DNA from: a virus | Virus record (IMG/VR): IMGVR_UViG_3300028573_000019 | Coordinates: 1-58,193 of that record | Reading direction: 5' to 3' (one strand) | DNA length: 58,193 bases | Notes under the pieces: model-generated | Told to the model about the DNA's origin: nothing | Database searches by the model: none | The model's input: only the letters and a program-made list of their open reading frames with translations | Translations under genes and position numbers: made by a program | In this document: positions 1-58,193 of the stretch, in pieces | How positions within the stretch are numbered: position 1 is the first letter of the stretch | Layout: every line of letters begins with the position of its first letter

Positions 1-89
1 GGGTCGCCGCGCCGGCCGCGCCGGTGGCCAAGGAAGAGCAGGGCGACGACTGCGGCGGTGCACGCGCCGGTGAGGATCCAGGGAATCAA
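1..89 (-). CDS. Small membrane protein, N-terminal part (runs off the left edge)
   Basis: The reading frame starts at a TTG at base 89, overlapping the stop of the gene before it (TTGA junction), and runs off the window. It encodes 29 residues beginning MIPWILTG, with one hydrophobic segment (about residues 4-20) followed by an Arg-rich stretch, so a membrane-anchored peptide is likely. The last two bases (CC) are completed in frame by the partial ORF at the right edge, giving a 93-residue protein if the window is circular. A paralogue with the same first 30 codons and a different tail is at 56901-57053. Function unknown. Confidence 0.5.
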   Translation of the reverse strand, partial: MIPWILTGACTAAVVALLFLGHRRGRRGD

Positions 90-307
90 GGCAGCACCCC
101 CAACTCCTTCGCCAGGTACAGCGCCGCATTCAGCGCCGTCTGAACATCCACGCTCGGGCTACCCTGCTCGTGGCCCGCGATGACCAGCGCCTGCATGCGG
201 ACGACCTTGCGGAGCGCGTCCACCTGCTGATGGAGCTTCGCGTGCTCAGCCAGGTCGGTGGCTGACGAGAACCCGGCGCGGCAGGTGGCGCAGTAGCCGG
301 CGCTCAT
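86..307 (-). CDS. Small zinc-finger-like phage protein, copy 1
   Basis: 73 residues starting MSAGYCATCRAGF. A CxxC pair followed about 16 residues later by His residues (EHAKLH) resembles a C2H2-type zinc-binding knuckle, followed by a probable helix. The ATG lies in an ATGA overlap with the stop of the upstream gene, implying translational coupling. Its paralogue at 57050-57271 differs at only two residues as far as I can see. Longer ATG starts exist in frame but would read through the neighbouring gene. Function unknown; it belongs to the leader-proximal part of the leftward early operon. Confidence 0.6.
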   Translation of the reverse strand: MSAGYCATCRAGFSSATDLAEHAKLHQQVDALRKVVRMQALVIAGHEQGSPSVDVQTALNAALYLAKELGVLP

Positions 308-474
308 GGCGCACCGACCTTGTCCCCGAGCATCCTCGACATGACCGCATCGGCCATGCGCAGCGGCGCGGGCTTCGGCTGGCACGAGCCGCAGAGAAGC
401 GAGTGCGTGTGGTTGGCGCCAACAGGGATGAAGGCGCAGCCGCAGCGGTTGCAGGTGAGGATCGTCTCGCTCAT
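304..474 (-). CDS. Small zinc-ribbon protein, copy 1
   Basis: 56 residues with two CxxC pairs (CNRC near the N-terminus and CGSC in the middle), consistent with a small zinc ribbon. The C-terminal half (from CQPKPAPLRM to the end) is almost identical to the 56-residue product of 57597-57767, while the N-terminal halves differ, so the pair is mosaic. Start and stop overlap the neighbours by ATGA junctions. Role unknown. Confidence 0.6.
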   Translation of the reverse strand: MSETILTCNRCGCAFIPVGANHTHSLLCGSCQPKPAPLRMADAVMSRMLGDKVGAP

Positions 475-626
475 GCGGCCTCCAGCTGGCCCATGGCCGC
501 GTTCGCGCCCGCGTACCAAGCCATCACCAGCGCGTGCTCGATCGCGAGGATCTGCAGCCCGGTAGCGCTCGGGCCCGCGAGGTCCACCGCCTCGGCGGCC
601 AGCTTCTTTCGGGTGTCGGCGTCCAT
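471..626 (-). CDS. Hypothetical 51-residue protein
   Basis: Starts MDADTRKKLA at 626, immediately after the stop of the upstream gene, and ends in an ATGA overlap with the next gene. It is predicted mostly helical with a moderately hydrophobic middle (ILAIEHALVMAWYAG). The coupled spacing supports a real gene; no family is recognised. Confidence 0.5.
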   Translation of the reverse strand: MDADTRKKLAAEAVDLAGPSATGLQILAIEHALVMAWYAGANAAMGQLEAA

Positions 627-931
627 CAGCTCCCCTCCCGCTTGGTGTTGATCTGCTTCGCCTCGTGCTCCAGCCGCGCCAACTCGCGCGGGTCCAGCTC
701 GCGCAGCCAGCGCGAGCGATCCGCGTGGATCAGGTCGCTGACCTTCTGCGTGTGCGCCTCGATGTGCGGCGCGTGCTCCGCGTCCCAGGCAACCAGCGCC
801 GCACAGCCCGCGTCGCAACGGCCGCAGAACTCCGTCACCGCGTTGCAGCCCGCGCAGTGGCGATCGACGGTCTTCATCCGGCCGCATGCCCGGCAGGCCC
901 AGTCCGGAATCTGAGGAACGCTGCCGTCCAT
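626..931 (-). CDS. Cys-rich zinc-binding hypothetical protein, first gene of the leftward operon
   Basis: 101 residues. Start chosen at the ATG at 931 (MDGSVPQIPDW), because upstream sequence in this frame is low-complexity and lies in the apparent leader. The N-terminal half has paired cysteines (CRACGR, CAGC, CGRC, DAGC) typical of a treble-clef or zinc-ribbon fold. The C-terminal half is charged and helical. Assuming circularity it is the promoter-proximal gene of the operon that continues through base 1 and base 58193 to 42505. Function unknown. Confidence 0.55.
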   Translation of the reverse strand: MDGSVPQIPDWACRACGRMKTVDRHCAGCNAVTEFCGRCDAGCAALVAWDAEHAPHIEAHTQKVSDLIHADRSRWLRELDPRELARLEHEAKQINTKREGS

Positions 932-1002
932 CTGCGTCTCCGTGAACTGCTGGCGGCCACCGTCGTCTGCGTCGACTCCGAGAACCCAGCCGCCCCTTGC
1001 AC

Positions 1003-1035
1003 TGAGCCCCAGACAGCCCGTGCTGCTGGGGCTCA
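1003..1035 (-). promoter_or_regulatory. Long hairpin in the leader of the leftward operon
   Basis: A near-perfect inverted repeat: TGAGCCCCAG pairs with CTGGGGCTCA, and after a single bulged A, CAGC pairs with GCTG around a four-base CCGT loop, giving about 14 paired bases. It lies 70 bases upstream of the ATG at 931. No U-run follows on either strand, so it is not a standard terminator. It could be an antitermination, attenuation or mRNA-stability element. The rest of 932-1250 shows nothing I recognise as a gene on either strand. Confidence 0.5.
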
Positions 1036-1259
1036 CCCGTTTCTCACTCGCATCTGCGTTCTCCCGACCTGCTACCCGCCCTCGCCGCCCGTCTCCGCTG
1101 CGCTCTCGATTTCGCTCTCGCGCACGTGCCAGCCGGAGCCGAACCGCCGCTGAGTCCCACCGAGCACCAACCCGACCCGCCCATCGCCCTACGCACCAGA
1201 ACCCCGCCGCCCGACCTCGCCACTCGATGCACCACCGCCGCATCGACAGGACAGAGCGT

Positions 1260-1308
1260 ATTCCGATTCGGAATGGAATGCAAGTAGGTCGAAATAGAAT
1301 ATTCGACC
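1260..1308. promoter_or_regulatory. Putative operator/promoter region with two palindromes
   Basis: AT-rich relative to its surroundings. It contains a perfect 15-base palindrome ATTCCGA-T-TCGGAAT (1260-1274) and a second inverted repeat GGTCGAA-N8-TTCGACC (1287-1308). A TAGAAT hexamer (1295-1300) could be a rightward -10. The ATTCCGA and TTCGACC half-sites recur in the cI-cro intergenic region (4385-4493), suggesting the same repressor binds both places. The region sits between the leftward early operon (from 931) and the rightward gene at 1397. It is the main content of the 932-1396 gap besides the hairpin at 1003-1035. Confidence 0.6.
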
Positions 1309-1396
1309 AGACTGACTTCGCGTGTGTATTCGCCGACTTGTTCAGTGGTCCGGGCTGGAGATCCGTGGTTTTCTGGGTCCACCTCGGGAGGTCGAG

Positions 1397-2059
1397 ATGG
1401 TCTTCACCGCACTGCTTGCGCTAGCGATTGGGGCCGCTGATGGCCGCGCCGCGGTGGCCGATGCTGGTCCGGCCTCGGCTGCTTCCGCCGCAGCGAGCGC
1501 GCCTGCAGCGGTGCCCAAGGGGCCGCCTGCGACACCGTTCGAAGGCTACGGGGGCATGCCTTGGGGCACGCCCATTGAGGAGGCGAAGGCCAAGCTCGTG
1601 GGAGCGCACCTCGATGCGTCGTTCGGAGACGCGATGCCCATCCTCGTCACAGCCGAGGAGATCGCGGGCACGAAGGCGCGCGTGAACTACTACTTCGTCG
1701 AGGGGAAGCTCGCGCAGGCGGAGGTCGACTTCCAAGGGCTCAGCTCGGCTGATGAGGCTGTCGCCCAGTTCGATCGTGTCGAGGGAGTGCTCTTTGCGAA
1801 GTACGGACACGCCTGGCGCGACACGACCCAAGACCGGCGCGACCCGCAGCTCCAGGAGAGCCGCGGCATGGCGATGATGATCCGCAAATGGTACGGCCAC
1901 CTCGAGTGGACCAAGCCTGGCGGCCAGCTCGAACTCCAAGCGATGTGGTTACCGCAGGGGCCCTGGGTGACGCTCACGGCGAAGGGGAACGACTACATCG
2001 CCAAGGTGCAGAAGAACATCCAGGCGACCCTGGACAAGAGCAACGAGAAGGGCCTCTAG
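1397..2059 (+). CDS. Exported protein of unknown function (possible lysogenic-conversion gene)
   Basis: 220 residues from the ATG at 1397, preceded by a good GGGAGG ribosome-binding site. The N-terminus (MVFTALLALAIGAADGRAA) looks like a Sec signal peptide, followed by an Ala/Pro-rich linker to about residue 45 and then a soluble domain beginning near FEGYGGMPWGT. That GMxWGxxxxEA pattern resembles small periplasmic lipoprotein-like repeats, but I cannot name a family. It stands alone, oriented away from the early operon and next to putative operators, which suits expression from the prophage. It converges with the gene ending at 2056. Confidence 0.65.
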   Translation: MVFTALLALAIGAADGRAAVADAGPASAASAAASAPAAVPKGPPATPFEGYGGMPWGTPIEEAKAKLVGAHLDASFGDAMPILVTAEEIAGTKARVNYYFVEGKLAQAEVDFQGLSSADEAVAQFDRVEGVLFAKYGHAWRDTTQDRRDPQLQESRGMAMMIRKWYGHLEWTKPGGQLELQAMWLPQGPWVTLTAKGNDYIAKVQKNIQATLDKSNEKGL

Positions 2060-2196
2060 GCGGCTTCGCTGCACACCAGCGCGACCTGGTGCCGCTCCCA
2101 CGCCGTGGGCTGGACCTCGGTGACGTCGTAGCCGAACGGGCCGCGCTCGAAGCGCAGGCCACGCAGCACGTGCCCGCGCGCGACGATCCAGGTCAC
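2056..2196 (-). CDS. Possible small hypothetical protein
   Basis: A 46-codon frame from a GTG at 2196, beginning VTWIVARGHVLRG and ending inside the stop codon of the convergent exported-protein gene. It follows the DUF2335 gene by 19 bases. There is no strong ribosome-binding site and no recognisable family. It fills an otherwise empty space in frame with good codon use, but could be spurious. Confidence 0.3.
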   Translation of the reverse strand: MTWIVARGHVLRGLRFERGPFGYDVTEVQPTAWERHQVALVCSEAA

Positions 2197-2215
2197 GTCG
2201 TCGAGTTCGACGGCT

Positions 2216-2815
2216 CTATGAGTTCGGGGCGGGCGTGACTTCGGATGGGGTCGTCTCAGCCGGGCGTTCGGGGGACTGCGGAGAGGCCTTGTCTGGCGGC
2301 CGAGCGTCACCCTTTGCCGCCTCTTGCTTCCGCTCGTTCCGGCTTCGCCCATAGATAAACAAGCCCGCCAATGCGACCAGGTCGGCGCCGCCGATGATCG
2401 CTCCCGTGGCCGGAAATCCGTGCACGGTCACATACGCGGCCACCGTGAGGCCGAACAGCGAGACGATCAGGGCAGCGGAGGTCCCGAGCTTCTCTTGATT
2501 GAGCCGTCCACCGATGACGACCAGATCCCGTCGATGTCGATGCGCCTGCTCCGACTCAGCCATGCGCATGATGCGCTCGGGGAAGTCTGGTCCTGCAGCT
2601 CCATATCCGAAGAGCGTGCGAGGGTCGGGTAGGGGGCCCTGGTGCTGATAGACCCGAAGGTGATTGACCTCTTCGGTGCGCACGACTGGAGCCCGGTTCT
2701 CGGACGATGTTTCAATCGCCGCTTCGCGGGCATCGAGGTAATGCTTCTGGCGCGCCAGCGCTTGGCTCTGGCGTTGGAGCTCTTTTTCTTTGCGTCGGCG
2801 GCGGCTGTTGTTCAT
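2216..2815 (-). CDS. DUF2335 family membrane protein
   Basis: 199 residues. The N-terminal 30 residues are basic and helical. The family-like core FPERIMRMAESEQAHRHRRDL appears around residues 78-98, followed by two hydrophobic segments (about 112-132 and 137-157) and a charged, Pro-rich C-terminal tail. This matches the DUF2335 pattern of predicted membrane proteins common in prophages. The start ATG overlaps the stop of the preceding gene. Its place in the leftward lysogeny-side block suggests prophage expression; the biochemical role is unknown. Confidence 0.75.
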   Translation of the reverse strand: MNNSRRRRKEKELQRQSQALARQKHYLDAREAAIETSSENRAPVVRTEEVNHLRVYQHQGPLPDPRTLFGYGAAGPDFPERIMRMAESEQAHRHRRDLVVIGGRLNQEKLGTSAALIVSLFGLTVAAYVTVHGFPATGAIIGGADLVALAGLFIYGRSRNERKQEAAKGDARPPDKASPQSPERPAETTPSEVTPAPNS

Positions 2816-3087
2816 TCGCGAGCGGCACTGGCCGCAGCGAGAATATCAACGCCTACGGCGCGCCAGTCCTGGCCGAGCGCTTCCGCATCGTCGGCCTGCG
2901 ACCCGCACGAGTATTCGAGATGCCGGAGCTGACCGCCCATATCGAATACGGCGGCGACACCGTCCAAGAAGCCGCCAGGGACGGCGCCAACAATGCATCC
3001 GCCTGCGAGCGCCTTCTCGAGCGCCCGCTCGTACTCACGCTCTGCCTGCAGCGCGTGAGCCCTTGCGCGCATGATGAGCTTGGTCAT
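2812..3087 (-). CDS. Hypothetical 91-residue protein
   Basis: Starts MTKLIMRARAHALQAEREYERALEKALAGG, a charged amphipathic helix, then a Gly-rich region. It is coupled to the DUF2335 gene by a 4-base overlap. A plausible promoter lies directly upstream with its -10 only nine bases before the ATG, so the mRNA may be nearly leaderless. No family recognised. Confidence 0.5.
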   Translation of the reverse strand: MTKLIMRARAHALQAEREYERALEKALAGGCIVGAVPGGFLDGVAAVFDMGGQLRHLEYSCGSQADDAEALGQDWRAVGVDILAAASAARE

Positions 3088-3096
3088 GGGAGACTC

Positions 3097-3125
3097 AATA
3101 TAGCTTCGAGGGGACGGCCCAACAA
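3097..3125 (-). promoter_or_regulatory. Putative leftward promoter
   Basis: On the minus strand a TTGTTG hexamer (3120-3125) and a TATATT hexamer (3097-3102) are separated by exactly 17 bases. The -10 matches the sigma-70 consensus at five of six positions; the -35 is weak. Expected initiation lies within a few bases of the ATG at 3087. This is the main content of the 3088-3233 gap. Confidence 0.4.
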
Positions 3126-3233
3126 CCGCAGCCTATTTCTAGGTTGCACGCAGTCAACATCCTTGCCGATTTGTCGATTCCCGGTCTACGCCGCCACGCA
3201 CAGCGCGAGCGCCCGGCCGCCAGCAGCAGGCCT

Positions 3234-3923
3234 CTAGCCCACCCGACAGAGCGTCACGGCGCGGCGTCCGCCGGTCCACCAGGCGCGCGCCTCGAAGCCC
3301 CCGGCACGCACCGAGCTGTGGCGCTCGCTGAACGCAGCCTCGGCAGCCACGAACGCCTCCAGCGCATCCAGGTCGCTCGGGACGTCCACGCCCTGGCCAG
3401 CTTCGCGAAACTTCGCGCGCGAGCCTTCCCACGCTGCTGCAGCCATTCCGGGAGCCACCTCGCAGACGCGCCGCGCGAGAGCCTGCCAGCTGCAGTGCGG
3501 CCACCATTCGCGAAGCACGGCGAGGTCCCAATCACACGACGAGCCCGAGGCCTCGAATTCTCGGACGGGCATCATCAACGACGCCGCGATCGCCTGGCAG
3601 ACGTTCTCGTGCTCGCCGCCAAGGTGCTCGGGCAGCTCGAGCTCCGCAAGCTCATGCGCGATGACCCACTCCATGCGTGGCTGGTGCGAGAAGGGCGAGA
3701 TATAGATCGCCCGCAGGAATGGATCAGTGCATCCGAGCACACCCAGCCCGAGATTTGAGCGAATCGAGACGAAGACCCCGAGGGCCTTCGCGAGCGCCGA
3801 GGGCGGGCTTCCAGGTCGAAGCAGAGACCTACTGAGAATCCTCTTCGCCAGGTGCTCCGCTTGCCTTGTCCTGGATCGCGAGTTCCTCGCGCCAAAACTT
3901 GAGGCGTCGCTCCCAGTGGCCAT
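3234..3923 (-). CDS. ImmA/IrrE family metallopeptidase-like protein
   Basis: The conserved region begins around LLRPGSPPSALAKALGVFVSI and carries a HELAE motif (HExxE) followed by a second acidic and helical stretch (EHENVCQAIAASLMMP), the zinc-peptidase signature of IrrE/ImmA proteins. In ICEBs1 and related elements ImmA cleaves the neighbouring repressor to trigger induction; the same role is inferred here because the gene lies directly downstream of a CI-like repressor. The start is uncertain: the ATG at 3923 gives 229 residues but overlaps the repressor gene by 95 bases, and rarer start codons nearer 3850 are possible. Confidence 0.75.
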   Translation of the reverse strand: MATGSDASSFGARNSRSRTRQAEHLAKRILSRSLLRPGSPPSALAKALGVFVSIRSNLGLGVLGCTDPFLRAIYISPFSHQPRMEWVIAHELAELELPEHLGGEHENVCQAIAASLMMPVREFEASGSSCDWDLAVLREWWPHCSWQALARRVCEVAPGMAAAAWEGSRAKFREAGQGVDVPSDLDALEAFVAAEAAFSERHSSVRAGGFEARAWWTGGRRAVTLCRVG

Positions 3924-4386
3924 CGTCCTTGATGAGCCAGGATTCCGTTTCGGTGCGATCTCGCTCGAGGTAGCTGCGTTCCCGTCGTGTGATGTGAAGC
4001 CGTCGCGCGTGTCGCTCAAGAAACCCCTCCAGGCCGGGAGGAAGCCTAACCTTGGGGGCTGACGTGCTCGTCTGTTCAGTAGGTTGCACGACCGAGCCGC
4101 GGAAGGTCATCGGCTCGCGACCATGGAGCGCGTTGACGGTGACGCCAAGAGCATCCGCAATCCTCGAAAGAAGATCGGAGTCGAGCGTCTTTTTCTTGCC
4201 CTTCTCGATCTTCGAAACAACAGGCTGAGAAATTCCGACGAGCGCGCCGAGCGCCGTCTGGTCGAGCCCCCGCGATTCGCGCGCCTCCATGATGCGTGCG
4301 CCGATCACCGCCGTTGAGCGCTCGCCCGGCTCTAACGGTTCGGCGGGCGGAGGCCTGGGTGGCGCCTTGCGTGTGCCTGGGTTCAT
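3829..4386 (-). CDS. CI-like transcriptional repressor (XRE-family HTH)
   Basis: 185 residues from the ATG at 4386 (MNPGTRKAPP); an in-frame GTG at 4437 would add 17 residues. An HTH_XRE domain spans about residues 29-87 of the short form (IGARIMEARESRGLDQTAL, then GISQPVVSKIEKGKKK). The C-terminal part is charged and helical, without the S24 autoprotease domain of lambda CI, fitting a repressor inactivated by a partner ImmA-type peptidase. It is divergent from the Cro-like gene. An ATTCCGA site overlaps its start codon, suggesting autoregulation. Confidence 0.85.
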   Translation of the reverse strand: MNPGTRKAPPRPPPAEPLEPGERSTAVIGARIMEARESRGLDQTALGALVGISQPVVSKIEKGKKKTLDSDLLSRIADALGVTVNALHGREPMTFRGSVVQPTEQTSTSAPKVRLPPGLEGFLERHARRLHITRRERSYLERDRTETESWLIKDDGHWERRLKFWREELAIQDKASGAPGEEDSQ

Positions 4387-4493
4387 TCCGATTTCGTATC
4401 GCACGCCCGCCCTCGCCCGAAAGCTGAACAACTTCACCGCGACATCGGCGAATTCCGTTTCGACCTATTCCGACTTGCGCTGGAATATTCCGA
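4385..4493. promoter_or_regulatory. cI-cro intergenic region with repeated ATTCCG sites
   Basis: ATTCCG(A) occurs at 4385, 4452, 4467 and 4487, all in the same orientation. The copy at 4467 forms ATTCC-N10-GGAAT with sequence at 4482-4486, and TTCGACC (4459-4465) matches a half-site at 1302-1308. The stretch is AT-rich. A TTGCGC (4475-4480) and a TTATCT (4498-4503) are 17 bases apart and would place rightward initiation almost at the Cro ATG. I infer a CI/Cro operator array controlling divergent promoters. Confidence 0.6.
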
Positions 4494-4514
4494 TATGTTA
4501 TCTGTGTCCTCGCA

Positions 4515-4775
4515 ATGGACCATCCGCTCACCGAATATCTCAGACGGCCCGACCTCAAGAATCCTGCCAAGAGCATGACGCAGGACGAGTTCGCGAAGCT
4601 GGTTGGCTGCAGCCAGCCCGTCATTTCGAAGTTTCTTGCCGGCACCCTGCAAAGCTTTACGCAGGACACTGCCGAGCGCGTAGTTGAGGTCACGAAGGGC
4701 AGAGTGACGCTGCTCGACTGCCTCTACTCGACGCCTTTCCATCAGAAGCAGAAGCGCCGCCCCTCCACTTCCTGA
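4515..4775 (+). CDS. Cro-like DNA-binding protein (HTH)
   Basis: 86 residues with a helix-turn-helix (MTQDEFAKLVGCSQPVISKFLAG, about residues 21-43) like the XRE/Cro superfamily. It is divergent from the CI-like gene and first in the rightward transcription unit, the normal position for Cro. No clear ribosome-binding site precedes the ATG, consistent with a leaderless or short-leader transcript. The C-terminus is basic. Confidence 0.75.
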   Translation: MDHPLTEYLRRPDLKNPAKSMTQDEFAKLVGCSQPVISKFLAGTLQSFTQDTAERVVEVTKGRVTLLDCLYSTPFHQKQKRRPSTS

Positions 4776-4822
4776 CCTCCACCGCCGCGCCCGGCTTGTC
4801 CGCGCGCGGCTTTCTTCTGCCC

Positions 4823-4890
4823 GCACAGCGAGCGTTGGCCAGCTTGCTCGCCTCGCAGAACGACACCAGCACCGCCCAGAGGGGAACATG
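4823..4890 (+). repeat. 68-base repeated gene leader, copy 1
   Basis: A 68-base block ending at the ATG of the gene at 4888 recurs at 5562-5629, ending at the ATG of the next gene, with 60 of 68 bases identical by eye. It includes a conserved first 30 bases (GCACAGCGAGCGTTGGCCAG and onward) and the ribosome-binding site AGAGGGGAAC. The upstream half is not obviously coding, so it may carry a promoter, processing site or regulator-binding site. Confidence 0.6.
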
Positions 4891-5490
4891 CCGATCGTCG
4901 GAAAGAAGCTGGAGCCCGCGGTACTGAGCGACCTCCGCTCGACACTCGCGCAGTTCCGAGCCGAGGGCCTGCCGTCCCCGCACGCCGAAGCGCTGCTCGA
5001 CCATGCCGACTGGCTTCAGGCGGAACTCGACCGCCACATCCGCGTCGCGCAGGCGAAGCCCGACAGCGCCGGCATCGCCGTGGAGATGGTGTGCGAGCCA
5101 AAGAGCGCCGTCGGCTGGACGGTGGTCACCACGGACCCGAAGGGCGATGCGAAGCGCGAAGTCACGATGGCCCTCGAGACCATCAATCTGCTCGCGGTCC
5201 AGTACCAGTGGTTCGATTTGCGCGAAAGGATGCGCGTCGTCTTCGCATCAATCGTGAGGTCGCTCGAGACGGTTGGCGAAGCGACGCCGGACCGCATCCT
5301 TGCAACGCTAGATCGGCAGAACGGGATCGACGCGGCTGCCAGTGAAGCGAAGAAGCGCGGGCGCGCTTGGCGAGAAGCGGAGGCCCTGCGCGGCGAAAAC
5401 GAAGCGCTCCGGTGCGTCGTTGCCGAGCAGGAGGCGCTGCTCCAAGGCGCCTGCGGCTACGCGTTCGAGACAGGCCGAGGTGCCGCTTGA
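4888..5490 (+). CDS. Hypothetical 200-residue early protein
   Basis: Starts at an ATG with a strong AGAGGGG ribosome-binding site inside the repeated leader. It is a soluble, mostly helical protein: an N-terminal helical pair (LSDLRSTLAQFRAEG, then LLDHADWLQAELDRH), a central alpha/beta-looking segment and a C-terminal coiled-coil-like stretch (EALRGENEALRCVVAEQEALL). No catalytic motif recognised. The second early rightward gene. Confidence 0.6.
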   Translation: MPIVGKKLEPAVLSDLRSTLAQFRAEGLPSPHAEALLDHADWLQAELDRHIRVAQAKPDSAGIAVEMVCEPKSAVGWTVVTTDPKGDAKREVTMALETINLLAVQYQWFDLRERMRVVFASIVRSLETVGEATPDRILATLDRQNGIDAAASEAKKRGRAWREAEALRGENEALRCVVAEQEALLQGACGYAFETGRGAA

Positions 5491-5561
5491 TCTCCTCCTT
5501 CATCAAGCTCCCGCACCGCCCGCGCGTCTCCGTCATCGCTGTTCGCGTGACCGCGGTCGCT

Positions 5562-5629
5562 GCACAGCGAGCGTTGGCCAGTTTGCTCGCCTCGCCAGAC
5601 GACATCCGCGCCGACCAGAGGGGAACATG
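5562..5629 (+). repeat. 68-base repeated gene leader, copy 2
   Basis: Second copy of the leader at 4823-4890. Eight differences are scattered mainly in the middle; the 5' 30 bases and the ribosome-binding site with the ATG are conserved. Its presence before two unrelated genes suggests a functional cis element rather than gene duplication. Confidence 0.6.
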
Positions 5630-5875
5630 AACCACGGCCCCAAGCACCACCGGACAGCAGAAGAGCGCGCGCGGATCGAGCGTCGTCTCGTGGAGATCTG
5701 GAACTCAGATCCTGAGATCACGTGCAGCGCGCTGGCCGAGCGCTTCCGCCTCTCGGGCACATACGTCGGCGACGTGCTGGCCCAGGCGTTGAAGGACGGG
5801 CGCACCACCAGGTCGACGAAGCCGGCGGCCTCTGACAAGCGCCGGGTGAAGCGCACTGCGGCGGGCGCGCGATGA
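5627..5875 (+). CDS. Small helix-turn-helix protein
   Basis: 82 residues beginning MNHGPKHHRTAEERARIERRL. The central part (ITCSALAERFRLSGTYVGDVL) fits a helix-turn-helix like those in resolvase- or sigma-like DNA-binding proteins; the C-terminus is basic. Its stop overlaps the start of the ParB-methyltransferase gene (ATGA), so the two are probably co-translated. Likely a DNA-binding accessory or regulator; exact role unknown. Confidence 0.55.
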   Translation: MNHGPKHHRTAEERARIERRLVEIWNSDPEITCSALAERFRLSGTYVGDVLAQALKDGRTTRSTKPAASDKRRVKRTAAGAR

Positions 5876-7086
5876 AGATCCATCCGCTCGCCGACGCGCT
5901 CCCGATGATGGCGGCGCTTGAACTCCAGCAGCTCGCCAACGACATCCGAGAGAACGGCCTCAACCACCCGCTCGTGCGGCGGAACGGCTGGCTCATCGAC
6001 GGCCGCAACCGCCTTGCGGCTTGCAAGCTCGCCAAGGTCGAACCGCGCTTCAGGGAACTGCCGGAGAGCGCCAGCGCGGCCGCCTTCATCCTGTCGGAGA
6101 ACGCGCGGCGCCGGCACATGAACGAGAGCCAGCTCGCGCTGATCGGCGCTCAGGCTCTGCCGCACTTCGAGGCTGAGGCGGCCGGGCGGAAGATGAAGGG
6201 GCGCAAGCCTGACCTTGGCGCCCCGGGGCGCCATGCCCCAGCAGGGGCCATGGAAGCAGCGGTGCCTGAGAAGGGCAAGGCCGCCGCCCAGGCTGCTGCC
6301 GCATCAGGCGCCGCACCCCGATCCGTCGAGCGAGCGAAGCAGGTCTTGAAGTTCGCCGCACCCGAGGTTGTCCAGGCCATCCGCGATGGAGCGTTGACGC
6401 TCAAGGATGCGGCGCGCGTCACCCAGAAGCCCGCGACCGAGCAGAAGCGGCTCGTGCGCGCTGTGTTGCGCGGCGATGCGAAGAACCTACAGCAGGCGTC
6501 GAAGGCCCAGACGGCTGCCCAACTCCGCGCAGCGCCGATCCCGATGCCCGGTGGCCCCTTCGGCGTCATCGTCGCCGATCCACCCTGGCGCTACGACCTC
6601 CGCGAGGACGATGAGAGCCACCGCGGCAAGACCGACTACGGGACGATGAGCATCGAGGAGATCCGTGCGCTCCCGGTCGCGACGATCGCGAAGCCGGACT
6701 CCGTCTTGTGGCTCTGGTGCACGAACGCCTTCCTGGTGCAGGACGATGCGCCGATCCAGCGCGTGCTGCGCGCCTGGGGCTTCGCTGGCGTCACGCTCCT
6801 CACCTGGGACAAGGAACGCTTTGGCGTCGGCAACCGGCTGCGGAACTCCACCGAGCACTGCGTGCTCGCTGTCCGCGGCGCACCGATCACCGAGGGCGGC
6901 AGCACGTCGACGCTGCTGCGTGAGATTCGCCGCCAGCACAGCCGCAAGCCCGAGTCGTTCTGGCCGCTGGTGGAGCGGGTCTGCCCTGACAGCGCGCGCG
7001 TGGAGCTCTTCAGCCGCGAGCCGCGCAACGGCTGGCAGGTGTGGGGCAACCAAACCGAGAAGTTCGCCGGCGAGGCCTCCCGATGA
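5872..7086 (+). CDS. ParB-like domain fused to MT-A70 adenine methyltransferase
   Basis: 404 residues. Residues 1-95 resemble the ParB/Srx nuclease-like N-terminus (LQQLANDIRENGLNHPLVRRNG, then LIDGRNRLAACK and FILSENARRRHM). A helical HTH-like linker follows to about 215. Residues 226-390 are an MT-A70 methyltransferase with the catalytic DPPW motif at 236-239, then a WLWCTNAF segment, a CVLAVRGAP segment and a WPLVERVCPDSARVELFSRE C-terminus. MT-A70 enzymes transfer a methyl group from SAM to adenine N6. In phages this fusion probably methylates DNA at sites recognised through the ParB-like part, for example against restriction. Confidence 0.85.
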   Translation: MKIHPLADALPMMAALELQQLANDIRENGLNHPLVRRNGWLIDGRNRLAACKLAKVEPRFRELPESASAAAFILSENARRRHMNESQLALIGAQALPHFEAEAAGRKMKGRKPDLGAPGRHAPAGAMEAAVPEKGKAAAQAAAASGAAPRSVERAKQVLKFAAPEVVQAIRDGALTLKDAARVTQKPATEQKRLVRAVLRGDAKNLQQASKAQTAAQLRAAPIPMPGGPFGVIVADPPWRYDLREDDESHRGKTDYGTMSIEEIRALPVATIAKPDSVLWLWCTNAFLVQDDAPIQRVLRAWGFAGVTLLTWDKERFGVGNRLRNSTEHCVLAVRGAPITEGGSTSTLLREIRRQHSRKPESFWPLVERVCPDSARVELFSREPRNGWQVWGNQTEKFAGEASR

Positions 7087-7421
7087 AGCCCACCCTCCAC
7101 CAGGTCGGCAATGTCCAATTCGCCGTGACTGAGCGGCCGGGCGGTCTCGACCTCGAGCAGATCACGCCTGGCCCGCTGGCGTCGCACCTCACGCAGGAGC
7201 AGGCCAACGAGCTGCTCAAGGTGCTCAAACGCCATGTGAAGCGCCGCATGCCCGGCCCGGCGCCGCGGGTGAAGTGCGAGCACTGCGGCCGCGAGATTGC
7301 CGTCGTGGGTGGCCACCTCAGCTGGCACGGCGAGCAGGAATCGGCACCGGGGCGCGAGCCGGTGAAGTGCCCGGGCAGCGACGCGCTCATCGTGAATCCC
7401 ACGGGAAGGCGGGCGCCATGA
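7083..7421 (+). CDS. Small zinc-binding hypothetical protein
   Basis: 112 residues, start overlapping the methyltransferase stop (ATGA). The C-terminal half has CEHCGRE followed by HLSWHGE, a possible CxxC-HxxxH zinc site, and a later lone Cys. The N-terminal half is predicted alpha-helical (LTQEQANELLKVLKRHVKRR). No family recognised; part of the tightly overlapped early operon. Confidence 0.5.
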   Translation: MKPTLHQVGNVQFAVTERPGGLDLEQITPGPLASHLTQEQANELLKVLKRHVKRRMPGPAPRVKCEHCGREIAVVGGHLSWHGEQESAPGREPVKCPGSDALIVNPTGRRAP

Positions 7422-7711
7422 GCTGGCTCGCCTGGGCCGCGGTGACCGCCGCCTGTCTCGTGCTGGGCATGCTGTACCGCCGGTCGCAGCGGCGCGGGGC
7501 AGGTCCCGAGCCCGAACCCGCGCCCACGCCCACGCTTCCGTCGCCTCCGCTTCGTCTCTCACGGTTCCGTCCTCAGCCGTTCTGTCCGTGCCCGCGCTGC
7601 GCCGTGCATCGCGAGTCCGTCTGCGTCTTCGAGCGCGATGCCGCCGACCCGGCGCGCGTGGAGCTGCTCGAGGTCATGTCCTGGAACACCAACCCGGAGG
7701 CCTCGGCGTGA
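7418..7711 (+). CDS. Single-pass membrane protein, hypothetical
   Basis: 97 residues. An N-terminal hydrophobic helix (WLAWAAVTAACLVLGMLY, residues 3-20) is followed by basic residues, a Pro-rich linker and a Cys-containing C-terminal region (CPCPRCAVHRE). Likely an inner-membrane protein with its tail in the cytoplasm. Start and end overlap the neighbours. Function unknown. Confidence 0.5.
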   Translation: MSWLAWAAVTAACLVLGMLYRRSQRRGAGPEPEPAPTPTLPSPPLRLSRFRPQPFCPCPRCAVHRESVCVFERDAADPARVELLEVMSWNTNPEASA

Positions 7712-8115
7712 CCGAGACCCTCGCCATCCCGGGCCGTCCGGAGGCTCTCGTGCTCGAGCACCGCGCCGGCCGCGTGTTCTGGAGCGTCGGCGACTGCCGC
7801 GGCGACGAGCTCACCGCGGGCGCCGCGCTCGCCGTGGCGGAGCGATACCTGGGCGTGCGGGTGGTGCGCGAGGTCCGCGCGGCGCCGCGCCTGTCGGTGC
7901 GCCAGGTAGGACCCAGCAGCCGCAAGCCCGGCGCTGGTCCGAACATCGGCGTCGCCTATGTCAGCGCGACTGCTGGCGCCCAGTTCGCTCGCAAGTGGGA
8001 AGCGCAGGGCCCGCTCTGCCACCACGGCCAAGCGCAGAAACGTTGCGAGGCCTGCGACGGCTGGATGCACGTCTGCCCGGGCTCGGCGCCGCACAGCTGC
8101 TTCCAGGAGCCCTGA
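7708..8115 (+). CDS. Hypothetical protein with C-terminal Cys/His cluster
   Basis: 135 residues from a GTG at 7708 in a GTGA overlap. The N-terminus is mixed alpha/beta. The C-terminus carries CHHGQAQKRCEACDGWMHVC, a likely zinc-binding site. Located directly before the helicase gene, separated by one base. Family unknown. Confidence 0.5.
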   Translation: MTETLAIPGRPEALVLEHRAGRVFWSVGDCRGDELTAGAALAVAERYLGVRVVREVRAAPRLSVRQVGPSSRKPGAGPNIGVAYVSATAGAQFARKWEAQGPLCHHGQAQKRCEACDGWMHVCPGSAPHSCFQEP

Positions 8116-8116
8116 C

Positions 8117-10915
8117 GTGGATCTGCGCGACTACCAGGTCAGAGCGATCGAGCAGCTGCGCGAGCGCATCCGCGCGGGCGTGCGTCGGCTGCTGCTCTGT
8201 AGCCCCACGGGCTGCCATGCGCGCGGCCAGCGCGTGCTCATGTTCGACGGCAGCCTGCGCGCCGTCGAGGACGTGCGCAAGGGCGAGCGGCTCATGGGCC
8301 TCGACAGCACGCCGCGCACCGTGCTCCAGCTCTGCCGTGGCCGCGACCAGATGTTCAACATCGCGCCCACCAAGGGCGCGCCGTGGATCGTGAACGGCGA
8401 CCACGTGCTCACGCTGATTCGCACGAACGATGGTCCGCGCGGTGGCGAAATCGTCGACGTCACCGTGCGCGAGTGGATCGGCTGGAGCCGGACCGCGAAG
8501 CACGTGCACAAGCTCTTCCGCGTCGGCGTCGACTTCGAGTCCGGCGCGCTGCTCCCGATCGATCCGTACTTCCTCGGCGTGATGCTCGGAGATGGGATCC
8601 TCACGCGCACGGTCGGAGTCTGCAAGCCCGATCCCGAGATCAAGGCAGCCGTCGCGCGCGAGGCCCAGCGCTGGGGTCTGCGCATCTCGCTCGACCAGGC
8701 CGGCACCACGTCCGAGGTACAGAAACTGGTGGGCGTGCCTGGCAAGCCCAACCCACTGGTGAACGCGCTGCGCGCGCTGGGGCTGCACGGCGCCGACTCC
8801 GGATCAAAGTTCATCCCGAACGACTTCAAAACCGCGAGCCGCGACGAGCGCCTGGAGTTGCTCGCTGGCCTCGTCGACACGGACGGCTCGCTGGCTGGCG
8901 GCGGCTACGACTTCGTCTCCAAGTCGCGCCAACTCTCTGAAGACGTCGCGTTCCTGGCGCGCAGTCTGGGCCTCGCGGCCTACGTGGCCGAGTGCCAGAA
9001 GAGCGCACAGACGGGCGCCGTCGGCACGTACCACCGCGTCACGATCTCTGGTGACTGCTCGGTGGTGCCCTGTCGCATCCCGCGCCGTCGGGCTCCGCCG
9101 CGCCGCCAAGTGAAAGACGTGCTTCGCACCGGCTTCTCTGTCGAGCCGCTCGATGCGGATGACTTCTTCGGCTTCACGCTCGACGGCGACCAGCGCTACC
9201 TGCTTGACGACTTCACCGTCACCCACAACAGCGGCAAGACGGTCATGTTTTCGTCGATGGCGGAGTCGGCGGCCGCGCGCGGCAAACGCGTGGTGGTGAT
9301 CGCGCACCGCAAGGAGCTGATCGACCAGACGCACGCGAAGCTCGAGGCGTTCGGCGTACGCGCCGGCGTCGTCATGGCCAGCGACCCGCGCTTCGACGAC
9401 TACCTGCCGGTGCAGGTCTGCTCGATTCAAACGCTCGCGCGGCGGATGGATCGGCTCCCTCCAGCAGACCTGGTCATCTACGACGAGTGTCACCACGCCG
9501 TGAGCGAGACCTCGAAGAAGGTGCTCGAGGCCTACTCGAGCGCGGTCCTGCTTGGCGCGACGGCCACGCCCTGGCGCACCGACAAGCGCGGCCTGGCAGA
9601 TCTCTTCGACGACGTCGTGGTGGCTGCGACGCCGGCGGAGCTCATCGCCCGCGGCGCCCTCGTTCCCTACGACCCGTTCGCGTACGACGCGCCGGACCTG
9701 CACGACGTCGGGCTCGTCGCTGGCGAGTTCAACCAGAAGGAGCTCGGGCTCGCCTGCAACACCGACGTCCTCGTCGCCGACATCGTCCGCGAGTACTCCG
9801 AACATGCGCACGGTCGGCGCGGGCTGATCTTCCCGGTCGACATCGCCCACAGCCGGCACCTGGTCGCCGAGTTCCAGTCCGGCGGCTTCCATGCCGAGCA
9901 CCTGGATTGCGACACGCCCAAGGACGAGCGCGAGCGCATCATCGACGGGCTGCGCAGCGGCAGCGTGACGCTCGTCTCCAGCGTGGGCGTGCTCACCGAG
10001 GGCTTCGACGCACCGGCGGCCGAGGTGTGCATCCTCGCGCGGCCCACGAAGTCGCTCGGCCTGTATATGCAAATGGTCGGCCGGGTGCTGCGCCCGTCGC
10101 CGGACACCGGCAAGGCGCGCGCGCTGATCCACGACCACGCCGGCAACCTCCTGCGGCACGGCTTTCCCGACGACGACCGCGAGTACTCGCTGAGCGCGAC
10201 GCCGGCGCGCGTGCGCGAACTCTCCACGTGCCCGATGTGCTGCAGCGTCTTCGGCCGCGTCCGCGACGACGGCACGTGCCCCCGGTGCGGAGAGGTCATC
10301 GCGCCGCCGCGCGCGCAGGGCGCCAATGACGAGCCCGACGCCGACGCCGCCTCCGAACGCAAGACGGTCGATGGCGTTCGTCTCGACCGCGCGGCCATCG
10401 AGCGGCTGCGCGAGAGGCTGACAGGAGGCGGCGTTCGCCGCGAACTCACCGACCTGCAGGTGGTGCAGGTGTCGCAGGCGACCCGCGCGGACAAAGCCGC
10501 CGAGTACTTGCGGCTGCAGGCTGTAGCGGAGCGAAAAGGCTTCAAGCCCGGCTTCGTGGCCAATGCATACCGCGAGACGTTCGGGGTCTGGCCGCGCTTC
10601 AAAGACGAGGACCTCGCCGGCGTCGAGCCCGCCCACAATCCGTTTCTCCCGCTCCCATCCGTCGCGGCAGCGGCGCGACTGGCAGGTCTCCATCCAAATA
10701 CGGTTCTGAAACGCATGAAGGAAAAGGGATTGAGCCTCGAGGAGGCGCTCTCAACTGAGAAGTTCAAGACTGGCAGCCCGCCAGATCCGAACAGCATTTC
10801 AGGTAGAGCTCGACGTGCAGGACTGAGCGTCGACTTGGTCCATCAGCGACTTCATATGGGTTGGACTCTGGAGCAGGCCCTCAGCTGCGGGCCTGGTCAA
10901 AAGCGCCATGGCTGA
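8117..10915 (+). CDS. Superfamily 2 DEAD/DEAH-type helicase with an in-frame intein
   Basis: 932 residues as translated, of which 339 (Cys33 to Asn371) form an intein; the spliced helicase would be about 593 residues. The GTG start is one base after the previous stop; longer frames upstream would overlap that gene. Helicase motifs flank the insertion: RDYQVRAIEQL (Q-like), SPTG/SGKT (Walker A, split by the intein), VVIAHRKELIDQT, DECHH (motif II), GATATPWR (III) and QMVGRVLRPS (VI). A four-Cys zinc finger (CPMC, CPRC) follows near the end, then a C-terminal HTH-like repeat. Probably an ATP-dependent DNA helicase for phage replication or recombination, as it precedes VRR-NUC and VapE genes. 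Confidence 0.9.
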   Translation: MDLRDYQVRAIEQLRERIRAGVRRLLLCSPTGCHARGQRVLMFDGSLRAVEDVRKGERLMGLDSTPRTVLQLCRGRDQMFNIAPTKGAPWIVNGDHVLTLIRTNDGPRGGEIVDVTVREWIGWSRTAKHVHKLFRVGVDFESGALLPIDPYFLGVMLGDGILTRTVGVCKPDPEIKAAVAREAQRWGLRISLDQAGTTSEVQKLVGVPGKPNPLVNALRALGLHGADSGSKFIPNDFKTASRDERLELLAGLVDTDGSLAGGGYDFVSKSRQLSEDVAFLARSLGLAAYVAECQKSAQTGAVGTYHRVTISGDCSVVPCRIPRRRAPPRRQVKDVLRTGFSVEPLDADDFFGFTLDGDQRYLLDDFTVTHNSGKTVMFSSMAESAAARGKRVVVIAHRKELIDQTHAKLEAFGVRAGVVMASDPRFDDYLPVQVCSIQTLARRMDRLPPADLVIYDECHHAVSETSKKVLEAYSSAVLLGATATPWRTDKRGLADLFDDVVVAATPAELIARGALVPYDPFAYDAPDLHDVGLVAGEFNQKELGLACNTDVLVADIVREYSEHAHGRRGLIFPVDIAHSRHLVAEFQSGGFHAEHLDCDTPKDERERIIDGLRSGSVTLVSSVGVLTEGFDAPAAEVCILARPTKSLGLYMQMVGRVLRPSPDTGKARALIHDHAGNLLRHGFPDDDREYSLSATPARVRELSTCPMCCSVFGRVRDDGTCPRCGEVIAPPRAQGANDEPDADAASERKTVDGVRLDRAAIERLRERLTGGGVRRELTDLQVVQVSQATRADKAAEYLRLQAVAERKGFKPGFVANAYRETFGVWPRFKDEDLAGVEPAHNPFLPLPSVAAAARLAGLHPNTVLKRMKEKGLSLEEALSTEKFKTGSPPDPNSISGRARRAGLSVDLVHQRLHMGWTLEQALSCGPGQKRHG
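8213..9229 (+). other. Intein (protein-splicing element with LAGLIDADG endonuclease)
   Basis: 339 codons inserted exactly between SPTG and SGKT of the helicase P-loop. It begins with Cys1 (CHARGQRVLMFDGS, block A) and has a block B-like NGDHVLTL with His. Two LAGLIDADG-type motifs follow (YFLGVMLGDG and LLAGLVDTDG). It ends with a block F/G-like segment finishing FTVTHN before extein Ser+1. All canonical splice residues (Cys1, penultimate His, terminal Asn, Ser+1) are present, so splicing should be active. The endonuclease motifs look intact, which predicts homing ability. Confidence 0.9.
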
Positions 10916-11246
10916 GGCCGTCTACCAGCGGCTGGTGCTCGGGCGACTCGAAGTGCTCCGCCCCCGTGTGCGCTTCTGGCGCGCAAACACCGGCTTCGCC
11001 CGCGACGGACGCGGCCGCGGCGTCCGCTTCGGCGAACCCGGCCAGCCGGACATTCTCGGCGTCGCCGCCGGGCGCGGCTTCGGGATCGAAGTGAAGGACG
11101 ACGGCGAGCGGCAGCGACCCGAGCAGCGCGAGTGGCAGTCCAGTTGGGAGCTCGCCGGCGGCATCTACCTGCTCGCGGTCGGCAAGGACGGCGCTCTCGC
11201 CGCCGTGGAGCGCGTGCGGCTGATGCTCCTGGAGGCGCCATGGTAG
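10908..11246 (+). CDS. VRR-NUC domain nuclease
   Basis: 112 residues. The PD-(D/E)XK-type core is visible as FGEPGQPDILGVAAGRGFGIEVKDD (catalytic D and ExK) with a following RQRPEQREWQ helix, characteristic of the VRR-NUC family found beside phage SNF2/DEAD helicases. It is probably a structure-specific or Holliday-junction-type nuclease acting with the helicase encoded just upstream, whose stop it overlaps by eight bases. Confidence 0.85.
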   Translation: MAEAVYQRLVLGRLEVLRPRVRFWRANTGFARDGRGRGVRFGEPGQPDILGVAAGRGFGIEVKDDGERQRPEQREWQSSWELAGGIYLLAVGKDGALAAVERVRLMLLEAPW

Positions 11247-11548
11247 CCGCGCGCGCGCTGCCACCTGCGACACCGGCGCTCCCCGAGGACGCGGAGCTGC
11301 TCGTCCACGCCCTGGACCGTCTCCCGCTTGAGCACGTTGTGCGGTCGGTGGGCGCGTGGCCGCTGCGCACCTGCCCGCGCGCAAGCTGCCGCGCACCCAT
11401 CTTCGTCGCTGGCGGCGGCTGGGCGTGCACCAGCTGTGGCGCTCTCGGCGGCGCGGGCGCCTTCGTCGCCGCGTTCTTCTGGGACTGGGGCTTCGACCAG
11501 GCGCACGCCGCCACGTGCACAGGCTGTGAGGGGTGTAGAGATGTCTGA
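11240..11548 (+). CDS. Zinc-ribbon hypothetical protein
   Basis: 102 residues, ATG overlapping the nuclease gene. It contains CPRASCRAPIF and WACTSCGALGG (paired cysteines like a zinc ribbon), and a terminal Cys cluster. Lies between nuclease and VapE genes in the replication block; precise role unknown. Confidence 0.5.
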   Translation: MVAARALPPATPALPEDAELLVHALDRLPLEHVVRSVGAWPLRTCPRASCRAPIFVAGGGWACTSCGALGGAGAFVAAFFWDWGFDQAHAATCTGCEGCRDV

Positions 11549-12938
11549 GAACGAGCCACCCGACGAGCCAGAGTGGATGCGCGACGCTCCGCCGCCCGTT
11601 CCGGGACCGGTGCAGCCGCGTCCGCCTTCACGGCCTCTTCAGGCTGTGCCACCAGCTCCGGCAGAGCCACCTCCTCACGATGCGCCGCCGCCCTGGCTCG
11701 ATGATGAACCTGCAGCTCCTGCTGGCAACGCCGTTCCGATCTCGTCCGCCTGGCCGGAGCGGCCGCTGCGAAGTCGTTCGTACCTGAGTCTCTATCGGCT
11801 GCTCTCCGAGCCAGGAAAGCGTGAGCGCGTGCTCGGGAGCCAGTCGGTTCGGTTCAACGAACTTCGGAACGTCATCGAGATTGGTGGAGAAGCCATCACC
11901 GACGTCGCCGTCTCAGAGATCCGCGCCAAGCTCGAGCTGATGTGGGTCGCCAACAAGAACGGCGACGGCATGAAGTTCGCCGTCGAGGACATCGATCGAG
12001 CGCTCGCGCACATCGCGAGCAGCAATCGGTACCACCCGGTTCAAAACTACCTACGCGGCCTGAAGTGGAACGGCGAGGACTGGATCGACTGGCTCTGCAC
12101 GGACGTGCTTGGGATCCGCGAGCCCTCGCCGATCGAACTCGCGATGATGCGTCGTTGGCTCATCTCGTCCGTCGCTCGCGCGATGAAACCCGGTTGCAAG
12201 GTCGACACGGTGCTCATTCTCGCCGGCGGCCAGGGTGCGAAGAAGTCCACGTTCTTCGAGCTGCTCGCTGGCGAGGGTTGGTTCTGCGACTCGAGCTTCG
12301 ACCCGTCCACGAAAGACGGTCAGGACGCGATGGCCGGCCATTGGATCTATGAGTGGCCCGAGCTCGAGTCGATGCAGCGTGCGCGCAGCCAGAACTCGGT
12401 GAAGGCCTTTCTTTCGAGCCGCAGCGATACCTTCCGGCCGCCATATGGAAAGCACCGGATCACGCGCCCACGCACGTGCGTCATCGTGGGTACGAGCAAC
12501 GACGACGACTTTCTCACCGACCGCACGGGTAACCGTCGCTACTGGCCCATCCACATCGGCAACAACATCGACTTGGCTGCTCTGAAGTCAGAGCGGGATC
12601 AGGTCTGGGCCCAGGCGTTTCATCTCTACCAGCAGCGAGAGCAGTGGTGGCTCACGCCCAGTGAGGAACACGATCTCACCGGCCAGCAGAGCGAGTTCGA
12701 GGCGTCCACGTCGTGGGACACGCTTGTCGCGCAGTTCCTCTCTGCTCGGCTCTTCATGCAGTCGATCGCCCTGCACGAGGTGATGTCCGAGGCCTTGAGA
12801 ATCGAGCTGAGGGACCAGAAGGGGAACAACGAGGTCCTCGCTGCGGCGGCGATGAAGAAGGCGGGCTGGCAGAAGTATCGAGCTCCAGGCCCGGGACGCC
12901 CGTCGCTGTGGCGACCCAAGAAAGACGGTCTCTCGTGA
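11541..12938 (+). CDS. VapE-family (virulence-associated E) primase/helicase-like protein
   Basis: 465 residues. The N-terminal 75 residues are Pro-rich and disordered-looking. The rest matches the virulence-associated E family: NYLRGLKWNGEDWIDWL, then a P-loop-like LAGGQGAKKSTFFELLAGEGW, then WIYEWPELESM, then a segment with RPPYGKH and IVGTSN, and TGNRRYWPI. Family members are phage and satellite SF3-type helicases that load at the replication origin. The next 400 bases hold clustered repeats, so this is the likely origin-binding replicative protein. Confidence 0.85.
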   Translation: MSENEPPDEPEWMRDAPPPVPGPVQPRPPSRPLQAVPPAPAEPPPHDAPPPWLDDEPAAPAGNAVPISSAWPERPLRSRSYLSLYRLLSEPGKRERVLGSQSVRFNELRNVIEIGGEAITDVAVSEIRAKLELMWVANKNGDGMKFAVEDIDRALAHIASSNRYHPVQNYLRGLKWNGEDWIDWLCTDVLGIREPSPIELAMMRRWLISSVARAMKPGCKVDTVLILAGGQGAKKSTFFELLAGEGWFCDSSFDPSTKDGQDAMAGHWIYEWPELESMQRARSQNSVKAFLSSRSDTFRPPYGKHRITRPRTCVIVGTSNDDDFLTDRTGNRRYWPIHIGNNIDLAALKSERDQVWAQAFHLYQQREQWWLTPSEEHDLTGQQSEFEASTSWDTLVAQFLSARLFMQSIALHEVMSEALRIELRDQKGNNEVLAAAAMKKAGWQKYRAPGPGRPSLWRPKKDGLS

Positions 12939-12943
12939 GTCCA

Positions 12944-13331
12944 GATCGCTCGCCTGTGACACCCCTTCGATCCGAGATCGCAGGCCATCGAAACATGGAC
13001 GATCTGCGATCGCTGGCCTCGCCGGAGCCTGCGTACGAACCACGAATCAACAACTTACACACTTCTCATGATCGCTTGATCGCTCGGTTGATCGCTCGGT
13101 CGTTGAGCCTGCGATCATGCTTTTCGATAATCGAGCTCAACACTTACGACCTCATGATCGCTCGATCACAGGCTTCACTACCTATGGCAGCCACAACTCG
13201 AAGGGGACGCGTTTGCGCCCTTCAGACCCCCTCGAACCGAGCGATCAAGCGATCATCGATACTCAACAGTGTGAACTGACTAAACAAAACTATGATCGCT
13301 CGCTCAATGAGCCTGCGATCAGCCAGCGATC
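12944..13331. repeat. Iteron-like cluster, putative replication origin
   Basis: In this otherwise gene-free 406-base stretch (12939-13344) the hexamer GATCGC or its complement occurs about 14 times: 12944, 12976, 13006, 13008, 13070, 13078, 13090, 13111, 13156, 13241, 13249, 13294, 13315, 13326. Two 29-base units, at 13089-13117 and 13293-13321, have the form TGATCGC-N15-GCGATCA and are nearly identical. The second also contains an inner CTCA-A-TGAG hairpin. The stretch is lower in GC than its neighbours and follows the VapE gene directly. Best explanation: iterons of the phage origin; alternatively an operator array for the gene at 13345. Confidence 0.7.
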
Positions 13332-13344
13332 AGGGAGGATCAAC

Positions 13345-13719
13345 ATGCCGCGCAAGAACCTGTCCCGAGAGCCCGAGAAGCCTCTCCGCGAGTTCCAGTT
13401 CAGCTACATCCTCGACGGCCAGCACTGGCAGATGCGCCATGGCCGCGCTGATGCCGCGTACAAGGCGGCCTTCAAGGCCGAGTCAGCGCTCTTCTCCGAC
13501 CACCGCGAGCTCGTGAACCGCGGCGAAGGCCCGTCCGACGAGGAACGCGAGCGTGTCCGGATCATGGCGAAGGCGCTCGCGTACGTGCGCTGGTGGCCGC
13601 TCGATGTCGCGCTGCAGCTCGCCGTCGCTGAAGAGACGGGCATGCATGGAGGCACCCGAGTCACGCCTGAGCACGCGCGCGCCCGGCTGCTCTGGCTCAA
13701 CAAACCCAAGAAGGTGTGA
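13345..13719 (+). CDS. Hypothetical protein following the iteron region
   Basis: 124 residues from an ATG preceded by GGGAGG. Charged and helical with aromatic motifs (QFSYILDGQHWQMRHGR, YVRWWPLDVALQLAVAEE). The ribosome-binding site is only a few bases after the last GATCGC repeat, so binding there could control this gene. No family recognised. Confidence 0.55.
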   Translation: MPRKNLSREPEKPLREFQFSYILDGQHWQMRHGRADAAYKAAFKAESALFSDHRELVNRGEGPSDEERERVRIMAKALAYVRWWPLDVALQLAVAEETGMHGGTRVTPEHARARLLWLNKPKKV

Positions 13720-13725
13720 CCCGTT

Positions 13726-13893
13726 GTGGTTGTTCCCGCCCACCCAGCAGCCGAACACGAAGTGACTGCGAGGCCTTCCATGGATTCGACAACGACCCAC
13801 CCACACCCAGGGCGCGAAACCGGGCAGGAACCGCACATTCAGGCGGCGGACCGCGACGCGGGTGTCAGCTACGCCAAGGGAGCCAGCACGTGA
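13726..13893 (+). CDS. Possible small hypothetical protein
   Basis: A 55-codon frame from a GTG at 13726 (or 37 codons from the ATG at 13780) ending in a GTGA overlap with the next gene. The product is Pro/His/Thr-rich without recognisable domain. Support is positional only: it fills the gap and the junction resembles the translational coupling used throughout the operon. Confidence 0.3.
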   Translation: MVVPAHPAAEHEVTARPSMDSTTTHPHPGRETGQEPHIQAADRDAGVSYAKGAST

Positions 13894-14465
13894 GCCCCAT
13901 CCCCCTGTCGTCCCTGCGGCCCGACCCGCGCACCGAGTCCGAGCTCCGGTGGTTCTTCACTGCCGCCGCCGGCGAGATGGGCCTGCGCTCGAACTGGGAG
14001 GCGTACGCGCGCGAGGGCATGTACCTCACGCGTCGGAGGTCCACGTACTCGGTGGACATCGCGTCTATCATGCCGGACCTCCGCGGCGCGCACCGGGCCA
14101 GCCCGATCATGCGAGCGCTGAACGAGCTCGAGCCCGAGCAGCGCGGCATTCTGTCGGCGGCGTACGGCGACCTGCGCGAGACGATGAAGGCCTGGCCGGC
14201 GCTCACCGAGAACCAGGCGGCAGAACTCACGCTGGCGTTCCGGGACCTCACCGGCGTGGTGCCCTGGGCAGCGCAGGAGGCGCACCAGCGCTCGCGCACG
14301 ACTCGGCCGGTGGTGGACTGGCTCATCCGGCTACATCGGCGCGCGAAGAGTGACCGGGCTGCCGCGGCAGCGAAGGCAGAGGTGGTGCGCGAGGCCGAGG
14401 CTCAGGTGATGGCGGCCACGCGGGCGTTCTCCGCGGCGAAGAAGCTGCGCCGGCGGGCGGGGTAG
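13890..14465 (+). CDS. Hypothetical protein upstream of terminase
   Basis: 191 residues from a GTG at 13890 (ribosome-binding site AAGGGAG). Helical: WFFTAAAGEMGLRSNWEAY, then YLTRRRSTYSVDIASIMPDL, then an Ala/Arg-rich C-terminal helix probably forming a coiled coil. Located between replication and packaging genes. I do not recognise the family. Confidence 0.55.
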   Translation: MSPIPLSSLRPDPRTESELRWFFTAAAGEMGLRSNWEAYAREGMYLTRRRSTYSVDIASIMPDLRGAHRASPIMRALNELEPEQRGILSAAYGDLRETMKAWPALTENQAAELTLAFRDLTGVVPWAAQEAHQRSRTTRPVVDWLIRLHRRAKSDRAAAAAKAEVVREAEAQVMAATRAFSAAKKLRRRAG

Positions 14466-14468
14466 GCC

Positions 14469-14912
14469 ATGGGACGCCCGTGCACGGTCTGCAACCACGA
14501 GAAGCGCGTCGAGATCGACGCCGCTCTTGCGGGCGGAGAGTCGTACCGGAACGTAGCGAATCGTTTCGGAACAACTCCGAGCTCGGTGAACCGGCACCAG
14601 GCGCACATCCCGCAGGCCCTCGTGAAGGCTCAGCAATCCGCCCAGGTCGCCCGCGCGGATGGCCTGCTCGGTGAGGTGCAGCGGCTACGTGACGAGGCCC
14701 AGCGGCTCGGCAAGCTCGCGGAGGAGGCCAAGAACTTCACCGCCGCTCTGCAGGCCATTCGCGAGCAGACGCGGATCATCGAGCTGCTCGCCGAGCTCGC
14801 GAAGGAGGCCGCCAAGAACGCGCCGCCGTCGTCGGACGAGACAGACATGTCGGGGCTCACCGAGGCGCAACTCGAGGCCCTGGCTGCTCTGGAGGTGAAG
14901 AGTGCCAGCTAG
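14469..14912 (+). CDS. Putative terminase small subunit (HTH protein)
   Basis: 147 residues. An N-terminal CTVCNH is followed by a helix-turn-helix (SYRNVANRFGTTPSSVNRHQ, residues 26-45) and a long coiled coil (about 60-115). This architecture and its position directly before the large terminase fit a small terminase subunit, which recognises the packaging site and stimulates the motor. Sequence identity to a named TerS family is not evident to me. Confidence 0.6.
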   Translation: MGRPCTVCNHEKRVEIDAALAGGESYRNVANRFGTTPSSVNRHQAHIPQALVKAQQSAQVARADGLLGEVQRLRDEAQRLGKLAEEAKNFTAALQAIREQTRIIELLAELAKEAAKNAPPSSDETDMSGLTEAQLEALAALEVKSAS

Positions 14913-16554
14913 CACCGCCATGCAGCGGCACGGCCGCAGCGGTGTGGGGCAGCTCGCGCGCGCGGAGCTCCTGCGGCGCTCGTTCTCGCGCTTCGTTCGC
15001 GCGGCGTGGCATGTCAACGAGCCGGCGACGCCGCTCGAGTGGAACTGGCACCTCGACGCGCTCTGCGACCACCTGCAGGCGATGGTCGAGGACTGGATCC
15101 GCATCCAGCTTGAGCGGCGCGAGCGCATCGAGCCCGACTCGCTCGAGGGCAGGGAAGCGCGGCGGCTCGGACTGCACCTGGTTGACGGACGCGTGGCGGA
15201 CGAGGTCGTCCAGCGCATTCAGAACCTGCTGATCAACGTGCCGCCCGGCACCGGCAAGTCGCGTGTGGTCAGCGTGATGCTGCTGCCGTGGGTGTGGACG
15301 CGGTGGCCGAGTTGGCGCGCGAAGTTCCTGTCGGTGAACCCGGGTGTGGCCATGCGCGACGCAGTGTTCTGTCGCGAGCTCCTGCGCAGCACCTGGTACC
15401 GCGACACGTTCCAATCCGACTGGGAGCTCAGCGAGGACCAGGACGCGAAGGGGCTGTTCAAGAACACGAAGGGAGGCTGGCGCCGAGCGATCGGCTACTT
15501 CGCTGGCGCCGTCGGTGATCGCGATGACGCGGAGGTTGTGGACGACGCGAACGACCCCGACGACGTGCACAGCGAGAAGTCGCGCGACGCGGTGAACAAC
15601 CGCTGGGACGACACGCTCAAGAACCGCCTCAACGACCTACGCTCGTCGCTGCGGATGCTCATCCAGCAGCGAGTGCACACCGAGGACCAGTCTGGGCACG
15701 TGCTTGCCGACACCAGCATGCCCTGGGTGCACCTGCGCATCACGATGGAGCGGGAGGCCGACGACAAGGGTTGCGAGTGCCCCACGTGCAAGGCAGGCGT
15801 CACGCCCATCGGCTGGCGCGACCCGCGCGCGCCCGGCGAGCTCCTTGACCCGAAGCGCTTCCCCGAAGAGGTGCTCGCGACGTTCCGCGCGAAGTCATAC
15901 GTCTGGACCTCGCAATACCAACAGCGCCCGGTACCCACGGCCGGAAACCTCTTTAACCCTTCGTGGTGGCGCTTCTGGCGGCACTCGTGGGAAGCGGAGA
16001 TCCCCGCGCTCGCCGTGCGCACCGTGGTGATCCCCGAGCGCTTCGACTGGACCGCGCTCAGCTGGGACTGCAGCTTCAAAGAAACGAAGACCTCGGACTT
16101 CGTCGCCGGCGGCGCATGGTCGGGCGTCGGAGCTCTTCGGTACCTGCGCGCACTGGCGTGGGACCGCATGGACATCGTGAAGACGATGGAGCAGCTCGAG
16201 CGCCAGATTGCCGACTTCCCCGAGTACCAGGAGTGCCTCGTCGAGGAAGCCGCGAACGGCCACGCCGTGCTGCAACTCATGCGGTCGAAGATCCGCGGGA
16301 TCATCGGCGTCACGCCGGAAGGCGGGAAGGCCTCACGCGCCGCAGCTGGCGCGCCACAGGTGGAGGCCGGCCAGGTGTTCCTGCCGCTGCACGCACCTTG
16401 GCGCGATCGCTACATCGCGCAGCACACCGCGTTCCCGAACGGCGCGAACGACGACGCGGTCGATCAGCAGAGCCAGATTTTGCTGCGCAAGCAGTCGCTC
16501 ACGGGCGGCTCGGTGTTCAAGGGCAAGGTCGCGATGGGCACGAGGAGGATGTGA
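14902..16554 (+). CDS. terL: Terminase large subunit
   Basis: 550 residues from a GTG with GGAGG upstream. The ATPase domain has Walker A VPPGTGKS (113-120) and an acidic Walker B-like stretch EVVDDANDPDD (211-221). The RNase-H-fold nuclease domain shows SWDCSFKETKTSDF (387-400), LVEEAANG, and NGANDDAVD near the end, the usual acidic residues. An extra CECPTCKAG pair near 291-299 may bind zinc. It translocates DNA into the prohead and cuts concatemers. It overlaps the small-subunit gene by 11 bases. Confidence 0.92.
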   Translation: MPASTAMQRHGRSGVGQLARAELLRRSFSRFVRAAWHVNEPATPLEWNWHLDALCDHLQAMVEDWIRIQLERRERIEPDSLEGREARRLGLHLVDGRVADEVVQRIQNLLINVPPGTGKSRVVSVMLLPWVWTRWPSWRAKFLSVNPGVAMRDAVFCRELLRSTWYRDTFQSDWELSEDQDAKGLFKNTKGGWRRAIGYFAGAVGDRDDAEVVDDANDPDDVHSEKSRDAVNNRWDDTLKNRLNDLRSSLRMLIQQRVHTEDQSGHVLADTSMPWVHLRITMEREADDKGCECPTCKAGVTPIGWRDPRAPGELLDPKRFPEEVLATFRAKSYVWTSQYQQRPVPTAGNLFNPSWWRFWRHSWEAEIPALAVRTVVIPERFDWTALSWDCSFKETKTSDFVAGGAWSGVGALRYLRALAWDRMDIVKTMEQLERQIADFPEYQECLVEEAANGHAVLQLMRSKIRGIIGVTPEGGKASRAAAGAPQVEAGQVFLPLHAPWRDRYIAQHTAFPNGANDDAVDQQSQILLRKQSLTGGSVFKGKVAMGTRRM

Positions 16555-16775
16555 TGGCGAGACAGGGTGGGGCAGAGCTCAAGGCGGCATACAGCATCCC
16601 CGAGCTCGCGGAGATGAGCGGGATGGACCGCCACCGCGTGCGTCGGATGCTGGAGAGCAACGGCGTCGAACTGAAGCGCAGCGGGCGCGCGATCCTGGTC
16701 TTCACGTCGGCGTTGCGGCGCGCGCTGCCTGACCTGTGGGATTCGATTTTGGACCGAGAGGCGGCGAACGAATGA
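16554..16775 (+). CDS. Small excisionase-like HTH protein
   Basis: 73 residues, ATG overlapping the terminase stop. YSIPELAEMSGMDRHRVRRMLESNGVEL is a typical MerR/excisionase-like helix-turn-helix followed by a short wing (RSGRAILVFTSAL). Between terminase and portal it may act in packaging-site recognition or regulate the late genes downstream; function unproven. Confidence 0.55.
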   Translation: MARQGGAELKAAYSIPELAEMSGMDRHRVRRMLESNGVELKRSGRAILVFTSALRRALPDLWDSILDREAANE

Positions 16776-16961
16776 ACCCCTCGGCAGGACCTGTTTGCCG
16801 GGCTCGCGAAGTTCGCGGGGTGAGAAACAAAGTTCGTTCGCCTCGTTCGCCTCGTTCGGAATCCGCCACTGTCTAAATAGGAGCCCACGCGCACCGGATG
16901 CGTATGAGGCCTGCGAGGCCACGGGCTCCGAACCTTTCGCGCCACAGCGGCGCCTACCGCC
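16776..16961 (+). promoter_or_regulatory. Intergenic region before the portal gene with tandem repeats
   Basis: Unusually long gap for this operon. It contains a palindrome CGCGAA-G-TTCGCG (16805-16817) and a tandem 9-base direct repeat GTTCGCCTC (from 16836, about 2.6 copies) ending in TTCGGAAT, which contains the ATTCCGA operator half-site in reverse. An AT-rich CTGTCTAAATAGG patch (around 16870) could be a -10. A late promoter or packaging site is possible. I see no gene here. Confidence 0.35.
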
Positions 16962-18578
16962 GTGGCCACCAAGCCCAACTTCAAGCCCCAGCGCGACCTT
17001 CCGCTCACCCCGATCTCATATTGGGGTGAGGTGGCGTTCGTGAAGCGCGCGCTCGATGACCTCGAGCGTGGCTACTTCCGCCTGGCGGCGCACCTGGTCG
17101 ACGCGATGTTCCGCGACGACCGCATCTCGGGCGCCATGGCCACGCGTGTGAACGGCGTGCTCGGGCAGCCGCTCGAGATGGATGGCGGCGACGATCCGCC
17201 GGCGCCGGTGGTGAAACTCGGCGAGGAGCTCGAAAAGAACTGGCCGTCGATGTTCCCCGAGGCCGATCTCGAGGACGTCGTTCGCTGGGGCATCATGCTG
17301 GGCATCGGCACCGGCGAGATGCTCTGGAAGACCAGGCCGGATCGCTGGGTGCCGCGGCTGAAGGTGTGGCACCCGTCCATGGCGTACTGGGACTGGGGCC
17401 CGCGGAATTACAAGCTCATCACCGAGGACGGCCAGGTTGACCTGTCCGATCCTACAGACGAAGGCGATGGCAATTGGCTCGTCTTCACGCCGTACGGCTA
17501 CCAGCGCGGCTGGATGCGCGGTGCGGTGCGGTCGCTGGCGCTGCCATGGCTGATTCGCGGCTGGGCTCGGCGCGACTGGGCGCGGCACAGCGAGGTGCAC
17601 GGCAGCCCGGTGAAGAAGGGCTGGGTTCCACAGAACGCGACCGTCGAGGATCGCGACAAGTTCATCGAGGCGATCTCGCAGCTCGGCGCCGAGGGCGTCA
17701 TCGAGTGCGTCACGTTGCCCGACGGCACGAAGTTCGACATCGACCTCGTCGAGGCGAAGGCGCAGACGTGGGAGGGATTCCGGGAGCTGCTGGGACACGC
17801 CGAGACGGCGATCTCCATCGTGCTGCTCGGGCAGAACCTCACCACCGAGGTGAAGCAGGGCAGCCGAGCTGCCGCGCAGGTGCATGACGGGGTCCGCAAG
17901 GACTTCCAGCAGGCCGATGCGCGCAAGCTCGGGCGCAGCGTGCAGGTGCAGGTGCTGCGGCCCTATGCGGGCTTCAATCTGGGCAATCCCGATCTCGCGC
18001 CGTTCCCGGCGTGGCAGACGGAGCCGCCCGAGGATGAGATCCAGCGTGCGGACGCGCTGCAGAAGGTCGGCGGGTTCCTCACCTCGGCGAAGACTGCCGG
18101 CGTAGAAGACGTCGACCAGCGTGCGCTGCTGGATAGCTTTGGAATCCCGCTGCTGACGCCCGCGCAAGTTGAGCAGCAGAAGCAGGACGCCGCCGAGCGC
18201 GCGGTTGCCGCCCAGGAGGCGTTCAAGCAGCGCTCGGCTGCGGAGCCTGGCCAGGACGACGAGGAGCCCGAGGACGAAGAGTCCGAAGAGCAGCTCGCCG
18301 ACAAGCCCAAGCGCAAGCTCCCCAAGGGCGCGCGGCAGGGTCAGGCGTACGCCGATCGGCTGGTTGCAGCGGCGGTGGGGCAGGGCGCGGATGCGCTCGG
18401 CACCACGCTCACCCGGCTGCGCAGCGTCATCGATCAGGCCACCTCGCCGCAGGACCTGCGTGAGCGACTGGTTGAGGCCTTCGCTCACTTGAGCGCGGGC
18501 GAGTTCCAGACGCTCGTCGAGCGCGCGCACATCATGGCCGAGCTCATGGGCCGCACGGCCGTGCTCTCGGATCTCTGA
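16962..18578 (+). CDS. Mu-like portal protein (DUF935 family, gp29-like)
   Basis: 538 residues from a GTG. The DUF935 pattern is clear: LDDLERGYFRLAAHLVDAMFRDDRISGAM near the N-terminus, WGIMLGIGTGEMLWK, then YQRGWMRGAVRSLALPWL and QNLTTEVKQGSRAAAQVH. The C-terminal quarter has an acidic linker (EPEDEESEEQ) and a helical tail. DUF935 proteins form the dodecameric portal at the head vertex through which DNA is packaged. Its stop abuts the F-like gene. Confidence 0.9.
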   Translation: MATKPNFKPQRDLPLTPISYWGEVAFVKRALDDLERGYFRLAAHLVDAMFRDDRISGAMATRVNGVLGQPLEMDGGDDPPAPVVKLGEELEKNWPSMFPEADLEDVVRWGIMLGIGTGEMLWKTRPDRWVPRLKVWHPSMAYWDWGPRNYKLITEDGQVDLSDPTDEGDGNWLVFTPYGYQRGWMRGAVRSLALPWLIRGWARRDWARHSEVHGSPVKKGWVPQNATVEDRDKFIEAISQLGAEGVIECVTLPDGTKFDIDLVEAKAQTWEGFRELLGHAETAISIVLLGQNLTTEVKQGSRAAAQVHDGVRKDFQQADARKLGRSVQVQVLRPYAGFNLGNPDLAPFPAWQTEPPEDEIQRADALQKVGGFLTSAKTAGVEDVDQRALLDSFGIPLLTPAQVEQQKQDAAERAVAAQEAFKQRSAAEPGQDDEEPEDEESEEQLADKPKRKLPKGARQGQAYADRLVAAAVGQGADALGTTLTRLRSVIDQATSPQDLRERLVEAFAHLSAGEFQTLVERAHIMAELMGRTAVLSDL

Positions 18579-19294
18579 TGCCGCGCGACATCATCAAGCT
18601 GGGGCCCGCGGACGGAAGCGTCTCCGAGCCGCCGGCGAGCCCGGTCCAATTCGAGGAGGCGATCGAGGCGTTCCGCGACCGCGTCCCGATGACGGACGAC
18701 GAGTTCGAGGCGCTCGGGCAGATCGCGCGGAAGCGCGCCTTCACGGTCGCGAACCTGACGCAGCTCGAGGTGATCAACGACGTGTGGCGTGCGTTGGACA
18801 GCGCCATCGCGAACGGCGACACGTTCGAGGATTTCAAGAAGGCCGTCGGGCTGAAGCTCCAGTCCGACTGGGGCGGCGAGAAGCCAGGCCGGCTCGAGAC
18901 GATCTTCCGCACGAACGTGCAGACCGCGTACGGCGCGGGGCGCGTGCGGCAGCTGAAGACGCCGGCGGTGCTGAAGCGGCGTCCGTTCTGGAAGTTCTCG
19001 GCGGTACTCGACGGGCGAACCTCGCCCATCTGCTCGGGCATCGCTGGCACGGTGCTCGCCGCGGATGACTCGTGGTGGAGTTCCCGCCAGCCACCGTTGC
19101 ACCACCAGTGCCGCTCCACGATCCTCCCGCTCACCGAGGCGCAGGCCGAGGCCGCGGGCATCGCAGAGCAAGCGCCCGACATCGCCGCGGCCAAAGGCTT
19201 CGGCAACGTCGAGGCGCCCGAGGACTGGGAGCCGGACCTCACGACGTATCCCGAGCCGCTCCGAGCGGCGTACCTGAAGAAGACCGGAACCTGA
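18578..19294 (+). CDS. Mu F-like minor head protein
   Basis: 238 residues. Conserved features of the phage Mu F/SPP1 gp7 family: RLETIFRTNVQTAYGAGR, then FSAVLDGRTSPIC, and the closing PPLHHQCRSTI with Cys and His. These proteins sit inside the head and are ejected or aid head assembly. It overlaps the portal gene by one base, the usual Mu-like order. Confidence 0.88.
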   Translation: MPRDIIKLGPADGSVSEPPASPVQFEEAIEAFRDRVPMTDDEFEALGQIARKRAFTVANLTQLEVINDVWRALDSAIANGDTFEDFKKAVGLKLQSDWGGEKPGRLETIFRTNVQTAYGAGRVRQLKTPAVLKRRPFWKFSAVLDGRTSPICSGIAGTVLAADDSWWSSRQPPLHHQCRSTILPLTEAQAEAAGIAEQAPDIAAAKGFGNVEAPEDWEPDLTTYPEPLRAAYLKKTGT

Positions 19295-19299
19295 TCTCC

Positions 19300-20598
19300 A
19301 TGGCCAAGTTCATCATCGCCAAGCTCGCAGCCATCCAGCTCGACGCGACGAACAAGAAGCCGCCCGAGGAGTTCCGCCTCTTCGCCTTCGGGAGCCTGGA
19401 GACCACCCAGGGCACGTTCCTGTTCGACAAGGCCGCCGCCGAAGCGGTGATGGCCGAGTACAAGGACAACGGCAACGAGCTCAGCTTCGACTACGAGCAC
19501 GCGGCCGTGCAGGACCCTCCGCCGCCCACGGGCGCGCCAGCGGCCGGCTGGTTCGGCCTTGAGCTCCGCGACGACGGGCTCTACGCGGTCAACATCAAGT
19601 GGACCGAGCGCGCGATCGAGTACCTCTCGAACAGCGAGTACCGGTACTTCAGCCCCGCGTTCAAGGCCGAGGGGAAGAGCAAGCGCATCATGAAGCTCTT
19701 CAACGTAGCGCTCACCAACATCCCGGCCAGCAAGGACCAGGAGCCGCTGGTGGCCGCATCCGCGCGTCCGCGCGACCTGCGCGTGACCAAGCTCGCTGCG
19801 ATGTCGTTCGACCAGATCCGCGCCGCGCTGCAGGAGGCCCTGCGCCGGATGCTGGTGGCGGACGGTCTCTACGGCTGGGTCTGCGACGTCTACGACGACT
19901 CGGTCGTCTACTGCGTCGGCGACGACCTGTTCCAGGCCCCATACCTCGTGGAGGGCGCCGACGCCGTGATCGGCGAGCCCATCGAGGTCCAGCGCACCTA
20001 CACCCCCGTCGTCGATGACGACGACGAAGAGGAGATGACGACCATGAAGAACCTGCTCAAGCAGCTGAAGCTCGACGAGAAGGCCACCGAGGCCGACGCG
20101 CTGGTCGCGCTGGCGGGCCTGCAGAAGACCGCCGAGGAATCCGCGGGGCTGACCCGCTTCCAGTCCGAGTTGTTCAAGCTGCTCGGCACCACCACCATCG
20201 GCGAGTCCGTGGGCACGGTGTCCGCGCTCAAGGCGAAGGCCGACGGCTTCGACGCCGCCCAGGCCGAGCTCACCAAGCTCAAGACGGAGCACGCGACCCG
20301 CGAGGTCGAGCAGCTCGTCGCCGACGGCAGCCGCGACGGCAAGATCCCGCCCGCGATGAAGGACTTCTGGCTCGAGCAGGGCAAGAAAGACATCACCGCG
20401 TTGCGCACCTACCTCGAGAAGGCGCCGAAGCTGGTGGCCAACGAGGGCAAGACGCCGAGCAAGCTCGAGCCTGGCACCGTCACCGTGGTCTCGCTCTCCG
20501 ACGACGAGAAGCAGATCGCCAAGACCATGGGGATCTCCGAGAAGGACTTCCTCGCGACCAAGCAGAAGCACGCGGAGCGCGCGACCTCGGTCGCGTAG
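19300..20598 (+). CDS. Mu I-like prohead protease/scaffold
   Basis: 432 residues. The N-terminal half matches Mu-like I protease: FRLFAFGSLETTQG, then LSFDYEHAAV (62-71) and YRYFSPAFKA with a following TNIPA. A variable acidic linker (DDDDEEE) leads into a helical C-terminal third typical of scaffolding proteins. The protease cleaves scaffold and capsid during head maturation. An in-frame ATG at 20044 with a purine-rich upstream sequence could make a separate scaffold. Confidence 0.85.
   Translation: MAKFIIAKLAAIQLDATNKKPPEEFRLFAFGSLETTQGTFLFDKAAAEAVMAEYKDNGNELSFDYEHAAVQDPPPPTGAPAAGWFGLELRDDGLYAVNIKWTERAIEYLSNSEYRYFSPAFKAEGKSKRIMKLFNVALTNIPASKDQEPLVAASARPRDLRVTKLAAMSFDQIRAALQEALRRMLVADGLYGWVCDVYDDSVVYCVGDDLFQAPYLVEGADAVIGEPIEVQRTYTPVVDDDDEEEMTTMKNLLKQLKLDEKATEADALVALAGLQKTAEESAGLTRFQSELFKLLGTTTIGESVGTVSALKAKADGFDAAQAELTKLKTEHATREVEQLVADGSRDGKIPPAMKDFWLEQGKKDITALRTYLEKAPKLVANEGKTPSKLEPGTVTVVSLSDDEKQIAKTMGISEKDFLATKQKHAERATSVA
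20044..20598 (+). CDS. Possible nested in-frame scaffold protein
   Basis: Starts at ATG 20044 (MKNLLKQLKLDEKATEAD) within the protease gene, with GAAGAGGAG ending nine bases upstream; an alternative ATG is at 20035. The 184-residue product is the helical, charged C-terminal part only. In Mu (gene Z within I) and lambda (Nu3 within C) scaffolds are made this way. The internal start is inferred from position and ribosome-binding site. Confidence 0.45.
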   Translation: MKNLLKQLKLDEKATEADALVALAGLQKTAEESAGLTRFQSELFKLLGTTTIGESVGTVSALKAKADGFDAAQAELTKLKTEHATREVEQLVADGSRDGKIPPAMKDFWLEQGKKDITALRTYLEKAPKLVANEGKTPSKLEPGTVTVVSLSDDEKQIAKTMGISEKDFLATKQKHAERATSVA

Positions 20599-20692
20599 CC
20601 GCCGGCACCCATACCGCGCTGGCTCGCCGGCGCACCAGTTCCACCACCACCCAGCACGAGCGCGGCCATCGCCGGCGCTCTGAGGAACCGCC

Positions 20693-21502
20693 ATGTCCCT
20701 GACCGCCGCCCGCAACACCAAGGAGTACTCGCCCGACTCGAAGCCGAAGGGCTTCGTGTACCCGGTGAAGGGCTCCACGCACATCCAGAACGGCTCGCTG
20801 GTCGGCCTGCTCGCGGGCCTCCTGGTCCCGGCGAGCGCCAACCCCGGCATCAAGATCATCGGCTGCGCGCAGCAGGAGGCCGACAACTCCGCCGGCGCCG
20901 ACAGCGCGATCACCTGCCTCGTGTTCAAGGCGCCCTTCTACTGGGACAGCGGCACGTCCGGCGACGCCATCACCTCGGCGAACGTGGGCTCGGACTGCTA
21001 CGCGATCGACGACCACACCGTCGGGCTCACCGACGGCGGCAACGGCGCGCGACCGCGCGCGGGCAAGATCATCCAGGTCGACAGTGACGGCGTCGTGGTC
21101 GACCCCGACGGCACCAAGGACGAGGGCGAGAAGCTCCTCATGTTCCCGATCGACCTCGCGAGCATCACCGCGGGCCAGGTGATCGGCGCGCTCACCCTGC
21201 CGTATGGCGGCAAGATCAAGAGTGTCAACTTCCTCGTGAACAAGCCGGCCACCACGGCGGCGAAGCTCGCCACGCTCACGCCGCGCATCACCCCCGCTGG
21301 CGGCTCGGCGGCTGCGCTCACCGGCGGCGTGCTCGCGCTGACCTCGGCCAACTGCACGCCCATGGGCGCCCAGGTCGCAGGCAGCGCGGTGACCGCGGGC
21401 AACAGCTTCAACGCCGGCGACGCCATCGACGTCCAGGGCAGCAGCGTGACGGCCTTCGGCGAGGGCAGCGGCACCCTCATCCTCACCATCGCCGCGGCCT
21501 AG
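20693..21502 (+). CDS. Putative head decoration or minor capsid protein
   Basis: 269 residues, beta-rich and Gly/Ala/Thr-rich. It sits between protease/scaffold and major capsid genes, where Mu-like phages encode a capsid-stabilising or decoration protein. No diagnostic motif seen; the assignment rests on position and composition. A compact C-terminal repeat-like region (AAALTGGVLALTSANC onward) suggests a beta-sandwich. Confidence 0.5.
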   Translation: MSLTAARNTKEYSPDSKPKGFVYPVKGSTHIQNGSLVGLLAGLLVPASANPGIKIIGCAQQEADNSAGADSAITCLVFKAPFYWDSGTSGDAITSANVGSDCYAIDDHTVGLTDGGNGARPRAGKIIQVDSDGVVVDPDGTKDEGEKLLMFPIDLASITAGQVIGALTLPYGGKIKSVNFLVNKPATTAAKLATLTPRITPAGGSAAALTGGVLALTSANCTPMGAQVAGSAVTAGNSFNAGDAIDVQGSSVTAFGEGSGTLILTIAAA

Positions 21503-21582
21503 ATCCATCGGCGCCGAGCACCGGCGCCGCTCACCACACGCCTCACCAACTTGGCGGATAGGCACCGCCCGGGAGAACCCTC

Positions 21583-22518
21583 ATGCTGATCACCAGTGGA
21601 AACATCGACAAGGCCTTCATTGGCTTCGACACGGCCTTCCAGCAGGCCCTGATGAACCAGCCCACCGTCTGGCAGAAGATCGCCAGCGAACGGCCCTCCA
21701 CCGACGAGTCGGAGGTCTACATGTGGGCCGACATGATCGGCGAGCTCCGCGAGTTCCTCGGCGAGCGCCAGATTGTGAGCCTCTCGGGCCGGTCGCAGCA
21801 GCTGTTCAACAAGAAGTACGAGAAGACCATCACCATCCCTCGAACCAAGTTCGAGGATGACAAGTACGGCGTCTTCACCGACCAGGTGCGCCAGATCGCG
21901 ATGCGCGCAGCGCAGCACCCGGACAAGCTCGTCGCCGATGCCATCGCCGCGGGTGACACCGCGGTCGTCTACGACGGGCAGTACTTCTTCGACACCGACC
22001 ACCCGCAGAACCCCGACGACCCGAACTCGCCGGTGATGTCGAACAAGAAGACGGGCATGCCCCTGAGCGCGGACAACGTGGCCGCAGGTATGGCCCTCAT
22101 GAACGGCTACAAGGACGCTGGCGGCGTTCCGCTGCTGGCGGAGCCGAACGTCCTCATGGTGCCGCCCGCGCTGCGCTACCTCGCGCGGCAGATCTGCTTC
22201 GGCACCACCATCGCCGTCCCGGTGGGCACCGCGGGCAGTTCGCCCGGCGGCGCGGCCGCTCCCGAGAACGTGCTGAAGGGCATGCTGGACGTGGTGGTGA
22301 ACCCCCGCCTCACGAGTACCACCAAGTGGTACCTGCTCGACACCACCAAACCGGTGAAGCCGTTCATCTACCAGAACCGCATGGCCCCCGAGTTCGCGTA
22401 CCTCAACAAGCCCGAGGATGCCGAGGTCTTCAAGCGGGACCAGTTCGTCTACGGCGTGCGCACCCGCGGCGCCGGCGGCTACGGCCCCTGGTTCCTGGCG
22501 GCCGAGTTCGACCAGTAG
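21583..22518 (+). CDS. Major capsid protein (Mu T-like)
   Basis: 311 residues. Begins MLITSGNIDKAFIGFDTAFQQAL, followed by YMWADMIGELREFLGER and TIPRTKFEDDKYGVF, closely matching the Mu gpT-type major head subunit family, including the central LLAEPNVLMVPPALR segment and the C-terminal FKRDQFVYGVRTRG. Forms the icosahedral shell. A good ribosome-binding site (GGGAGAA) precedes the ATG. Confidence 0.92.
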   Translation: MLITSGNIDKAFIGFDTAFQQALMNQPTVWQKIASERPSTDESEVYMWADMIGELREFLGERQIVSLSGRSQQLFNKKYEKTITIPRTKFEDDKYGVFTDQVRQIAMRAAQHPDKLVADAIAAGDTAVVYDGQYFFDTDHPQNPDDPNSPVMSNKKTGMPLSADNVAAGMALMNGYKDAGGVPLLAEPNVLMVPPALRYLARQICFGTTIAVPVGTAGSSPGGAAAPENVLKGMLDVVVNPRLTSTTKWYLLDTTKPVKPFIYQNRMAPEFAYLNKPEDAEVFKRDQFVYGVRTRGAGGYGPWFLAAEFDQ

Positions 22519-22584
22519 CCCTCGCAGTGGTGACGGCGCCTCCGGGCGCCTCGCCGCTCGACATCCATCGACACGGAGCAACCC

Positions 22585-22941
22585 ATGGCCAACGAGAAGT
22601 TCAAGGTGCAGGTCGCCGCGAAGCTCAGCGACGACCACAACCACTACCGCCGCGCCGGCCTCGTCCTGAGCGGCGAGCAGCGCGAGCACACCATCGACGC
22701 CGTCCAGCTGCGCATCCTGCGCGCCGACAAGCGCGTGGTGGTGGTGGGCGGGCCCGAGCTGCCGAAGCTCGAGACGGCCGAGAAGCCCGCCGATCCCAAG
22801 GAGGCACGCCTCCAGCAGATGGGCCTCGCGCACGACCAGGCGCAGCAGCGCGCCGCCGCCGCGGAGGCAGAGAACGCACAGCTCAAGGCCGAGCTCGGCG
22901 CGCTCAAGGCCCGGGCGGAGTCGAAGAAGAAGAAGGAGTAG
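22585..22941 (+). CDS. Mu-like HI1506-related head protein
   Basis: 118 residues. The N-terminal 50 residues (HYRRAGLVLSGEQREHTIDAVQLRILRAD) fit the short Mu/FluMu protein encoded directly after the capsid. The C-terminal half is a Lys-rich coiled coil ending KKKKE. Likely a virion or head-completion component; exact role not known even in Mu relatives. Confidence 0.6.
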   Translation: MANEKFKVQVAAKLSDDHNHYRRAGLVLSGEQREHTIDAVQLRILRADKRVVVVGGPELPKLETAEKPADPKEARLQQMGLAHDQAQQRAAAAEAENAQLKAELGALKARAESKKKKE

Positions 22942-22944
22942 TCC

Positions 22945-23349
22945 GTGTCCAGGTACGCGACGCCGACTGATTTGGCCAACCTGGCCATCAACAGCGGCGC
23001 GCTGACCGGGATCTCGTCCGACGACCAGCAGTCGGCGCTCGATGCCGCCAGCGGGCTCGCCGACGGCTACCTCCGCGCGCGCTTCATCCTGCCGCTCGTC
23101 GCGCCGTTCTCGCAGGACCTGGTGCGCGCGGTCTGCGGCATAGCTGCCTACGACCTGCTCACGCGGCGCGGCTACAACCCCATCGCCGAGGGCGCCAACG
23201 ACAACTGGCGTCTTCGCTATAAGGACGCGATTGGCTGGCTCGAGAAGGTCGCTGCCGGGAACATCGCGCCCGCCCTCACGGACAGCTCAGGCGATTCCAG
23301 CGCGCCCAAGGCGCCACGGGTGATCAGTCGATGCCGACGCGGCTGGTGA
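22945..23349 (+). CDS. DUF1320 family head-tail adaptor (gp36-like)
   Basis: 134 residues from a GTG. YATPTDLANLA, LADGYLRARFILPL, and then AYDLLTRRG and LRYKDAIGWLEKVAAG follow the DUF1320/gp36 pattern of Mu-like phages, a connector protein joining portal and tail. The C-terminus is short and basic. Tail-completion genes follow immediately. Confidence 0.85.
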   Translation: MSRYATPTDLANLAINSGALTGISSDDQQSALDAASGLADGYLRARFILPLVAPFSQDLVRAVCGIAAYDLLTRRGYNPIAEGANDNWRLRYKDAIGWLEKVAAGNIAPALTDSSGDSSAPKAPRVISRCRRGW

Positions 23350-23352
23350 GCC

Positions 23353-23928
23353 ATGGCCGAGCCGACGTTTCACGCGTTTTGGCCGAGCCGTGAATTCGCA
23401 GACCTCGTCCAGCGCATGGAGCGTGTGGCGAAGGCCGACTTCAAACGCGGCATCAATGAGCAGTTCAGTGCCACCGCGATCTTCCTCGTAGGCACTGAGT
23501 TCGAGCGGGCGATGGACCCGTACGGCCGCGGATGGAAGCCCACCACCAGCCGCGACGGAAGAACACTCCGTGACACCGGGCGCCTGCAGAACAGCTTCAC
23601 GCCGTACGGGCGCGCAACGCCAAGCACCTTTGGCATCGGCTCGGGCACCAAGTACGTGGCCGTGCATCAATACGGCGCGACCATCAAGGCCAAGAACGCC
23701 CCGTTCCTGCGCTTCAAAGTGCCGTACGCCACGCGGGTCTTCAACCGGCGTTCCGGCGCGCGCCTGAAGCGGCACCAGGTGCTCTCGAACTGGGTCCAGG
23801 TGCAGCAGGTCACGATTCCGCAGCGCCAGATGGTGCCCGAGGACGACATCGGGGCGGTCTGGATGCAGGCATTCACCGCCGACGTCGACGCCGCGATGAC
23901 CACGGCGATGGACAACACCGTCTCCTAG
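23353..23928 (+). CDS. Mu G-like virion morphogenesis/tail completion protein
   Basis: 191 residues. The family signature is visible as FERAMDPYGRGWKPTT, then TLRDTGRLQNSFTPYG and YVAVHQYGATI, typical of phage virion morphogenesis protein (Mu gpG, tail completion). It acts at the head-tail junction during assembly. Starts three bases after the adaptor gene. Confidence 0.85.
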   Translation: MAEPTFHAFWPSREFADLVQRMERVAKADFKRGINEQFSATAIFLVGTEFERAMDPYGRGWKPTTSRDGRTLRDTGRLQNSFTPYGRATPSTFGIGSGTKYVAVHQYGATIKAKNAPFLRFKVPYATRVFNRRSGARLKRHQVLSNWVQVQQVTIPQRQMVPEDDIGAVWMQAFTADVDAAMTTAMDNTVS

Positions 23929-24408
23929 ATGGCACTCACCGAAATCACCACTGCGATCCAGGCGCTGCTCGGCAGCACGCCAGTGCTCCTGGGCGCGCAG
24001 AACAAGTTGGAGAACTCCGAGCTACCCCGCGTGGTCTTCACGCCCACGGGGGACAAGTTCGGTCCGCCGGAGTCGCTCGACCAGGACGCTCGCCAGCTCT
24101 GGACCCGAAACTCCGGCTGCAGCGTGAGCATCTGGGCCGCGGACATCCCCGGCGTCGAGACGCTCATCAACCAGATCATCTCCGCGATTCACACCGCAGC
24201 AGGCGCGCCGAACTACATGCTCGACGGCGAGGCTGGCTGGCTGGACCAGCAAGGCTCCCTCAGCAACCAGGGCGTCGGCTATGCCTTCCACGTCGCCTTC
24301 AAGGTGCCCGTAACCGACGCGCCGCGGACCACCGCGACCGTCACCACGATTCCGCAGACCAACGTCATGTCCGAGGGCGATCCGCCTGAGGACGAAGACG
24401 CTGGCTAG
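23929..24408 (+). CDS. Putative tail terminator (gp37-like position)
   Basis: 159 residues. Alpha/beta small protein (ITTAIQALLGSTPVLLG, LPRVVFTPTGDKF, SVSIWAADIPGVETLINQII). Tail terminators with this layout lie between the completion protein and sheath in Mu-like phages. The C-terminus is acidic. Assignment mainly by gene order. Confidence 0.6.
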   Translation: MALTEITTAIQALLGSTPVLLGAQNKLENSELPRVVFTPTGDKFGPPESLDQDARQLWTRNSGCSVSIWAADIPGVETLINQIISAIHTAAGAPNYMLDGEAGWLDQQGSLSNQGVGYAFHVAFKVPVTDAPRTTATVTTIPQTNVMSEGDPPEDEDAG

Positions 24409-24423
24409 CGCTCGGAGAGCTCC

Positions 24424-25842
24424 ATGTCCTCGATCCTTCCTGACGTCACCGAGTCCATCCAGGATGGCGCCCTCGGCATCATTCCGGAGTCCACGGACAA
24501 CATCGCCCTGGTCGTTGGCGTGTGCTCCCAGGGCACCACGAACGTCATCCAGAGCTTCGGCGACAAGAAGTCGCTGGTCGCTGCGCTGGGCTCGGGCCCG
24601 CTCGTCGACGCAGCTGCGCTCATCCTCGACACCGCCGGCGGTCCGGTCGACTGCGTGCGCATCGCCGCGACCACGGCAGGAGCCGCTGGCGCGGTCACCA
24701 CCGCGGGCACGGGCACTGCGACGATGACCGTCGCTGGCGCTGCGCTCGACGAATACGTGGTCCAGATCGTGATCACGGCCGCCGGAGCGAACCTCGCGGC
24801 GCTCACCGCGGCGTTCAAGTACACGCTCGATGGCGGCAACAACTGGTCCTCGCCCATCGCGATGCCCGTCGGCGGCGTCTACGCCATCCCGGGCACGAAC
24901 ATCACTGTGACCTTCGCGGACGGCACCTTCGTGGTCGCCGACACCTACAGCTTCAACGCCACCCAGCCGCTCTATGCCGGCTCGGACCTGACCACCACGA
25001 TGGCCGCGATCTTGGCGGACCCGCGCGAGTGGAACTTCCTCTTCGCGGTCGGACCGCCGGCCAGCGAGTCCGCGGCCGCGACGCTCGTGGGCACCCTCGA
25101 CACCATCATGTCGAGCGCGGAGACGTCGTTCCGCTTCGCATTCGCTCTCGTGGAGATCCCCAAGGACACCGACGCGAACATCATCGCGGCGCTGGCGAAC
25201 ACCACGTCGAAGCGCGTGATGGGCTGCGCGGGCACGGAGATGCTCGTCTCGACCGTGAACGGCCTTGTGCGTGAGCGCTCGAGCGCCTACGTCGCTGCGG
25301 CGCGCATCGCCGCCGTGCCCATCCACGAGGACCTGGGCCGCGTCCGCACCGGTCCGGTGCTCGGCGTGAGCTCGCTGGTGCGCGACGAGCGCGCCACGCC
25401 CGGCCTCGACGCTGCGCGGCTGACCACGCTGCGTACGATCGTGGGCCAGCCCGGCTACTACATCACCAACGGCCGCATGCTGGCGCCAGCGGGCAGCGAC
25501 TTCACCTACGTGCAGAACCGCCGGGTGATGGACAAGGCCTGCAAGGTCGCTCGCGACGGACTGATGGAGTACCTGAACGACAGCGTGCGCCTGAACGCGG
25601 ACGGCACGATCCAGGAGATCGACGCGCGCGCGATCGAGGCCTACGTGAACGCCCAGCTCGACGCCGAGCTCGTCAGTGCTGGCCACGCCTCAAGCACCGC
25701 GGTGCTCGTCGACCGGACCCACAACATCGCGTCCGACTCGACCATGCCCGTGACGGTGCGGATCCTGCCGCTGGGCTACGCCAAGTTCATCACGGTCGAC
25801 ATCGGCTTCACCTCGCCGGCGCTCCAGCCGAAGGCCGCGTAG
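24424..25842 (+). CDS. Contractile tail sheath protein
   Basis: 472 residues. The N-terminal SSILPDVTESIQDGALGI and NIALVVGVCSQGTTNVIQSFGDKKSLVAALGSG segments, a beta-rich inserted domain (about 90-190) and the C-terminal region with NRRVMDKACKVARDGLMEYLNDSVR are characteristic of DUF2586-type phage sheath proteins. The sheath contracts to drive the tube through the host envelope, so the virion is a myovirus. Confidence 0.88.
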   Translation: MSSILPDVTESIQDGALGIIPESTDNIALVVGVCSQGTTNVIQSFGDKKSLVAALGSGPLVDAAALILDTAGGPVDCVRIAATTAGAAGAVTTAGTGTATMTVAGAALDEYVVQIVITAAGANLAALTAAFKYTLDGGNNWSSPIAMPVGGVYAIPGTNITVTFADGTFVVADTYSFNATQPLYAGSDLTTTMAAILADPREWNFLFAVGPPASESAAATLVGTLDTIMSSAETSFRFAFALVEIPKDTDANIIAALANTTSKRVMGCAGTEMLVSTVNGLVRERSSAYVAAARIAAVPIHEDLGRVRTGPVLGVSSLVRDERATPGLDAARLTTLRTIVGQPGYYITNGRMLAPAGSDFTYVQNRRVMDKACKVARDGLMEYLNDSVRLNADGTIQEIDARAIEAYVNAQLDAELVSAGHASSTAVLVDRTHNIASDSTMPVTVRILPLGYAKFITVDIGFTSPALQPKAA

Positions 25843-25889
25843 CTCTCGCCCACTCGCGCGCTTCGGCGCCCTGCACCTGAGGCCCCACC

Positions 25890-26351
25890 ATGGCCAATCC
25901 CCTCCAGTTCCCGCTCGTCAACGGCAACCGCTACGCCTGGTCGTCCGTCCGCATCCAGGCGAACGGCCAGCGCTACGTGGGCGTGAAGGGCGTGAACTAC
26001 TCGCAGGAAGTCGCGCCCGGCGAGGTCTACGGCACCCACGCGCAGAAGATCGGCCGCACGCGCGGTGAGGTGAAGCCCGAGGCCAGCATCGAGCTCTACA
26101 AGGAGGAGTTCGACGCGCTCATCAACGACCTGGGCGACGGCTTCTACGAGGTCGAGTTCGAGGTCGTCGTGAGCTTCGACGAGAGCGGACGGGTCATCAC
26201 CGACCAGATTCACAGCTGCCGCATCAAGAAGCCCGACAGCGGCCACAGCCAGGGCCCCGACGCGCTCACCGTGAAGGTGGACCTGGACGTGATGTGGATC
26301 GAGTACAGCGGCAAGAAGCCGCTGAAGACGATGGTCAACGGCATCGTCTAG
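25890..26351 (+). CDS. Tail tube protein
   Basis: 153 residues, beta-rich, with GNRYAWSSVRIQANGQRYVGVKGVNYSQ at the N-terminus and EFEVVVSFDESGRVITDQIHSCRI in the middle. Size and position (between sheath and tail chaperone) fit the tube subunit of contractile tails. Clear ribosome-binding context before the ATG is lacking, though the 47-base gap is short. Confidence 0.8.
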   Translation: MANPLQFPLVNGNRYAWSSVRIQANGQRYVGVKGVNYSQEVAPGEVYGTHAQKIGRTRGEVKPEASIELYKEEFDALINDLGDGFYEVEFEVVVSFDESGRVITDQIHSCRIKKPDSGHSQGPDALTVKVDLDVMWIEYSGKKPLKTMVNGIV

Positions 26352-26387
26352 CCGTCCGCTGTTCACCTCTCACGCGCATCGGGTCCC

Positions 26388-26717
26388 ATGAAGATCTCCA
26401 AAGAGCAGCTCGAGCAAGTGGTGCCGGAGCTGAAGAAGAAGTACGGCGACGACATCCACCTGATCACCGCTGACGGCGATCAGGTCATCGCCCGCGTGCC
26501 GAGCGGCGAGGAGTACCAGCGTTTCCTCGACATGGCCGCGGACGACCGCAAGAAGACCCACGCGCTCGACTCGCTCAGCCGCAGCTGCATCTTGTTCCCG
26601 GCCGCGGCGGAGCTCGACCAGCTCCTAGCGAAGCGTCCGGGCCTCACCACGTCCTTCGGCGCCAAGCTCACCGAGCTCGCCGGTGCCGTCGAGGACGTCG
26701 AAGCAAAAAAACTGTAG
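26388..26717 (+). CDS. Tail assembly chaperone, short product
   Basis: 109 residues, beginning MKISKEQLEQVVPELKKKYGDD. The region EEYQRFLDMAADDRKKTHALDSLSRSCILFP fits gp41-like chaperones that coat the tape measure protein during tail assembly. The 3' end carries a run of seven A (26705-26711) two codons before the stop, a -1 frameshift site that makes a longer product (see next entry). Confidence 0.8.
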   Translation: MKISKEQLEQVVPELKKKYGDDIHLITADGDQVIARVPSGEEYQRFLDMAADDRKKTHALDSLSRSCILFPAAAELDQLLAKRPGLTTSFGAKLTELAGAVEDVEAKKL

Positions 26718-26869
26718 ACCTGCTCCACGCGGCCTGGGTGAACCACTCGCTCGCCGCGCGATGCCTGCGCGAATACCGGCACGGCGAAAATTCCAAACAT
26801 GCTGAGGTTGGCTCGCTGCTCGAGGCGGAGTTCTTTGCCCTCGTACGAGCGACGCTAACCGGGAAGTGA
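26388..26869 (+). CDS. Tail assembly chaperone, -1 frameshift fusion product
   Basis: Reading GCA AAA AAA (slippery A-AAA-AAA at 26705-26711) and slipping back one base continues into ACT GTA GAC, adding 52 residues (TVDLLHAAWVNHSLAARCLR onward) to a stop at 26867-26869. This gives 160 residues. The extension has no start codon of its own and fills the space to the tape measure gene exactly. The layout matches the lambda G/GT and Mu gp41/42 frameshift pairs. Not annotated by simple ORF calling. Confidence 0.85.
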
Positions 26870-26873
26870 CCTC

Positions 26874-28523
26874 GTGGCTGGCAAGCGGCTCACCTGGATC
26901 TTCGAGCTCATGGATCGCGTGAGCGCGCCTGCAAAGGCCGCGGCGCGTGCTCTGGGCTCTGTCGCCGACGCGACCAAGAAGACCGCCGACGCCACGGAGA
27001 AGGCCAGCAGGCACTCGGAGAGCTTGCAGACGCGGCTTGAGAGCACGCTGCGGCTGGGCGAGCGCGCGTTCCATCTGGCCGAGGGCCTCGCGGAGATTGG
27101 GAAGAGCGCGGCGGAGGCGGCCATCGATGCGGCGTCGTTCAAGGAAACGACGACGCTCTCGCTGACGACCGTGTTTGGCAGTGCGGACCGCGCGCAGAAG
27201 GTGCTCAAGGACACGGTGGCCCTTGCGGCACACCTGCCCATCCAGACTGAGGAAGCGATCAACGCCACCACGCGCCTTGCGCTGGCGGGCTTTGACGACC
27301 GCTACCTCGCGCCGCTGGTCACCGCGGCTGCGGACGTGAAGGCCCTGAACCAGGGGCGCAGCGAGGCGATGGAGGCCTTCCTGCGGCAACTCACTGACAT
27401 CAAGTCGGTGGGGCTCTCCGACAGGCACCTGATGTACCTGTCGATGGAGACGCACCTGCCCGAGGACAAGATCCTCGCGAACATCAGCCAACTGACTGGG
27501 CTCAAAGGCACCGAGAAGCAGATCAAGGAGTACATCAGCAAGGGGATGGTGGACCGGAACACGGCCATCAACGCCGTGCTGAAGACGTTGCAGCAGGTCG
27601 AGGGCGGCCAGATTGGCGGGCTCTCGAATCGGCTCGCGGGCACCGTCTCGGGTCTGATGTCCACGCTCAAGAGCCGCAAGCTCGAGCTCCTCATGGATCT
27701 CGATGCGTCTCCCGGCTACGCGACGTTTCGCGAGTTCCTCGGCAACCTGACCACGCTGCTCGACCCGAGCGGCATGTTCGGCAAGAAGGTCTCGAGCAAG
27801 GTCGCCAAAACCTTCAACGCGGTCTTCGGCGGCGCGCTCGGTGACTTCACCGGCAAGGACGGGCTCTTCAACCTCAGCAACACGCTCGACAAGGTCCTGC
27901 GTGGCGCCGAGATGGTGGGCGTGGGCTTCCGCGCGGGCGCGGGCTTCATCCGCAACTTCGCCGAGGAGCTTCTGGATGCCGCGGGCATTGGCGGCGACCT
28001 CTTCGGTCCAGACGGCTCGCTCGACGAGAAGAAGGTGAAGACGATCGTTGACCGCTTCTCGCAGCTCGGCAAGGAGCTCGCGGACGTGGCCGCGAAGATC
28101 GGCGCCATCATCGACCAGGTGTCGGGGATCAGTTCGGGCGGCGGCGCGCTGGCTGAGGCCACCGGGACGCAGGTCTACAAGAGCTACGGTCTACCCGGCC
28201 TCTTCACGGTCGACACAGACAACGAGGGCGGCCTCGGCGCGTCGTTCTTCAAGGGCCCGCTGCAGAGCCCGTTCACCCATCAGGGCGACGCCCACACCGG
28301 CACGTACGCCTCCGACGACACCATCAACCAGTCCATCGGCGGGAACGTCTCGCGCGCGGCCTCACGCATGGGCTCGGGCGCGAACGGCGGCGGTGACCAG
28401 ACCATCAACGTCACCGTGAACGCGCCCGGCGCGACTCGCGAAGACGCGGATCACATTGGCAGGGTCACGGAGGAGGGCGTGAAGAAGACGGCCGCCTTCC
28501 TCAGCTACGGCTACTCAAACTGA
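26874..28523 (+). CDS. Tail tape measure protein
   Basis: 549 residues from a GTG directly after the chaperone. The N-terminal 120 residues are helical coiled coil (ATKKTADATEKASRHSESLQ, then LHLG-type helices), followed by a TMP-core region rich in Ala/Gly/Leu with hydrophobic stretches, and a Gly/Asn-rich C-terminus. It sets tail length; 549 residues predicts a short contractile tail by the usual length rule. Confidence 0.8.
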   Translation: MAGKRLTWIFELMDRVSAPAKAAARALGSVADATKKTADATEKASRHSESLQTRLESTLRLGERAFHLAEGLAEIGKSAAEAAIDAASFKETTTLSLTTVFGSADRAQKVLKDTVALAAHLPIQTEEAINATTRLALAGFDDRYLAPLVTAAADVKALNQGRSEAMEAFLRQLTDIKSVGLSDRHLMYLSMETHLPEDKILANISQLTGLKGTEKQIKEYISKGMVDRNTAINAVLKTLQQVEGGQIGGLSNRLAGTVSGLMSTLKSRKLELLMDLDASPGYATFREFLGNLTTLLDPSGMFGKKVSSKVAKTFNAVFGGALGDFTGKDGLFNLSNTLDKVLRGAEMVGVGFRAGAGFIRNFAEELLDAAGIGGDLFGPDGSLDEKKVKTIVDRFSQLGKELADVAAKIGAIIDQVSGISSGGGALAEATGTQVYKSYGLPGLFTVDTDNEGGLGASFFKGPLQSPFTHQGDAHTGTYASDDTINQSIGGNVSRAASRMGSGANGGGDQTINVTVNAPGATREDADHIGRVTEEGVKKTAAFLSYGYSN

Positions 28524-29176
28524 TGGCCTTCGCGCCCGTCACAGACTTGCTCTCGTCCGCGCAGGGCGTGCGCTCTGGCACAGCGGCCGCAGATGGCTGG
28601 GTGGGCAACCCGGTCGCATGGGACACGCTCAAGGTCGCCGGCGAGATCATGCCGGGCGTCGCCCGCGTGGATCCCGAGCGCGAGTACGAGGTCGACCGTA
28701 AGCGCACGGCAGGCGCCGACGGCGCCACGCTCACGGGCTTCGGCCACATGCCCGCCAAGGTGAAGATCAACCTGCGGCTGTGGAGCGACGAGCAGTTCCA
28801 GCGCTTCAAGAACATCCTGCCCACCATCTTCCCGAAGCCGAAGAAGGGGCGGCCGGTTCCAGTCGACGTCTCGCATCCCGCGCTTTCGGTTCTCGGGATT
28901 CGTTCGCTCTACTTCACGAAGATCAGCGCTCCACGACCCTCGTCGACGCCTGGCGTCTTCGAGGTGCCGCTCGAGGCGGTCGAGTTCCTGCCGGTCTCGA
29001 CGGCCAACATCACGCTCACGCCGAACCAGAGCGCTGCCTCTGGCGATGCTCTCGCGGGCATCAATTACGCCGGCGCCTCGGGCAAGCTGCCCTTGCCGCC
29101 GATCAACCCCCTCGACACGCTGCTTTCGAACGGGCTCCTGCCACCAAGCGAAGACTCTAGCGACACGGGGCCGTAG
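28523..29176 (+). CDS. Tail/baseplate protein, unassigned
   Basis: 217 residues, start overlapping the tape measure stop. Beta-rich (LTGFGHMPAKVKINLRLWSDEQFQRFKNIL, then PVDVSHPALSVLGIRSLYFTKI). It occupies the position of the Mu gp43/gp44 proteins or LysM-type sheath-initiator proteins between tape measure and hub. I cannot give a family; structural role by position. Confidence 0.5.
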   Translation: MAFAPVTDLLSSAQGVRSGTAAADGWVGNPVAWDTLKVAGEIMPGVARVDPEREYEVDRKRTAGADGATLTGFGHMPAKVKINLRLWSDEQFQRFKNILPTIFPKPKKGRPVPVDVSHPALSVLGIRSLYFTKISAPRPSSTPGVFEVPLEAVEFLPVSTANITLTPNQSAASGDALAGINYAGASGKLPLPPINPLDTLLSNGLLPPSEDSSDTGP

Positions 29177-29179
29177 ACC

Positions 29180-30502
29180 ATGGCGCTCGTCACCATCAAC
29201 GGCTTCAACGTCATCCGGTCACACGTCACGCTGCCGCGCACGGGTCGGTGGGTGGCGGAATTCGTGGTCGACGCCGAGGACGCTAGCGAGCTCTCGGGCG
29301 AGCTCGAGGTGCAGCTGGGCTCGAAGCTCAAGTTGATCGGGACCGCCAAGCGCTCGGGGCCGTACCTGCAGAAGGTGAAGATCCAGGCCGTGGGTGGCGC
29401 GGGAGGCCTGCTCAAGCTCCTTCAGCCCAAGGCCTATCAGGGCGTGCCGTTGCGGATTCCGCTCTCGGACGCCCTCGCCGAAGTGGGCGAGTCGCTGTCG
29501 GCGGACGCAGACCCGAACGTCCTGGACACGGTGCTGCCGTTCTGGACGCGCATGGCCATGGAGCTCGGCGAAGAGCTGCGTGGCCTCACGCGCGCGGCGC
29601 CGGCGGGCACCACCGGGCGGATCTTGCCGGATGGGTCGTTCTGGATGGGCGTGGAGACGTGGCCGACGCAGGACATCGGTGACTTCAACCTCATCGACGA
29701 TCACCGAGGGCAGGGCGAGGTGCTCTGCGGCATTGAAGAGCCACAACTTCTGCCGGGCACGACGTTCCTGGACCGCCGCGTCCAGGAGGTCATCTACGAG
29801 ATCGATTCGAACCGCGTGCGCATGAACGTGCAGTTCGTGCCCGACGCGACCGACGATGAACCGCAGCCGCTGACGATGGCCGCGGACCTGGACTACGTGG
29901 TTCAGAAGCAGCTGAAGCGCGCTCGCTACATGGGGGCTTACCCCGCGCGCGTGGTGCAGCAGAATGGCGACCTCTCGCTCGAGCTCGAGCTCGACTCCGA
30001 GGACGTTCCTGGCCTGAGCAACGTGCCGCTGCGCGCGTTCGCGCCGGGAGCAGTGGTGAAGGTCGCGCCGAACTCGCGCGTCACGGTGGTTTTCGAGAAT
30101 GGAGATCCGCAGCATCCGGTCGCCGTGCAGTGGGACGCCGGCGCCGGCTCGGCGACGAACGTCGAGGTGCACGCGAGCGTGCAGGCCGCGCTCGTGGCGC
30201 CAGCGGTGATGCTGGGGAGCACGGAGGCGGTGGAACCGCTGGTGCTCGGGGCTACATGGAAGACCAGTGAGGACTCGTACGATCTGACTTTCTACGCAGC
30301 CTGCCAGGCGCTCCAGACCATTTTGGTGCCGCCATCTGGACCGCCGCCGACGACAGTCGCAGAGCTCGTTGCCGCTCTGACAGTCTTCATCGGGGTGATT
30401 GGTGGGGCTCCGCAAACGCCCGTGCCAGCACCCACCTCGGCCATCGGCAAGCGGCTGCTCGATCGGCTCGAGGAACTCTCCGCGGTGAGCAAGACGCTCT
30501 AG
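29180..30502 (+). CDS. Baseplate hub/spike-type protein
   Basis: 440 residues. The N-terminal two-thirds look like a tail hub (VTINGFNVIRSHVTLPRTGRWVAEF, then LGSKLKLIGTAKRSGPYLQKV). The region near residue 310 contains VTVVFENGDPQHPVAVQWD, the OB-fold pattern of gpV/gp45-type spike proteins. A hub-spike fusion is possible. It forms the central baseplate part that punctures the outer membrane. Confidence 0.65.
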   Translation: MALVTINGFNVIRSHVTLPRTGRWVAEFVVDAEDASELSGELEVQLGSKLKLIGTAKRSGPYLQKVKIQAVGGAGGLLKLLQPKAYQGVPLRIPLSDALAEVGESLSADADPNVLDTVLPFWTRMAMELGEELRGLTRAAPAGTTGRILPDGSFWMGVETWPTQDIGDFNLIDDHRGQGEVLCGIEEPQLLPGTTFLDRRVQEVIYEIDSNRVRMNVQFVPDATDDEPQPLTMAADLDYVVQKQLKRARYMGAYPARVVQQNGDLSLELELDSEDVPGLSNVPLRAFAPGAVVKVAPNSRVTVVFENGDPQHPVAVQWDAGAGSATNVEVHASVQAALVAPAVMLGSTEAVEPLVLGATWKTSEDSYDLTFYAACQALQTILVPPSGPPPTTVAELVAALTVFIGVIGGAPQTPVPAPTSAIGKRLLDRLEELSAVSKTL

Positions 30503-31050
30503 CGGTACTCGAGGTGCAGCGGTCCCTTCCAGTCGGAGGGTGGCGAAGGCGCCTGGGTGACGGTGCTGAAGTCGATGACGTTCAGGCTCGAAAACTGGGC
30601 CACTAAATCAGAATCGCATCCGCCATCGGAGAGCATCACTGCAGCAAGACTTGGATCGGCGACGAAGGCCGACGATGCGGCCGGACGCTCCCAGTATCCG
30701 TCCTGGCCTTGGATCGTGAAGACCTCGAGCGGATAGGGCGAGCCGAGGACTCGCGCATCGGCGGGAATGAGCCTCTGAGAACCTGTGCACTGCGCGTTGT
30801 CGTATCCGACGAGCATGCTCGGAGGCACGACAGAGCCCGTTGTCACGTTGACCGGATACATGTCGTTCGAAGCATCGAGATGGTGAGCGAAGCCATAGAG
30901 GTCCACGAAGCCGTCCAGCGTGACCTGGGCTCCAGTCGAGTCCACCCAGACGATGTTCTTCGCATTCGGTCCGGGCGGGCCAACGGGGCCTTGCTTGCCC
31001 TCGCACGCCGCGAACAGCAGCGCCGCCGCGACCGTGATGTTCCGAAGCAT
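30499..31050 (-). CDS. Predicted lipoprotein, antisense to the tail operon
   Basis: 183 residues from the ATG at 31050 (GGAG upstream). The N-terminus MLRNITVAAALLFAAC is a lipoprotein signal with lipobox LFAAC (Cys16), followed by a short collagen-like GPVGPPGP repeat and a soluble domain. It is the only minus-strand gene within 37 kb of rightward genes, so it must have its own promoter and may be expressed in the lysogen as a moron. GAAACGGAATTC at 31063-31074, just upstream, is the reverse complement of the ATTCCGTTTC stretch in the cI-cro operator. Function unknown. Confidence 0.75.
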   Translation of the reverse strand: MLRNITVAAALLFAACEGKQGPVGPPGPNAKNIVWVDSTGAQVTLDGFVDLYGFAHHLDASNDMYPVNVTTGSVVPPSMLVGYDNAQCTGSQRLIPADARVLGSPYPLEVFTIQGQDGYWERPAASSAFVADPSLAAVMLSDGGCDSDLVAQFSSLNVIDFSTVTQAPSPPSDWKGPLHLEYR

Positions 31051-31105
31051 GTAGGTCTCCAAGAAACGGAATTCCCAGCCTAGGCCAACCGGCCATCGCG
31101 ATTCC

Positions 31106-31591
31106 ATGTCCCTCGAGTTTCCACTCGGATATCCCCTCGGCTTGCCCGAGGTGCCAGCGACGGACCTGAGCGGTGAGGCCATCGGCTTTGCGCTCGACCC
31201 GGCCGCGGCCACGCTCGGCGTGGATATCGGCAGCGTGCCCGACATCGATCCGACGTTGGCGCTGGTGAGCGGTTACCAGGCCCTCGGTGAGTCGATCGCG
31301 CGCCGCCTCGAGACGCCGCGCGGCGGTCTCTTCTACGACGGCGACTACGGCACGGACATCCGCGGCCGACTGAACGACAGCTTCACACCCGCCGAGATCT
31401 TCTCGCTGCAGTCGGACATCGAAGCCGAGGCTGAGAAAGAGGAGCGCGTGCAGTCCGCATCCGCGACGGTGACGTTCGATGCAGCCTCGAGTTCCATGAA
31501 CATCCAGCTGGGCGTTGTTGCTGCCACTGGCCCCTTTCGATTCGTGCTCTCCGCTGACGCGCTCTCGGTGCAGCTCCTCGACGCCTCCTGA
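31106..31591 (+). CDS. Baseplate wedge protein (gp25/gpW-like, Mu gp46 position)
   Basis: 161 residues. Contains the typical LVSGYQALGESIARRLETPRGGLFYDGDYGTDIRG motif seen in gp25/gp46 baseplate proteins and an EIFSLQSDIEAEAEKEERVQSA helix. Initiates or connects the wedge to the sheath. It is followed closely by baseplate J and tail protein I genes as in Mu. Confidence 0.8.
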   Translation: MSLEFPLGYPLGLPEVPATDLSGEAIGFALDPAAATLGVDIGSVPDIDPTLALVSGYQALGESIARRLETPRGGLFYDGDYGTDIRGRLNDSFTPAEIFSLQSDIEAEAEKEERVQSASATVTFDAASSSMNIQLGVVAATGPFRFVLSADALSVQLLDAS

Positions 31592-31594
31592 CCA

Positions 31595-32740
31595 ATGGCC
31601 GCTCCCAATCTTCAAGACCTGCTCGCGCCGCAGACGGCCGACCAGGAGAAGTCCACGCTGCTCTCGCGGCTGGCGGGCAAGGCTTTTCCCGTCACCACGT
31701 GGCAGTCGGGTGGCGTCGCTCGGACGATCATCGAGCTCATCGCACAGGGCCTGGCCGACGCGACCGCGCTCATCGCGAATGTCGCCGCTGGGGGCTTCGT
31801 TGGCTATGCCGCTGGCGCGTGGCTGACGCTGCTGGCCAAGCAGCTCTACGACCTCGACAGAAAGCTCGCGGTGGTCACGCAGGGAACGTGCGTGCTCACT
31901 GCGGCTGCCAACTCGAGCGGCTTCACGATCGCGCCGGGTCAGATCGTAGCGAAGAGCTCGAGCGGGCTTCGGTTCTCGAACATGAACGGCGGCAGCCTCG
32001 TCGCCGGCGGCACGCTGTCGCTGACGTTCCAGGGTGAGAGCGCGGGTTCCGCCTACAACGTTGGTGTCGGGGCGATCACGGTGATGGTCACGCCGCTTCC
32101 GGGCGTGGCGATCAACAACCCGGACAACGGCAGCGGAACGTGGATCACCAGCCAGGGCACCGACGACGAGAACGATGCGTCACTGCAGGCTCGGTGTCAC
32201 GCGCGCTGGCCGTCGCTGGGCTCTGCTCCGACGCAAGACGTCTTCAACCTCTGGGCGGTGACCGCAGACGCGACCGTCACGCGCACGAAGGTGCTTCAGG
32301 ACGCCACGACGCCTGGCCAGGTTGACCTGTATCTCGCCGGTTCGAGCGGTGGTGTGAGCGGCGGCGCGGTGGCAAACGTGCAGGCGTATGTGAATCCGCG
32401 GCTCCCGGTCACGAACACGTGCGTGGCCTCGAGTGCGACGAACGAGCTCATCGACGTCGTTGCCACACTCTACGTCCACGCCGGCTTCGAGACGTCGGCC
32501 CAGGATGCCGCGAACTCGAACCTCGTCGCCTACATGAACGGGGTCGACATCGACGGCGTGGTCTACGAGTCCGACGTGATCGAGGCGCTTCAGTCGCCCC
32601 AGGGCGTCCGCAACGTCACGCTCACCAAGCTCTGCCGCGACGCAGTCGGCACCGGGGTGGGGGACATCGATCTCAGCCTCATCTCCGGCGCAGCGCGCGT
32701 CGCCACGCTCTCGGCGGCGATCACCATCGTCACGGTCTGA
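31595..32740 (+). CDS. Baseplate J-like protein (Mu gp47-like)
   Basis: 381 residues. Family features: TWQSGGVARTIIELIAQGLADATALIANVAAGGFV, then ITVMVTPLPGVAINNPD, and the core DENDASLQARCHARWPSLGS and VYESDVIEALQSPQGVRNVTL. These proteins form the wedge ring of contractile tails. One gene before tail protein I. Confidence 0.85.
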   Translation: MAAPNLQDLLAPQTADQEKSTLLSRLAGKAFPVTTWQSGGVARTIIELIAQGLADATALIANVAAGGFVGYAAGAWLTLLAKQLYDLDRKLAVVTQGTCVLTAAANSSGFTIAPGQIVAKSSSGLRFSNMNGGSLVAGGTLSLTFQGESAGSAYNVGVGAITVMVTPLPGVAINNPDNGSGTWITSQGTDDENDASLQARCHARWPSLGSAPTQDVFNLWAVTADATVTRTKVLQDATTPGQVDLYLAGSSGGVSGGAVANVQAYVNPRLPVTNTCVASSATNELIDVVATLYVHAGFETSAQDAANSNLVAYMNGVDIDGVVYESDVIEALQSPQGVRNVTLTKLCRDAVGTGVGDIDLSLISGAARVATLSAAITIVTV

Positions 32741-33588
32741 TGCCCTTCTCCGACTACCTCCAGAAACTCGCGCCGACGTCGTTGAAGCGCGCGCTCGGCT
32801 CGCTCTTCTTCAAGGGCATCGGCGAGGGCTTCGACGGGAGCGCCGATGGCGTCGTGCGCGACGACAGCGGCAACCCGCTCGCGTACCACATCGACTCGAA
32901 CGGGCTGTACCAGTCGGGCGCGCCGGCCGCGGACTACGGAATCGTCGCGAGGATCCGCGCCGCGGTGAAGGCGCGCTTCCCAGACAACCCGGTCGGGGCC
33001 ACCACGGCGACGGACGATGCCCTTGCGGCGATCGGCGGCGATCGCCTGCTCGAGCGTGGCAACAACGACACGACGCAGACCTGGGCCACGCGTCTGCGCA
33101 CGGCGTGGGCGGTCTGGGTCTACGGCGGCACGGCGTACGGACTGCTCTCACAGCTCTGGATGCTCGGCTACCAGAACGTCCATCTCACAATCGTGAACGG
33201 CGTGAGCTACACGCTGCGGTCCTACACGGGCGATCCGAATGTCGACCTGGTGATCGCGCCATTGATGGCGACGAGCTGGTGGCCGAATCCGGGCCTCGAG
33301 CCCGCGCGCCGATGGTGGACGAGGTTCGCGGTGATCTTCGATGCGCCCTTGCCTGGTCGTTCGACCGGAGCTCCAAGCGACTGGACCACCGCGATCCCCG
33401 ACGCTGCGAGCGACGAAGCCAACACCATCCGCCGAATCATCAACCGCTGGAAGCCCGCGTTCGCGATCTGCGACCGGATCATCATCCTCACCTCGGGCTG
33501 GGTCCTCGGTTGGCCCGTGGGCAAGAAGCTCGGTGACCCGACACTCGCAAAGCTCGGCGGCCCTGTCGTCACCTACTGGAGCGCCTGA
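32740..33588 (+). CDS. Phage tail protein I-like (Mu gp48 position)
   Basis: 282 residues, ATG overlapping the J-like stop (TGATG). Helical N-terminal LAPTSLKRALGSLFFKGIG, then RLRTAWAVWVYGGTAYGLLSQLWMLGYQNV, a pattern of gp48/tail protein I proteins that link wedge and fibre. C-terminal half beta-rich with RRIINRWKPAFAICDRIIIL. Confidence 0.7.
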   Translation: MPFSDYLQKLAPTSLKRALGSLFFKGIGEGFDGSADGVVRDDSGNPLAYHIDSNGLYQSGAPAADYGIVARIRAAVKARFPDNPVGATTATDDALAAIGGDRLLERGNNDTTQTWATRLRTAWAVWVYGGTAYGLLSQLWMLGYQNVHLTIVNGVSYTLRSYTGDPNVDLVIAPLMATSWWPNPGLEPARRWWTRFAVIFDAPLPGRSTGAPSDWTTAIPDAASDEANTIRRIINRWKPAFAICDRIIILTSGWVLGWPVGKKLGDPTLAKLGGPVVTYWSA

Positions 33589-33590
33589 AC

Positions 33591-34520
33591 ATGCCCAACA
33601 CCTACAACGGCGACGACACCGGCCTCACTGAGGCGACCACCTCCACGATCACCGTCCCGGCAGATGGCGACGATCCGGACGCCGCTACCTTCAATGCGGC
33701 CTACGAGAAGCTCGCGGACCTCGCGGCGTACTTCATGGCCAACAAGGCCAGCCGCGGTGTGAACTTCAAGAACACTGAGGCGATCTGGTTCCTGCTCGCT
33801 GGCCTCACTGGCGGCGCACGCGTCGTCGACTACACGGACCTGGGTGTCGCTGGCGTCAACAACGAGCGCGCGCTGATCGACACCTTCGTCGGCGGCGGTG
33901 GAGCTCAGGTCTACATCACGCCAGCGGGCGCGTTTGAGATCGCGATCAACTGCCAGTGGATCCCCACGCCCACCGTGAAGTGGCAGCGCCAGGCCTCCGG
34001 GCCCGCGATGCTGGTTCGCATCGCCGACGACAAGGTCTATCTCTTCCAAGAAGTCACAGGATCGTCTCTCGACGAATGGAATGACTCGAGCTGGAGCACG
34101 CAGGTGCAGCTGGACCTGAGCTCGGCTTCGCAAGGCGACTTGCTCGGCATGACTGGAGCGGGACTCGCGAAGTTTGGCCGGCCGCGCGAGGCGCTCACCG
34201 TCATCGGCTCGGGCGGCGCTCCGGCGTTCCAGAATAGCTGGGTCGCAGCCACGAGCGACTCGCCCCAGGCTCCGGGCTATTGGGTGGACGGATTCAACGT
34301 CTGCCACCTGGTCGGAGCTGTCGTCGGCGGAGCAAGCAACAGCGTCATCTTCCAGCTTCCGTTTGTGCCCGAGTCGGGGAAGTCAGCCACTTTCCCAGTT
34401 GCGACGGGTGGCGGCGGCATCGAGACCGTCACCGTTGATGCTTCCGGCAACGTGAGCACTCACGGCGATGGCACCTCGCTGTTCCACATCTGGCTCGATG
34501 GCGTCTCGTTCCGCATTTAG
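33591..34520 (+). CDS. Putative tail fibre or fibre-attachment protein
   Basis: 309 residues. N-terminal region short and helical (DPDAATFNAAYEKLADLAAYFM), then beta-rich Gly-containing segments typical of fibres (VGGGGAQVYITPAGAF). It begins two bases after tail protein I, the normal place for a fibre protein. No specific sugar-binding motif seen. Confidence 0.55.
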   Translation: MPNTYNGDDTGLTEATTSTITVPADGDDPDAATFNAAYEKLADLAAYFMANKASRGVNFKNTEAIWFLLAGLTGGARVVDYTDLGVAGVNNERALIDTFVGGGGAQVYITPAGAFEIAINCQWIPTPTVKWQRQASGPAMLVRIADDKVYLFQEVTGSSLDEWNDSSWSTQVQLDLSSASQGDLLGMTGAGLAKFGRPREALTVIGSGGAPAFQNSWVAATSDSPQAPGYWVDGFNVCHLVGAVVGGASNSVIFQLPFVPESGKSATFPVATGGGGIETVTVDASGNVSTHGDGTSLFHIWLDGVSFRI

Positions 34521-34574
34521 CCCCTCTCACCATCCCCACATCCACCGCGCTCCCCGAGCTCGGCGGGAACCCCC

Positions 34575-35750
34575 ATGCCCAAGCACCTCACCCTCGCGGC
34601 CCTCGCGGCCGTCGCCATGCTCTGCGCCCCCGAGGCGGGCGCCACCAGCTACGTCTACGACGCGGGAGCGGACCTCGACGTCGACGGCGGGCAGTACCCG
34701 GACGGCGGGCAGATCCCCTGCGCGCCGAAGTCGAACTGGGCGGAGATGCCCGCGATTCCGGCCTGGCAGAAGGTCGTGGCCTACGAGGTGAACAAGTACC
34801 GCGGTGCAATCAGCGACGAGCGCGACGCCACGGTGCATGGCTACTTCCACGGCCTCGCGGACCAGGGCGTCACGCCGGTGCCGGCGCCCGCGGACGGCGT
34901 GCGCGAGTTCGCAATGGACGGTGGGCTGTACGGCGAGTACCCGGACGCTGGCGTGTTCCGCATCGGCGGCGCCGCAGGCTGGGTGTCCGCGTTCGACTGC
35001 GACTTCACCGCGCAGTCGCCGCAGAGCGTGAGCTCCAACGGGACGATGACCGTCTGTGGCGTGACTGCCGACGTGCAGGTCACCAACGGCGGGCACACCT
35101 ACGCGAGCGCGATCGCCGTGCTCCCGGACGCTGGCGGGCTCAGCATTATCGACAACTGCGCGTACAGCGGCTCCAGCGGACTGCCGCTCGTCTCGGATGC
35201 AGGCGCAACCAACACCACGCCGCGCTTCGTATTCGGGCTCGACGCGCTCATCCCGAATCTGAGCTCGTCGACGGCCATCCGGGTGACCACTTGGAACGCG
35301 CCCTGGAGCGGCACGATCACGAACGACGGCTTCATGGTCGCCGTGGACAACGGCGGAAACAACAGCGGCAACTTCGCTCTGTACGGCTACGGTGAGGGAT
35401 ACACAAACTCGGCCGGTTCGAAATACATGCAGTGGTCGAACCAGGAAGCCAGCAGCACAGCCACGAACGTCGCGGGGCAGCTGGACGTGATGGAGCAGAT
35501 GACGATCAACCGCGGGATGATGAACCAGGACGCGCTCTTCTCGTCTGGGTCGACCACGACGTTTCCGCCCGTCGAGGACAGCTTCTCCGCGCGCGCCATC
35601 ATGAGCGTCTCGTCCAGCATCACCGCGCTGAACTGGACGTACACGGCCGCGTCGCCGGCGAACTTCCTCGCTGGTCTTGCGTGCCCGTGCGGCAACTCCG
35701 GCGTCACGCCCTGCACCGTGCGGCGCCTGAAGATCGAGTACCGGCCGTAG
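34575..35750 (+). CDS. Exported protein with DGG/DAG motifs at tail-fibre locus
   Basis: 391 residues. Starts MPKHLTLAALAAVAMLCAP, a Sec-type signal peptide (cleavage near AGA-TS). The mature protein is beta-rich with repeated DAG, DGG and DAGG tripeptides and Cys pairs that could form disulfides (CPCGNSGVTPC). Good ribosome-binding site. First of a run of signal-peptide proteins; cell location presumably periplasm or surface. Family unknown. Confidence 0.65.
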   Translation: MPKHLTLAALAAVAMLCAPEAGATSYVYDAGADLDVDGGQYPDGGQIPCAPKSNWAEMPAIPAWQKVVAYEVNKYRGAISDERDATVHGYFHGLADQGVTPVPAPADGVREFAMDGGLYGEYPDAGVFRIGGAAGWVSAFDCDFTAQSPQSVSSNGTMTVCGVTADVQVTNGGHTYASAIAVLPDAGGLSIIDNCAYSGSSGLPLVSDAGATNTTPRFVFGLDALIPNLSSSTAIRVTTWNAPWSGTITNDGFMVAVDNGGNNSGNFALYGYGEGYTNSAGSKYMQWSNQEASSTATNVAGQLDVMEQMTINRGMMNQDALFSSGSTTTFPPVEDSFSARAIMSVSSSITALNWTYTAASPANFLAGLACPCGNSGVTPCTVRRLKIEYRP

Positions 35751-35815
35751 CAGGGCGGGGCACCTCACCACTCGAAGCACATCGGCTGCGCCTCGCGCGC
35801 GGCATGGAGACCCTC

Positions 35816-36307
35816 ATGCGTCGAACGCTCATCGGCTGCGCTTGCTTGGCGGCCACAATCGTCGGGGCCGCGTTCCTGTTCGGCAGGCCCGCCGACGCCT
35901 CGCCCGTGCGCCAGGTCGCGGAGCTGGTGCGCGCGGGCATCAACTCGATGGGCTCGCAGACCGTGGCTCCGGCGCCGCCTGCACCCGCTGACCCGCTCAA
36001 CTGCGCCATGCCGAACGACGGCGGCAGCTGCTGCATCATCTTCCAGCACACGGGGCCGATGCAGATCGCCGTGACGTGCCGATCGGGCACGAATGGGACC
36101 GACTGCGATCTACGGAAGACGACTTCGTTCGGCGACGGCGGCGTGCCCGGCATCTACCCCGACGCGGGCGGCCCCTACGTGCAGCTTGGCGGCGGGAACC
36201 TCATCCAGGCGAACACGACCCGCTACATGCAGGTGGCGGCGAACATCGACACGATCTGCGAAGGCACGCCCGACGGCGGCACGAACCAGGTGGCGGGGCT
36301 CCAGTGA
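35816..36307 (+). CDS. Exported Cys-containing protein, tail-fibre locus
   Basis: 163 residues from the ATG at 35816 (GGAG six bases upstream; an earlier in-frame ATG at 35804 adds four residues). A hydrophobic N-terminus TLIGCACLAATIVGAAFLFG resembles a signal anchor or a signal peptide ending PADA-S. The mature part has DGG motifs and CAMPNDGGSCCIIF, suggesting disulfides. The following gene overlaps its stop (TGATG). Function unknown. Confidence 0.6.
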   Translation: MRRTLIGCACLAATIVGAAFLFGRPADASPVRQVAELVRAGINSMGSQTVAPAPPAPADPLNCAMPNDGGSCCIIFQHTGPMQIAVTCRSGTNGTDCDLRKTTSFGDGGVPGIYPDAGGPYVQLGGGNLIQANTTRYMQVAANIDTICEGTPDGGTNQVAGLQ

Positions 36308-36645
36308 TGCGCGGGGTGTTGATCACCGCTGCTCTCGCGGCGCTCACGTCGACGACGCTACCCATCTACGTGCAGGACACGCCTGAGCCGTACCCGACGT
36401 CGATCGAGACGCTGATTCAGGTCGAGGACGTCCAGCAGCAGCTCAACGCCGGCCCCTACCACGGCCTCGCCATCCAGTCCCGCCCCCCCGCGGTCCCCGA
36501 TGGCGGCCTCGCCACATTCGCGCACCTCAACGACGCGGGCGCTCCGGTGCAGGCGCTCGTGCTCCCCGACGGCGGCGTTTACGACTACCTCGGCATCGGC
36601 GGACCCATCGCGCCGCAGTCGGCGACGCGGCTGGTGGAGGCGTAA
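36307..36645 (+). CDS. Small exported protein, tail-fibre locus
   Basis: 112 residues. N-terminus MRGVLITAALAALTSTT has the composition of a signal peptide. The rest is short with DGGLATF and PDGGVYDY repeats, and the C-terminal VYDYLGIGGPIAPQSA segment resembles a fibre-tip element. ATG overlaps the preceding stop. Confidence 0.5.
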   Translation: MRGVLITAALAALTSTTLPIYVQDTPEPYPTSIETLIQVEDVQQQLNAGPYHGLAIQSRPPAVPDGGLATFAHLNDAGAPVQALVLPDGGVYDYLGIGGPIAPQSATRLVEA

Positions 36646-38633
36646 TGCGAACTCTCCTCGCGCTGCTCGTCCTTTCCCTGTCCGCCCCCGCCTACGCCCA
36701 GTGCGGCCCCGACGGCATGGATAGCGTGTGCGGGCCGGGGCGGCAGAACAGCATCCCTGCGCCCGTTTTCCTTTTCGCCGCTCCCTCCGCATCCGATCCC
36801 GCATCGCTGACCGCCTCCACGGGGCAGACCGCCACCTGCACGGGTGGCTTTCCCGGCTCGCTCATGGCGGACGGCGGCCTGCTCGCGTACTCGGTCAATG
36901 GCCATTGCCGCGTCGACTATCGCGGCGTCGTGAGCGAGGAGGCTCGCCACAACTGGATCGCCCAACCGCTCGCGCTCAACAACGCTGCGTGGACGCACCA
37001 GCACAGTCCGTCGATCACCGCAGACGCCTGCACGTTCATCGACGGCACCGCGACGGCCGATCTCGTGGTGAGCGGCGGCAGTGACGATTTCAGCGCCACC
37101 TATCAGGCGTTCTCATCTCCCGACGCAGGCCCGTGGACGCTGAGCGGGTGGCCATCTGGCTCGGACGCCGGGCCCAGTCTCGACATGGAGCGTAGCGGCG
37201 GCACGGCGTTCTCCTCGTGCGCCTGCTCTGTCGATGCTCCCTACCTCTGCTACGGCTCAGGTGGAACGGACTGCTACGCGCAGTTCAACAAGGCCGTTGG
37301 ACCGTCGCCGGCTCGCCTCTCGGTGACGACGGCCGACTCGTCGAATCTCACGTCGCTGCTGGGGATCGTCACGCCCGGCCAGTACGGAGCGGCGTCGAAC
37401 GCTCCCGGCGCGTCTTCCTGCTGGGGCGGCATCCAGCTTGAGTACGGGCAGTTCGCCACCACGTTCATTCCCGACGGCGGCTCTCGCGCGGCAGACGTGA
37501 TCGACTGGGGCGCCGTCACCCTCAGCACCACGCCGAGCTTTTCGGCGGCGGTGCAGCTTGAGGGTCTGCCGGTGGTCGGTACGGCCATGGTCGCAGACCT
37601 CACCGATGGCACGCACTCGTGGACGATCGCGGTGAATCCCGCCGGCACCGTTACCTGCTCCTATGGCGTGAACACCGACACCAGCTCGGCCACCGTCACG
37701 CCGGGCATGGTTGAGAGCGTGGCCTGCTCGTACAACGGCACGGCGATCCAGACCTCGGTTCACGGCGTCACACACAGCACGGCCGCGAGCTTCACGCCGG
37801 CCACGAGTTTCACGCACCTCTACATGGGCAGCGACGGCACGACGAACCAGCTCAACGGGTTCGTCTCTGCGGCGTGCGCGTCGAAGATCTCCACCCAATG
37901 CACGAGTTCCAGCGCGCCGAGCGTTCCCGCTTCGGGGCTCGTCTACTGGTTCGACGCCGACGACGTGGATGGCAGCAACAACTCCACGATGTTCACGGGC
38001 GCGTCCGTTTCGACCTGGGTCAACCTCGGCAGCGGAGAGAGCGGCACGGGAAACACCGCGCCGATGTTCATCTCGAATTTCGTCTACGGACATCCAGCCG
38101 TGAATCTCTCTGGGTCCACGCAGATGATCGACATGGGCGCGGGCAGCGAGAGCACCGCGGCGTTCCTCCACCAGACGGCCGTGTTCGACATCGTGATCGC
38201 GCTACAGGGCGTGCGCTACACCGCGAGCAATCCGTTGCTCGACACGGACGAAAACGGATCGCTCGGAACCGGGCTCGACATCTCCGTCGACTCCAGCGGC
38301 CACCCGATCGCGCGCATCGCGTCCTCGGGAACTGCGGTTGTGAACTACACCGCCACGCACACGGCGCTTCCGCTGTTCTCGTGGGGGATCATCGAGGTGA
38401 CCGGCGACGGGTCTTCGATCTCCATCTCCACCGACATGCAGAAATTCGAGAGCGCGCCCATCACGGGTGCCCTGCCCGCAGGGATCTCCACCGACCATCT
38501 CTTCATCGGCGGCTGGAACAGCACGGCCGGCTGGGACGGCTCGATCGAAGGCGCGCTTATCTACAACCGCCAGCTCACGGCTGCCGAGCGCCTCGGCCTG
38601 AAGCAGTTGCTTGCACAGAGGGCCGGGCTATGA
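36645..38633 (+). CDS. Exported tail-fibre-like adhesin with carbohydrate-binding and LamG-like domains
   Basis: 662 residues. Residues 1-18 are a textbook signal peptide (MRTLLALLVLSLSAPAYA-Q). Residues about 98-280 match the phage carbohydrate-binding region (NWIAQPLALNNAAWTHQH; the closing GGIQLEYGQFATTFIPDGG is like GAQLExGxFATSYIPT). Two laminin-G/concanavalin-like domains follow (about 290-420 and 430-655, the second ending IYNRQLTAAERLGLKQL). Such modules bind polysaccharide. A signal peptide on a fibre-like protein is unusual: it may be exported and mounted outside, or be a decoy/adhesin. The esterase gene overlaps its end. Confidence 0.75.
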   Translation: MRTLLALLVLSLSAPAYAQCGPDGMDSVCGPGRQNSIPAPVFLFAAPSASDPASLTASTGQTATCTGGFPGSLMADGGLLAYSVNGHCRVDYRGVVSEEARHNWIAQPLALNNAAWTHQHSPSITADACTFIDGTATADLVVSGGSDDFSATYQAFSSPDAGPWTLSGWPSGSDAGPSLDMERSGGTAFSSCACSVDAPYLCYGSGGTDCYAQFNKAVGPSPARLSVTTADSSNLTSLLGIVTPGQYGAASNAPGASSCWGGIQLEYGQFATTFIPDGGSRAADVIDWGAVTLSTTPSFSAAVQLEGLPVVGTAMVADLTDGTHSWTIAVNPAGTVTCSYGVNTDTSSATVTPGMVESVACSYNGTAIQTSVHGVTHSTAASFTPATSFTHLYMGSDGTTNQLNGFVSAACASKISTQCTSSSAPSVPASGLVYWFDADDVDGSNNSTMFTGASVSTWVNLGSGESGTGNTAPMFISNFVYGHPAVNLSGSTQMIDMGAGSESTAAFLHQTAVFDIVIALQGVRYTASNPLLDTDENGSLGTGLDISVDSSGHPIARIASSGTAVVNYTATHTALPLFSWGIIEVTGDGSSISISTDMQKFESAPITGALPAGISTDHLFIGGWNSTAGWDGSIEGALIYNRQLTAAERLGLKQLLAQRAGL

Positions 38634-39211
38634 AGATCGCTTGCCTCGGCGACTCAATCACCTACTACGGCTCGCCCGGGACGGCGTTCCCGTTTCCACA
38701 GGTGTTGCAGAAGTTGCTCACCGTCGCCTCACCGGGCACGCACCTGGTGGCGAACCACGGCGTGCACGGCGACAAGGTGACGGCCGGCATCACCACCCGC
38801 TACGGCACGGATATCAAGCTCAAGGGCTACGACGCGTTGGTGTTCCTCGGCGGCATCAACGACGTGGCCGCAGACGTGAGCGCCGCGAGCATCGAGAGCG
38901 CGGCGCAGGCCATCCTCGACGACGCGCGCGGTCGCGGGATGACTGTCGTCATCATCGGCATGAGCCCATTCGGGGGCGACAGCACGGATTACACGGCGCC
39001 GCGAGAAACGACACGGCAGAACGTCAACACGTCGTATTCGAATTGGGCCGCAACCAACTCGGTGCCGTTCATCAATCTGGACACGCAGCTCGGCGACGGC
39101 GGAAGCCCGGTCAAGCTGCAGAGCCAATACGCCTATCTCGACGGCCTCCACATTCTGCAACCGGCCTGCGACCTCATCGCCGCGCAGATTGAGACCGCAC
39201 TGGGGCTCTGA
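38630..39211 (+). CDS. SGNH/GDSL hydrolase (esterase)
   Basis: 193 residues from an ATG in an ATGA overlap. Block I GDSI at residues 7-10 (nucleophile Ser9), block III GGIND, and block V DGLHILQP give the catalytic Ser-Asp-His arrangement of SGNH hydrolases. No signal peptide. In phages these enzymes deacetylate surface polysaccharide and ride on tail fibres; it probably works with the adhesin just upstream. Confidence 0.85.
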   Translation: MKIACLGDSITYYGSPGTAFPFPQVLQKLLTVASPGTHLVANHGVHGDKVTAGITTRYGTDIKLKGYDALVFLGGINDVAADVSAASIESAAQAILDDARGRGMTVVIIGMSPFGGDSTDYTAPRETTRQNVNTSYSNWAATNSVPFINLDTQLGDGGSPVKLQSQYAYLDGLHILQPACDLIAAQIETALGL

Positions 39212-39248
39212 CCATGACCTCCCGCACCGCCATCCCGGAGCCCGCGCC

Positions 39249-39599
39249 GTGAGCCCCCGCGACCCGCGACCGGACACGCTGGACCCCGACGACACGCCGC
39301 CGCGGCAGTCGGCTCGGACGGACATGCCCGCTGGAATCTCGGAGCTCGAACGCGTGGTGCTGGCCGAGGTGCGTCGCATTGGCCGCGCCGTCGACGCGCT
39401 CGCCGAGCGCGTGGAGTCGAAGCTCGACGTGCTCGCGCGCGACGCGAAAGCCGAGTCCGAGAAGCTCGAAGCGCGCGTCAGAGCGCTGGAGCTCGAATCC
39501 GCCAAAGCCGGCACGCGCATCGGCATGTGGGGCGCGCTCGCGGGCATCGCGGCTGCTGGCGCCGCCGAGGCGATCTTCGCCGCACTGATTCACCACTGA
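39249..39599 (+). CDS. Coiled-coil membrane-tethered protein (possible lysis or holin-associated)
   Basis: 116 residues from GTG 39249. A 12-codon ORF (39214-39252) overlaps the start by GTGA and could couple translation. Central coiled coil (ISELERVVLAEVRRIGRAVDALAERVESKLDVL), then a C-terminal hydrophobic helix (AALAGIAAAGAAEAIFAALI). The architecture resembles phage accessory lysis proteins, but no family identified. Confidence 0.5.
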   Translation: MSPRDPRPDTLDPDDTPPRQSARTDMPAGISELERVVLAEVRRIGRAVDALAERVESKLDVLARDAKAESEKLEARVRALELESAKAGTRIGMWGALAGIAAAGAAEAIFAALIHH

Positions 39600-39634
39600 G
39601 CCGCCCAAGAGGGCACGAAAGAGGAGAACCGCAC

Positions 39635-40150
39635 ATGCTGACCACCATCCTCGCCACCGTCTTCGGATCCATCACCCTCGTCGGGGCCGTCGCGCTCGCT
39701 GCGAAATGGGGCGCGAGCTCGGGCCTGGGCACCAAGGCCGGCGGGCTCGTCCAGAACCTGCCCGCCGTGGACCTGCACACCAAGAGCGACACCTTCAACG
39801 AGGCCGCCGACGCCGCGGGGAACACCGTCGAGACGGTGCTCAAGAACACGCTCACCGGCGACGCGCTCCAGAAGTTTTTGACCTTCCTCGCCACCGGCCC
39901 GAGCGAGACGCAGGTGATCACGTACCTGGAGACGAACTTCGGCACGTCGCTGGTCGCGCAGGCGGAAGCGAGCCTGCCGGCGCTGCTCAAGCAGGAGCTG
40001 GGCATCCTCGGGCACGCGGTGCCGGGCGTGCTGGGCTCGTTGCTCGCGAAGGCCGCGCCGGTCGTGGCCACGCAGGCGGCGCAGCAGAAGCTCACCAGCG
40101 CCCAGGTGCTCGCGGGACTGACCGCGATGAGCGCGGCGAAGGCGGCGTAG
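39635..40150 (+). CDS. Membrane-anchored hypothetical protein
   Basis: 171 residues, GAGGAG ribosome-binding site. N-terminal hydrophobic helix (ILATVFGSITLVGAVALAAKW), then helical soluble part. Between fibre and endolysin genes, so a lysis- or structure-associated role is possible. The Ala-rich C-terminus ends SAAKAA. No homologous family recognised. Confidence 0.5.
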   Translation: MLTTILATVFGSITLVGAVALAAKWGASSGLGTKAGGLVQNLPAVDLHTKSDTFNEAADAAGNTVETVLKNTLTGDALQKFLTFLATGPSETQVITYLETNFGTSLVAQAEASLPALLKQELGILGHAVPGVLGSLLAKAAPVVATQAAQQKLTSAQVLAGLTAMSAAKAA

Positions 40151-40561
40151 ATGTTGACGCCCGCGCCCACGCCTCGGCCGTCGATGGCGGCGGAGGAAGA
40201 GTTTGAGGCGGCCCTGGACGCCCGGCGACGCACCTTGCGGCGCATGGTCATTGGGTTCGCTCTCGCGGCGGCGGCCGTGGTGCTGCTCCTTGCCACACAG
40301 GCCCACGCCCAGGTGGTGCTTGGCGCTCCCGCTGCGCCCGACGCCGGCTTCCTCGACGTCCCGGTGGAGCTCGCTGCTGGACAGCCCGCGCCATTCGACG
40401 GCTTCGAGCTCTCCGAGGTCCGCGCGCGCCAGCTCGTCCTCAATCAGCAGCAGGCCGCGCCAGCGTCGAGCGTCACCACCAAGGCCGCCGTGGTGATTGC
40501 CGTGAGCGCCTTCGTGCTCGGCGTGGTCGCGACGGCCGTGGTTTGGCACGAGGTGAAGTGA
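40151..40561 (+). CDS. Two-pass membrane protein with APFDGF motif (possible spanin or holin)
   Basis: 136 residues, starting directly after the previous stop. Hydrophobic segments at about 33-52 and 110-131 flank a periplasmic part with GQPAPFDGFELSE, a motif I associate with small phage/host membrane proteins near lysis genes (PAPFDG then a helix). Holin or inner-membrane spanin-like role is inferred from location next to the endolysin. Confidence 0.5.
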   Translation: MLTPAPTPRPSMAAEEEFEAALDARRRTLRRMVIGFALAAAAVVLLLATQAHAQVVLGAPAAPDAGFLDVPVELAAGQPAPFDGFELSEVRARQLVLNQQQAAPASSVTTKAAVVIAVSAFVLGVVATAVVWHEVK

Positions 40562-40833
40562 TGGCTTGCATCGTCGGAAAGATCGTGGAGTCTCGTTCGC
40601 TGATGCCGCTCGCGGACGCCGTGGTCACTGCCACCGGGCCCGAGATGGAGGACGAGAAGACCGTCGTCACCGATGAGCGCGGCATCTTCATCCTCACGGG
40701 CATCACGGGCCCAGTCCGCCTGCACCTGGAGAAGGAAGGGCACGTGGTCACCGACGACGTGGCCGCACCCGGGCAAGCGGTGCACCTGACGATGAGGAAG
40801 GCCAGCAAGCCGAGCGGCGAGAAGATCGAATGA
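40561..40833 (+). CDS. Carboxypeptidase-regulatory-like beta-sandwich protein
   Basis: 90 residues. VGKIVESRSLMPLADAVVTATG, then VVTDERGIFILTGITGPVRLHLEKEGH matches the short transthyretin/carboxypeptidase-regulatory fold used to bind polysaccharide or act as a structural plug. No signal peptide. Sits among lysis genes; role unknown. Confidence 0.55.
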   Translation: MACIVGKIVESRSLMPLADAVVTATGPEMEDEKTVVTDERGIFILTGITGPVRLHLEKEGHVVTDDVAAPGQAVHLTMRKASKPSGEKIE

Positions 40834-40928
40834 TGCTCGTGCTCGGCTTCTCCATCGGCCTGCTCGTGGGCGTCCCGCTCGGGGCTTTCGTGCTCGGGCC
40901 GTGGATCAACCGGAATGGAGGGCCGTGA
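40830..40928 (+). CDS. 32-residue transmembrane peptide
   Basis: A very small frame (MMLVLGFSIGLLVGVPLGAF onward) encoding one transmembrane helix and a short charged tail. Start overlaps the preceding stop (ATGATG) and its stop overlaps the endolysin start (TGATG), so it fits the coupled operon. Could be a small holin or anti-holin-like peptide. Confidence 0.5.
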   Translation: MMLVLGFSIGLLVGVPLGAFVLGPWINRNGGP

Positions 40929-41596
40929 TGCTCGGCCCCGTCACCGCCCAATATGCCGACCTCATCGACGCGCTCTACAAGCGCGGGCCCACCGAGGCGC
41001 GCCCCTATGCCGAGTTCATCGCGAGCGCCGCGGTGTCGCGTCCCTCGCCGCTGATCACACCCGAGCGGCTGGCCTGGGTGATGACGGGCATCGGGCTGCG
41101 AGAAACCGCCTGGGGCACGTCGAAGGACCTGGACGTGCTCGGGCCCACCGGCACGGGCGACTTCGGCGCGCGCCATCGCCGGCCGAACCCGAACCTCTTC
41201 AAGGTGCCGCCCGTCTACCAGGGCGTCGCGAACCTGCCCGACGAGCACGGCCGCGTCTATGTGCTGCCCATCCACGGCCGCGGCTGGGGCCTCGGGCTCA
41301 TGCAGCTCGACTGGGAGATGGAGAACGAGCGCGCTCAGGTGCTCCTACCCAGCGGCGCGCCGGCCTGGACCGATCCGCGATTCAACATCGAGGCGGGCAC
41401 CGAGATCTTCCTGGAGAAGCTCGCCGCGCTCGGTGTCGAGCGGCAGGCCATCGCGGCCTTCAATTGCGGCGTCGGCGGCGTGCGCGCGGCGCTCTCCGCG
41501 GGGCAGAACATCGACGCGAACACGACGGGCGGCGACTATTCGCGCTGGGTGCTGGAGAAGCTGGCCGGGTGGGGCGCTCCGGCGGTGGCGGCGTGA
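40928..41596 (+). CDS. Endolysin (transglycosylase/lysozyme-like)
   Basis: 222 residues. A lysozyme-like fold is suggested by ERLAWVMTGIGLRETAWGTS (catalytic Glu in RETAW), GRGWGLGLMQLDWEMENE and FNCGVGGVRAALSAGQNIDANTTGGDYSRWVL, the last like the SLT/goose-type segment with AFNCGxGxV. Degrades peptidoglycan at lysis. Without signal peptide, so it needs a holin; membrane ORFs on either side supply candidates. Confidence 0.8.
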   Translation: MLGPVTAQYADLIDALYKRGPTEARPYAEFIASAAVSRPSPLITPERLAWVMTGIGLRETAWGTSKDLDVLGPTGTGDFGARHRRPNPNLFKVPPVYQGVANLPDEHGRVYVLPIHGRGWGLGLMQLDWEMENERAQVLLPSGAPAWTDPRFNIEAGTEIFLEKLAALGVERQAIAAFNCGVGGVRAALSAGQNIDANTTGGDYSRWVLEKLAGWGAPAVAA

Positions 41597-41802
41597 CCTG
41601 CCAGAAGCATCCACACAGCTTGCCGGAGACGGCATTCGACTGCCGGATGCGCGAGGTGAACAAGCGGCTCTCGCGCGAGCTCATGAAGCAGCGCAACGGC
41701 TGGGAGCGCGTGGTCTATGCGCCGCCGATGTTCCGCGAGCCCGACCTGACCCGCGACGAGGTGCCCGTGATGCACTTCTTCGGCGCGAGGCGGCGCCCGT
41801 GA
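41593..41802 (+). CDS. Hypothetical 69-residue protein
   Basis: GTG start in an overlap with the endolysin stop. Sequence VTCQKHPHSLPETAFDCRMREVNKR, basic; ends ARRRP. Two Cys and His residues could bind metal. Position in the lysis cluster; no function evident. Confidence 0.4.
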   Translation: MTCQKHPHSLPETAFDCRMREVNKRLSRELMKQRNGWERVVYAPPMFREPDLTRDEVPVMHFFGARRRP

Positions 41803-41966
41803 ATTACATCGAGTGGACCGACGCAGACGCCGCGATCGCGAAGCTCGTCGCATCGGGGCTCCTGGCGGTGCTCGGGCTGCTCGTCGTCTTCGTGGCTGGC
41901 GTCCTGGTGCTCCGCGCGCTCGGCGTCACCTGGCGCGACGTGGTGGAGGAGATCGGGGGAGAGTGA
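41799..41966 (+). CDS. Small single-pass membrane protein
   Basis: 55 residues from GTG 41799 (overlap with previous stop). A hydrophobic helix (LVASGLLAVLGLLVVFVAGVL, residues 16-36) followed by VTWRDVVEEIGGE. Resembles a small holin-like or lysis accessory protein; near the endolysin. Confidence 0.5.
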   Translation: MNYIEWTDADAAIAKLVASGLLAVLGLLVVFVAGVLVLRALGVTWRDVVEEIGGE

Positions 41967-42298
41967 TGGCCAAGCTCCGATGCGCCAATGTTATTCCTCT
42001 TGGCGACGGCATCATTGCTGGCGTGCAGTTCGACTGCCCCAAGCATCCGGGGCGCGTCCATGCTGTCAACTTCATGCCGCCGATCAATCCGTTCGCGAAG
42101 AACATGCCGGATGTCGCTGCGCTTATGGAGAAGGCTCTCGTCGCAGCAACGGCCGGCAGGTTTCACCGTAGGATTTCTGGCGAGACGCTGGACACGCTGA
42201 CGCTCGCGCCGTCTGTGGGCTGTGCCGCCGGGTGGCTACCCGGAAAGCCTGAGTGCTGCCACGGGGTCATCATCAACGGAGAGTTCAGAGGCTCCTGA
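41966..42298 (+). CDS. Hypothetical Cys-rich protein
   Basis: 110 residues. Contains FDCPKHPGRVHAVNFMPPIN and CCHGVIINGEF near the end, with four scattered Cys that suggest zinc or disulfides. Last convincing gene of the rightward operon; the frame goes on after its TGA (see next entry). Confidence 0.45.
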   Translation: MAKLRCANVIPLGDGIIAGVQFDCPKHPGRVHAVNFMPPINPFAKNMPDVAALMEKALVAATAGRFHRRISGETLDTLTLAPSVGCAAGWLPGKPECCHGVIINGEFRGS

Positions 42299-42508
42299 CC
42301 CAGCACTCGCCCCGCGCGTTCCCCACGGTTTACCCAGCACATCGATCCCGGGTGTCAGTTAGACCGATACCAGGGCCACGGGGAGCGCGTGGAGTGGGAA
42401 GATCCGCGCGAGGTGGTGCCGCTCGTGACGGAGACAGGCGTGCGGATGGTCAGGGCGCTGGAGACGTGCGGCGAGGATGCGGAGCCGTGTCCGCCGATGG
42501 CGCCCTAG
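42299..42508 (+). pseudogene. Open frame directly after a stop, possible gene remnant or readthrough product
   Basis: After the TGA at 42296-42298 the same frame stays open for 69 codons (FTQHIDPGCQLDRYQGHGER, then VEWEDPREVVPLVTETGVRMVRALE) with natural composition, ending at TAG 42506-42508. It has no ATG, GTG or TTG near its 5' end; the first GTG is 20 or so codons in. It may be a C-terminal domain exposed by a nonsense mutation, a remnant, or a readthrough extension. It meets the convergent gene at 42505 by a shared CTAG. Confidence 0.35.
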
Positions 42509-42891
42509 CGACCCAGCAACGCCTTGGCCTCGTGCGATGGACACCGCCACTCCCCGTCACCAATGCTCTCGCCGTTCGGGTAGCAGGCGGCGCAAGCATG
42601 GTCCTGGGGCATCCCGTGAATTGTCGCCGCGTCGAGCATGCGCCCGATGACGCCAAGCAGTTTCTTCACTTCGGCCTGGTGTTTGATCTGCATCTGGTAG
42701 CGCGCCATCGCCGGACCCACGAGCCGTGCGACCTGTTCCTCGTCCACGTCGGCCTCAACGTTCGGGTCGCCGTCCAGTGCGAGATCCCGGGCGAACTCGG
42801 CGAGGGCCTCGGCGTGCTCCGGGTGCTTGGCCGACAGCGACTCAAGTTGGGTTGGGTCGTTGGCTAGTTCCAAGGTCAATTCTTCGAGCAT
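42505..42891 (-). CDS. Hypothetical 128-residue protein, end of the leftward operon
   Basis: From ATG 42891 (MLEELTLELANDPTQLESLS). Helical N-terminus with an acidic middle (DGDPNVEADVDEEQ) and a C-terminal CAACYPNG...CPSHEAK, a probable CxxC-CxxH zinc-binding site. It overlaps the next gene by 50 bases, implying one of the two may start internally. Last gene of the leftward operon. Confidence 0.45.
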   Translation of the reverse strand: MLEELTLELANDPTQLESLSAKHPEHAEALAEFARDLALDGDPNVEADVDEEQVARLVGPAMARYQMQIKHQAEVKKLLGVIGRMLDAATIHGMPQDHACAACYPNGESIGDGEWRCPSHEAKALLGR

Positions 42892-43033
42892 GGTTATTGT
42901 GGCCTCCACTGATGTGCCAGTCGGCGCCGCAGGAGCACTGAGCATCACAGCAGATGTCGGAGCCCTTCCACTGCACCCAGACGTGCGGCGTTCCGGGCGA
43001 GGGCCGAGTCTCTCGTTGCATTGGGGTCGTCAT
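42842..43033 (-). CDS. Small Cys-rich hypothetical protein
   Basis: 63 residues from the ATG at 43033 with GGGGAGAG upstream. CCDAQCSCGADWHISGGHNNH gives a Cys/His cluster that could bind zinc. It overlaps the gene before it (43030-43416) by four bases and the next gene by 50 bases. Function unknown. Confidence 0.45.
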   Translation of the reverse strand: MTTPMQRETRPSPGTPHVWVQWKGSDICCDAQCSCGADWHISGGHNNHARRIDLGTSQRPNPT

Positions 43034-43416
43034 TTGCTCTCCCCGCCCGTGGGCGGACTGCGGTAGGGGTTCAGCGGGCACGGCACGACGTTGAGCCAGT
43101 CGCAGCATTCGCCCATGTCGCGTTCCATGTGGACGCGCTGCCAGAGGTGCGCCGCCTCCTCCATGAGCCTGCCGTAATCGAAGGCGAGGCCACACGCCTC
43201 TTGCCGCTCCCGATCGAAGGCGCTCTTGAGACTCTCTGCCTCGGCCTCCAGCACCTCGGCATCCATCAGCCACGAGGTCGGCGGCACATAGCGATCGCGC
43301 ATCCACTTGCGCGCTTCCGGGCCGTGGTTGAATGGCCACGCGTCTTCGGGGATTGCCGCTCGGATTCGCTCGGACAACTTCTCCGCCGTCGGAGCCCTCG
43401 GCTCTTTCACGTCCAT
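43030..43416 (-). CDS. Hypothetical 128-residue protein
   Basis: Begins MDVKEPRAPTAEKLSERI, charged N-terminus. WPFNHGPEARKWMRDRYVPPTSWLM, then a helical EAEAESLKSAFDRERQEACG and C-terminal CCDWLNVVPCPL. No family recognised. ATG lies one base after the stop of the preceding gene. Confidence 0.5.
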   Translation of the reverse strand: MDVKEPRAPTAEKLSERIRAAIPEDAWPFNHGPEARKWMRDRYVPPTSWLMDAEVLEAEAESLKSAFDRERQEACGLAFDYGRLMEEAAHLWQRVHMERDMGECCDWLNVVPCPLNPYRSPPTGGESK

Positions 43417-43417
43417 G

Positions 43418-43810
43418 TCAGTCCTCCTTCATGCTGGCACAGGGGCCGCACTCGGCGTCGCAGATGTCGCCGCAGTGGCACCAGCCCTTGCCATTGGGCG
43501 TGGCGTCGAGCGTGTTCTCCAGCTCGCCAATCTCTCGGCCTGCCTCCAGGAGCGCGCCGCACGCGGCGTTCACGTGGTCGTGGGCGATGGGGTTGCCGTC
43601 GACGCAGAGGGCTTCGTTCTCCGCTTCAAGGGCGGCGATGTGGGCGAGCAGGGCGGGAACGTCGGCGATGAGCGCGCGCAACCGGGCGCCCTCCCGAAGC
43701 ACGAGCTCGAACTCGTCTTCTGCGAACGCAGACGGTGGCTTCGCCGCGGACCGCTCCCTCACGGCCTCCAACTCCTCCGCGCTCATCTTCGCCGGCTTGG
43801 TGGTGGGCAT
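43418..43810 (-). CDS. Hypothetical protein with coiled coil and Cys cluster
   Basis: 130 residues from the ATG at 43810 (MPTTKPAKMSAEELEAVRER). N-terminal Lys/Glu-rich helix, then ALIADVPALLAHIAALEAENEAL coiled coil, then CHCGDICDAECGPC at the C-terminus, probably metal-binding. Many such small ORFs in phages have unknown early functions. Confidence 0.45.
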   Translation of the reverse strand: MPTTKPAKMSAEELEAVRERSAAKPPSAFAEDEFELVLREGARLRALIADVPALLAHIAALEAENEALCVDGNPIAHDHVNAACGALLEAGREIGELENTLDATPNGKGWCHCGDICDAECGPCASMKED

Positions 43811-43812
43811 GG

Positions 43813-43938
43813 TCACTCCTTCTCGGGGGCGGCGGGTGGGGAAACCTCGATGCCGGCCGAACGGGCGCGGCTCTCGTATCCAAGCTCGTCGCAGACGCCT
43901 CGGCAGAGCTTCCACGGACGCCAGCCACAGGGGAACAC
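43813..43938 (-). CDS. Possible 41-residue protein
   Basis: Frame from a GTG at 43938 (VFPCGWRPWKLCRGVCDELG) with GAGG six bases upstream. It lies in the same frame as the gene before it, separated by that gene's TGA at 43951-43953, so it might be a downstream part of the same original protein. The conserved-looking Cys/Trp-rich segment argues it is expressed somehow. Confidence 0.35.
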   Translation of the reverse strand: MFPCGWRPWKLCRGVCDELGYESRARSAGIEVSPPAAPEKE

Positions 43939-43950
43939 GGCGTCCTCGAC

Positions 43951-44103
43951 TCAGACTTGGCCTGTGCGCACCTGCTCGAGGATATCGAGAGACTCCGGAT
44001 CGGGCGGGTAGTGCGCCGAGGGGCATGGCCCGCACGGGCGATCGTGGACCTCGGTCGGGCGCTCGGCGGGGACAATCGAGCCGCAGACGATGACGCGGGT
44101 CAT
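43951..44103 (-). CDS. Small Cys/Pro hypothetical protein
   Basis: 50 residues from ATG 44103 (MTRVIVCGSIVPAERPTE). CGPCPSAHYPPDPESLDILEQ near the centre gives a CxxC pair. ATGA overlap with the preceding gene. The frame continues after the stop as the 41-residue ORF above. Unknown role. Confidence 0.45.
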   Translation of the reverse strand: MTRVIVCGSIVPAERPTEVHDRPCGPCPSAHYPPDPESLDILEQVRTGQV

Positions 44104-44519
44104 GGCTCCCTCGCGGGCCGGCGCGGTCGATTGCGCTTACGAACCTCAAACGTGATGGTTGGCCCATTCCAAGGCCGGCCGTTGATGAGCGCGTAGATCT
44201 TCTGTCCGTTGGGGCGATCAAGGCTGGCGTCGCCGAGGAAGCCTTCGTAGAGCGCAGACATCTCGTCCCAGTTGTCGATGACGCGCTTCCACTCGGCAGA
44301 CAGGGCCGCAACCTCGCCGAGCCGGCTACGCCACTCCGGAAACTGCTTGATGAGCTTGTAGCAGCGCGAGAAGTCGTCAGCATCGACAGGGGCGCTGCCG
44401 GTGCTAATCACGCGCCCTGCGTCGAGCCCACTCAGCACCTCCCACATGGTCGCGGACGAAGCGCCGACCTCGCCGTGGATGAGCCACTCGTAGTAGCGGA
44501 GTTTTTCTGCGTCGGTCAT
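44100..44519 (-). CDS. Conserved-type phage protein, hypothetical
   Basis: 139 residues. MTDAEKLRYYEWLIHGEVGASSATMW begins a pattern I recognise from many phage accessory ORFs (CYKLIKQFPEWRSRL, then WKRVIDNWDEMSALYEG); these have no assigned function. Helical, probably cytoplasmic. Couples by overlaps to neighbours on both sides. Confidence 0.55.
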   Translation of the reverse strand: MTDAEKLRYYEWLIHGEVGASSATMWEVLSGLDAGRVISTGSAPVDADDFSRCYKLIKQFPEWRSRLGEVAALSAEWKRVIDNWDEMSALYEGFLGDASLDRPNGQKIYALINGRPWNGPTITFEVRKRNRPRRPAREP

Positions 44520-44710
44520 CGGTTCGTTCTCCTCTTCCCCTTCCTCTTCGCCGCCGGCCGATGGCACAGGCCCGCGCGGAGGATCGCGATCACCTCGTCC
44601 ACCGTGAGCCCGTAGTCCGTGGCGAGGAAGCCCTCGCGATCGCCCGCAAGAAACCGGCCGCAGATGACTCGATCGCGGGCGGTGTTGGGGCCAAGAGGGG
44701 CGGGCTTCAT
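44516..44710 (-). CDS. Hypothetical 64-residue protein
   Basis: MKPAPLGPNTARDRVICGRFLAGDREGFL, then YGLTVDEVIAILRAG; basic C-terminus RKGKRRTNR. The middle part resembles a short helix-turn-helix. Overlaps both neighbours by four bases. Function unknown. Confidence 0.45.
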   Translation of the reverse strand: MKPAPLGPNTARDRVICGRFLAGDREGFLATDYGLTVDEVIAILRAGLCHRPAAKRKGKRRTNR

Positions 44711-44901
44711 GGGCGGTTCCTCTTTCTTGACGCTTTCGCCGCGTCCCTCTTGCGGCGGCGGGCGTCGATCTTCTTGCGCTCGGCGGGGGTGTAGTAGACC
44801 TTGGCTGCGGGAGGCAGGCTCCAGTGACGCACCTCGACGGATGGCTTCGATTCGGCCACCAGCAGGGCCGCAAGGGCGGCGGGCGGGAGGTGGCGGATCA
44901 T
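44707..44901 (-). CDS. Small basic protein after integrase
   Basis: 64 residues. MIRHLPPAALAALLVAESKPSVEV with a modest hydrophobic stretch, then very basic C-terminus KIDARRRKRDAAKASRKRNRP, possibly nucleic-acid-binding. Directly downstream of integrase, with its ATG in the ATGA overlap of the integrase stop. Confidence 0.45.
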   Translation of the reverse strand: MIRHLPPAALAALLVAESKPSVEVRHWSLPPAAKVYYTPAERKKIDARRRKRDAAKASRKRNRP

Positions 44902-46379
44902 CGCCCACCGTCCGAGCGGGGGCGGATGGAGATGGCGACGGCGCGAGATCGACCACCTAAACCCCCGCGCTTCCTTCGCCCGGGGACAGCGGGGACAGTC
45001 CGGCTCGAGCCGATTTTCGTTGCCGCCGAATCGCTCTTTCGCAACCCCGCGTCACCACGAGAGGCGGACTTCTGCCAAGAGCCTCCTGGCGCCTGCGGAC
45101 ACAGCTTCGAGTCCCGTACACCCCGCCAATCACCGCCGCCGTATCCATTCGTGGGTACGGCGGTTTTTTCTTGTCCGCGATCGACTGTCCCCGGGCTGTC
45201 CCCGGCCATCCTGAGCAGCTGCCCCTCCAGGCGCTCCACGCGCCAGCAAGAAACCGCCTCGCACAGCGTCTCCCATGGGAAGGTCGTGTACTGCGAGGTC
45301 ATGTCGGTGGGCGGGTGGGTGAGCCAGTCGATCAGGTCTTTGCGAGCTCCAGCGGCGCGGGTCAGCGACGTGAACGTGCGCCGGGTGTCGTAGGCGCGGC
45401 GCTTCCGCAGCCCTACGCGATCAAGGTCCTCATAGAAGCGCTTGAGCACGAGGCTGTTGCTGCGAGGTGCTCCACGGCGCGAGGGGATGATCATGTCGTC
45501 GAGCCCCGGCCCGCGATCCTCGAGACGCTTTAGCGCGCGCCACTCGCGCAGCATGTTCTGCCAGCCGGACAGTTTCCATTCGGCCAGCAGTGACGCAAGG
45601 GCAGGGTGGACGGGCAGGTAGCGGGTGGTCTCCGTCTTGGTACCCTTCACGCGCTTGCGCTTGCGGTCCATGGCCTTCGACACAGCCAGCCGGCCTAAGG
45701 GCTCGGCGCGCGTGTCGTAGTCGCCCCAGAGCAGTGCGGCGCCTTCTCCGGGCCGCATGCCGGTGAGGAAGTGCAGCGCGTACCAGACGCGGCGATCGAG
45801 CGGGATTCGCTCGTCGGAGATCAGCAACTCCACCTCGGGCGTCGAGAACACGGCCGTCGGGCGCCAGTTCGGATTGCGGTCCTTCTTCGGCGGGAGATCG
45901 CCGCGCTTGAGGATGCACGGGTCACGCATCAACTTGCCGTCCGCCTGTGCATCATGGGCGAGTTGGCGGATCACTGTGTAGATGTGACGAACCGTTCGCG
46001 GCGCCAAGACCTTGCCCGTACGCTTCGACTCCTTCTTCTTTAGCCCGCGCACAAACTCCTGCGTGTGCCTCGGCTCCCAGTCGGCGAGTACCACGTGGCC
46101 GAGCGCGGGCAGCACGTGCTGATTCAGCCGCGCCTCGTCGTCGCGGTAGGTCTCAAGGTCTCGGTGCATCCGATCCTTGAGCCAGCCATCAGCGTACTTG
46201 CGCACCGTCAGCGGGCCGCGGTCGGGCTTCTCGCCCTTGCCCGTGAGCGCCGCGATCGTGCCCTCGAACACCTCAAGCGCGCTGGCGCGGTCGCGCTGGC
46301 CTGTGCTCTCCCACGAGCGCTCACCGGCCGCGTTGCGATAGCGCATCCACCAGAGTCCGCCTCGCAGATAGATGCCCAT
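44898..46379 (-). CDS. int: Tyrosine integrase (site-specific recombinase)
   Basis: 493 residues. N-terminal arm-binding-like domain (YLRGGLWWMRYRNAAGERSW), a SAM-like core-binding domain (57-155) and a catalytic domain about 175-390. Catalytic residues visible: Arg209 (GMRPGEGAALLWGD), Arg333/334 in YDTRRTFTSLTRAAG, His355 and Tyr364 (WLTHPPTDMTSQY). The last 95 or so residues are low-complexity because the ORF passes through the attP-like site and a terminator. Integrates the phage into a tRNA gene; the Xis-like gene is just upstream. Confidence 0.9.
   Translation of the reverse strand: MGIYLRGGLWWMRYRNAAGERSWESTGQRDRASALEVFEGTIAALTGKGEKPDRGPLTVRKYADGWLKDRMHRDLETYRDDEARLNQHVLPALGHVVLADWEPRHTQEFVRGLKKKESKRTGKVLAPRTVRHIYTVIRQLAHDAQADGKLMRDPCILKRGDLPPKKDRNPNWRPTAVFSTPEVELLISDERIPLDRRVWYALHFLTGMRPGEGAALLWGDYDTRAEPLGRLAVSKAMDRKRKRVKGTKTETTRYLPVHPALASLLAEWKLSGWQNMLREWRALKRLEDRGPGLDDMIIPSRRGAPRSNSLVLKRFYEDLDRVGLRKRRAYDTRRTFTSLTRAAGARKDLIDWLTHPPTDMTSQYTTFPWETLCEAVSCWRVERLEGQLLRMAGDSPGTVDRGQEKTAVPTNGYGGGDWRGVRDSKLCPQAPGGSWQKSASRGDAGLRKSDSAATKIGSSRTVPAVPGRRKRGGLGGRSRAVAISIRPRSDGGR
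45101..45128 (+). other. Putative attP core (tRNA 3'-end identity)
   Basis: On the plus strand 45106-45128 reads as the 3' end of a tRNA: T-loop TTCGAGT, T-stem 3' strand CCCGT, acceptor strand ACACCCC, discriminator G and CCA. The five bases before the loop pair only partly with CCCGT, as expected if identity with the host tRNA begins at the loop. It lies inside the integrase gene. Predicted target: a host tRNA whose 5' acceptor strand is GGGGTGT. Confidence 0.65.
45136..45169 (+). terminator. Intrinsic terminator next to attP
   Basis: Perfect 8-bp stem CCGCCGTA / TACGGCGG around a 12-base loop, followed by six T. On the plus strand it lies seven bases after the tRNA-like CCA end, so after integration it would terminate the host tRNA transcript. 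On the minus strand it is coding sequence of the integrase tail. Confidence 0.85.
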
Positions 46380-46723
46380 CAGCTCGCCTTCTTGGGTTGC
46401 TTGCCGAGGATGCGACGAATGTTGCTCTCGACGGAAGATCGCTGCTCGGCCGGGTCACGCCGCTTCAGACGCGCCAAGAACTCGCGCAGGTCTTCGGCCT
46501 GCACCAGGTAGACGCGCCCGCCCGGAGTGAGGCTCGCGACCAGTTCGCCCGACTTGATCCAGTCTCGGATCGTGGACTCCGGCACGCCCGGAAGGAAGCG
46601 TGTCGCCACCTCGGCGATCGTGTAGCCCAAGGCGTCGTTGTGGGCAGAGCGCTCGAGCTCGGCGATTCTTCTCTCTAGTTCGGGCAGGCGCGCGGCCATG
46701 GCCTCCAGTTCGGCGAGCGTCAT
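46379..46723 (-). CDS. Excisionase-like MerR-family HTH protein
   Basis: 114 residues. YTIAEVATRFLPGVPESTIRDWIKSGEL (residues 34-61) is a MerR/excisionase-type helix-turn-helix with a wing (LTPGGRVYLVQAEDLREFLA). N-terminal helix MTLAELEAMAARLPELERRI may oligomerise. Its stop abuts the integrase ATG (single-base overlap), so it is most likely the Xis partner of this integrase. Confidence 0.75.
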   Translation of the reverse strand: MTLAELEAMAARLPELERRIAELERSAHNDALGYTIAEVATRFLPGVPESTIRDWIKSGELVASLTPGGRVYLVQAEDLREFLARLKRRDPAEQRSSVESNIRRILGKQPKKAS

Positions 46724-46758
46724 CCTCCCCTCCCGCCCTCGTTGACGGCGCGGGTCAT
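46720..46758 (-). CDS. 12-codon coupling ORF
   Basis: MTRAVNEGGRGG, starting in an ATGA overlap with the ASCH gene and ending in an ATGA overlap with the Xis-like gene. Its sequence also contains the GGGAGGGGAGG ribosome-binding site for the Xis-like gene, so it may be a translational-coupling leader rather than a functional peptide. Confidence 0.35.
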   Translation of the reverse strand: MTRAVNEGGRGG

Positions 46759-47216
46759 CGGTACACCTCTTCCGCGTTCAGCCGGCGGCGCCACTGCACC
46801 AGCACGCGTTCGTAAACATCCGCCGGCACCTTCCAAAGCCCCTGCGCGCCTCGGCACGCCACCGGCTCGGGCAGCTCGACCACATCGGCCAGCGTCCAAC
46901 CCACCGGCCCGAAGAACCACGGCGAGGCGGATTCGGCGACGAAGCCGGTCACTCGGGCGACGGCGAGGATTGAGCCGCACTGGTCACCCATGGCGCCGAT
47001 GGAACTCGGCAGCGGCGCGCGGCAATTGACGTGAGCGAAGCTCGTGTTGCTCGCGACCTCGGCGATGTCCCACTTCTTCCCTGCGTGAATCGCGAGCCAG
47101 TTCCCCACCAACGATTGCGGCGGGCGCCAGGAGCGGTTCTCGATCGGCTTGTAGCCCTTGGCGATGAACCAGGCCCAAGGCTGGTGGATCGTCAGGGCGC
47201 GAAGGTTGGCGCTCAC
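46755..47216 (-). CDS. ASCH domain protein
   Basis: 153 residues from GTG 47216. LTIHQPWAWFIAKGYKPIENRSW at the N-terminus, LAIHAGKKWD, and CGSILAVARVTGFV are the conserved core of ASCH domains, which bind RNA or modified nucleotides. Phage ASCH proteins are thought to recognise modified RNA or protect against defence; the exact ligand is unknown. Confidence 0.8.
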   Translation of the reverse strand: MSANLRALTIHQPWAWFIAKGYKPIENRSWRPPQSLVGNWLAIHAGKKWDIAEVASNTSFAHVNCRAPLPSSIGAMGDQCGSILAVARVTGFVAESASPWFFGPVGWTLADVVELPEPVACRGAQGLWKVPADVYERVLVQWRRRLNAEEVYR

Positions 47217-47443
47217 TTGCCGCCTCGGGCGTTGATCGCGACGGCGGCGGCGGCGGCCTCGGACCTCGCTTCTTGCTCCGCCTTGAGCTCGGCCCGGATG
47301 AGCTCGCGCAGGCGCGGCCACACGCGTTCGAGGAACGCGTCGAGTTGCTCCGGGTGCGAGTACGGGAACTCGTGCACGTCCGTGACCTCGTGGAGCTTGC
47401 CCTCGAAATTCTCGTTGGGCACGCTGTAGCGATAGGTCTTCAC
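47213..47443 (-). CDS. Hypothetical 76-residue protein
   Basis: MKTYRYSVPNENFEGKLHEV, then LDAFLERVWPRLRELIRAELKAEQEAR, a charged helical C-terminus ending INARGGK. ATG lies in an overlap with the preceding gene. The same KARGGK-like ending occurs in the next upstream gene. Function unknown. Confidence 0.5.
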   Translation of the reverse strand: MKTYRYSVPNENFEGKLHEVTDVHEFPYSHPEQLDAFLERVWPRLRELIRAELKAEQEARSEAAAAAVAINARGGK

Positions 47444-47685
47444 TTGCCACCTCGGGCTTTGATCGCGTCCGCGATGGCGCGAATATGCACCAGCACCGAC
47501 CAGTCCGCGGCTGGACTACCAGCGTATTGATTGAGTACGCCGACGATCTTGGCCCTTTCCTCCACCCGCGCCGCCTCGATTGCAGTGGAGGCGCAGGCCA
47601 CGCAGACGATCGTGTGCCCCGTCGACATGTCGACCACGCCCTCGATTGGGTGCTGGCAGTTCTCCAAAATCTTTTCAGCGTTCAT
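47440..47685 (-). CDS. Small Cys-containing hypothetical protein
   Basis: 81 residues. MNAEKILENCQHPIEGVVDM, then CVACASTAIEAARVEERAKI (a CxxC pair preceding a helix). Ends AIADAIKARGGK. Typical of small zinc-binding phage early ORFs. ATGA overlap with neighbours. Confidence 0.5.
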   Translation of the reverse strand: MNAEKILENCQHPIEGVVDMSTGHTIVCVACASTAIEAARVEERAKIVGVLNQYAGSPAADWSVLVHIRAIADAIKARGGK

Positions 47686-47891
47686 CGCAGCACGTCCTTT
47701 CCCGGCTCCCAGTCGCGGACCTCGACGGCGCACTCGAAACCCTTGCGGCTGTCGGGCGTGATGAACGCTTGGCACCGGCACAGCGAGCCATCGCCGTTCG
47801 TGGCGTAGCAGCCGTGGTTGCCGATCTCGCTGTGAGACGTGGCGTCGTGGCTGCACTCGCAAATGACGGTGGAAATGAATCGGTAACTCAT
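47682..47891 (-). CDS. Small zinc-binding hypothetical protein
   Basis: 69 residues. CECSHDATSH, then CYATNGDGSLCRCQAFIT gives the CxC...H...C...CxC pattern of a small metal-binding fold often seen in actinophage-like and proteobacterial phages. Function unknown. Confidence 0.55.
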   Translation of the reverse strand: MSYRFISTVICECSHDATSHSEIGNHGCYATNGDGSLCRCQAFITPDSRKGFECAVEVRDWEPGKDVLR

Positions 47892-48070
47892 CGTTCCCCC
47901 TTCCGCGCGGCACGGGCGCGCTTGGCCTGAACCGGCACGGGCCACACCGCTGCACCTGGCATCGGCACGCCCGAAATGGACATGATGGCGCCCCACGCCT
48001 CCACCTCTGTCTTGTAGGGGCCGGCGCTCCTGATTCCGTCGCATCGGGCGAAGTATTGAACCGGCTTCAT
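47888..48070 (-). CDS. Hypothetical 60-residue protein
   Basis: MKPVQYFARCDGIRSAGPYKTEVEAWGAI and a basic C-terminus KRARAARKGER. Small, possibly nucleic-acid-binding. Overlaps both neighbours by four bases. Confidence 0.45.
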   Translation of the reverse strand: MKPVQYFARCDGIRSAGPYKTEVEAWGAIMSISGVPMPGAAVWPVPVQAKRARAARKGER

Positions 48071-48684
48071 GCCTTCCTCCGGGCGCGCTTGACGGAGCGG
48101 GTGGACTCGGCCGCGACCATCAACGCGGCTACCGCCTCACGGTCCTTGCGCGGGAGTCGCGTCTCCTTGAGCTTCAAGAACGCGTTGGCTATGCGCTCGC
48201 TCTCTTCGGGCGTTGGAATGCAGTAGCAGGATCGATCCAGCTCATTGCATTTGGTGCAGCGTCCGCTTCCGCCCGGAGGCGCCGGCGAGACAAACGCGGG
48301 GCATGGGCAATAGGTCCACTCGACAGGCGGTGGCAACCAGCGCCCGCTCTTCCCCTTGCGCCTTGGCGTCTTCGGCTGCGGCGGCGAGCACCGATGTGGC
48401 GCATCCTTCGCGTGGCGCGCTTCCATGTGTCCGCAGTGGTCGCAGCGCGGCTCCGTCGAGTCGGGCACGATCCGCGCCGCCGCCAACAACGTGCGCTCTC
48501 GCTCTCGCTCGAAGTCGAGACACTTGCAACAGAGGTCCCAAGAACTCCACGGGGCTATTCGCCGCTTGTCCAAGGGCGCCAACGCGAGCATGCCGCAGAC
48601 AGGCCGCACGTCACGGAAGAAGTGCGCTTTGTGGTGTCGATTCTCTCTGTACCAACCGGTCCCCTCCTTCTCTTCCGGGCTCAC
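48067..48684 (-). CDS. Cys-rich zinc-binding protein, hypothetical
   Basis: 205 residues from GTG 48684. Several Cys pairs: CCKCLDFERERE, CDHCGHMEARH, YCPCPAF and CTKCNELDRSCYC, probably two zinc sites. The C-terminus is a charged helix (RLPRKDREAVAALMVAAE). Probably nucleic-acid-binding. Part of the coupled leftward operon. Confidence 0.5.
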   Translation of the reverse strand: MSPEEKEGTGWYRENRHHKAHFFRDVRPVCGMLALAPLDKRRIAPWSSWDLCCKCLDFERERERTLLAAARIVPDSTEPRCDHCGHMEARHAKDAPHRCSPPQPKTPRRKGKSGRWLPPPVEWTYCPCPAFVSPAPPGGSGRCTKCNELDRSCYCIPTPEESERIANAFLKLKETRLPRKDREAVAALMVAAESTRSVKRARRKA

Positions 48685-48986
48685 TTGGACTCCCCCTCGC
48701 GGGCGGACACTGCCTCGATCGCCGCATCCGCAGCAGAGAGCCAATCCCGAGACACGTCCTTGTCGTCACACTGGCCAGCCCTGTACGTGGCCCACACGCG
48801 CCGCTGAATCTCGCGCGGCACCATGCGCCAGTGCTTCAGGCACATCAGCATTTCAGGCTTGGTGGCGACGCCGCAGCCCCGCGCGTGGCAGTGATGCTCG
48901 TCCCGCACCCTGTGGTTGCCCTCGTGGCCCTTGGGCTTGCCGCACCGATACCCGCGCGGATGCACCACGTCGCAGAGGTCGCTCAC
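48681..48986 (-). CDS. Conserved-type phage protein with MCxxHW motif
   Basis: 101 residues from GTG 48986. HHCHARGCGVATKPEMLMCLKHWRMVPREIQRRVWATYR resembles a small family widespread in phages and actinobacteria (metal-binding CxxH-type N-part, then VWxxYRxGQ helix, then AADAAIEAV). Function unknown. GTGA overlap with the preceding gene. Confidence 0.6.
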   Translation of the reverse strand: MSDLCDVVHPRGYRCGKPKGHEGNHRVRDEHHCHARGCGVATKPEMLMCLKHWRMVPREIQRRVWATYRAGQCDDKDVSRDWLSAADAAIEAVSAREGESK

Positions 48987-50041
48987 GACTTTTCCCCCTC
49001 GCGGGCGGACAGGGCCTTGTCCTTGGGCGCCGGCTTCAGCATGCTCCAGCGATCGGCGCAGGAGATGTGGGCCGGGCGCGAGCCGTCCCAGATGCAAGCG
49101 TGGTACTCCGGGACGGGATCGCCACAGATGAAACAGCGACCTTCGAGAGGTGCGGGCGCCGGCTTCGCGGCCTCGGGCTGGGGCGCCTTCTCGTTCATCC
49201 TCGCCAGCGCCTCCACGTCCCTCTCGCACCCCGCGCAGCCGTCGACGTGGATGGCGTGGTCGCAGGCTGGGGAGGGCTGGGGCGACGCGGAGGGCGTGGC
49301 AACGGCGACGGCTGGTGTGGATCCGATCTCACCTAGTATGGATCGAACGGGAAGTGTGGACTTGCAGTGGCAGGGATAGGATCCGTGGCTGAAACTCGTG
49401 GTCGCGCCGCAGGGTCCGTCGCCGTGCGGCGGGTGAAAACATTCGCCGCAGTATTCGATCCCCTCGCGGCAGCGCACGGGTTCGGGCCTGTAGATCATCC
49501 CGTAGCCGTCACCACCGGGGATGCTGGGACCGCGGATGCTCTTCATCTCCGTCTTCGCGCCCACCGTCTCGGCGGGGCTGGGGGCAGAGAGGGCGGCGTC
49601 GATACGACGCAGGTAGTCCTCGCGGGCCACCGAGGCGATGTGCATGTCGGGCTCAGCGGCAATCTCGCCACGCAGTCGCCCCAGTAGTTCCCGCGCCCGG
49701 GCGAGATCGGTCTCGACCTTGGTCAACGCGGGGAGGTTCACGCGCAGGGTCCGGCTGCATCCGTCGCACACCGTGTCGACAGTGCGGACGCCCTCCGCGC
49801 GCAGCCGGTCGCGCTCGTCTCGGGCCAGGTTGAGATTGAAGGTCGCGCGATCCCGTTCTTTCTCCGCCGCCGCGGCTCGGGATTCGGCGGCGGCGAGGCC
49901 GCGCTGGTACGCCTCCTCGCAGACGCGTCGCATCTCTGCGGCGGCGATGAGGAACTCGCCGGCCGTGGCGTTGACTTCGATGGGTCGGCCGTCGACGGGG
50001 TCGCGTCCGTTCGCACGGAGGTCTTTCAGAGCTTCACTCAT
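48983..50041 (-). CDS. Coiled-coil protein with multiple zinc-binding sites
   Basis: 352 residues. N-terminal 80 residues helical coiled coil (AAESRAAAAEKERDRATFNL), then CDGCSRT, a helical part, and a Cys/His-rich central region (CREGIEYCGECFHPPH). Further toward the C-terminus are CAGCERDVEALARM and CFICGDPVPEYHAC. Proline-rich linkers separate them. Likely a DNA- or protein-binding scaffold; no family recognised. Confidence 0.5.
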   Translation of the reverse strand: MSEALKDLRANGRDPVDGRPIEVNATAGEFLIAAAEMRRVCEEAYQRGLAAAESRAAAAEKERDRATFNLNLARDERDRLRAEGVRTVDTVCDGCSRTLRVNLPALTKVETDLARARELLGRLRGEIAAEPDMHIASVAREDYLRRIDAALSAPSPAETVGAKTEMKSIRGPSIPGGDGYGMIYRPEPVRCREGIEYCGECFHPPHGDGPCGATTSFSHGSYPCHCKSTLPVRSILGEIGSTPAVAVATPSASPQPSPACDHAIHVDGCAGCERDVEALARMNEKAPQPEAAKPAPAPLEGRCFICGDPVPEYHACIWDGSRPAHISCADRWSMLKPAPKDKALSAREGEKS

Positions 50042-50192
50042 CGTCGTTCTCCGCGGGCTTCCTGCACGCCCGCTTGCTGGCCTGCTTCTTCCTGTCCTGA
50101 TGCACGCCGGCCTTCGTGGCGCCGTTGATCACGCGCACCAGGGTCTCGTCGCGGACCCGGATCTCCGAGGCGCGGATGCGCTTGGGCTTCAT
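50034..50192 (-). CDS. Small basic hypothetical protein
   Basis: 52 residues (MKPKRIRASEIRVRDETLVR, then HQDRKKQASKRACRKP), from the ATG at 50192. Strongly basic, so nucleic-acid binding is plausible. Ends inside the next gene's start region (eight-base overlap). Not long enough for a domain call. Confidence 0.5.
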   Translation of the reverse strand: MKPKRIRASEIRVRDETLVRVINGATKAGVHQDRKKQASKRACRKPAENDDE

Positions 50193-50404
50193 CGCACGGA
50201 CCTCACGCGGCGCCGCGACTCGCGCACGTGCTTCTCGAACGCCTGGTCGGCGAGGACCTTCGAGGCCAGCTTCCCCGACGCCCAGCCGCAGGAGCAGCGG
50301 ACCGCGGCGAAGCTGACCGCGCCGCCGCTGGTGACCTTCCCGTTGATCTCGATGTCGATGGCGCCGATTGAGAACGACGCCGTACGCTCGTGCTTGGTGG
50401 CCAT
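50189..50404 (-). CDS. Small hypothetical protein with CSCGW motif
   Basis: 71 residues. MATKHERTASFSIGAIDIEING, then AAVRCSCGWASGKLASKVLADQAFEKHV, where CSCGW...H is like a small zinc knuckle seen in actinophage proteins. ATG preceded by a short gap after the upstream gene. Role unknown. Confidence 0.55.
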   Translation of the reverse strand: MATKHERTASFSIGAIDIEINGKVTSGGAVSFAAVRCSCGWASGKLASKVLADQAFEKHVRESRRRVRSVR

Positions 50405-50406
50405 GG

Positions 50407-50595
50407 CTACTCGTCCTCCAGCCCGGCCATCGCCCGCGCGCCCTGGACGAGCAGGTTGATGTTTGCGGCGACCTGCCGCCCGGTGTGGTTGTTCTCGAAC
50501 GCTGCGGAGATGGTGAGGTCCAGCGCCTGGAGCAGCTCGTCGAGTGCGTCCGTCGCGAGGCACTGGTGCTGCTCTTCTGGCTTGGTGGTCTTCAT
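50407..50595 (-). CDS. Hypothetical 62-residue helical protein
   Basis: MKTTKPEEQHQCLATDALDELLQAL, then LTISAAFENNHTGRQVAANINLLVQG. Predicted all helical. ATG overlaps the stop of the Mom-like gene. Possibly a partner of the modification genes by proximity only. Confidence 0.45.
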   Translation of the reverse strand: MKTTKPEEQHQCLATDALDELLQALDLTISAAFENNHTGRQVAANINLLVQGARAMAGLEDE

Positions 50596-51392
50596 GCGGC
50601 CCTCTGAAACTTCGGGTACGGGAGCGTGGGCAGCCGCTCCAGGTCTCGACGCGCCGAGCGCTGCAGCGCCCACGCGTACTTGTGATTTCCGGGGTGGCGG
50701 ATCCCGCGTGCGACGCGCGGCAGCTCGCGCTCAAGCCAGGCTCTCGGGTCGGTGCCGATGCCCTGCGCAGACGCGCCCGCGGCGATGAGCTGACCTGCGA
50801 TGTACCGCCAGCCCCGCTCCAGGTTGCGGAGCTTCGAGAGCGCGCGGGGCGCGAGCAGTCGACCATCCGCGAGCAGGCGCAGCGTCGCCGGCCGCCCGCG
50901 GCCCAGGTACACCGCGTTGTGCGCCTGGTAGATGGTTCCGACGTGGCCACCGAAGATCACCGCGCCCGCCGCGGTAGTGCGGGCGACCGGGTCCGAGAAG
51001 CTCACAACGCCACGTAGACCTTCGCGCCGGAGCTGCTCGAAGCAGCGCGCCAGGAACCAGGTCTCGCCGTTACCGGGCACCCGGTCGAGGAGCACGAAGC
51101 GACCAAGCTCCACGCTGTCGGTGGCGCTGCCCGGGAAGACCTTGGTCAGGGTGCGGTCGTTGCTGGGGTGCGAGAAGACGGCCACGCCGACGAACTCGCC
51201 GCGCTCGAGGAGCCCGAAGCGGAAGCGTGCGGCCGGGTAGCTGGCGCTGTAGTGGTGGCGCTCGACAAAGGCGCGCGCGAGCGAATCGGAGCCCAGGGCG
51301 GCGACCTCAAAGTCGCCGGTTCGGATGACCTCGCCGGCGGGTCGGTAGCTGTCGCGGCGCTCGCGCCAGCGCTGGGCCAGGGTGGTGATCAA
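50592..51392 (-). CDS. Mom-like DNA-modification protein (acyltransferase-type)
   Basis: 266 residues from a TTG at 51392 overlapping the methyltransferase stop (TTGA). Features of the Mom-like family (adenine methylcarbamoylation): FVERHHYSASYPAARFRFGLLERGEFVGVAVFS, then ELGRFVLLDRVPGNGETWFLARCFEQLR, VVSFSDP, HVGTIYQAHNAVYLGRG and C-terminal RHPGNHKYAWAL. In Mu, Mom converts adenine to an acetamidated form that blocks restriction enzymes. Here the gene is translationally coupled to a C5 methyltransferase. Substrate not proven. Confidence 0.8.
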   Translation of the reverse strand: MITTLAQRWRERRDSYRPAGEVIRTGDFEVAALGSDSLARAFVERHHYSASYPAARFRFGLLERGEFVGVAVFSHPSNDRTLTKVFPGSATDSVELGRFVLLDRVPGNGETWFLARCFEQLRREGLRGVVSFSDPVARTTAAGAVIFGGHVGTIYQAHNAVYLGRGRPATLRLLADGRLLAPRALSKLRNLERGWRYIAGQLIAAGASAQGIGTDPRAWLERELPRVARGIRHPGNHKYAWALQRSARRDLERLPTLPYPKFQRAA

Positions 51393-52879
51393 GCGGCGCT
51401 CCGAAGCAGCTCGCGGGGCGCATTCGCGCGAACGATTGCCTCTGCGTGCTCGGGGCAAACGGAATTCCCCACAAGTTTGACCTTGCCCTCTTCGGTGTTC
51501 GCGGCGCTGAGGTCGTAGCCCTCGGCGAACCTTCCGAACTGCGCGCGCAGGAGCTCGTGCCAGCGCAACATCCGCAAGCCGATGTCGACGATCTGGAACT
51601 CGACGCCGTGCACCGTCACCAGGCCCAGCCGGTGCCGCGTGGTGATCGTGCGCAGCGGGTCGAAGAGCGATTGCCCCTCGTCGTTGCCGTAGTAGACGGC
51701 GAGGAAGGCGCGCACCTCGGCAACGTGGTTGCCCTGCGCGGAGATGGTGGGCATCGGCTCGCGCGGATCTGCGCTGTGGCAATCGCCGCGGAACTTCACG
51801 AGCGTCGCCGCCGTCAGCGCATGGTGGTCGCGCGCCGTGATCGTCGGCAGCGGGATCTCCATCTGCGTGCCGACCATGCCGCCGAAGAAGCGAGCGATGA
51901 ACGCGGTCACAAGGGCGTGCTTCTGGCCGGTGGCCATGACCGTGCCCAGGGGCTCGTGGATGTCGAGGTAGCGCGGGCGCTGCCCGGGGCGCTCGCCGTA
52001 GCCGGTCTGGACCAGTGTCGGCGCGACCAGGGCGTGCCCGCGTCGCTGCGCCGTCACGGTGCTCAGCGGCTCCCGGATGGACGCGCTGCGGTCCTCGCGT
52101 CCACCGTGATTCACCTGGACGATGAACGGCTCCGCGCTCTCCAGGACGAAACGCCGGATGCCCTGCGCCACGCGCCAGAGCGTCTTCTCCGCGAGAGGCT
52201 TCTTGCGGTCGAAGATCGACGGGCAGGGCAGGGACCAGTCGATGCACTCGGCCGCGGCGCGCTGCGGCTTCAGCCCGCGCCCGTGGGTTGGAGCTGGCCA
52301 GCGGATGGGCTGTCCGTCTCGACGGGCCACCAGAAAGAGGCGCTTCCGGCTCGTGGGCGCACCGTACTCGCTCGCCACCAGTACCCGGTGCTCGACGTCG
52401 TAGCCCAGCGCGCGGAGCTGGCGCACCCAGCGGTCGAACGACTCGCCCTTTCGCGCCTTGATGGGCATGTCGCGCTCGTCGAGCGGGCCCCAGTCGGCGA
52501 ACTCCTTCACGTTCTCCAGGAAGATGATTCGCGGCTTCACCGCCGACGCCCACCGCACAACCGCCCACGCCAGCGAGCGCTTCTTGCCGGACCGAGGCTT
52601 GCCGCCCTTCGCCGCGGAGTGATGGGTGCAGTCGGGAGACGCCCAGAGCACGTCCACGCTGCGGCCCTTGGTGGCGGCGCGGGGCTTCACCTTCCAGATG
52701 TCGGCCTCGAGGTGGAGCGTGTTCGGGTGGTTCGCTTTGTGGGCAGCCAGGGCGATCGCGTCGTGGTTGAGCGCGATGTCGACGGAGCGCCCAAGGGCGG
52801 CCTCCAGCCCCGTCGAGGCGCCACCGCCACCGGCGAAGAGGTCGACGATGAGACCTGCGCTGTCGCTTCCGATGTCCAT
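51389..52879 (-). CDS. C5-cytosine DNA methyltransferase
   Basis: 496 residues from ATG 52879; an upstream in-frame ATG at 52954 is less likely because it lacks a ribosome-binding site. Conserved C5-MTase motifs: I DLFAGGGGAS (13-22), IV SPDCTHHS with catalytic Cys84, VI ENVKEF (122-127), then VIII/IX region and X LVGNSVCP. Methylates cytosine C5 at an unknown target. A long target-recognition region spans roughly 230-420. No restriction partner is nearby, so it is probably for self-protection. Confidence 0.9.
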   Translation of the reverse strand: MDIGSDSAGLIVDLFAGGGGASTGLEAALGRSVDIALNHDAIALAAHKANHPNTLHLEADIWKVKPRAATKGRSVDVLWASPDCTHHSAAKGGKPRSGKKRSLAWAVVRWASAVKPRIIFLENVKEFADWGPLDERDMPIKARKGESFDRWVRQLRALGYDVEHRVLVASEYGAPTSRKRLFLVARRDGQPIRWPAPTHGRGLKPQRAAAECIDWSLPCPSIFDRKKPLAEKTLWRVAQGIRRFVLESAEPFIVQVNHGGREDRSASIREPLSTVTAQRRGHALVAPTLVQTGYGERPGQRPRYLDIHEPLGTVMATGQKHALVTAFIARFFGGMVGTQMEIPLPTITARDHHALTAATLVKFRGDCHSADPREPMPTISAQGNHVAEVRAFLAVYYGNDEGQSLFDPLRTITTRHRLGLVTVHGVEFQIVDIGLRMLRWHELLRAQFGRFAEGYDLSAANTEEGKVKLVGNSVCPEHAEAIVRANAPRELLRSAA

Positions 52880-52968
52880 CGCTCTTCTCTCGCTCACGGC
52901 AGGCTCAGGGGTTGTGGCCGGCGCCCGCTCCGACGGGCGACCGGCGTGGGACATGCGCGCGAGGAGGG

Positions 52969-54294
52969 CTACGCGCTCGCGCCGGGCTGCTCGTCGCTCG
53001 ACGCAACGGGCTCGACTGCCTGCGGCCCGCTGGCTTCGCCGTCTTCGATGACCACGGCCGCGTCCTCGGGTTTGCCGACGACCTCGAGCCAGGCCTGCAT
53101 GTCGTTGGCCTCGCAGAACCGCTCGAGCTCGGCCATCGAGTCCTCGTCGAGCAGCGAAGCGTCTCGAATGAGGAAGACGCGGAGCTTGGGGTTCTTCGCC
53201 TTGGCCATGGCCAGCGAGACGATGAGTTGCTCAGCGGCGCTGGACTGCTCGAACGGGATGCCCTGGTAGGTGAGGCCGTCCTCGCCAAACCCGAGCCCAG
53301 CGACGGGGAAGGGCGCCTCGGCGATGAGCTTCTGCCGCTGGGCGTCCAGCGCGTCGATGCGGTCCGTCAGCCCCGCAGACTGGCCACTGAGTTTCAGGTG
53401 CTCAGCCACCGCCACCGCGCGCGCCTTCTTGGACCGCACGCGTCGGTTCGTCTCCTCGACGTCGCGCAGCTCCTGGTCGACGACGGCGAAGTCCGGGTCC
53501 ACGAGGTTGGCGGCCGATTGCTCCGCGGCCGCGTGCGCGGCCTTCGCTTCATCGAGGGAAAGTTTGGAGCCGCGGGCGCTCTTCTCGGCGAACTCCAGTT
53601 CCTTCCTGAGCCGCTCGATCCGCTGGAGCACCTCTGCATGGCCGCGCTCGTTGATGGCCACCACGCGCTTGGCGTCCTCTACCTTGCCGCGCCGCCGGTC
53701 GTTCTCGGCTTTGAGCTCCTGCATCAGCTGGCGCTCCTGCAGCAGGTCCTGGATCGAAACCTCCTCGTCGGGCGCCTGCACCTCCGGCAGCCCGTCCAGC
53801 CGGACCTTCGCGGCCGCGGCGTCGCGGTTCACGTGCGTGCGCTGGTCGTAGGCGCCCTGGCGCTCGCCGTCGATCTTCGACGTGTCGATGCCCACCAGCT
53901 GGCGCACGACCTCGAGCTGGCGCGCCGGCTTCTCCCGGAGGAACGCGACGGGGTCGAACGCGAGCTCGTTGGTGAACTTGTCGAGGATGGCCTGCGGCGA
54001 CGGGTAGACCGCGCCGTACTTGGAGCGCACCTTGAGGTAGGTGCCCTTCGACGTCCAGGTGCGCTCCACCACCAGGTCGCCCAGCTCGGCGACCACGCGG
54101 GCCTTCTCCTCGCCCTTGCGGATCATCTTCGGCTGCTGCGCGTCCTTGCCCGCGAACAGCGCCTCGATCGCGTCGAGCAGGCTGGTCTTGCCCTGCTTGT
54201 TCTTGCCCGCGACCTTGATCACCGCGCCGGTGGGGTTGATGGCGACGGCCTTCAGGCGCTTCACGTTCTCGGCTTCCAGCCTCACGATTCGCAT
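52969..54294 (-). CDS. Rad50/RecF-like SMC-type ATPase
   Basis: 441 residues. N-terminal ENVKRLKAVAINPTG with Walker A GKNKQGKTS, a long coiled coil (about 165-310), and a C-terminal ABC signature SSAAEQLIVSLAMA followed by Walker B LRVFLIRDASLLDED. This is the head-coil-head layout of RecF/Rad50 proteins. Probably acts with the nuclease and gp3-like protein in phage recombination or DNA end processing. Confidence 0.85.
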   Translation of the reverse strand: MRIVRLEAENVKRLKAVAINPTGAVIKVAGKNKQGKTSLLDAIEALFAGKDAQQPKMIRKGEEKARVVAELGDLVVERTWTSKGTYLKVRSKYGAVYPSPQAILDKFTNELAFDPVAFLREKPARQLEVVRQLVGIDTSKIDGERQGAYDQRTHVNRDAAAAKVRLDGLPEVQAPDEEVSIQDLLQERQLMQELKAENDRRRGKVEDAKRVVAINERGHAEVLQRIERLRKELEFAEKSARGSKLSLDEAKAAHAAAEQSAANLVDPDFAVVDQELRDVEETNRRVRSKKARAVAVAEHLKLSGQSAGLTDRIDALDAQRQKLIAEAPFPVAGLGFGEDGLTYQGIPFEQSSAAEQLIVSLAMAKAKNPKLRVFLIRDASLLDEDSMAELERFCEANDMQAWLEVVGKPEDAAVVIEDGEASGPQAVEPVASSDEQPGASA

Positions 54295-54308
54295 GGTCGT
54301 CTCCGAAT

Positions 54309-55535
54309 TCAGGGGGTGGCAGCAGCGGGCGCGCCATCCACGGCGGCCGGCAGCGCGGCGGGCTTCGGCTTGTGCTCACGGAGCGAGACGCCCGGCCGCA
54401 TCACGACGCCGCCGGCGGCCTCGAGCTCCTCAAGGACCTGGCGCAGCGCCGGCGCGACCTTCACGCCGCTGCGGTGGCGCACGATCTCCAGCGCCCGCTT
54501 GATGCTTGCCTGCGACGCCGCGCGCTCCACGGCCAGATCTGCGATGTCACGGCCGTGAAGCTTCTCGACGACCGCGAACGTCTTGTCACCGTCGAGCGAC
54601 TTCTTCTCGGTGGCCACGGGCCCGTAGAACAACCCGTCACCCAGATCGATCGGGTGCTCGCCGGCCCAGCCGCGCAGAGCGCCCTCGACCAGCTCGAGCG
54701 CATCCTTGGCCATCTTCAACTGCGCGTACGCGCGCGCCGCGAGTTCCGGCGTGAGGCGCGCGCGGATCTCGTCGGCGACGTCCCCCGGCTGCGTGGCCAT
54801 CCGCGCCACCAGCTGCACGTACGCCGGGCAGTGCGGCCGGCCCGGGCAGTGGACGCACCAGAGCCCGGTGCGAACGTTCGGCGCAGCACCGGCAGCGACG
54901 CGGGCGCGCTCGGCGGCGGCCTGGTCGCGTGCGGCGAGGAGCTGCTCCTCGATGGCCATCAGGTCCTCGGGCCCGAACTCGGCCTCGTCGAACCAGGGCG
55001 TCCGGTCGTCGCGGGTGCGGATGATCGCCACCTTCGCGCGGGTGAGCCCGTACGCGCGGCATGCGGCGAGCGCGAGGAACCGCAGCTGCATGTTCACGCG
55101 CGCCGGCGGCAGCTCGGCCCAGCCGGTCTTGAAGTCGGCGACGAGCGCGGTCTCGTTCTCGATGCCGAGCACGTCGATCGCGCCGGGCACCTCGGTGTCG
55201 CGGATGTCGTAGCGCCGCTCGAGGTTCTGCCCGAGCTCGCGCGCCTCGCCCGTCTCGAGGTCGTACGCGAGGGCGACCTCGGGTCGGAACCTGCTCGGAT
55301 CCACCGGGAGCAGGTCCAGCGGCAGCGCGGCGCAGGCCTGGTGGTACTCGGGCGTTTGCTCGAGCACGAGCGCGAGCGCTGCCGTGTGACCCATCGCCGC
55401 GCAGTCGGCGAGGAACTTGTGGAGCACCTGGCCTCTGCTGGCCGCCTCGGTCTCACTGTCGACGCGGGGCAGGGTGGTCGAGCCAGGGCAGTGCACCGCG
55501 CGGTGCAGCCCGCTGGCGGAAGGGAGCTCACGCAT
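54309..55535 (-). CDS. PD-(D/E)XK nuclease (DUF2800/Cas4-like)
   Basis: 408 residues. RGQVLHKFLADCAAMGH (His), PGAIDVLGIENETALVADFKTGW (DxxDFKTG: catalytic D...D-x-K) and a CVHCPGRPHCPAY cluster, together with a preceding acidic site, are the features of Cas4/DUF2800-type phage exonucleases with an FeS or zinc cluster. The Cys motif suggests a 4Fe-4S site. It is coupled to the gp3-like gene. Confidence 0.85.
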   Translation of the reverse strand: MRELPSASGLHRAVHCPGSTTLPRVDSETEAASRGQVLHKFLADCAAMGHTAALALVLEQTPEYHQACAALPLDLLPVDPSRFRPEVALAYDLETGEARELGQNLERRYDIRDTEVPGAIDVLGIENETALVADFKTGWAELPPARVNMQLRFLALAACRAYGLTRAKVAIIRTRDDRTPWFDEAEFGPEDLMAIEEQLLAARDQAAAERARVAAGAAPNVRTGLWCVHCPGRPHCPAYVQLVARMATQPGDVADEIRARLTPELAARAYAQLKMAKDALELVEGALRGWAGEHPIDLGDGLFYGPVATEKKSLDGDKTFAVVEKLHGRDIADLAVERAASQASIKRALEIVRHRSGVKVAPALRQVLEELEAAGGVVMRPGVSLREHKPKPAALPAAVDGAPAAATP

Positions 55536-56796
55536 GAGCGGTTCCGTTCTTCGCCTTGGCGAGCGTCGCCTGCTTGTTGGTGTACGCCTCGATCGCGCGC
55601 TTCTTCTCGGCCGCCGGGAGCGCGGAGATCGCCTTGAAGGCCTTCCGCATGCCCGGTCCGTCGGTCGCGGTGCTCACCAGGTCGAGGGCCTGCGCCAGCG
55701 GGGACCCGGCGTCGACCGCGCCCACGGGCTTCTTGGGGAACTCCACCACCTCGGCAGCGGGCGGCTGAGGCTGCTCGACCTGGCGATCTTGAGGGGCCTC
55801 GTTGGCGACGTGCTGGCTCTGCTCGTAGACCGCAGCGGGGTCGATCTCCGACACGGGCGCCGGCGCGGTCCGGGCGGGATCAGCTAGCAGGACGTCGGGC
55901 ACATGCGCCGCGTCCTGCGACGCCGCGGGTGCGCTCCACGTAGCGCCGGGCGCCTCCTCCGGCGGGTGGAACTCGGTGGCGATCGCCTCCTGCTCGTCGG
56001 GCGACTCGTCCTCGCCGGGAGCGGCCAGGAGCTTCATGTACTCGGCGCGAGCGGCGTGGATCTGCCGCGCGTTCACCAGCCGGAGCTGAGCCAGCTGGGC
56101 GCCGAGCTTCTGCGCCTCGGTGAGGTCGACGCCGCGGAGCTCCACGTGCACCACATAGACGGTCGACGGCTTGCCCTCGGGCGCCACCTGCTTCGGGCGC
56201 ACCACCATGCGGAGCGGCAGGCCCTGGAGCACGCCACCGGTGAGCTGCTGCAGGTGCACCAGGCAGCCGTAGAGCTGCTCGAGGCTGATGATCGACGTCG
56301 TGCGGAACTTGTAGACGCCGCCCATGCGCGCGTCGCCCAGGGCGATCACGCAGTTGAAGGTCGAGTGCGTCTTCCAGTTCGCGTCCTCGTGCTCTCCGTT
56401 GCACGGACGCGATACAGGCTCGGCGAGCGCGTTGCCGTCTCGGCCGGTGAAGTAGGTGCAGACCTCTTCGTCGCAGGACGCGGAGATCTGTCGGCCCGCG
56501 TAGAGGCAGTGCCGCGAGAGGAGCACCTCGTCGACGTCGTCGGAGAGCAGCGCGATCGGGATCTCGCGGAGCTTGCCATCCGGGCTGCCGTGCAGCTTCA
56601 CGAGCTGCTCCATCAGCTGCTTGTCCGGGATGTAGTTGCCGACCTTGTCTCGCTCCAGCGTGGTGATCAGGAAGTGATCGAGCTTCTCCGGCTTCTGCCA
56701 CGAGGAGCCGCCGCGGCCCTGGCGGACCTGCTCCTCCTTGCGGCCGATCTTGATCTTCCCGAGTTCGGTGACCTGCGGACGGATGGACTTCAACAT
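55528..56796 (-). CDS. gp3-like recombination directionality factor-type protein
   Basis: 422 residues from ATG 56796 (AGGAG upstream). N-terminal ELGKIKIGRKEEQ, then SWQKPEKLDHFLITTLERDKVGNYI and REIPIALLSDDVDEVLLSRHCLYAGRQISASC, followed by TYFTGRDG and CNGE, fits the gp3-like family that includes the phiC31 recombination directionality factor. Acidic/Pro-rich C-terminal half. In tyrosine-integrase phages its role is not established; next to recombination genes it may bind ssDNA or regulate recombination. Confidence 0.75.
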   Translation of the reverse strand: MLKSIRPQVTELGKIKIGRKEEQVRQGRGGSSWQKPEKLDHFLITTLERDKVGNYIPDKQLMEQLVKLHGSPDGKLREIPIALLSDDVDEVLLSRHCLYAGRQISASCDEEVCTYFTGRDGNALAEPVSRPCNGEHEDANWKTHSTFNCVIALGDARMGGVYKFRTTSIISLEQLYGCLVHLQQLTGGVLQGLPLRMVVRPKQVAPEGKPSTVYVVHVELRGVDLTEAQKLGAQLAQLRLVNARQIHAARAEYMKLLAAPGEDESPDEQEAIATEFHPPEEAPGATWSAPAASQDAAHVPDVLLADPARTAPAPVSEIDPAAVYEQSQHVANEAPQDRQVEQPQPPAAEVVEFPKKPVGAVDAGSPLAQALDLVSTATDGPGMRKAFKAISALPAAEKKRAIEAYTNKQATLAKAKNGTAHA

Positions 56797-56900
56797 GACG
56801 TGCTCCTGATTCGAGAGAGGGTTCGCCCAGCCCACCGTGCTCGGTGAGACGCGCCGGCCTGCCGGCCTCAGCGCGCCGGCCTATTCCGCCGGGCGTAAAT

Positions 56901-57053
56901 TCAGAGGGGTTTGAACGGTCCGTGGATGTGGCGCGAGAACCGCTGCGCGTTGATGAAGTTCATCGGGTCGCCGCGCCGGCCGCGCCGGTGGCCAAGGAAG
57001 AGCAGGGCGACGACTGCGGCGGTGCACGCGCCGGTGAGGATCCAGGGAATCAA
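56901..57053 (-). CDS. Small membrane protein, copy 2
   Basis: 50 residues from a TTG at 57053 overlapping the stop of the gene upstream. MIPWILTGACTAAVVALLFL, then an Arg-rich segment, then MNFINAQRFSRHIHGPFKPL. The first 30 codons match the split gene at 1-89. Single transmembrane helix. Function unknown. Confidence 0.5.
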   Translation of the reverse strand: MIPWILTGACTAAVVALLFLGHRRGRRGDPMNFINAQRFSRHIHGPFKPL

Positions 57054-57271
57054 GGCAGCACCCCCAACTCCTTCGCCAGGTACAGCGCCGCGTTCAGCGC
57101 CGTCTGCACATCCACGCTCGGGCTACCCTGCTCGTGGCCCGCGATGACCAGCGCCTGCATGCGGACGACCTTGCGGAGCGCGTCCACCTGCTGGTGCAAC
57201 CGCGCGTGCTCGGCCAGGTCGGCGGCGGACGAGAACCCGGCGCGGCAGGTGGCGCAGTAGCCGGCGCTCAT
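56965..57271. repeat. Direct repeat of bases 1-307
   Basis: The 307 bases here match bases 1-307 in the same orientation with about 10 differences (roughly 97% by eye). They cover the start of the membrane-peptide gene and the whole of the 73-residue gene. Bases 57598-57690 continue the similarity to bases 305-396, separated in this copy by a gene at 57268-57600 that copy 1 lacks. Confidence 0.75.
57050..57271 (-). CDS. Small zinc-finger-like phage protein, copy 2
   Basis: 73 residues, differing from copy 1 (86-307) at two positions (SAAD and HARL instead of SATD and HAKL). Same CxxC...H layout. ATGA overlap with the preceding gene. Confidence 0.6.
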   Translation of the reverse strand: MSAGYCATCRAGFSSAADLAEHARLHQQVDALRKVVRMQALVIAGHEQGSPSVDVQTALNAALYLAKELGVLP

Positions 57272-57600
57272 GGTTTCACCGCCCACGCCTGCTGCACGTC
57301 GAGCCACGCCTCGATGTCCTCGTAGGTGGCGCAGCAGAACAGCCGGCCAAGCGCGGCCAGGTGCTCCCCGTCGAGCGTCGCAACCACATCGCCGAGGGGC
57401 AGCTTGCCGGCGCCGTTCCAGAGCGCGAACGCTGCGAGCAACATCACGCGCTCGCCGCTGCTGAGGTAGCCGCCGTTCTGGGCGAGCAGCTCGCACGCCT
57501 CTTCGGTGGGACCGCTGTTCTCCCAGAGGCCGCTCTTGCGCACGCGGCCGAGCAGCGCCTTGCAGACCTGGGCGAGCTGGAGATCGTTGCGGAAGATCAT
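57268..57600 (-). CDS. Hypothetical 110-residue protein inserted between duplicated genes
   Basis: MIFRNDLQLAQVCKALLGRVRK, then NGGYLSSGERVMLLAAFALWNGAGKLPLGDVVATLDGEHLAALG and CCATYEDIEAWLDVQ. Its ends overlap the flanking genes by ATGA. The paralogous locus at 304-307 lacks it, so this is a cleanly inserted or deleted gene. No family recognised. Confidence 0.55.
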   Translation of the reverse strand: MIFRNDLQLAQVCKALLGRVRKSGLWENSGPTEEACELLAQNGGYLSSGERVMLLAAFALWNGAGKLPLGDVVATLDGEHLAALGRLFCCATYEDIEAWLDVQQAWAVKP

Positions 57601-57767
57601 GGCGCACCGGCCTTGTCCCCGAGCATCCTCGACATGACCGCATCGGCCATGCGCAGCGGCGCGGGCTTCGGCTGGCACGAGCTGCACAGCATCGTCTTGG
57701 GCGTCCCGTCGATGTGCGTGTCGACGAGGATCGGCGAGCCGCAGCGATTGCAGGGGATGGAGATCAC
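57597..57767 (-). CDS. Small zinc-ribbon protein, copy 2
   Basis: 56 residues from GTG 57767 (ISIPCNRCGSPILVDTHIDG, then CSSCQPKPAPLRMADAVMSRM). The last 26 residues match the product of 304-474 almost exactly; the N-terminal parts differ, and the length is equal. Two CxxC pairs, likely zinc-binding. Mosaic pair. Confidence 0.55.
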   Translation of the reverse strand: MISIPCNRCGSPILVDTHIDGTPKTMLCSSCQPKPAPLRMADAVMSRMLGDKAGAP

Positions 57768-57970
57768 GCCGCACGCTCCGGAGCGAGCGCCACGGCCACC
57801 AGGTCCACCACCTCAGACAGTCGCTGCCCGCTCACACAAAGAAAAACAGGATCGCCGAGCCGCCCGTTCTTGCGCTCCCAGGCGCTGACGACGATCTCGC
57901 CCGCGTCGTTGAGATCCACCTCCACGTCGAGGCTGTCCGTCTGAATGTGCTTCACGGTAGCGGTTTTCAT
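57764..57970 (-). CDS. Hypothetical 68-residue protein
   Basis: MKTATVKHIQTDSLDVEVDLNDAGEIVVSAWE, then LGDPVFLCVSGQRLSEVVDLVAVAL. Beta-strand then helix pattern; GGGAGG ribosome-binding site in the AT-rich gap 57971-58000. No family recognised. Confidence 0.5.
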   Translation of the reverse strand: MKTATVKHIQTDSLDVEVDLNDAGEIVVSAWERKNGRLGDPVFLCVSGQRLSEVVDLVAVALAPERAA

Positions 57971-58000
57971 ACTTGTTGCCTCCCTTGGCTAAACAGTTAC

Positions 58001-58193
58001 TCAGCAATCACACCGGCTCGCGTCGATGCATCCCGGCGCGTGCCGCACCTCGCACCGCTCCGGCTCGTCCTCTGCCGCCCTCAGCTCGTCGTCGAGGAAC
58101 CGCTCCCGCTCCGCTCGGCGGCGCGCGTTGCTGGCGCTGGCGAGGGCGAGAACGTCGTCGCCGGTGAGCGCGGCCGGGATGAGGCGGGGGGCG
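58001..58193 (-). CDS. C-terminal part of a split small protein (right edge)
   Basis: 63 codons plus one base, ending at TGA 58001-58003 (APRLIPAALTGDDVLALAS, then ERFLDDELRAAEDEPERCEV and CDC). It lacks a start inside the window. Its first base completes the last codon at the left edge, giving a continuous 93-residue frame with the gene at 1-89 if circular. Charged and helical with C-terminal Cys residues. Confidence 0.5.
   Translation of the reverse strand, partial: APRLIPAALTGDDVLALASASNARRRAERERFLDDELRAAEDEPERCEVRHAPGCIDASRCDC

Follow-up and report, generated by a model that had tools for sequence, protein, structure and literature searches.

A predicted anti-restriction cassette of overlapping C5 methyltransferase and Mom-family genes in a probable temperate, Mx4-like phage

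Mom proteins are phage DNA modifiers for which protection from restriction is a known role (PMC6483171, PMC7824862); the product of phage Mu Mom is N6-(1-acetamido)-adenine (PMC10286901). Multi-modification jumbo phages such as PA5oct carry several DNA modification systems, Mom included, with Mom domains that are typically fused to nucleases and with no pairing of Mom to a C5-cytosine DNA methyltransferase (C5MT) (PMC7824862). In Staphylococcus phage Alsa_3 and Polaribacter phage P12002L, Mom lies directly beside a DNA methyltransferase gene on the same strand, although these neighbours are N6/N4- or D12-type enzymes rather than C5. Myxococcus phage Mx4 has a C5MT (p21) that overlaps the downstream gene p22 by 4 nt, and has neither Mom nor an MT-A70 adenine methyltransferase. 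Here we describe IMG/VR virus record IMGVR_UViG_3300028573_000019 (58,193 bp, GC 67.6%; hereafter 'the window', meaning this whole stretch), in which a C5MT gene overlaps a Mom-family gene by 4 nt and an MT-A70 gene lies elsewhere. The enzymes belong to known families and the phage is of a multi-modification kind already described (PMC7824862); new, as far as our searches show, is that the C5MT-Mom pairing recurs and came about several times inside a single Mom clade, and no report of the pairing was found in the titles, abstracts and passages of the literature searched. Our main reading, to which we give a probability of roughly 0.72, is that 50.4-52.9 kb forms an anti-restriction cassette of coupled C5MT and Mom genes in a leftward operon of a temperate, Mx4-like myovirus.

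The Mom-family gene spans 50592-51392 on the minus strand and would encode an adenine-modifying protein of 266 aa. The original prediction of a Mom-like product was borne out by profile searches, which placed it inside the family: it scored 90.8 bits against the Pfam Mom profile PF25680 (cut-off 27.1; E 1.2e-25), with residues 36-261 aligned to positions 9-202 of 202, and it matched PHROG 1384 (phrog_1384, 'Mom-like') at 3.7e-29. A profile of 27 Mom proteins, Mu Mom itself among them, matched a single chain in the PDB, namely 8bv8 (Mu Mom, 'Methylcarbamoylase mom'), at 6.6e-52. The AlphaFold2 model, built without the Mu sequence, reached a mean pLDDT of 92.5 and again found 8bv8 as its best PDB match in Foldseek (E 9.4e-11, TM 0.63/0.74), the modelled GNAT-like fold being closest to Mu Mom. 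Across the 27-member alignment H47, Y48, E95, R98, S131, D134, G152, Y155 and Q156 are kept from Mu to the window's clade, including the conserved H-Y, E, R, D and YQ of the family, and with profiles, fold and residues all indicating Mom, a placement outside the family was rejected. The gene begins at a TTG (51392-51390), a credible start because close relatives have an ordinary methionine at the same residue (LITTLAQRW in the window, its L read as M, against MIATSNQRW in L004 and MITAVAQRW in L009) and because a Shine-Dalgarno-like GGAG (51399-51402, minus strand) stands 6 nt before it. Relatives of 59-63% identity occur in Myxococcus eversor, a Myxococcaceae MAG and a Myxococcales MAG, and the comparison marks out a large Mom clade that spans viral contigs and bacteria, Myxococcota included.

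The gene upstream (51389-52879, minus strand; an alternative, longer start is possible at 52954) is predicted to encode a C5MT of 496 aa and phrog_116 type that would methylate cytosines. It matches the Pfam profile DNA_methylase (PF00145) at 2.5e-27 and phrog_116 ('DNA methyltransferase') at 2.4e-90, and its motifs are intact: DLFAGGGG, SPDC with the methyltransferase cysteine, ENV and GNSV. SPDC, ENV and GNS are invariant across the alignment of its relatives, and motif IV reads PDC, not PPC, in 23 of 23 aligned sequences. The closest relative in the phage collection is Mx4 p21, at 62% identity. Within the target-recognition region (residues about 250-430) lie about five tandem PLxT(V/I)TA repeats at intervals of 32-40 residues; simply counting the motif gives from none to eight or nine in relatives. 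AlphaFold2 modelled the catalytic core well and the repeat region at a pLDDT of about 30. As an aside, the row of repeats could be a modular, evolvable array of specificity.

Coordinates and frames of the two genes hold as first described, and so does the start of Mom over the methyltransferase stop: the four letters TTGA at 51389-51392 contain both the C5MT stop (TGA, 51389-51391) and the Mom TTG. The operon extends beyond the 50592-52879 originally delimited, through a 62-aa ORF without a Pfam match (50407-50595, minus strand) whose ATG overlaps the Mom stop as ATGA. The overlap had been taken to mean that the two proteins should be made together. One operon with overlapping genes is consistent with this, but 25 of the 66 neighbouring gene pairs in the related phage Mx4 overlap by 4 nt, so that the TTGA argues for a shared operon rather than a special partnership, and coupling need not have been selected; the idea that the overlap is remarkable in itself was rejected.

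The pair recurs elsewhere. C5MT directly precedes and overlaps Mom in the window (TTGA) and at three other loci, L007 (GTGA), L087 (TTGA) and L093 (GTGA). At L092 (6783-9332) the order is reversed, with Mom first and an ATGA overlap leading into an 849-aa ORF that has an N-terminal C5MT, and L020 holds a looser pair separated by about 180 nt; the C5MTs at these two loci and at L093 differ in type from the window's. The nearest counterpart is L007, on contig G004 (IMGVR_UViG_3300036766_001847), where a C5MT of the same type overlaps a Mom of 63% identity and a ParB-like/MT-A70 protein (38%) is present on the same contig, 7.6 kb from Mom and on the opposite strand. The structural genes common to the window and Mx4 gave no match in G004, and the G004 C5MT carries about three additional repeats. 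Leaving the window and L020 out of the count, C5MT and Mom are adjacent in 4 of the 16 contigs that hold both genes among the matches listed, against 0.43 expected under a null of random placement that ignores the clustering of accessory genes (p about 0.0005). Mapped to the Mom phylogeny, these six pairs require six changes, at least five of them forced by well-supported branches, in a tree whose bootstrap had not settled; with at least five forced gains or losses, C5MT and Mom did not descend together as a single block. C5MT-Mom pairing is thus a recurrent arrangement, put together on several occasions in the same Mom clade.

The strongest competitor to a functional cassette is that the operon simply gathers anti-restriction cargo, the two genes being overlapped and co-expressed with no joint function. 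Such an accumulation would sit well with the ordinariness of 4-nt overlaps in these phages, with the scatter of adjacent pairs over the Mom tree, and with the genes immediately upstream of Mom, which vary widely among the matches listed: ParB_N (16-23 of 84), C5MT (4), DpdA, ArdC, N6 methylases and DnaB. It accounts less readily for an adjacency above random placement among those matches (4 against 0.43), seen whichever gene comes first and across different types of C5MT. We consider it unlikely on balance, though a serious contender.

If the two genes do form the cassette proposed, C5MT and Mom would be translated from one mRNA, ribosomes finishing the former restarting at the overlapping TTG with the aid of the GGAG, so that both enzymes are made together. 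The C5MT would then yield methylated cytosines, and Mom would probably place a small amide-bearing group on the N6 of adenine. The conserved features that Mom shares with Mu come with several departures: 24% identity overall, an insertion of 11 residues in the window's clade between SFSDP and GHxGTIYQA, a longer C-terminal part, and Thr111 in place of Mu Ser124. The last position is T in 21 and S in 6 of the 27 aligned members; it was changed to Ala in 8bv8, the crystallised inactive form, and by alignment Thr111 retains the hydroxyl. These differences, with an identity of 21% across the structural match to 8bv8, are what would be expected if the product or target of this clade differed from that of Mu Mom. 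The other strongly conserved residues are kept and the fold is most like that of Mu Mom, and we regard such a divergence as rather unlikely. The wording of the mark as an 'acylated' adenine is doubtful, since the PDB entry for Mu Mom names it a methylcarbamoylase and its product is described as N6-(1-acetamido)-adenine (PMC10286901), even if one account does describe Mom chemistry as acyl transfer (PMC7824862). The window is unlike Mu in setting as well: its Mom shares an operon with recombination genes instead of standing at the genome end, and no Com gene accompanies it. Com (PF10122) was absent from the window in a search that recovered it in Mu as a positive control, and regulation of the window Mom by a Com homologue was rejected.

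Why cytosine and adenine modifiers might be paired is suggested by base composition. The site of Mu Mom is SASNY. At 67.6% GC, A and T are missing from 49% of the 6-bp palindromes in this genome and from 62% of the 4-bp ones, and a Mu-type Mom site overlaps just 27% of those of 6 bp. Without a partner, Mom would leave the A/T-free half of the 6-bp palindromes exposed; it would shield part of the restriction sites, the cytosine modifier filling the gap, and close relatives of this Mom would often be accompanied by a C5MT because it covers the A/T-free sites. Searching the whole records behind the Mom loci for PF00145 and PF05063 found a C5MT in 16 of 39 close-Mom records and 2 of 29 distant-Mom records (Fisher p 0.0019), and in 9 of 22 against 1 of 20 when restricted to records of 30-110 kb (p 0.0098), counts among the Mom matches listed and a contrast confounded by ancestry. 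Within the close-Mom group, GC did not differ with C5MT presence (p 0.72); the notion that C5MT presence tracks GC there was rejected, and the argument from GC therefore depends on how close and distant Moms compare. A bolder version, in which high-GC phages have repeatedly built coupled C5MT-Mom cassettes to cover A/T-free sites and the Mom clade makes a hypermodified adenine other than that of Mu, seems to us distinctly unlikely. Were the pair to work as proposed, it would be a compact, recurrently assembled means of masking cytosines and adenines in a GC-rich phage genome, and would predict which restriction enzymes each partner defeats; the window, L007, L087, L092 and L093 offer cloneable test pairs.

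The genome around the cassette bears on what the modifications would be for. From terminase to baseplate genes, at 14.9-33 kb, the window is collinear with Mx4, and a terminase search found only four relatives. A tyrosine integrase is encoded at 44898-46379, and the leftward operon, all on the minus strand, has as its first large gene a Gp3-like recombination directionality factor (55528-56835; PF18897, 1.1e-26), followed by a DUF2800-like PD-(D/E)XK nuclease (54309-55535; PF10926, 8.5e-12; PF12705, 8.7e-8) and, upstream of C5MT, a putative SMC/RecF-like AAA ATPase (52969-54294; a weak AAA_23 match of 3.5e-5, just under the cut-off). The integrase and directionality factor point to a temperate phage, and the Mx4-like structural genes, together with Mom relatives in Myxococcus eversor and the Myxococcales MAGs, to a Myxococcota-type lineage; this is probably a temperate, Mx4-like myovirus of Myxococcota. 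That its C5MT shares an operon with recombination genes could be read as a sign that the modifications serve regulation or the timing of packaging, as with orphan methylases or lysogeny control, rather than restriction evasion. We find this improbable, given the known protective role of the Mom family (PMC6483171, PMC7824862) and the presence of the anti-restriction genes ArdC and DpdA among the other neighbours of Mom. A further idea is that the pair supplies the modification function of a restriction-modification system, with the matching nuclease encoded at another place in the phage genome; the nuclease fusions of some jumbo-phage Mom domains (PMC7824862) and the PD-(D/E)XK protein two genes upstream might suggest as much. 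This is highly improbable, as the latter protein is of the DUF2800/PDDEXK_1 kind beside an ATPase and an excision factor, i.e. part of a recombination module, and the pair has no restriction endonuclease coupled to it. Most likely, then, these enzymes disguise the phage DNA from bacterial restriction enzymes, from a cassette that shares its leftward operon, and presumably its timing, with recombination genes.

The third modifier had been predicted as a ParB-MT-A70 adenine methyltransferase made from the rightward operon, and such a gene is present. The plus-strand gene at 5872-7086, which shares an ATGA with the upstream ORF 5627-5875, encodes 404 aa that match MT-A70 (PF05063) at 5.4e-33 with the DPPW motif intact at residue 236. 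Its ParB-like N-terminal part is matched by phrog_4715 (1.1e-11, residues 17-212); phrog_21315 covers nearly the whole protein, phrog_359 also matches, TIGR00180 does so at 3e-4, below its curated cut-off, and Pfam gave no match to ParB_N. The enzyme would add m6A at sites other than those of Mom: a given N6 can carry m6A or the Mom product but not both, so the two marks must fall on different adenines. Of the claim that methylated cytosine, methylated adenine and a Mom-type adenine could coexist in one phage, the presence of all three enzyme families stands, but the two adenine marks are not additive on a single base. Broad resistance to restriction would be a plausible consequence.

The combination had also been thought unusual, and this holds. 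Among the matches listed, MT-A70 is rare in Mom records, occurring beyond the window in G004, G015 and G027, and all three enzymes are present in the window, in G004 and in G027, where they are unlinked on one contig (locus L083). The trio is therefore uncommon among sampled records but not unique, and its uniqueness to the window was rejected on the evidence of L007, with its GTGA-overlapping pair, and L083. Among 17 further Mom records from cultured phages, C5MT was found in two (DillTech15 and phiKp_21) and MT-A70 in none, the latter search having no positive control of its own although the same profile matches the window; in cultured HGTV-1, DillTech15 and phiKp_21, Mom and C5MT are both present and are not neighbours. 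Approached from the other side, a search of 39 C5MT records gave no Mom match above the cut-off and a single weak one; the idea that Mom is a general companion of C5MT loci was accordingly rejected, and this C5MT family mostly occurs without it. Peptide-pattern searches of viral contigs for relatives of the ParB-MT-A70 protein or of the window's helicase/primase found none, and so provided no control set from the same lineage.

Several smaller observations were made along the way. The commonest gene upstream of Mom is not C5MT but one for a ParB_N protein (16-23 of 84 loci among the matches listed), which is about 170-200 aa long and lies directly before Mom, often overlapping it, at L033, L035, L177, L181 and in many viral contigs. 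The gene directly before Mom is DpdA, for deazapurine insertion, in a gut phage contig and the anti-restriction gene ArdC in another contig, the loci of these Moms being L003 (1083-2273) and L010 (8246-9982). The Mx4 gene coupled to its C5MT, p22, gave no Mom match and is homologous to 46755-47450 (minus strand) of the window, with a further copy in G004 at 49458-49916. The helicase ORF at 7958-10915 (plus strand) has an apparent intein in its Walker A motif, reading ...LLCSPTG / CHARGQRVLMFDGSL ... LLDDFTVTHN / SGKTVMF.
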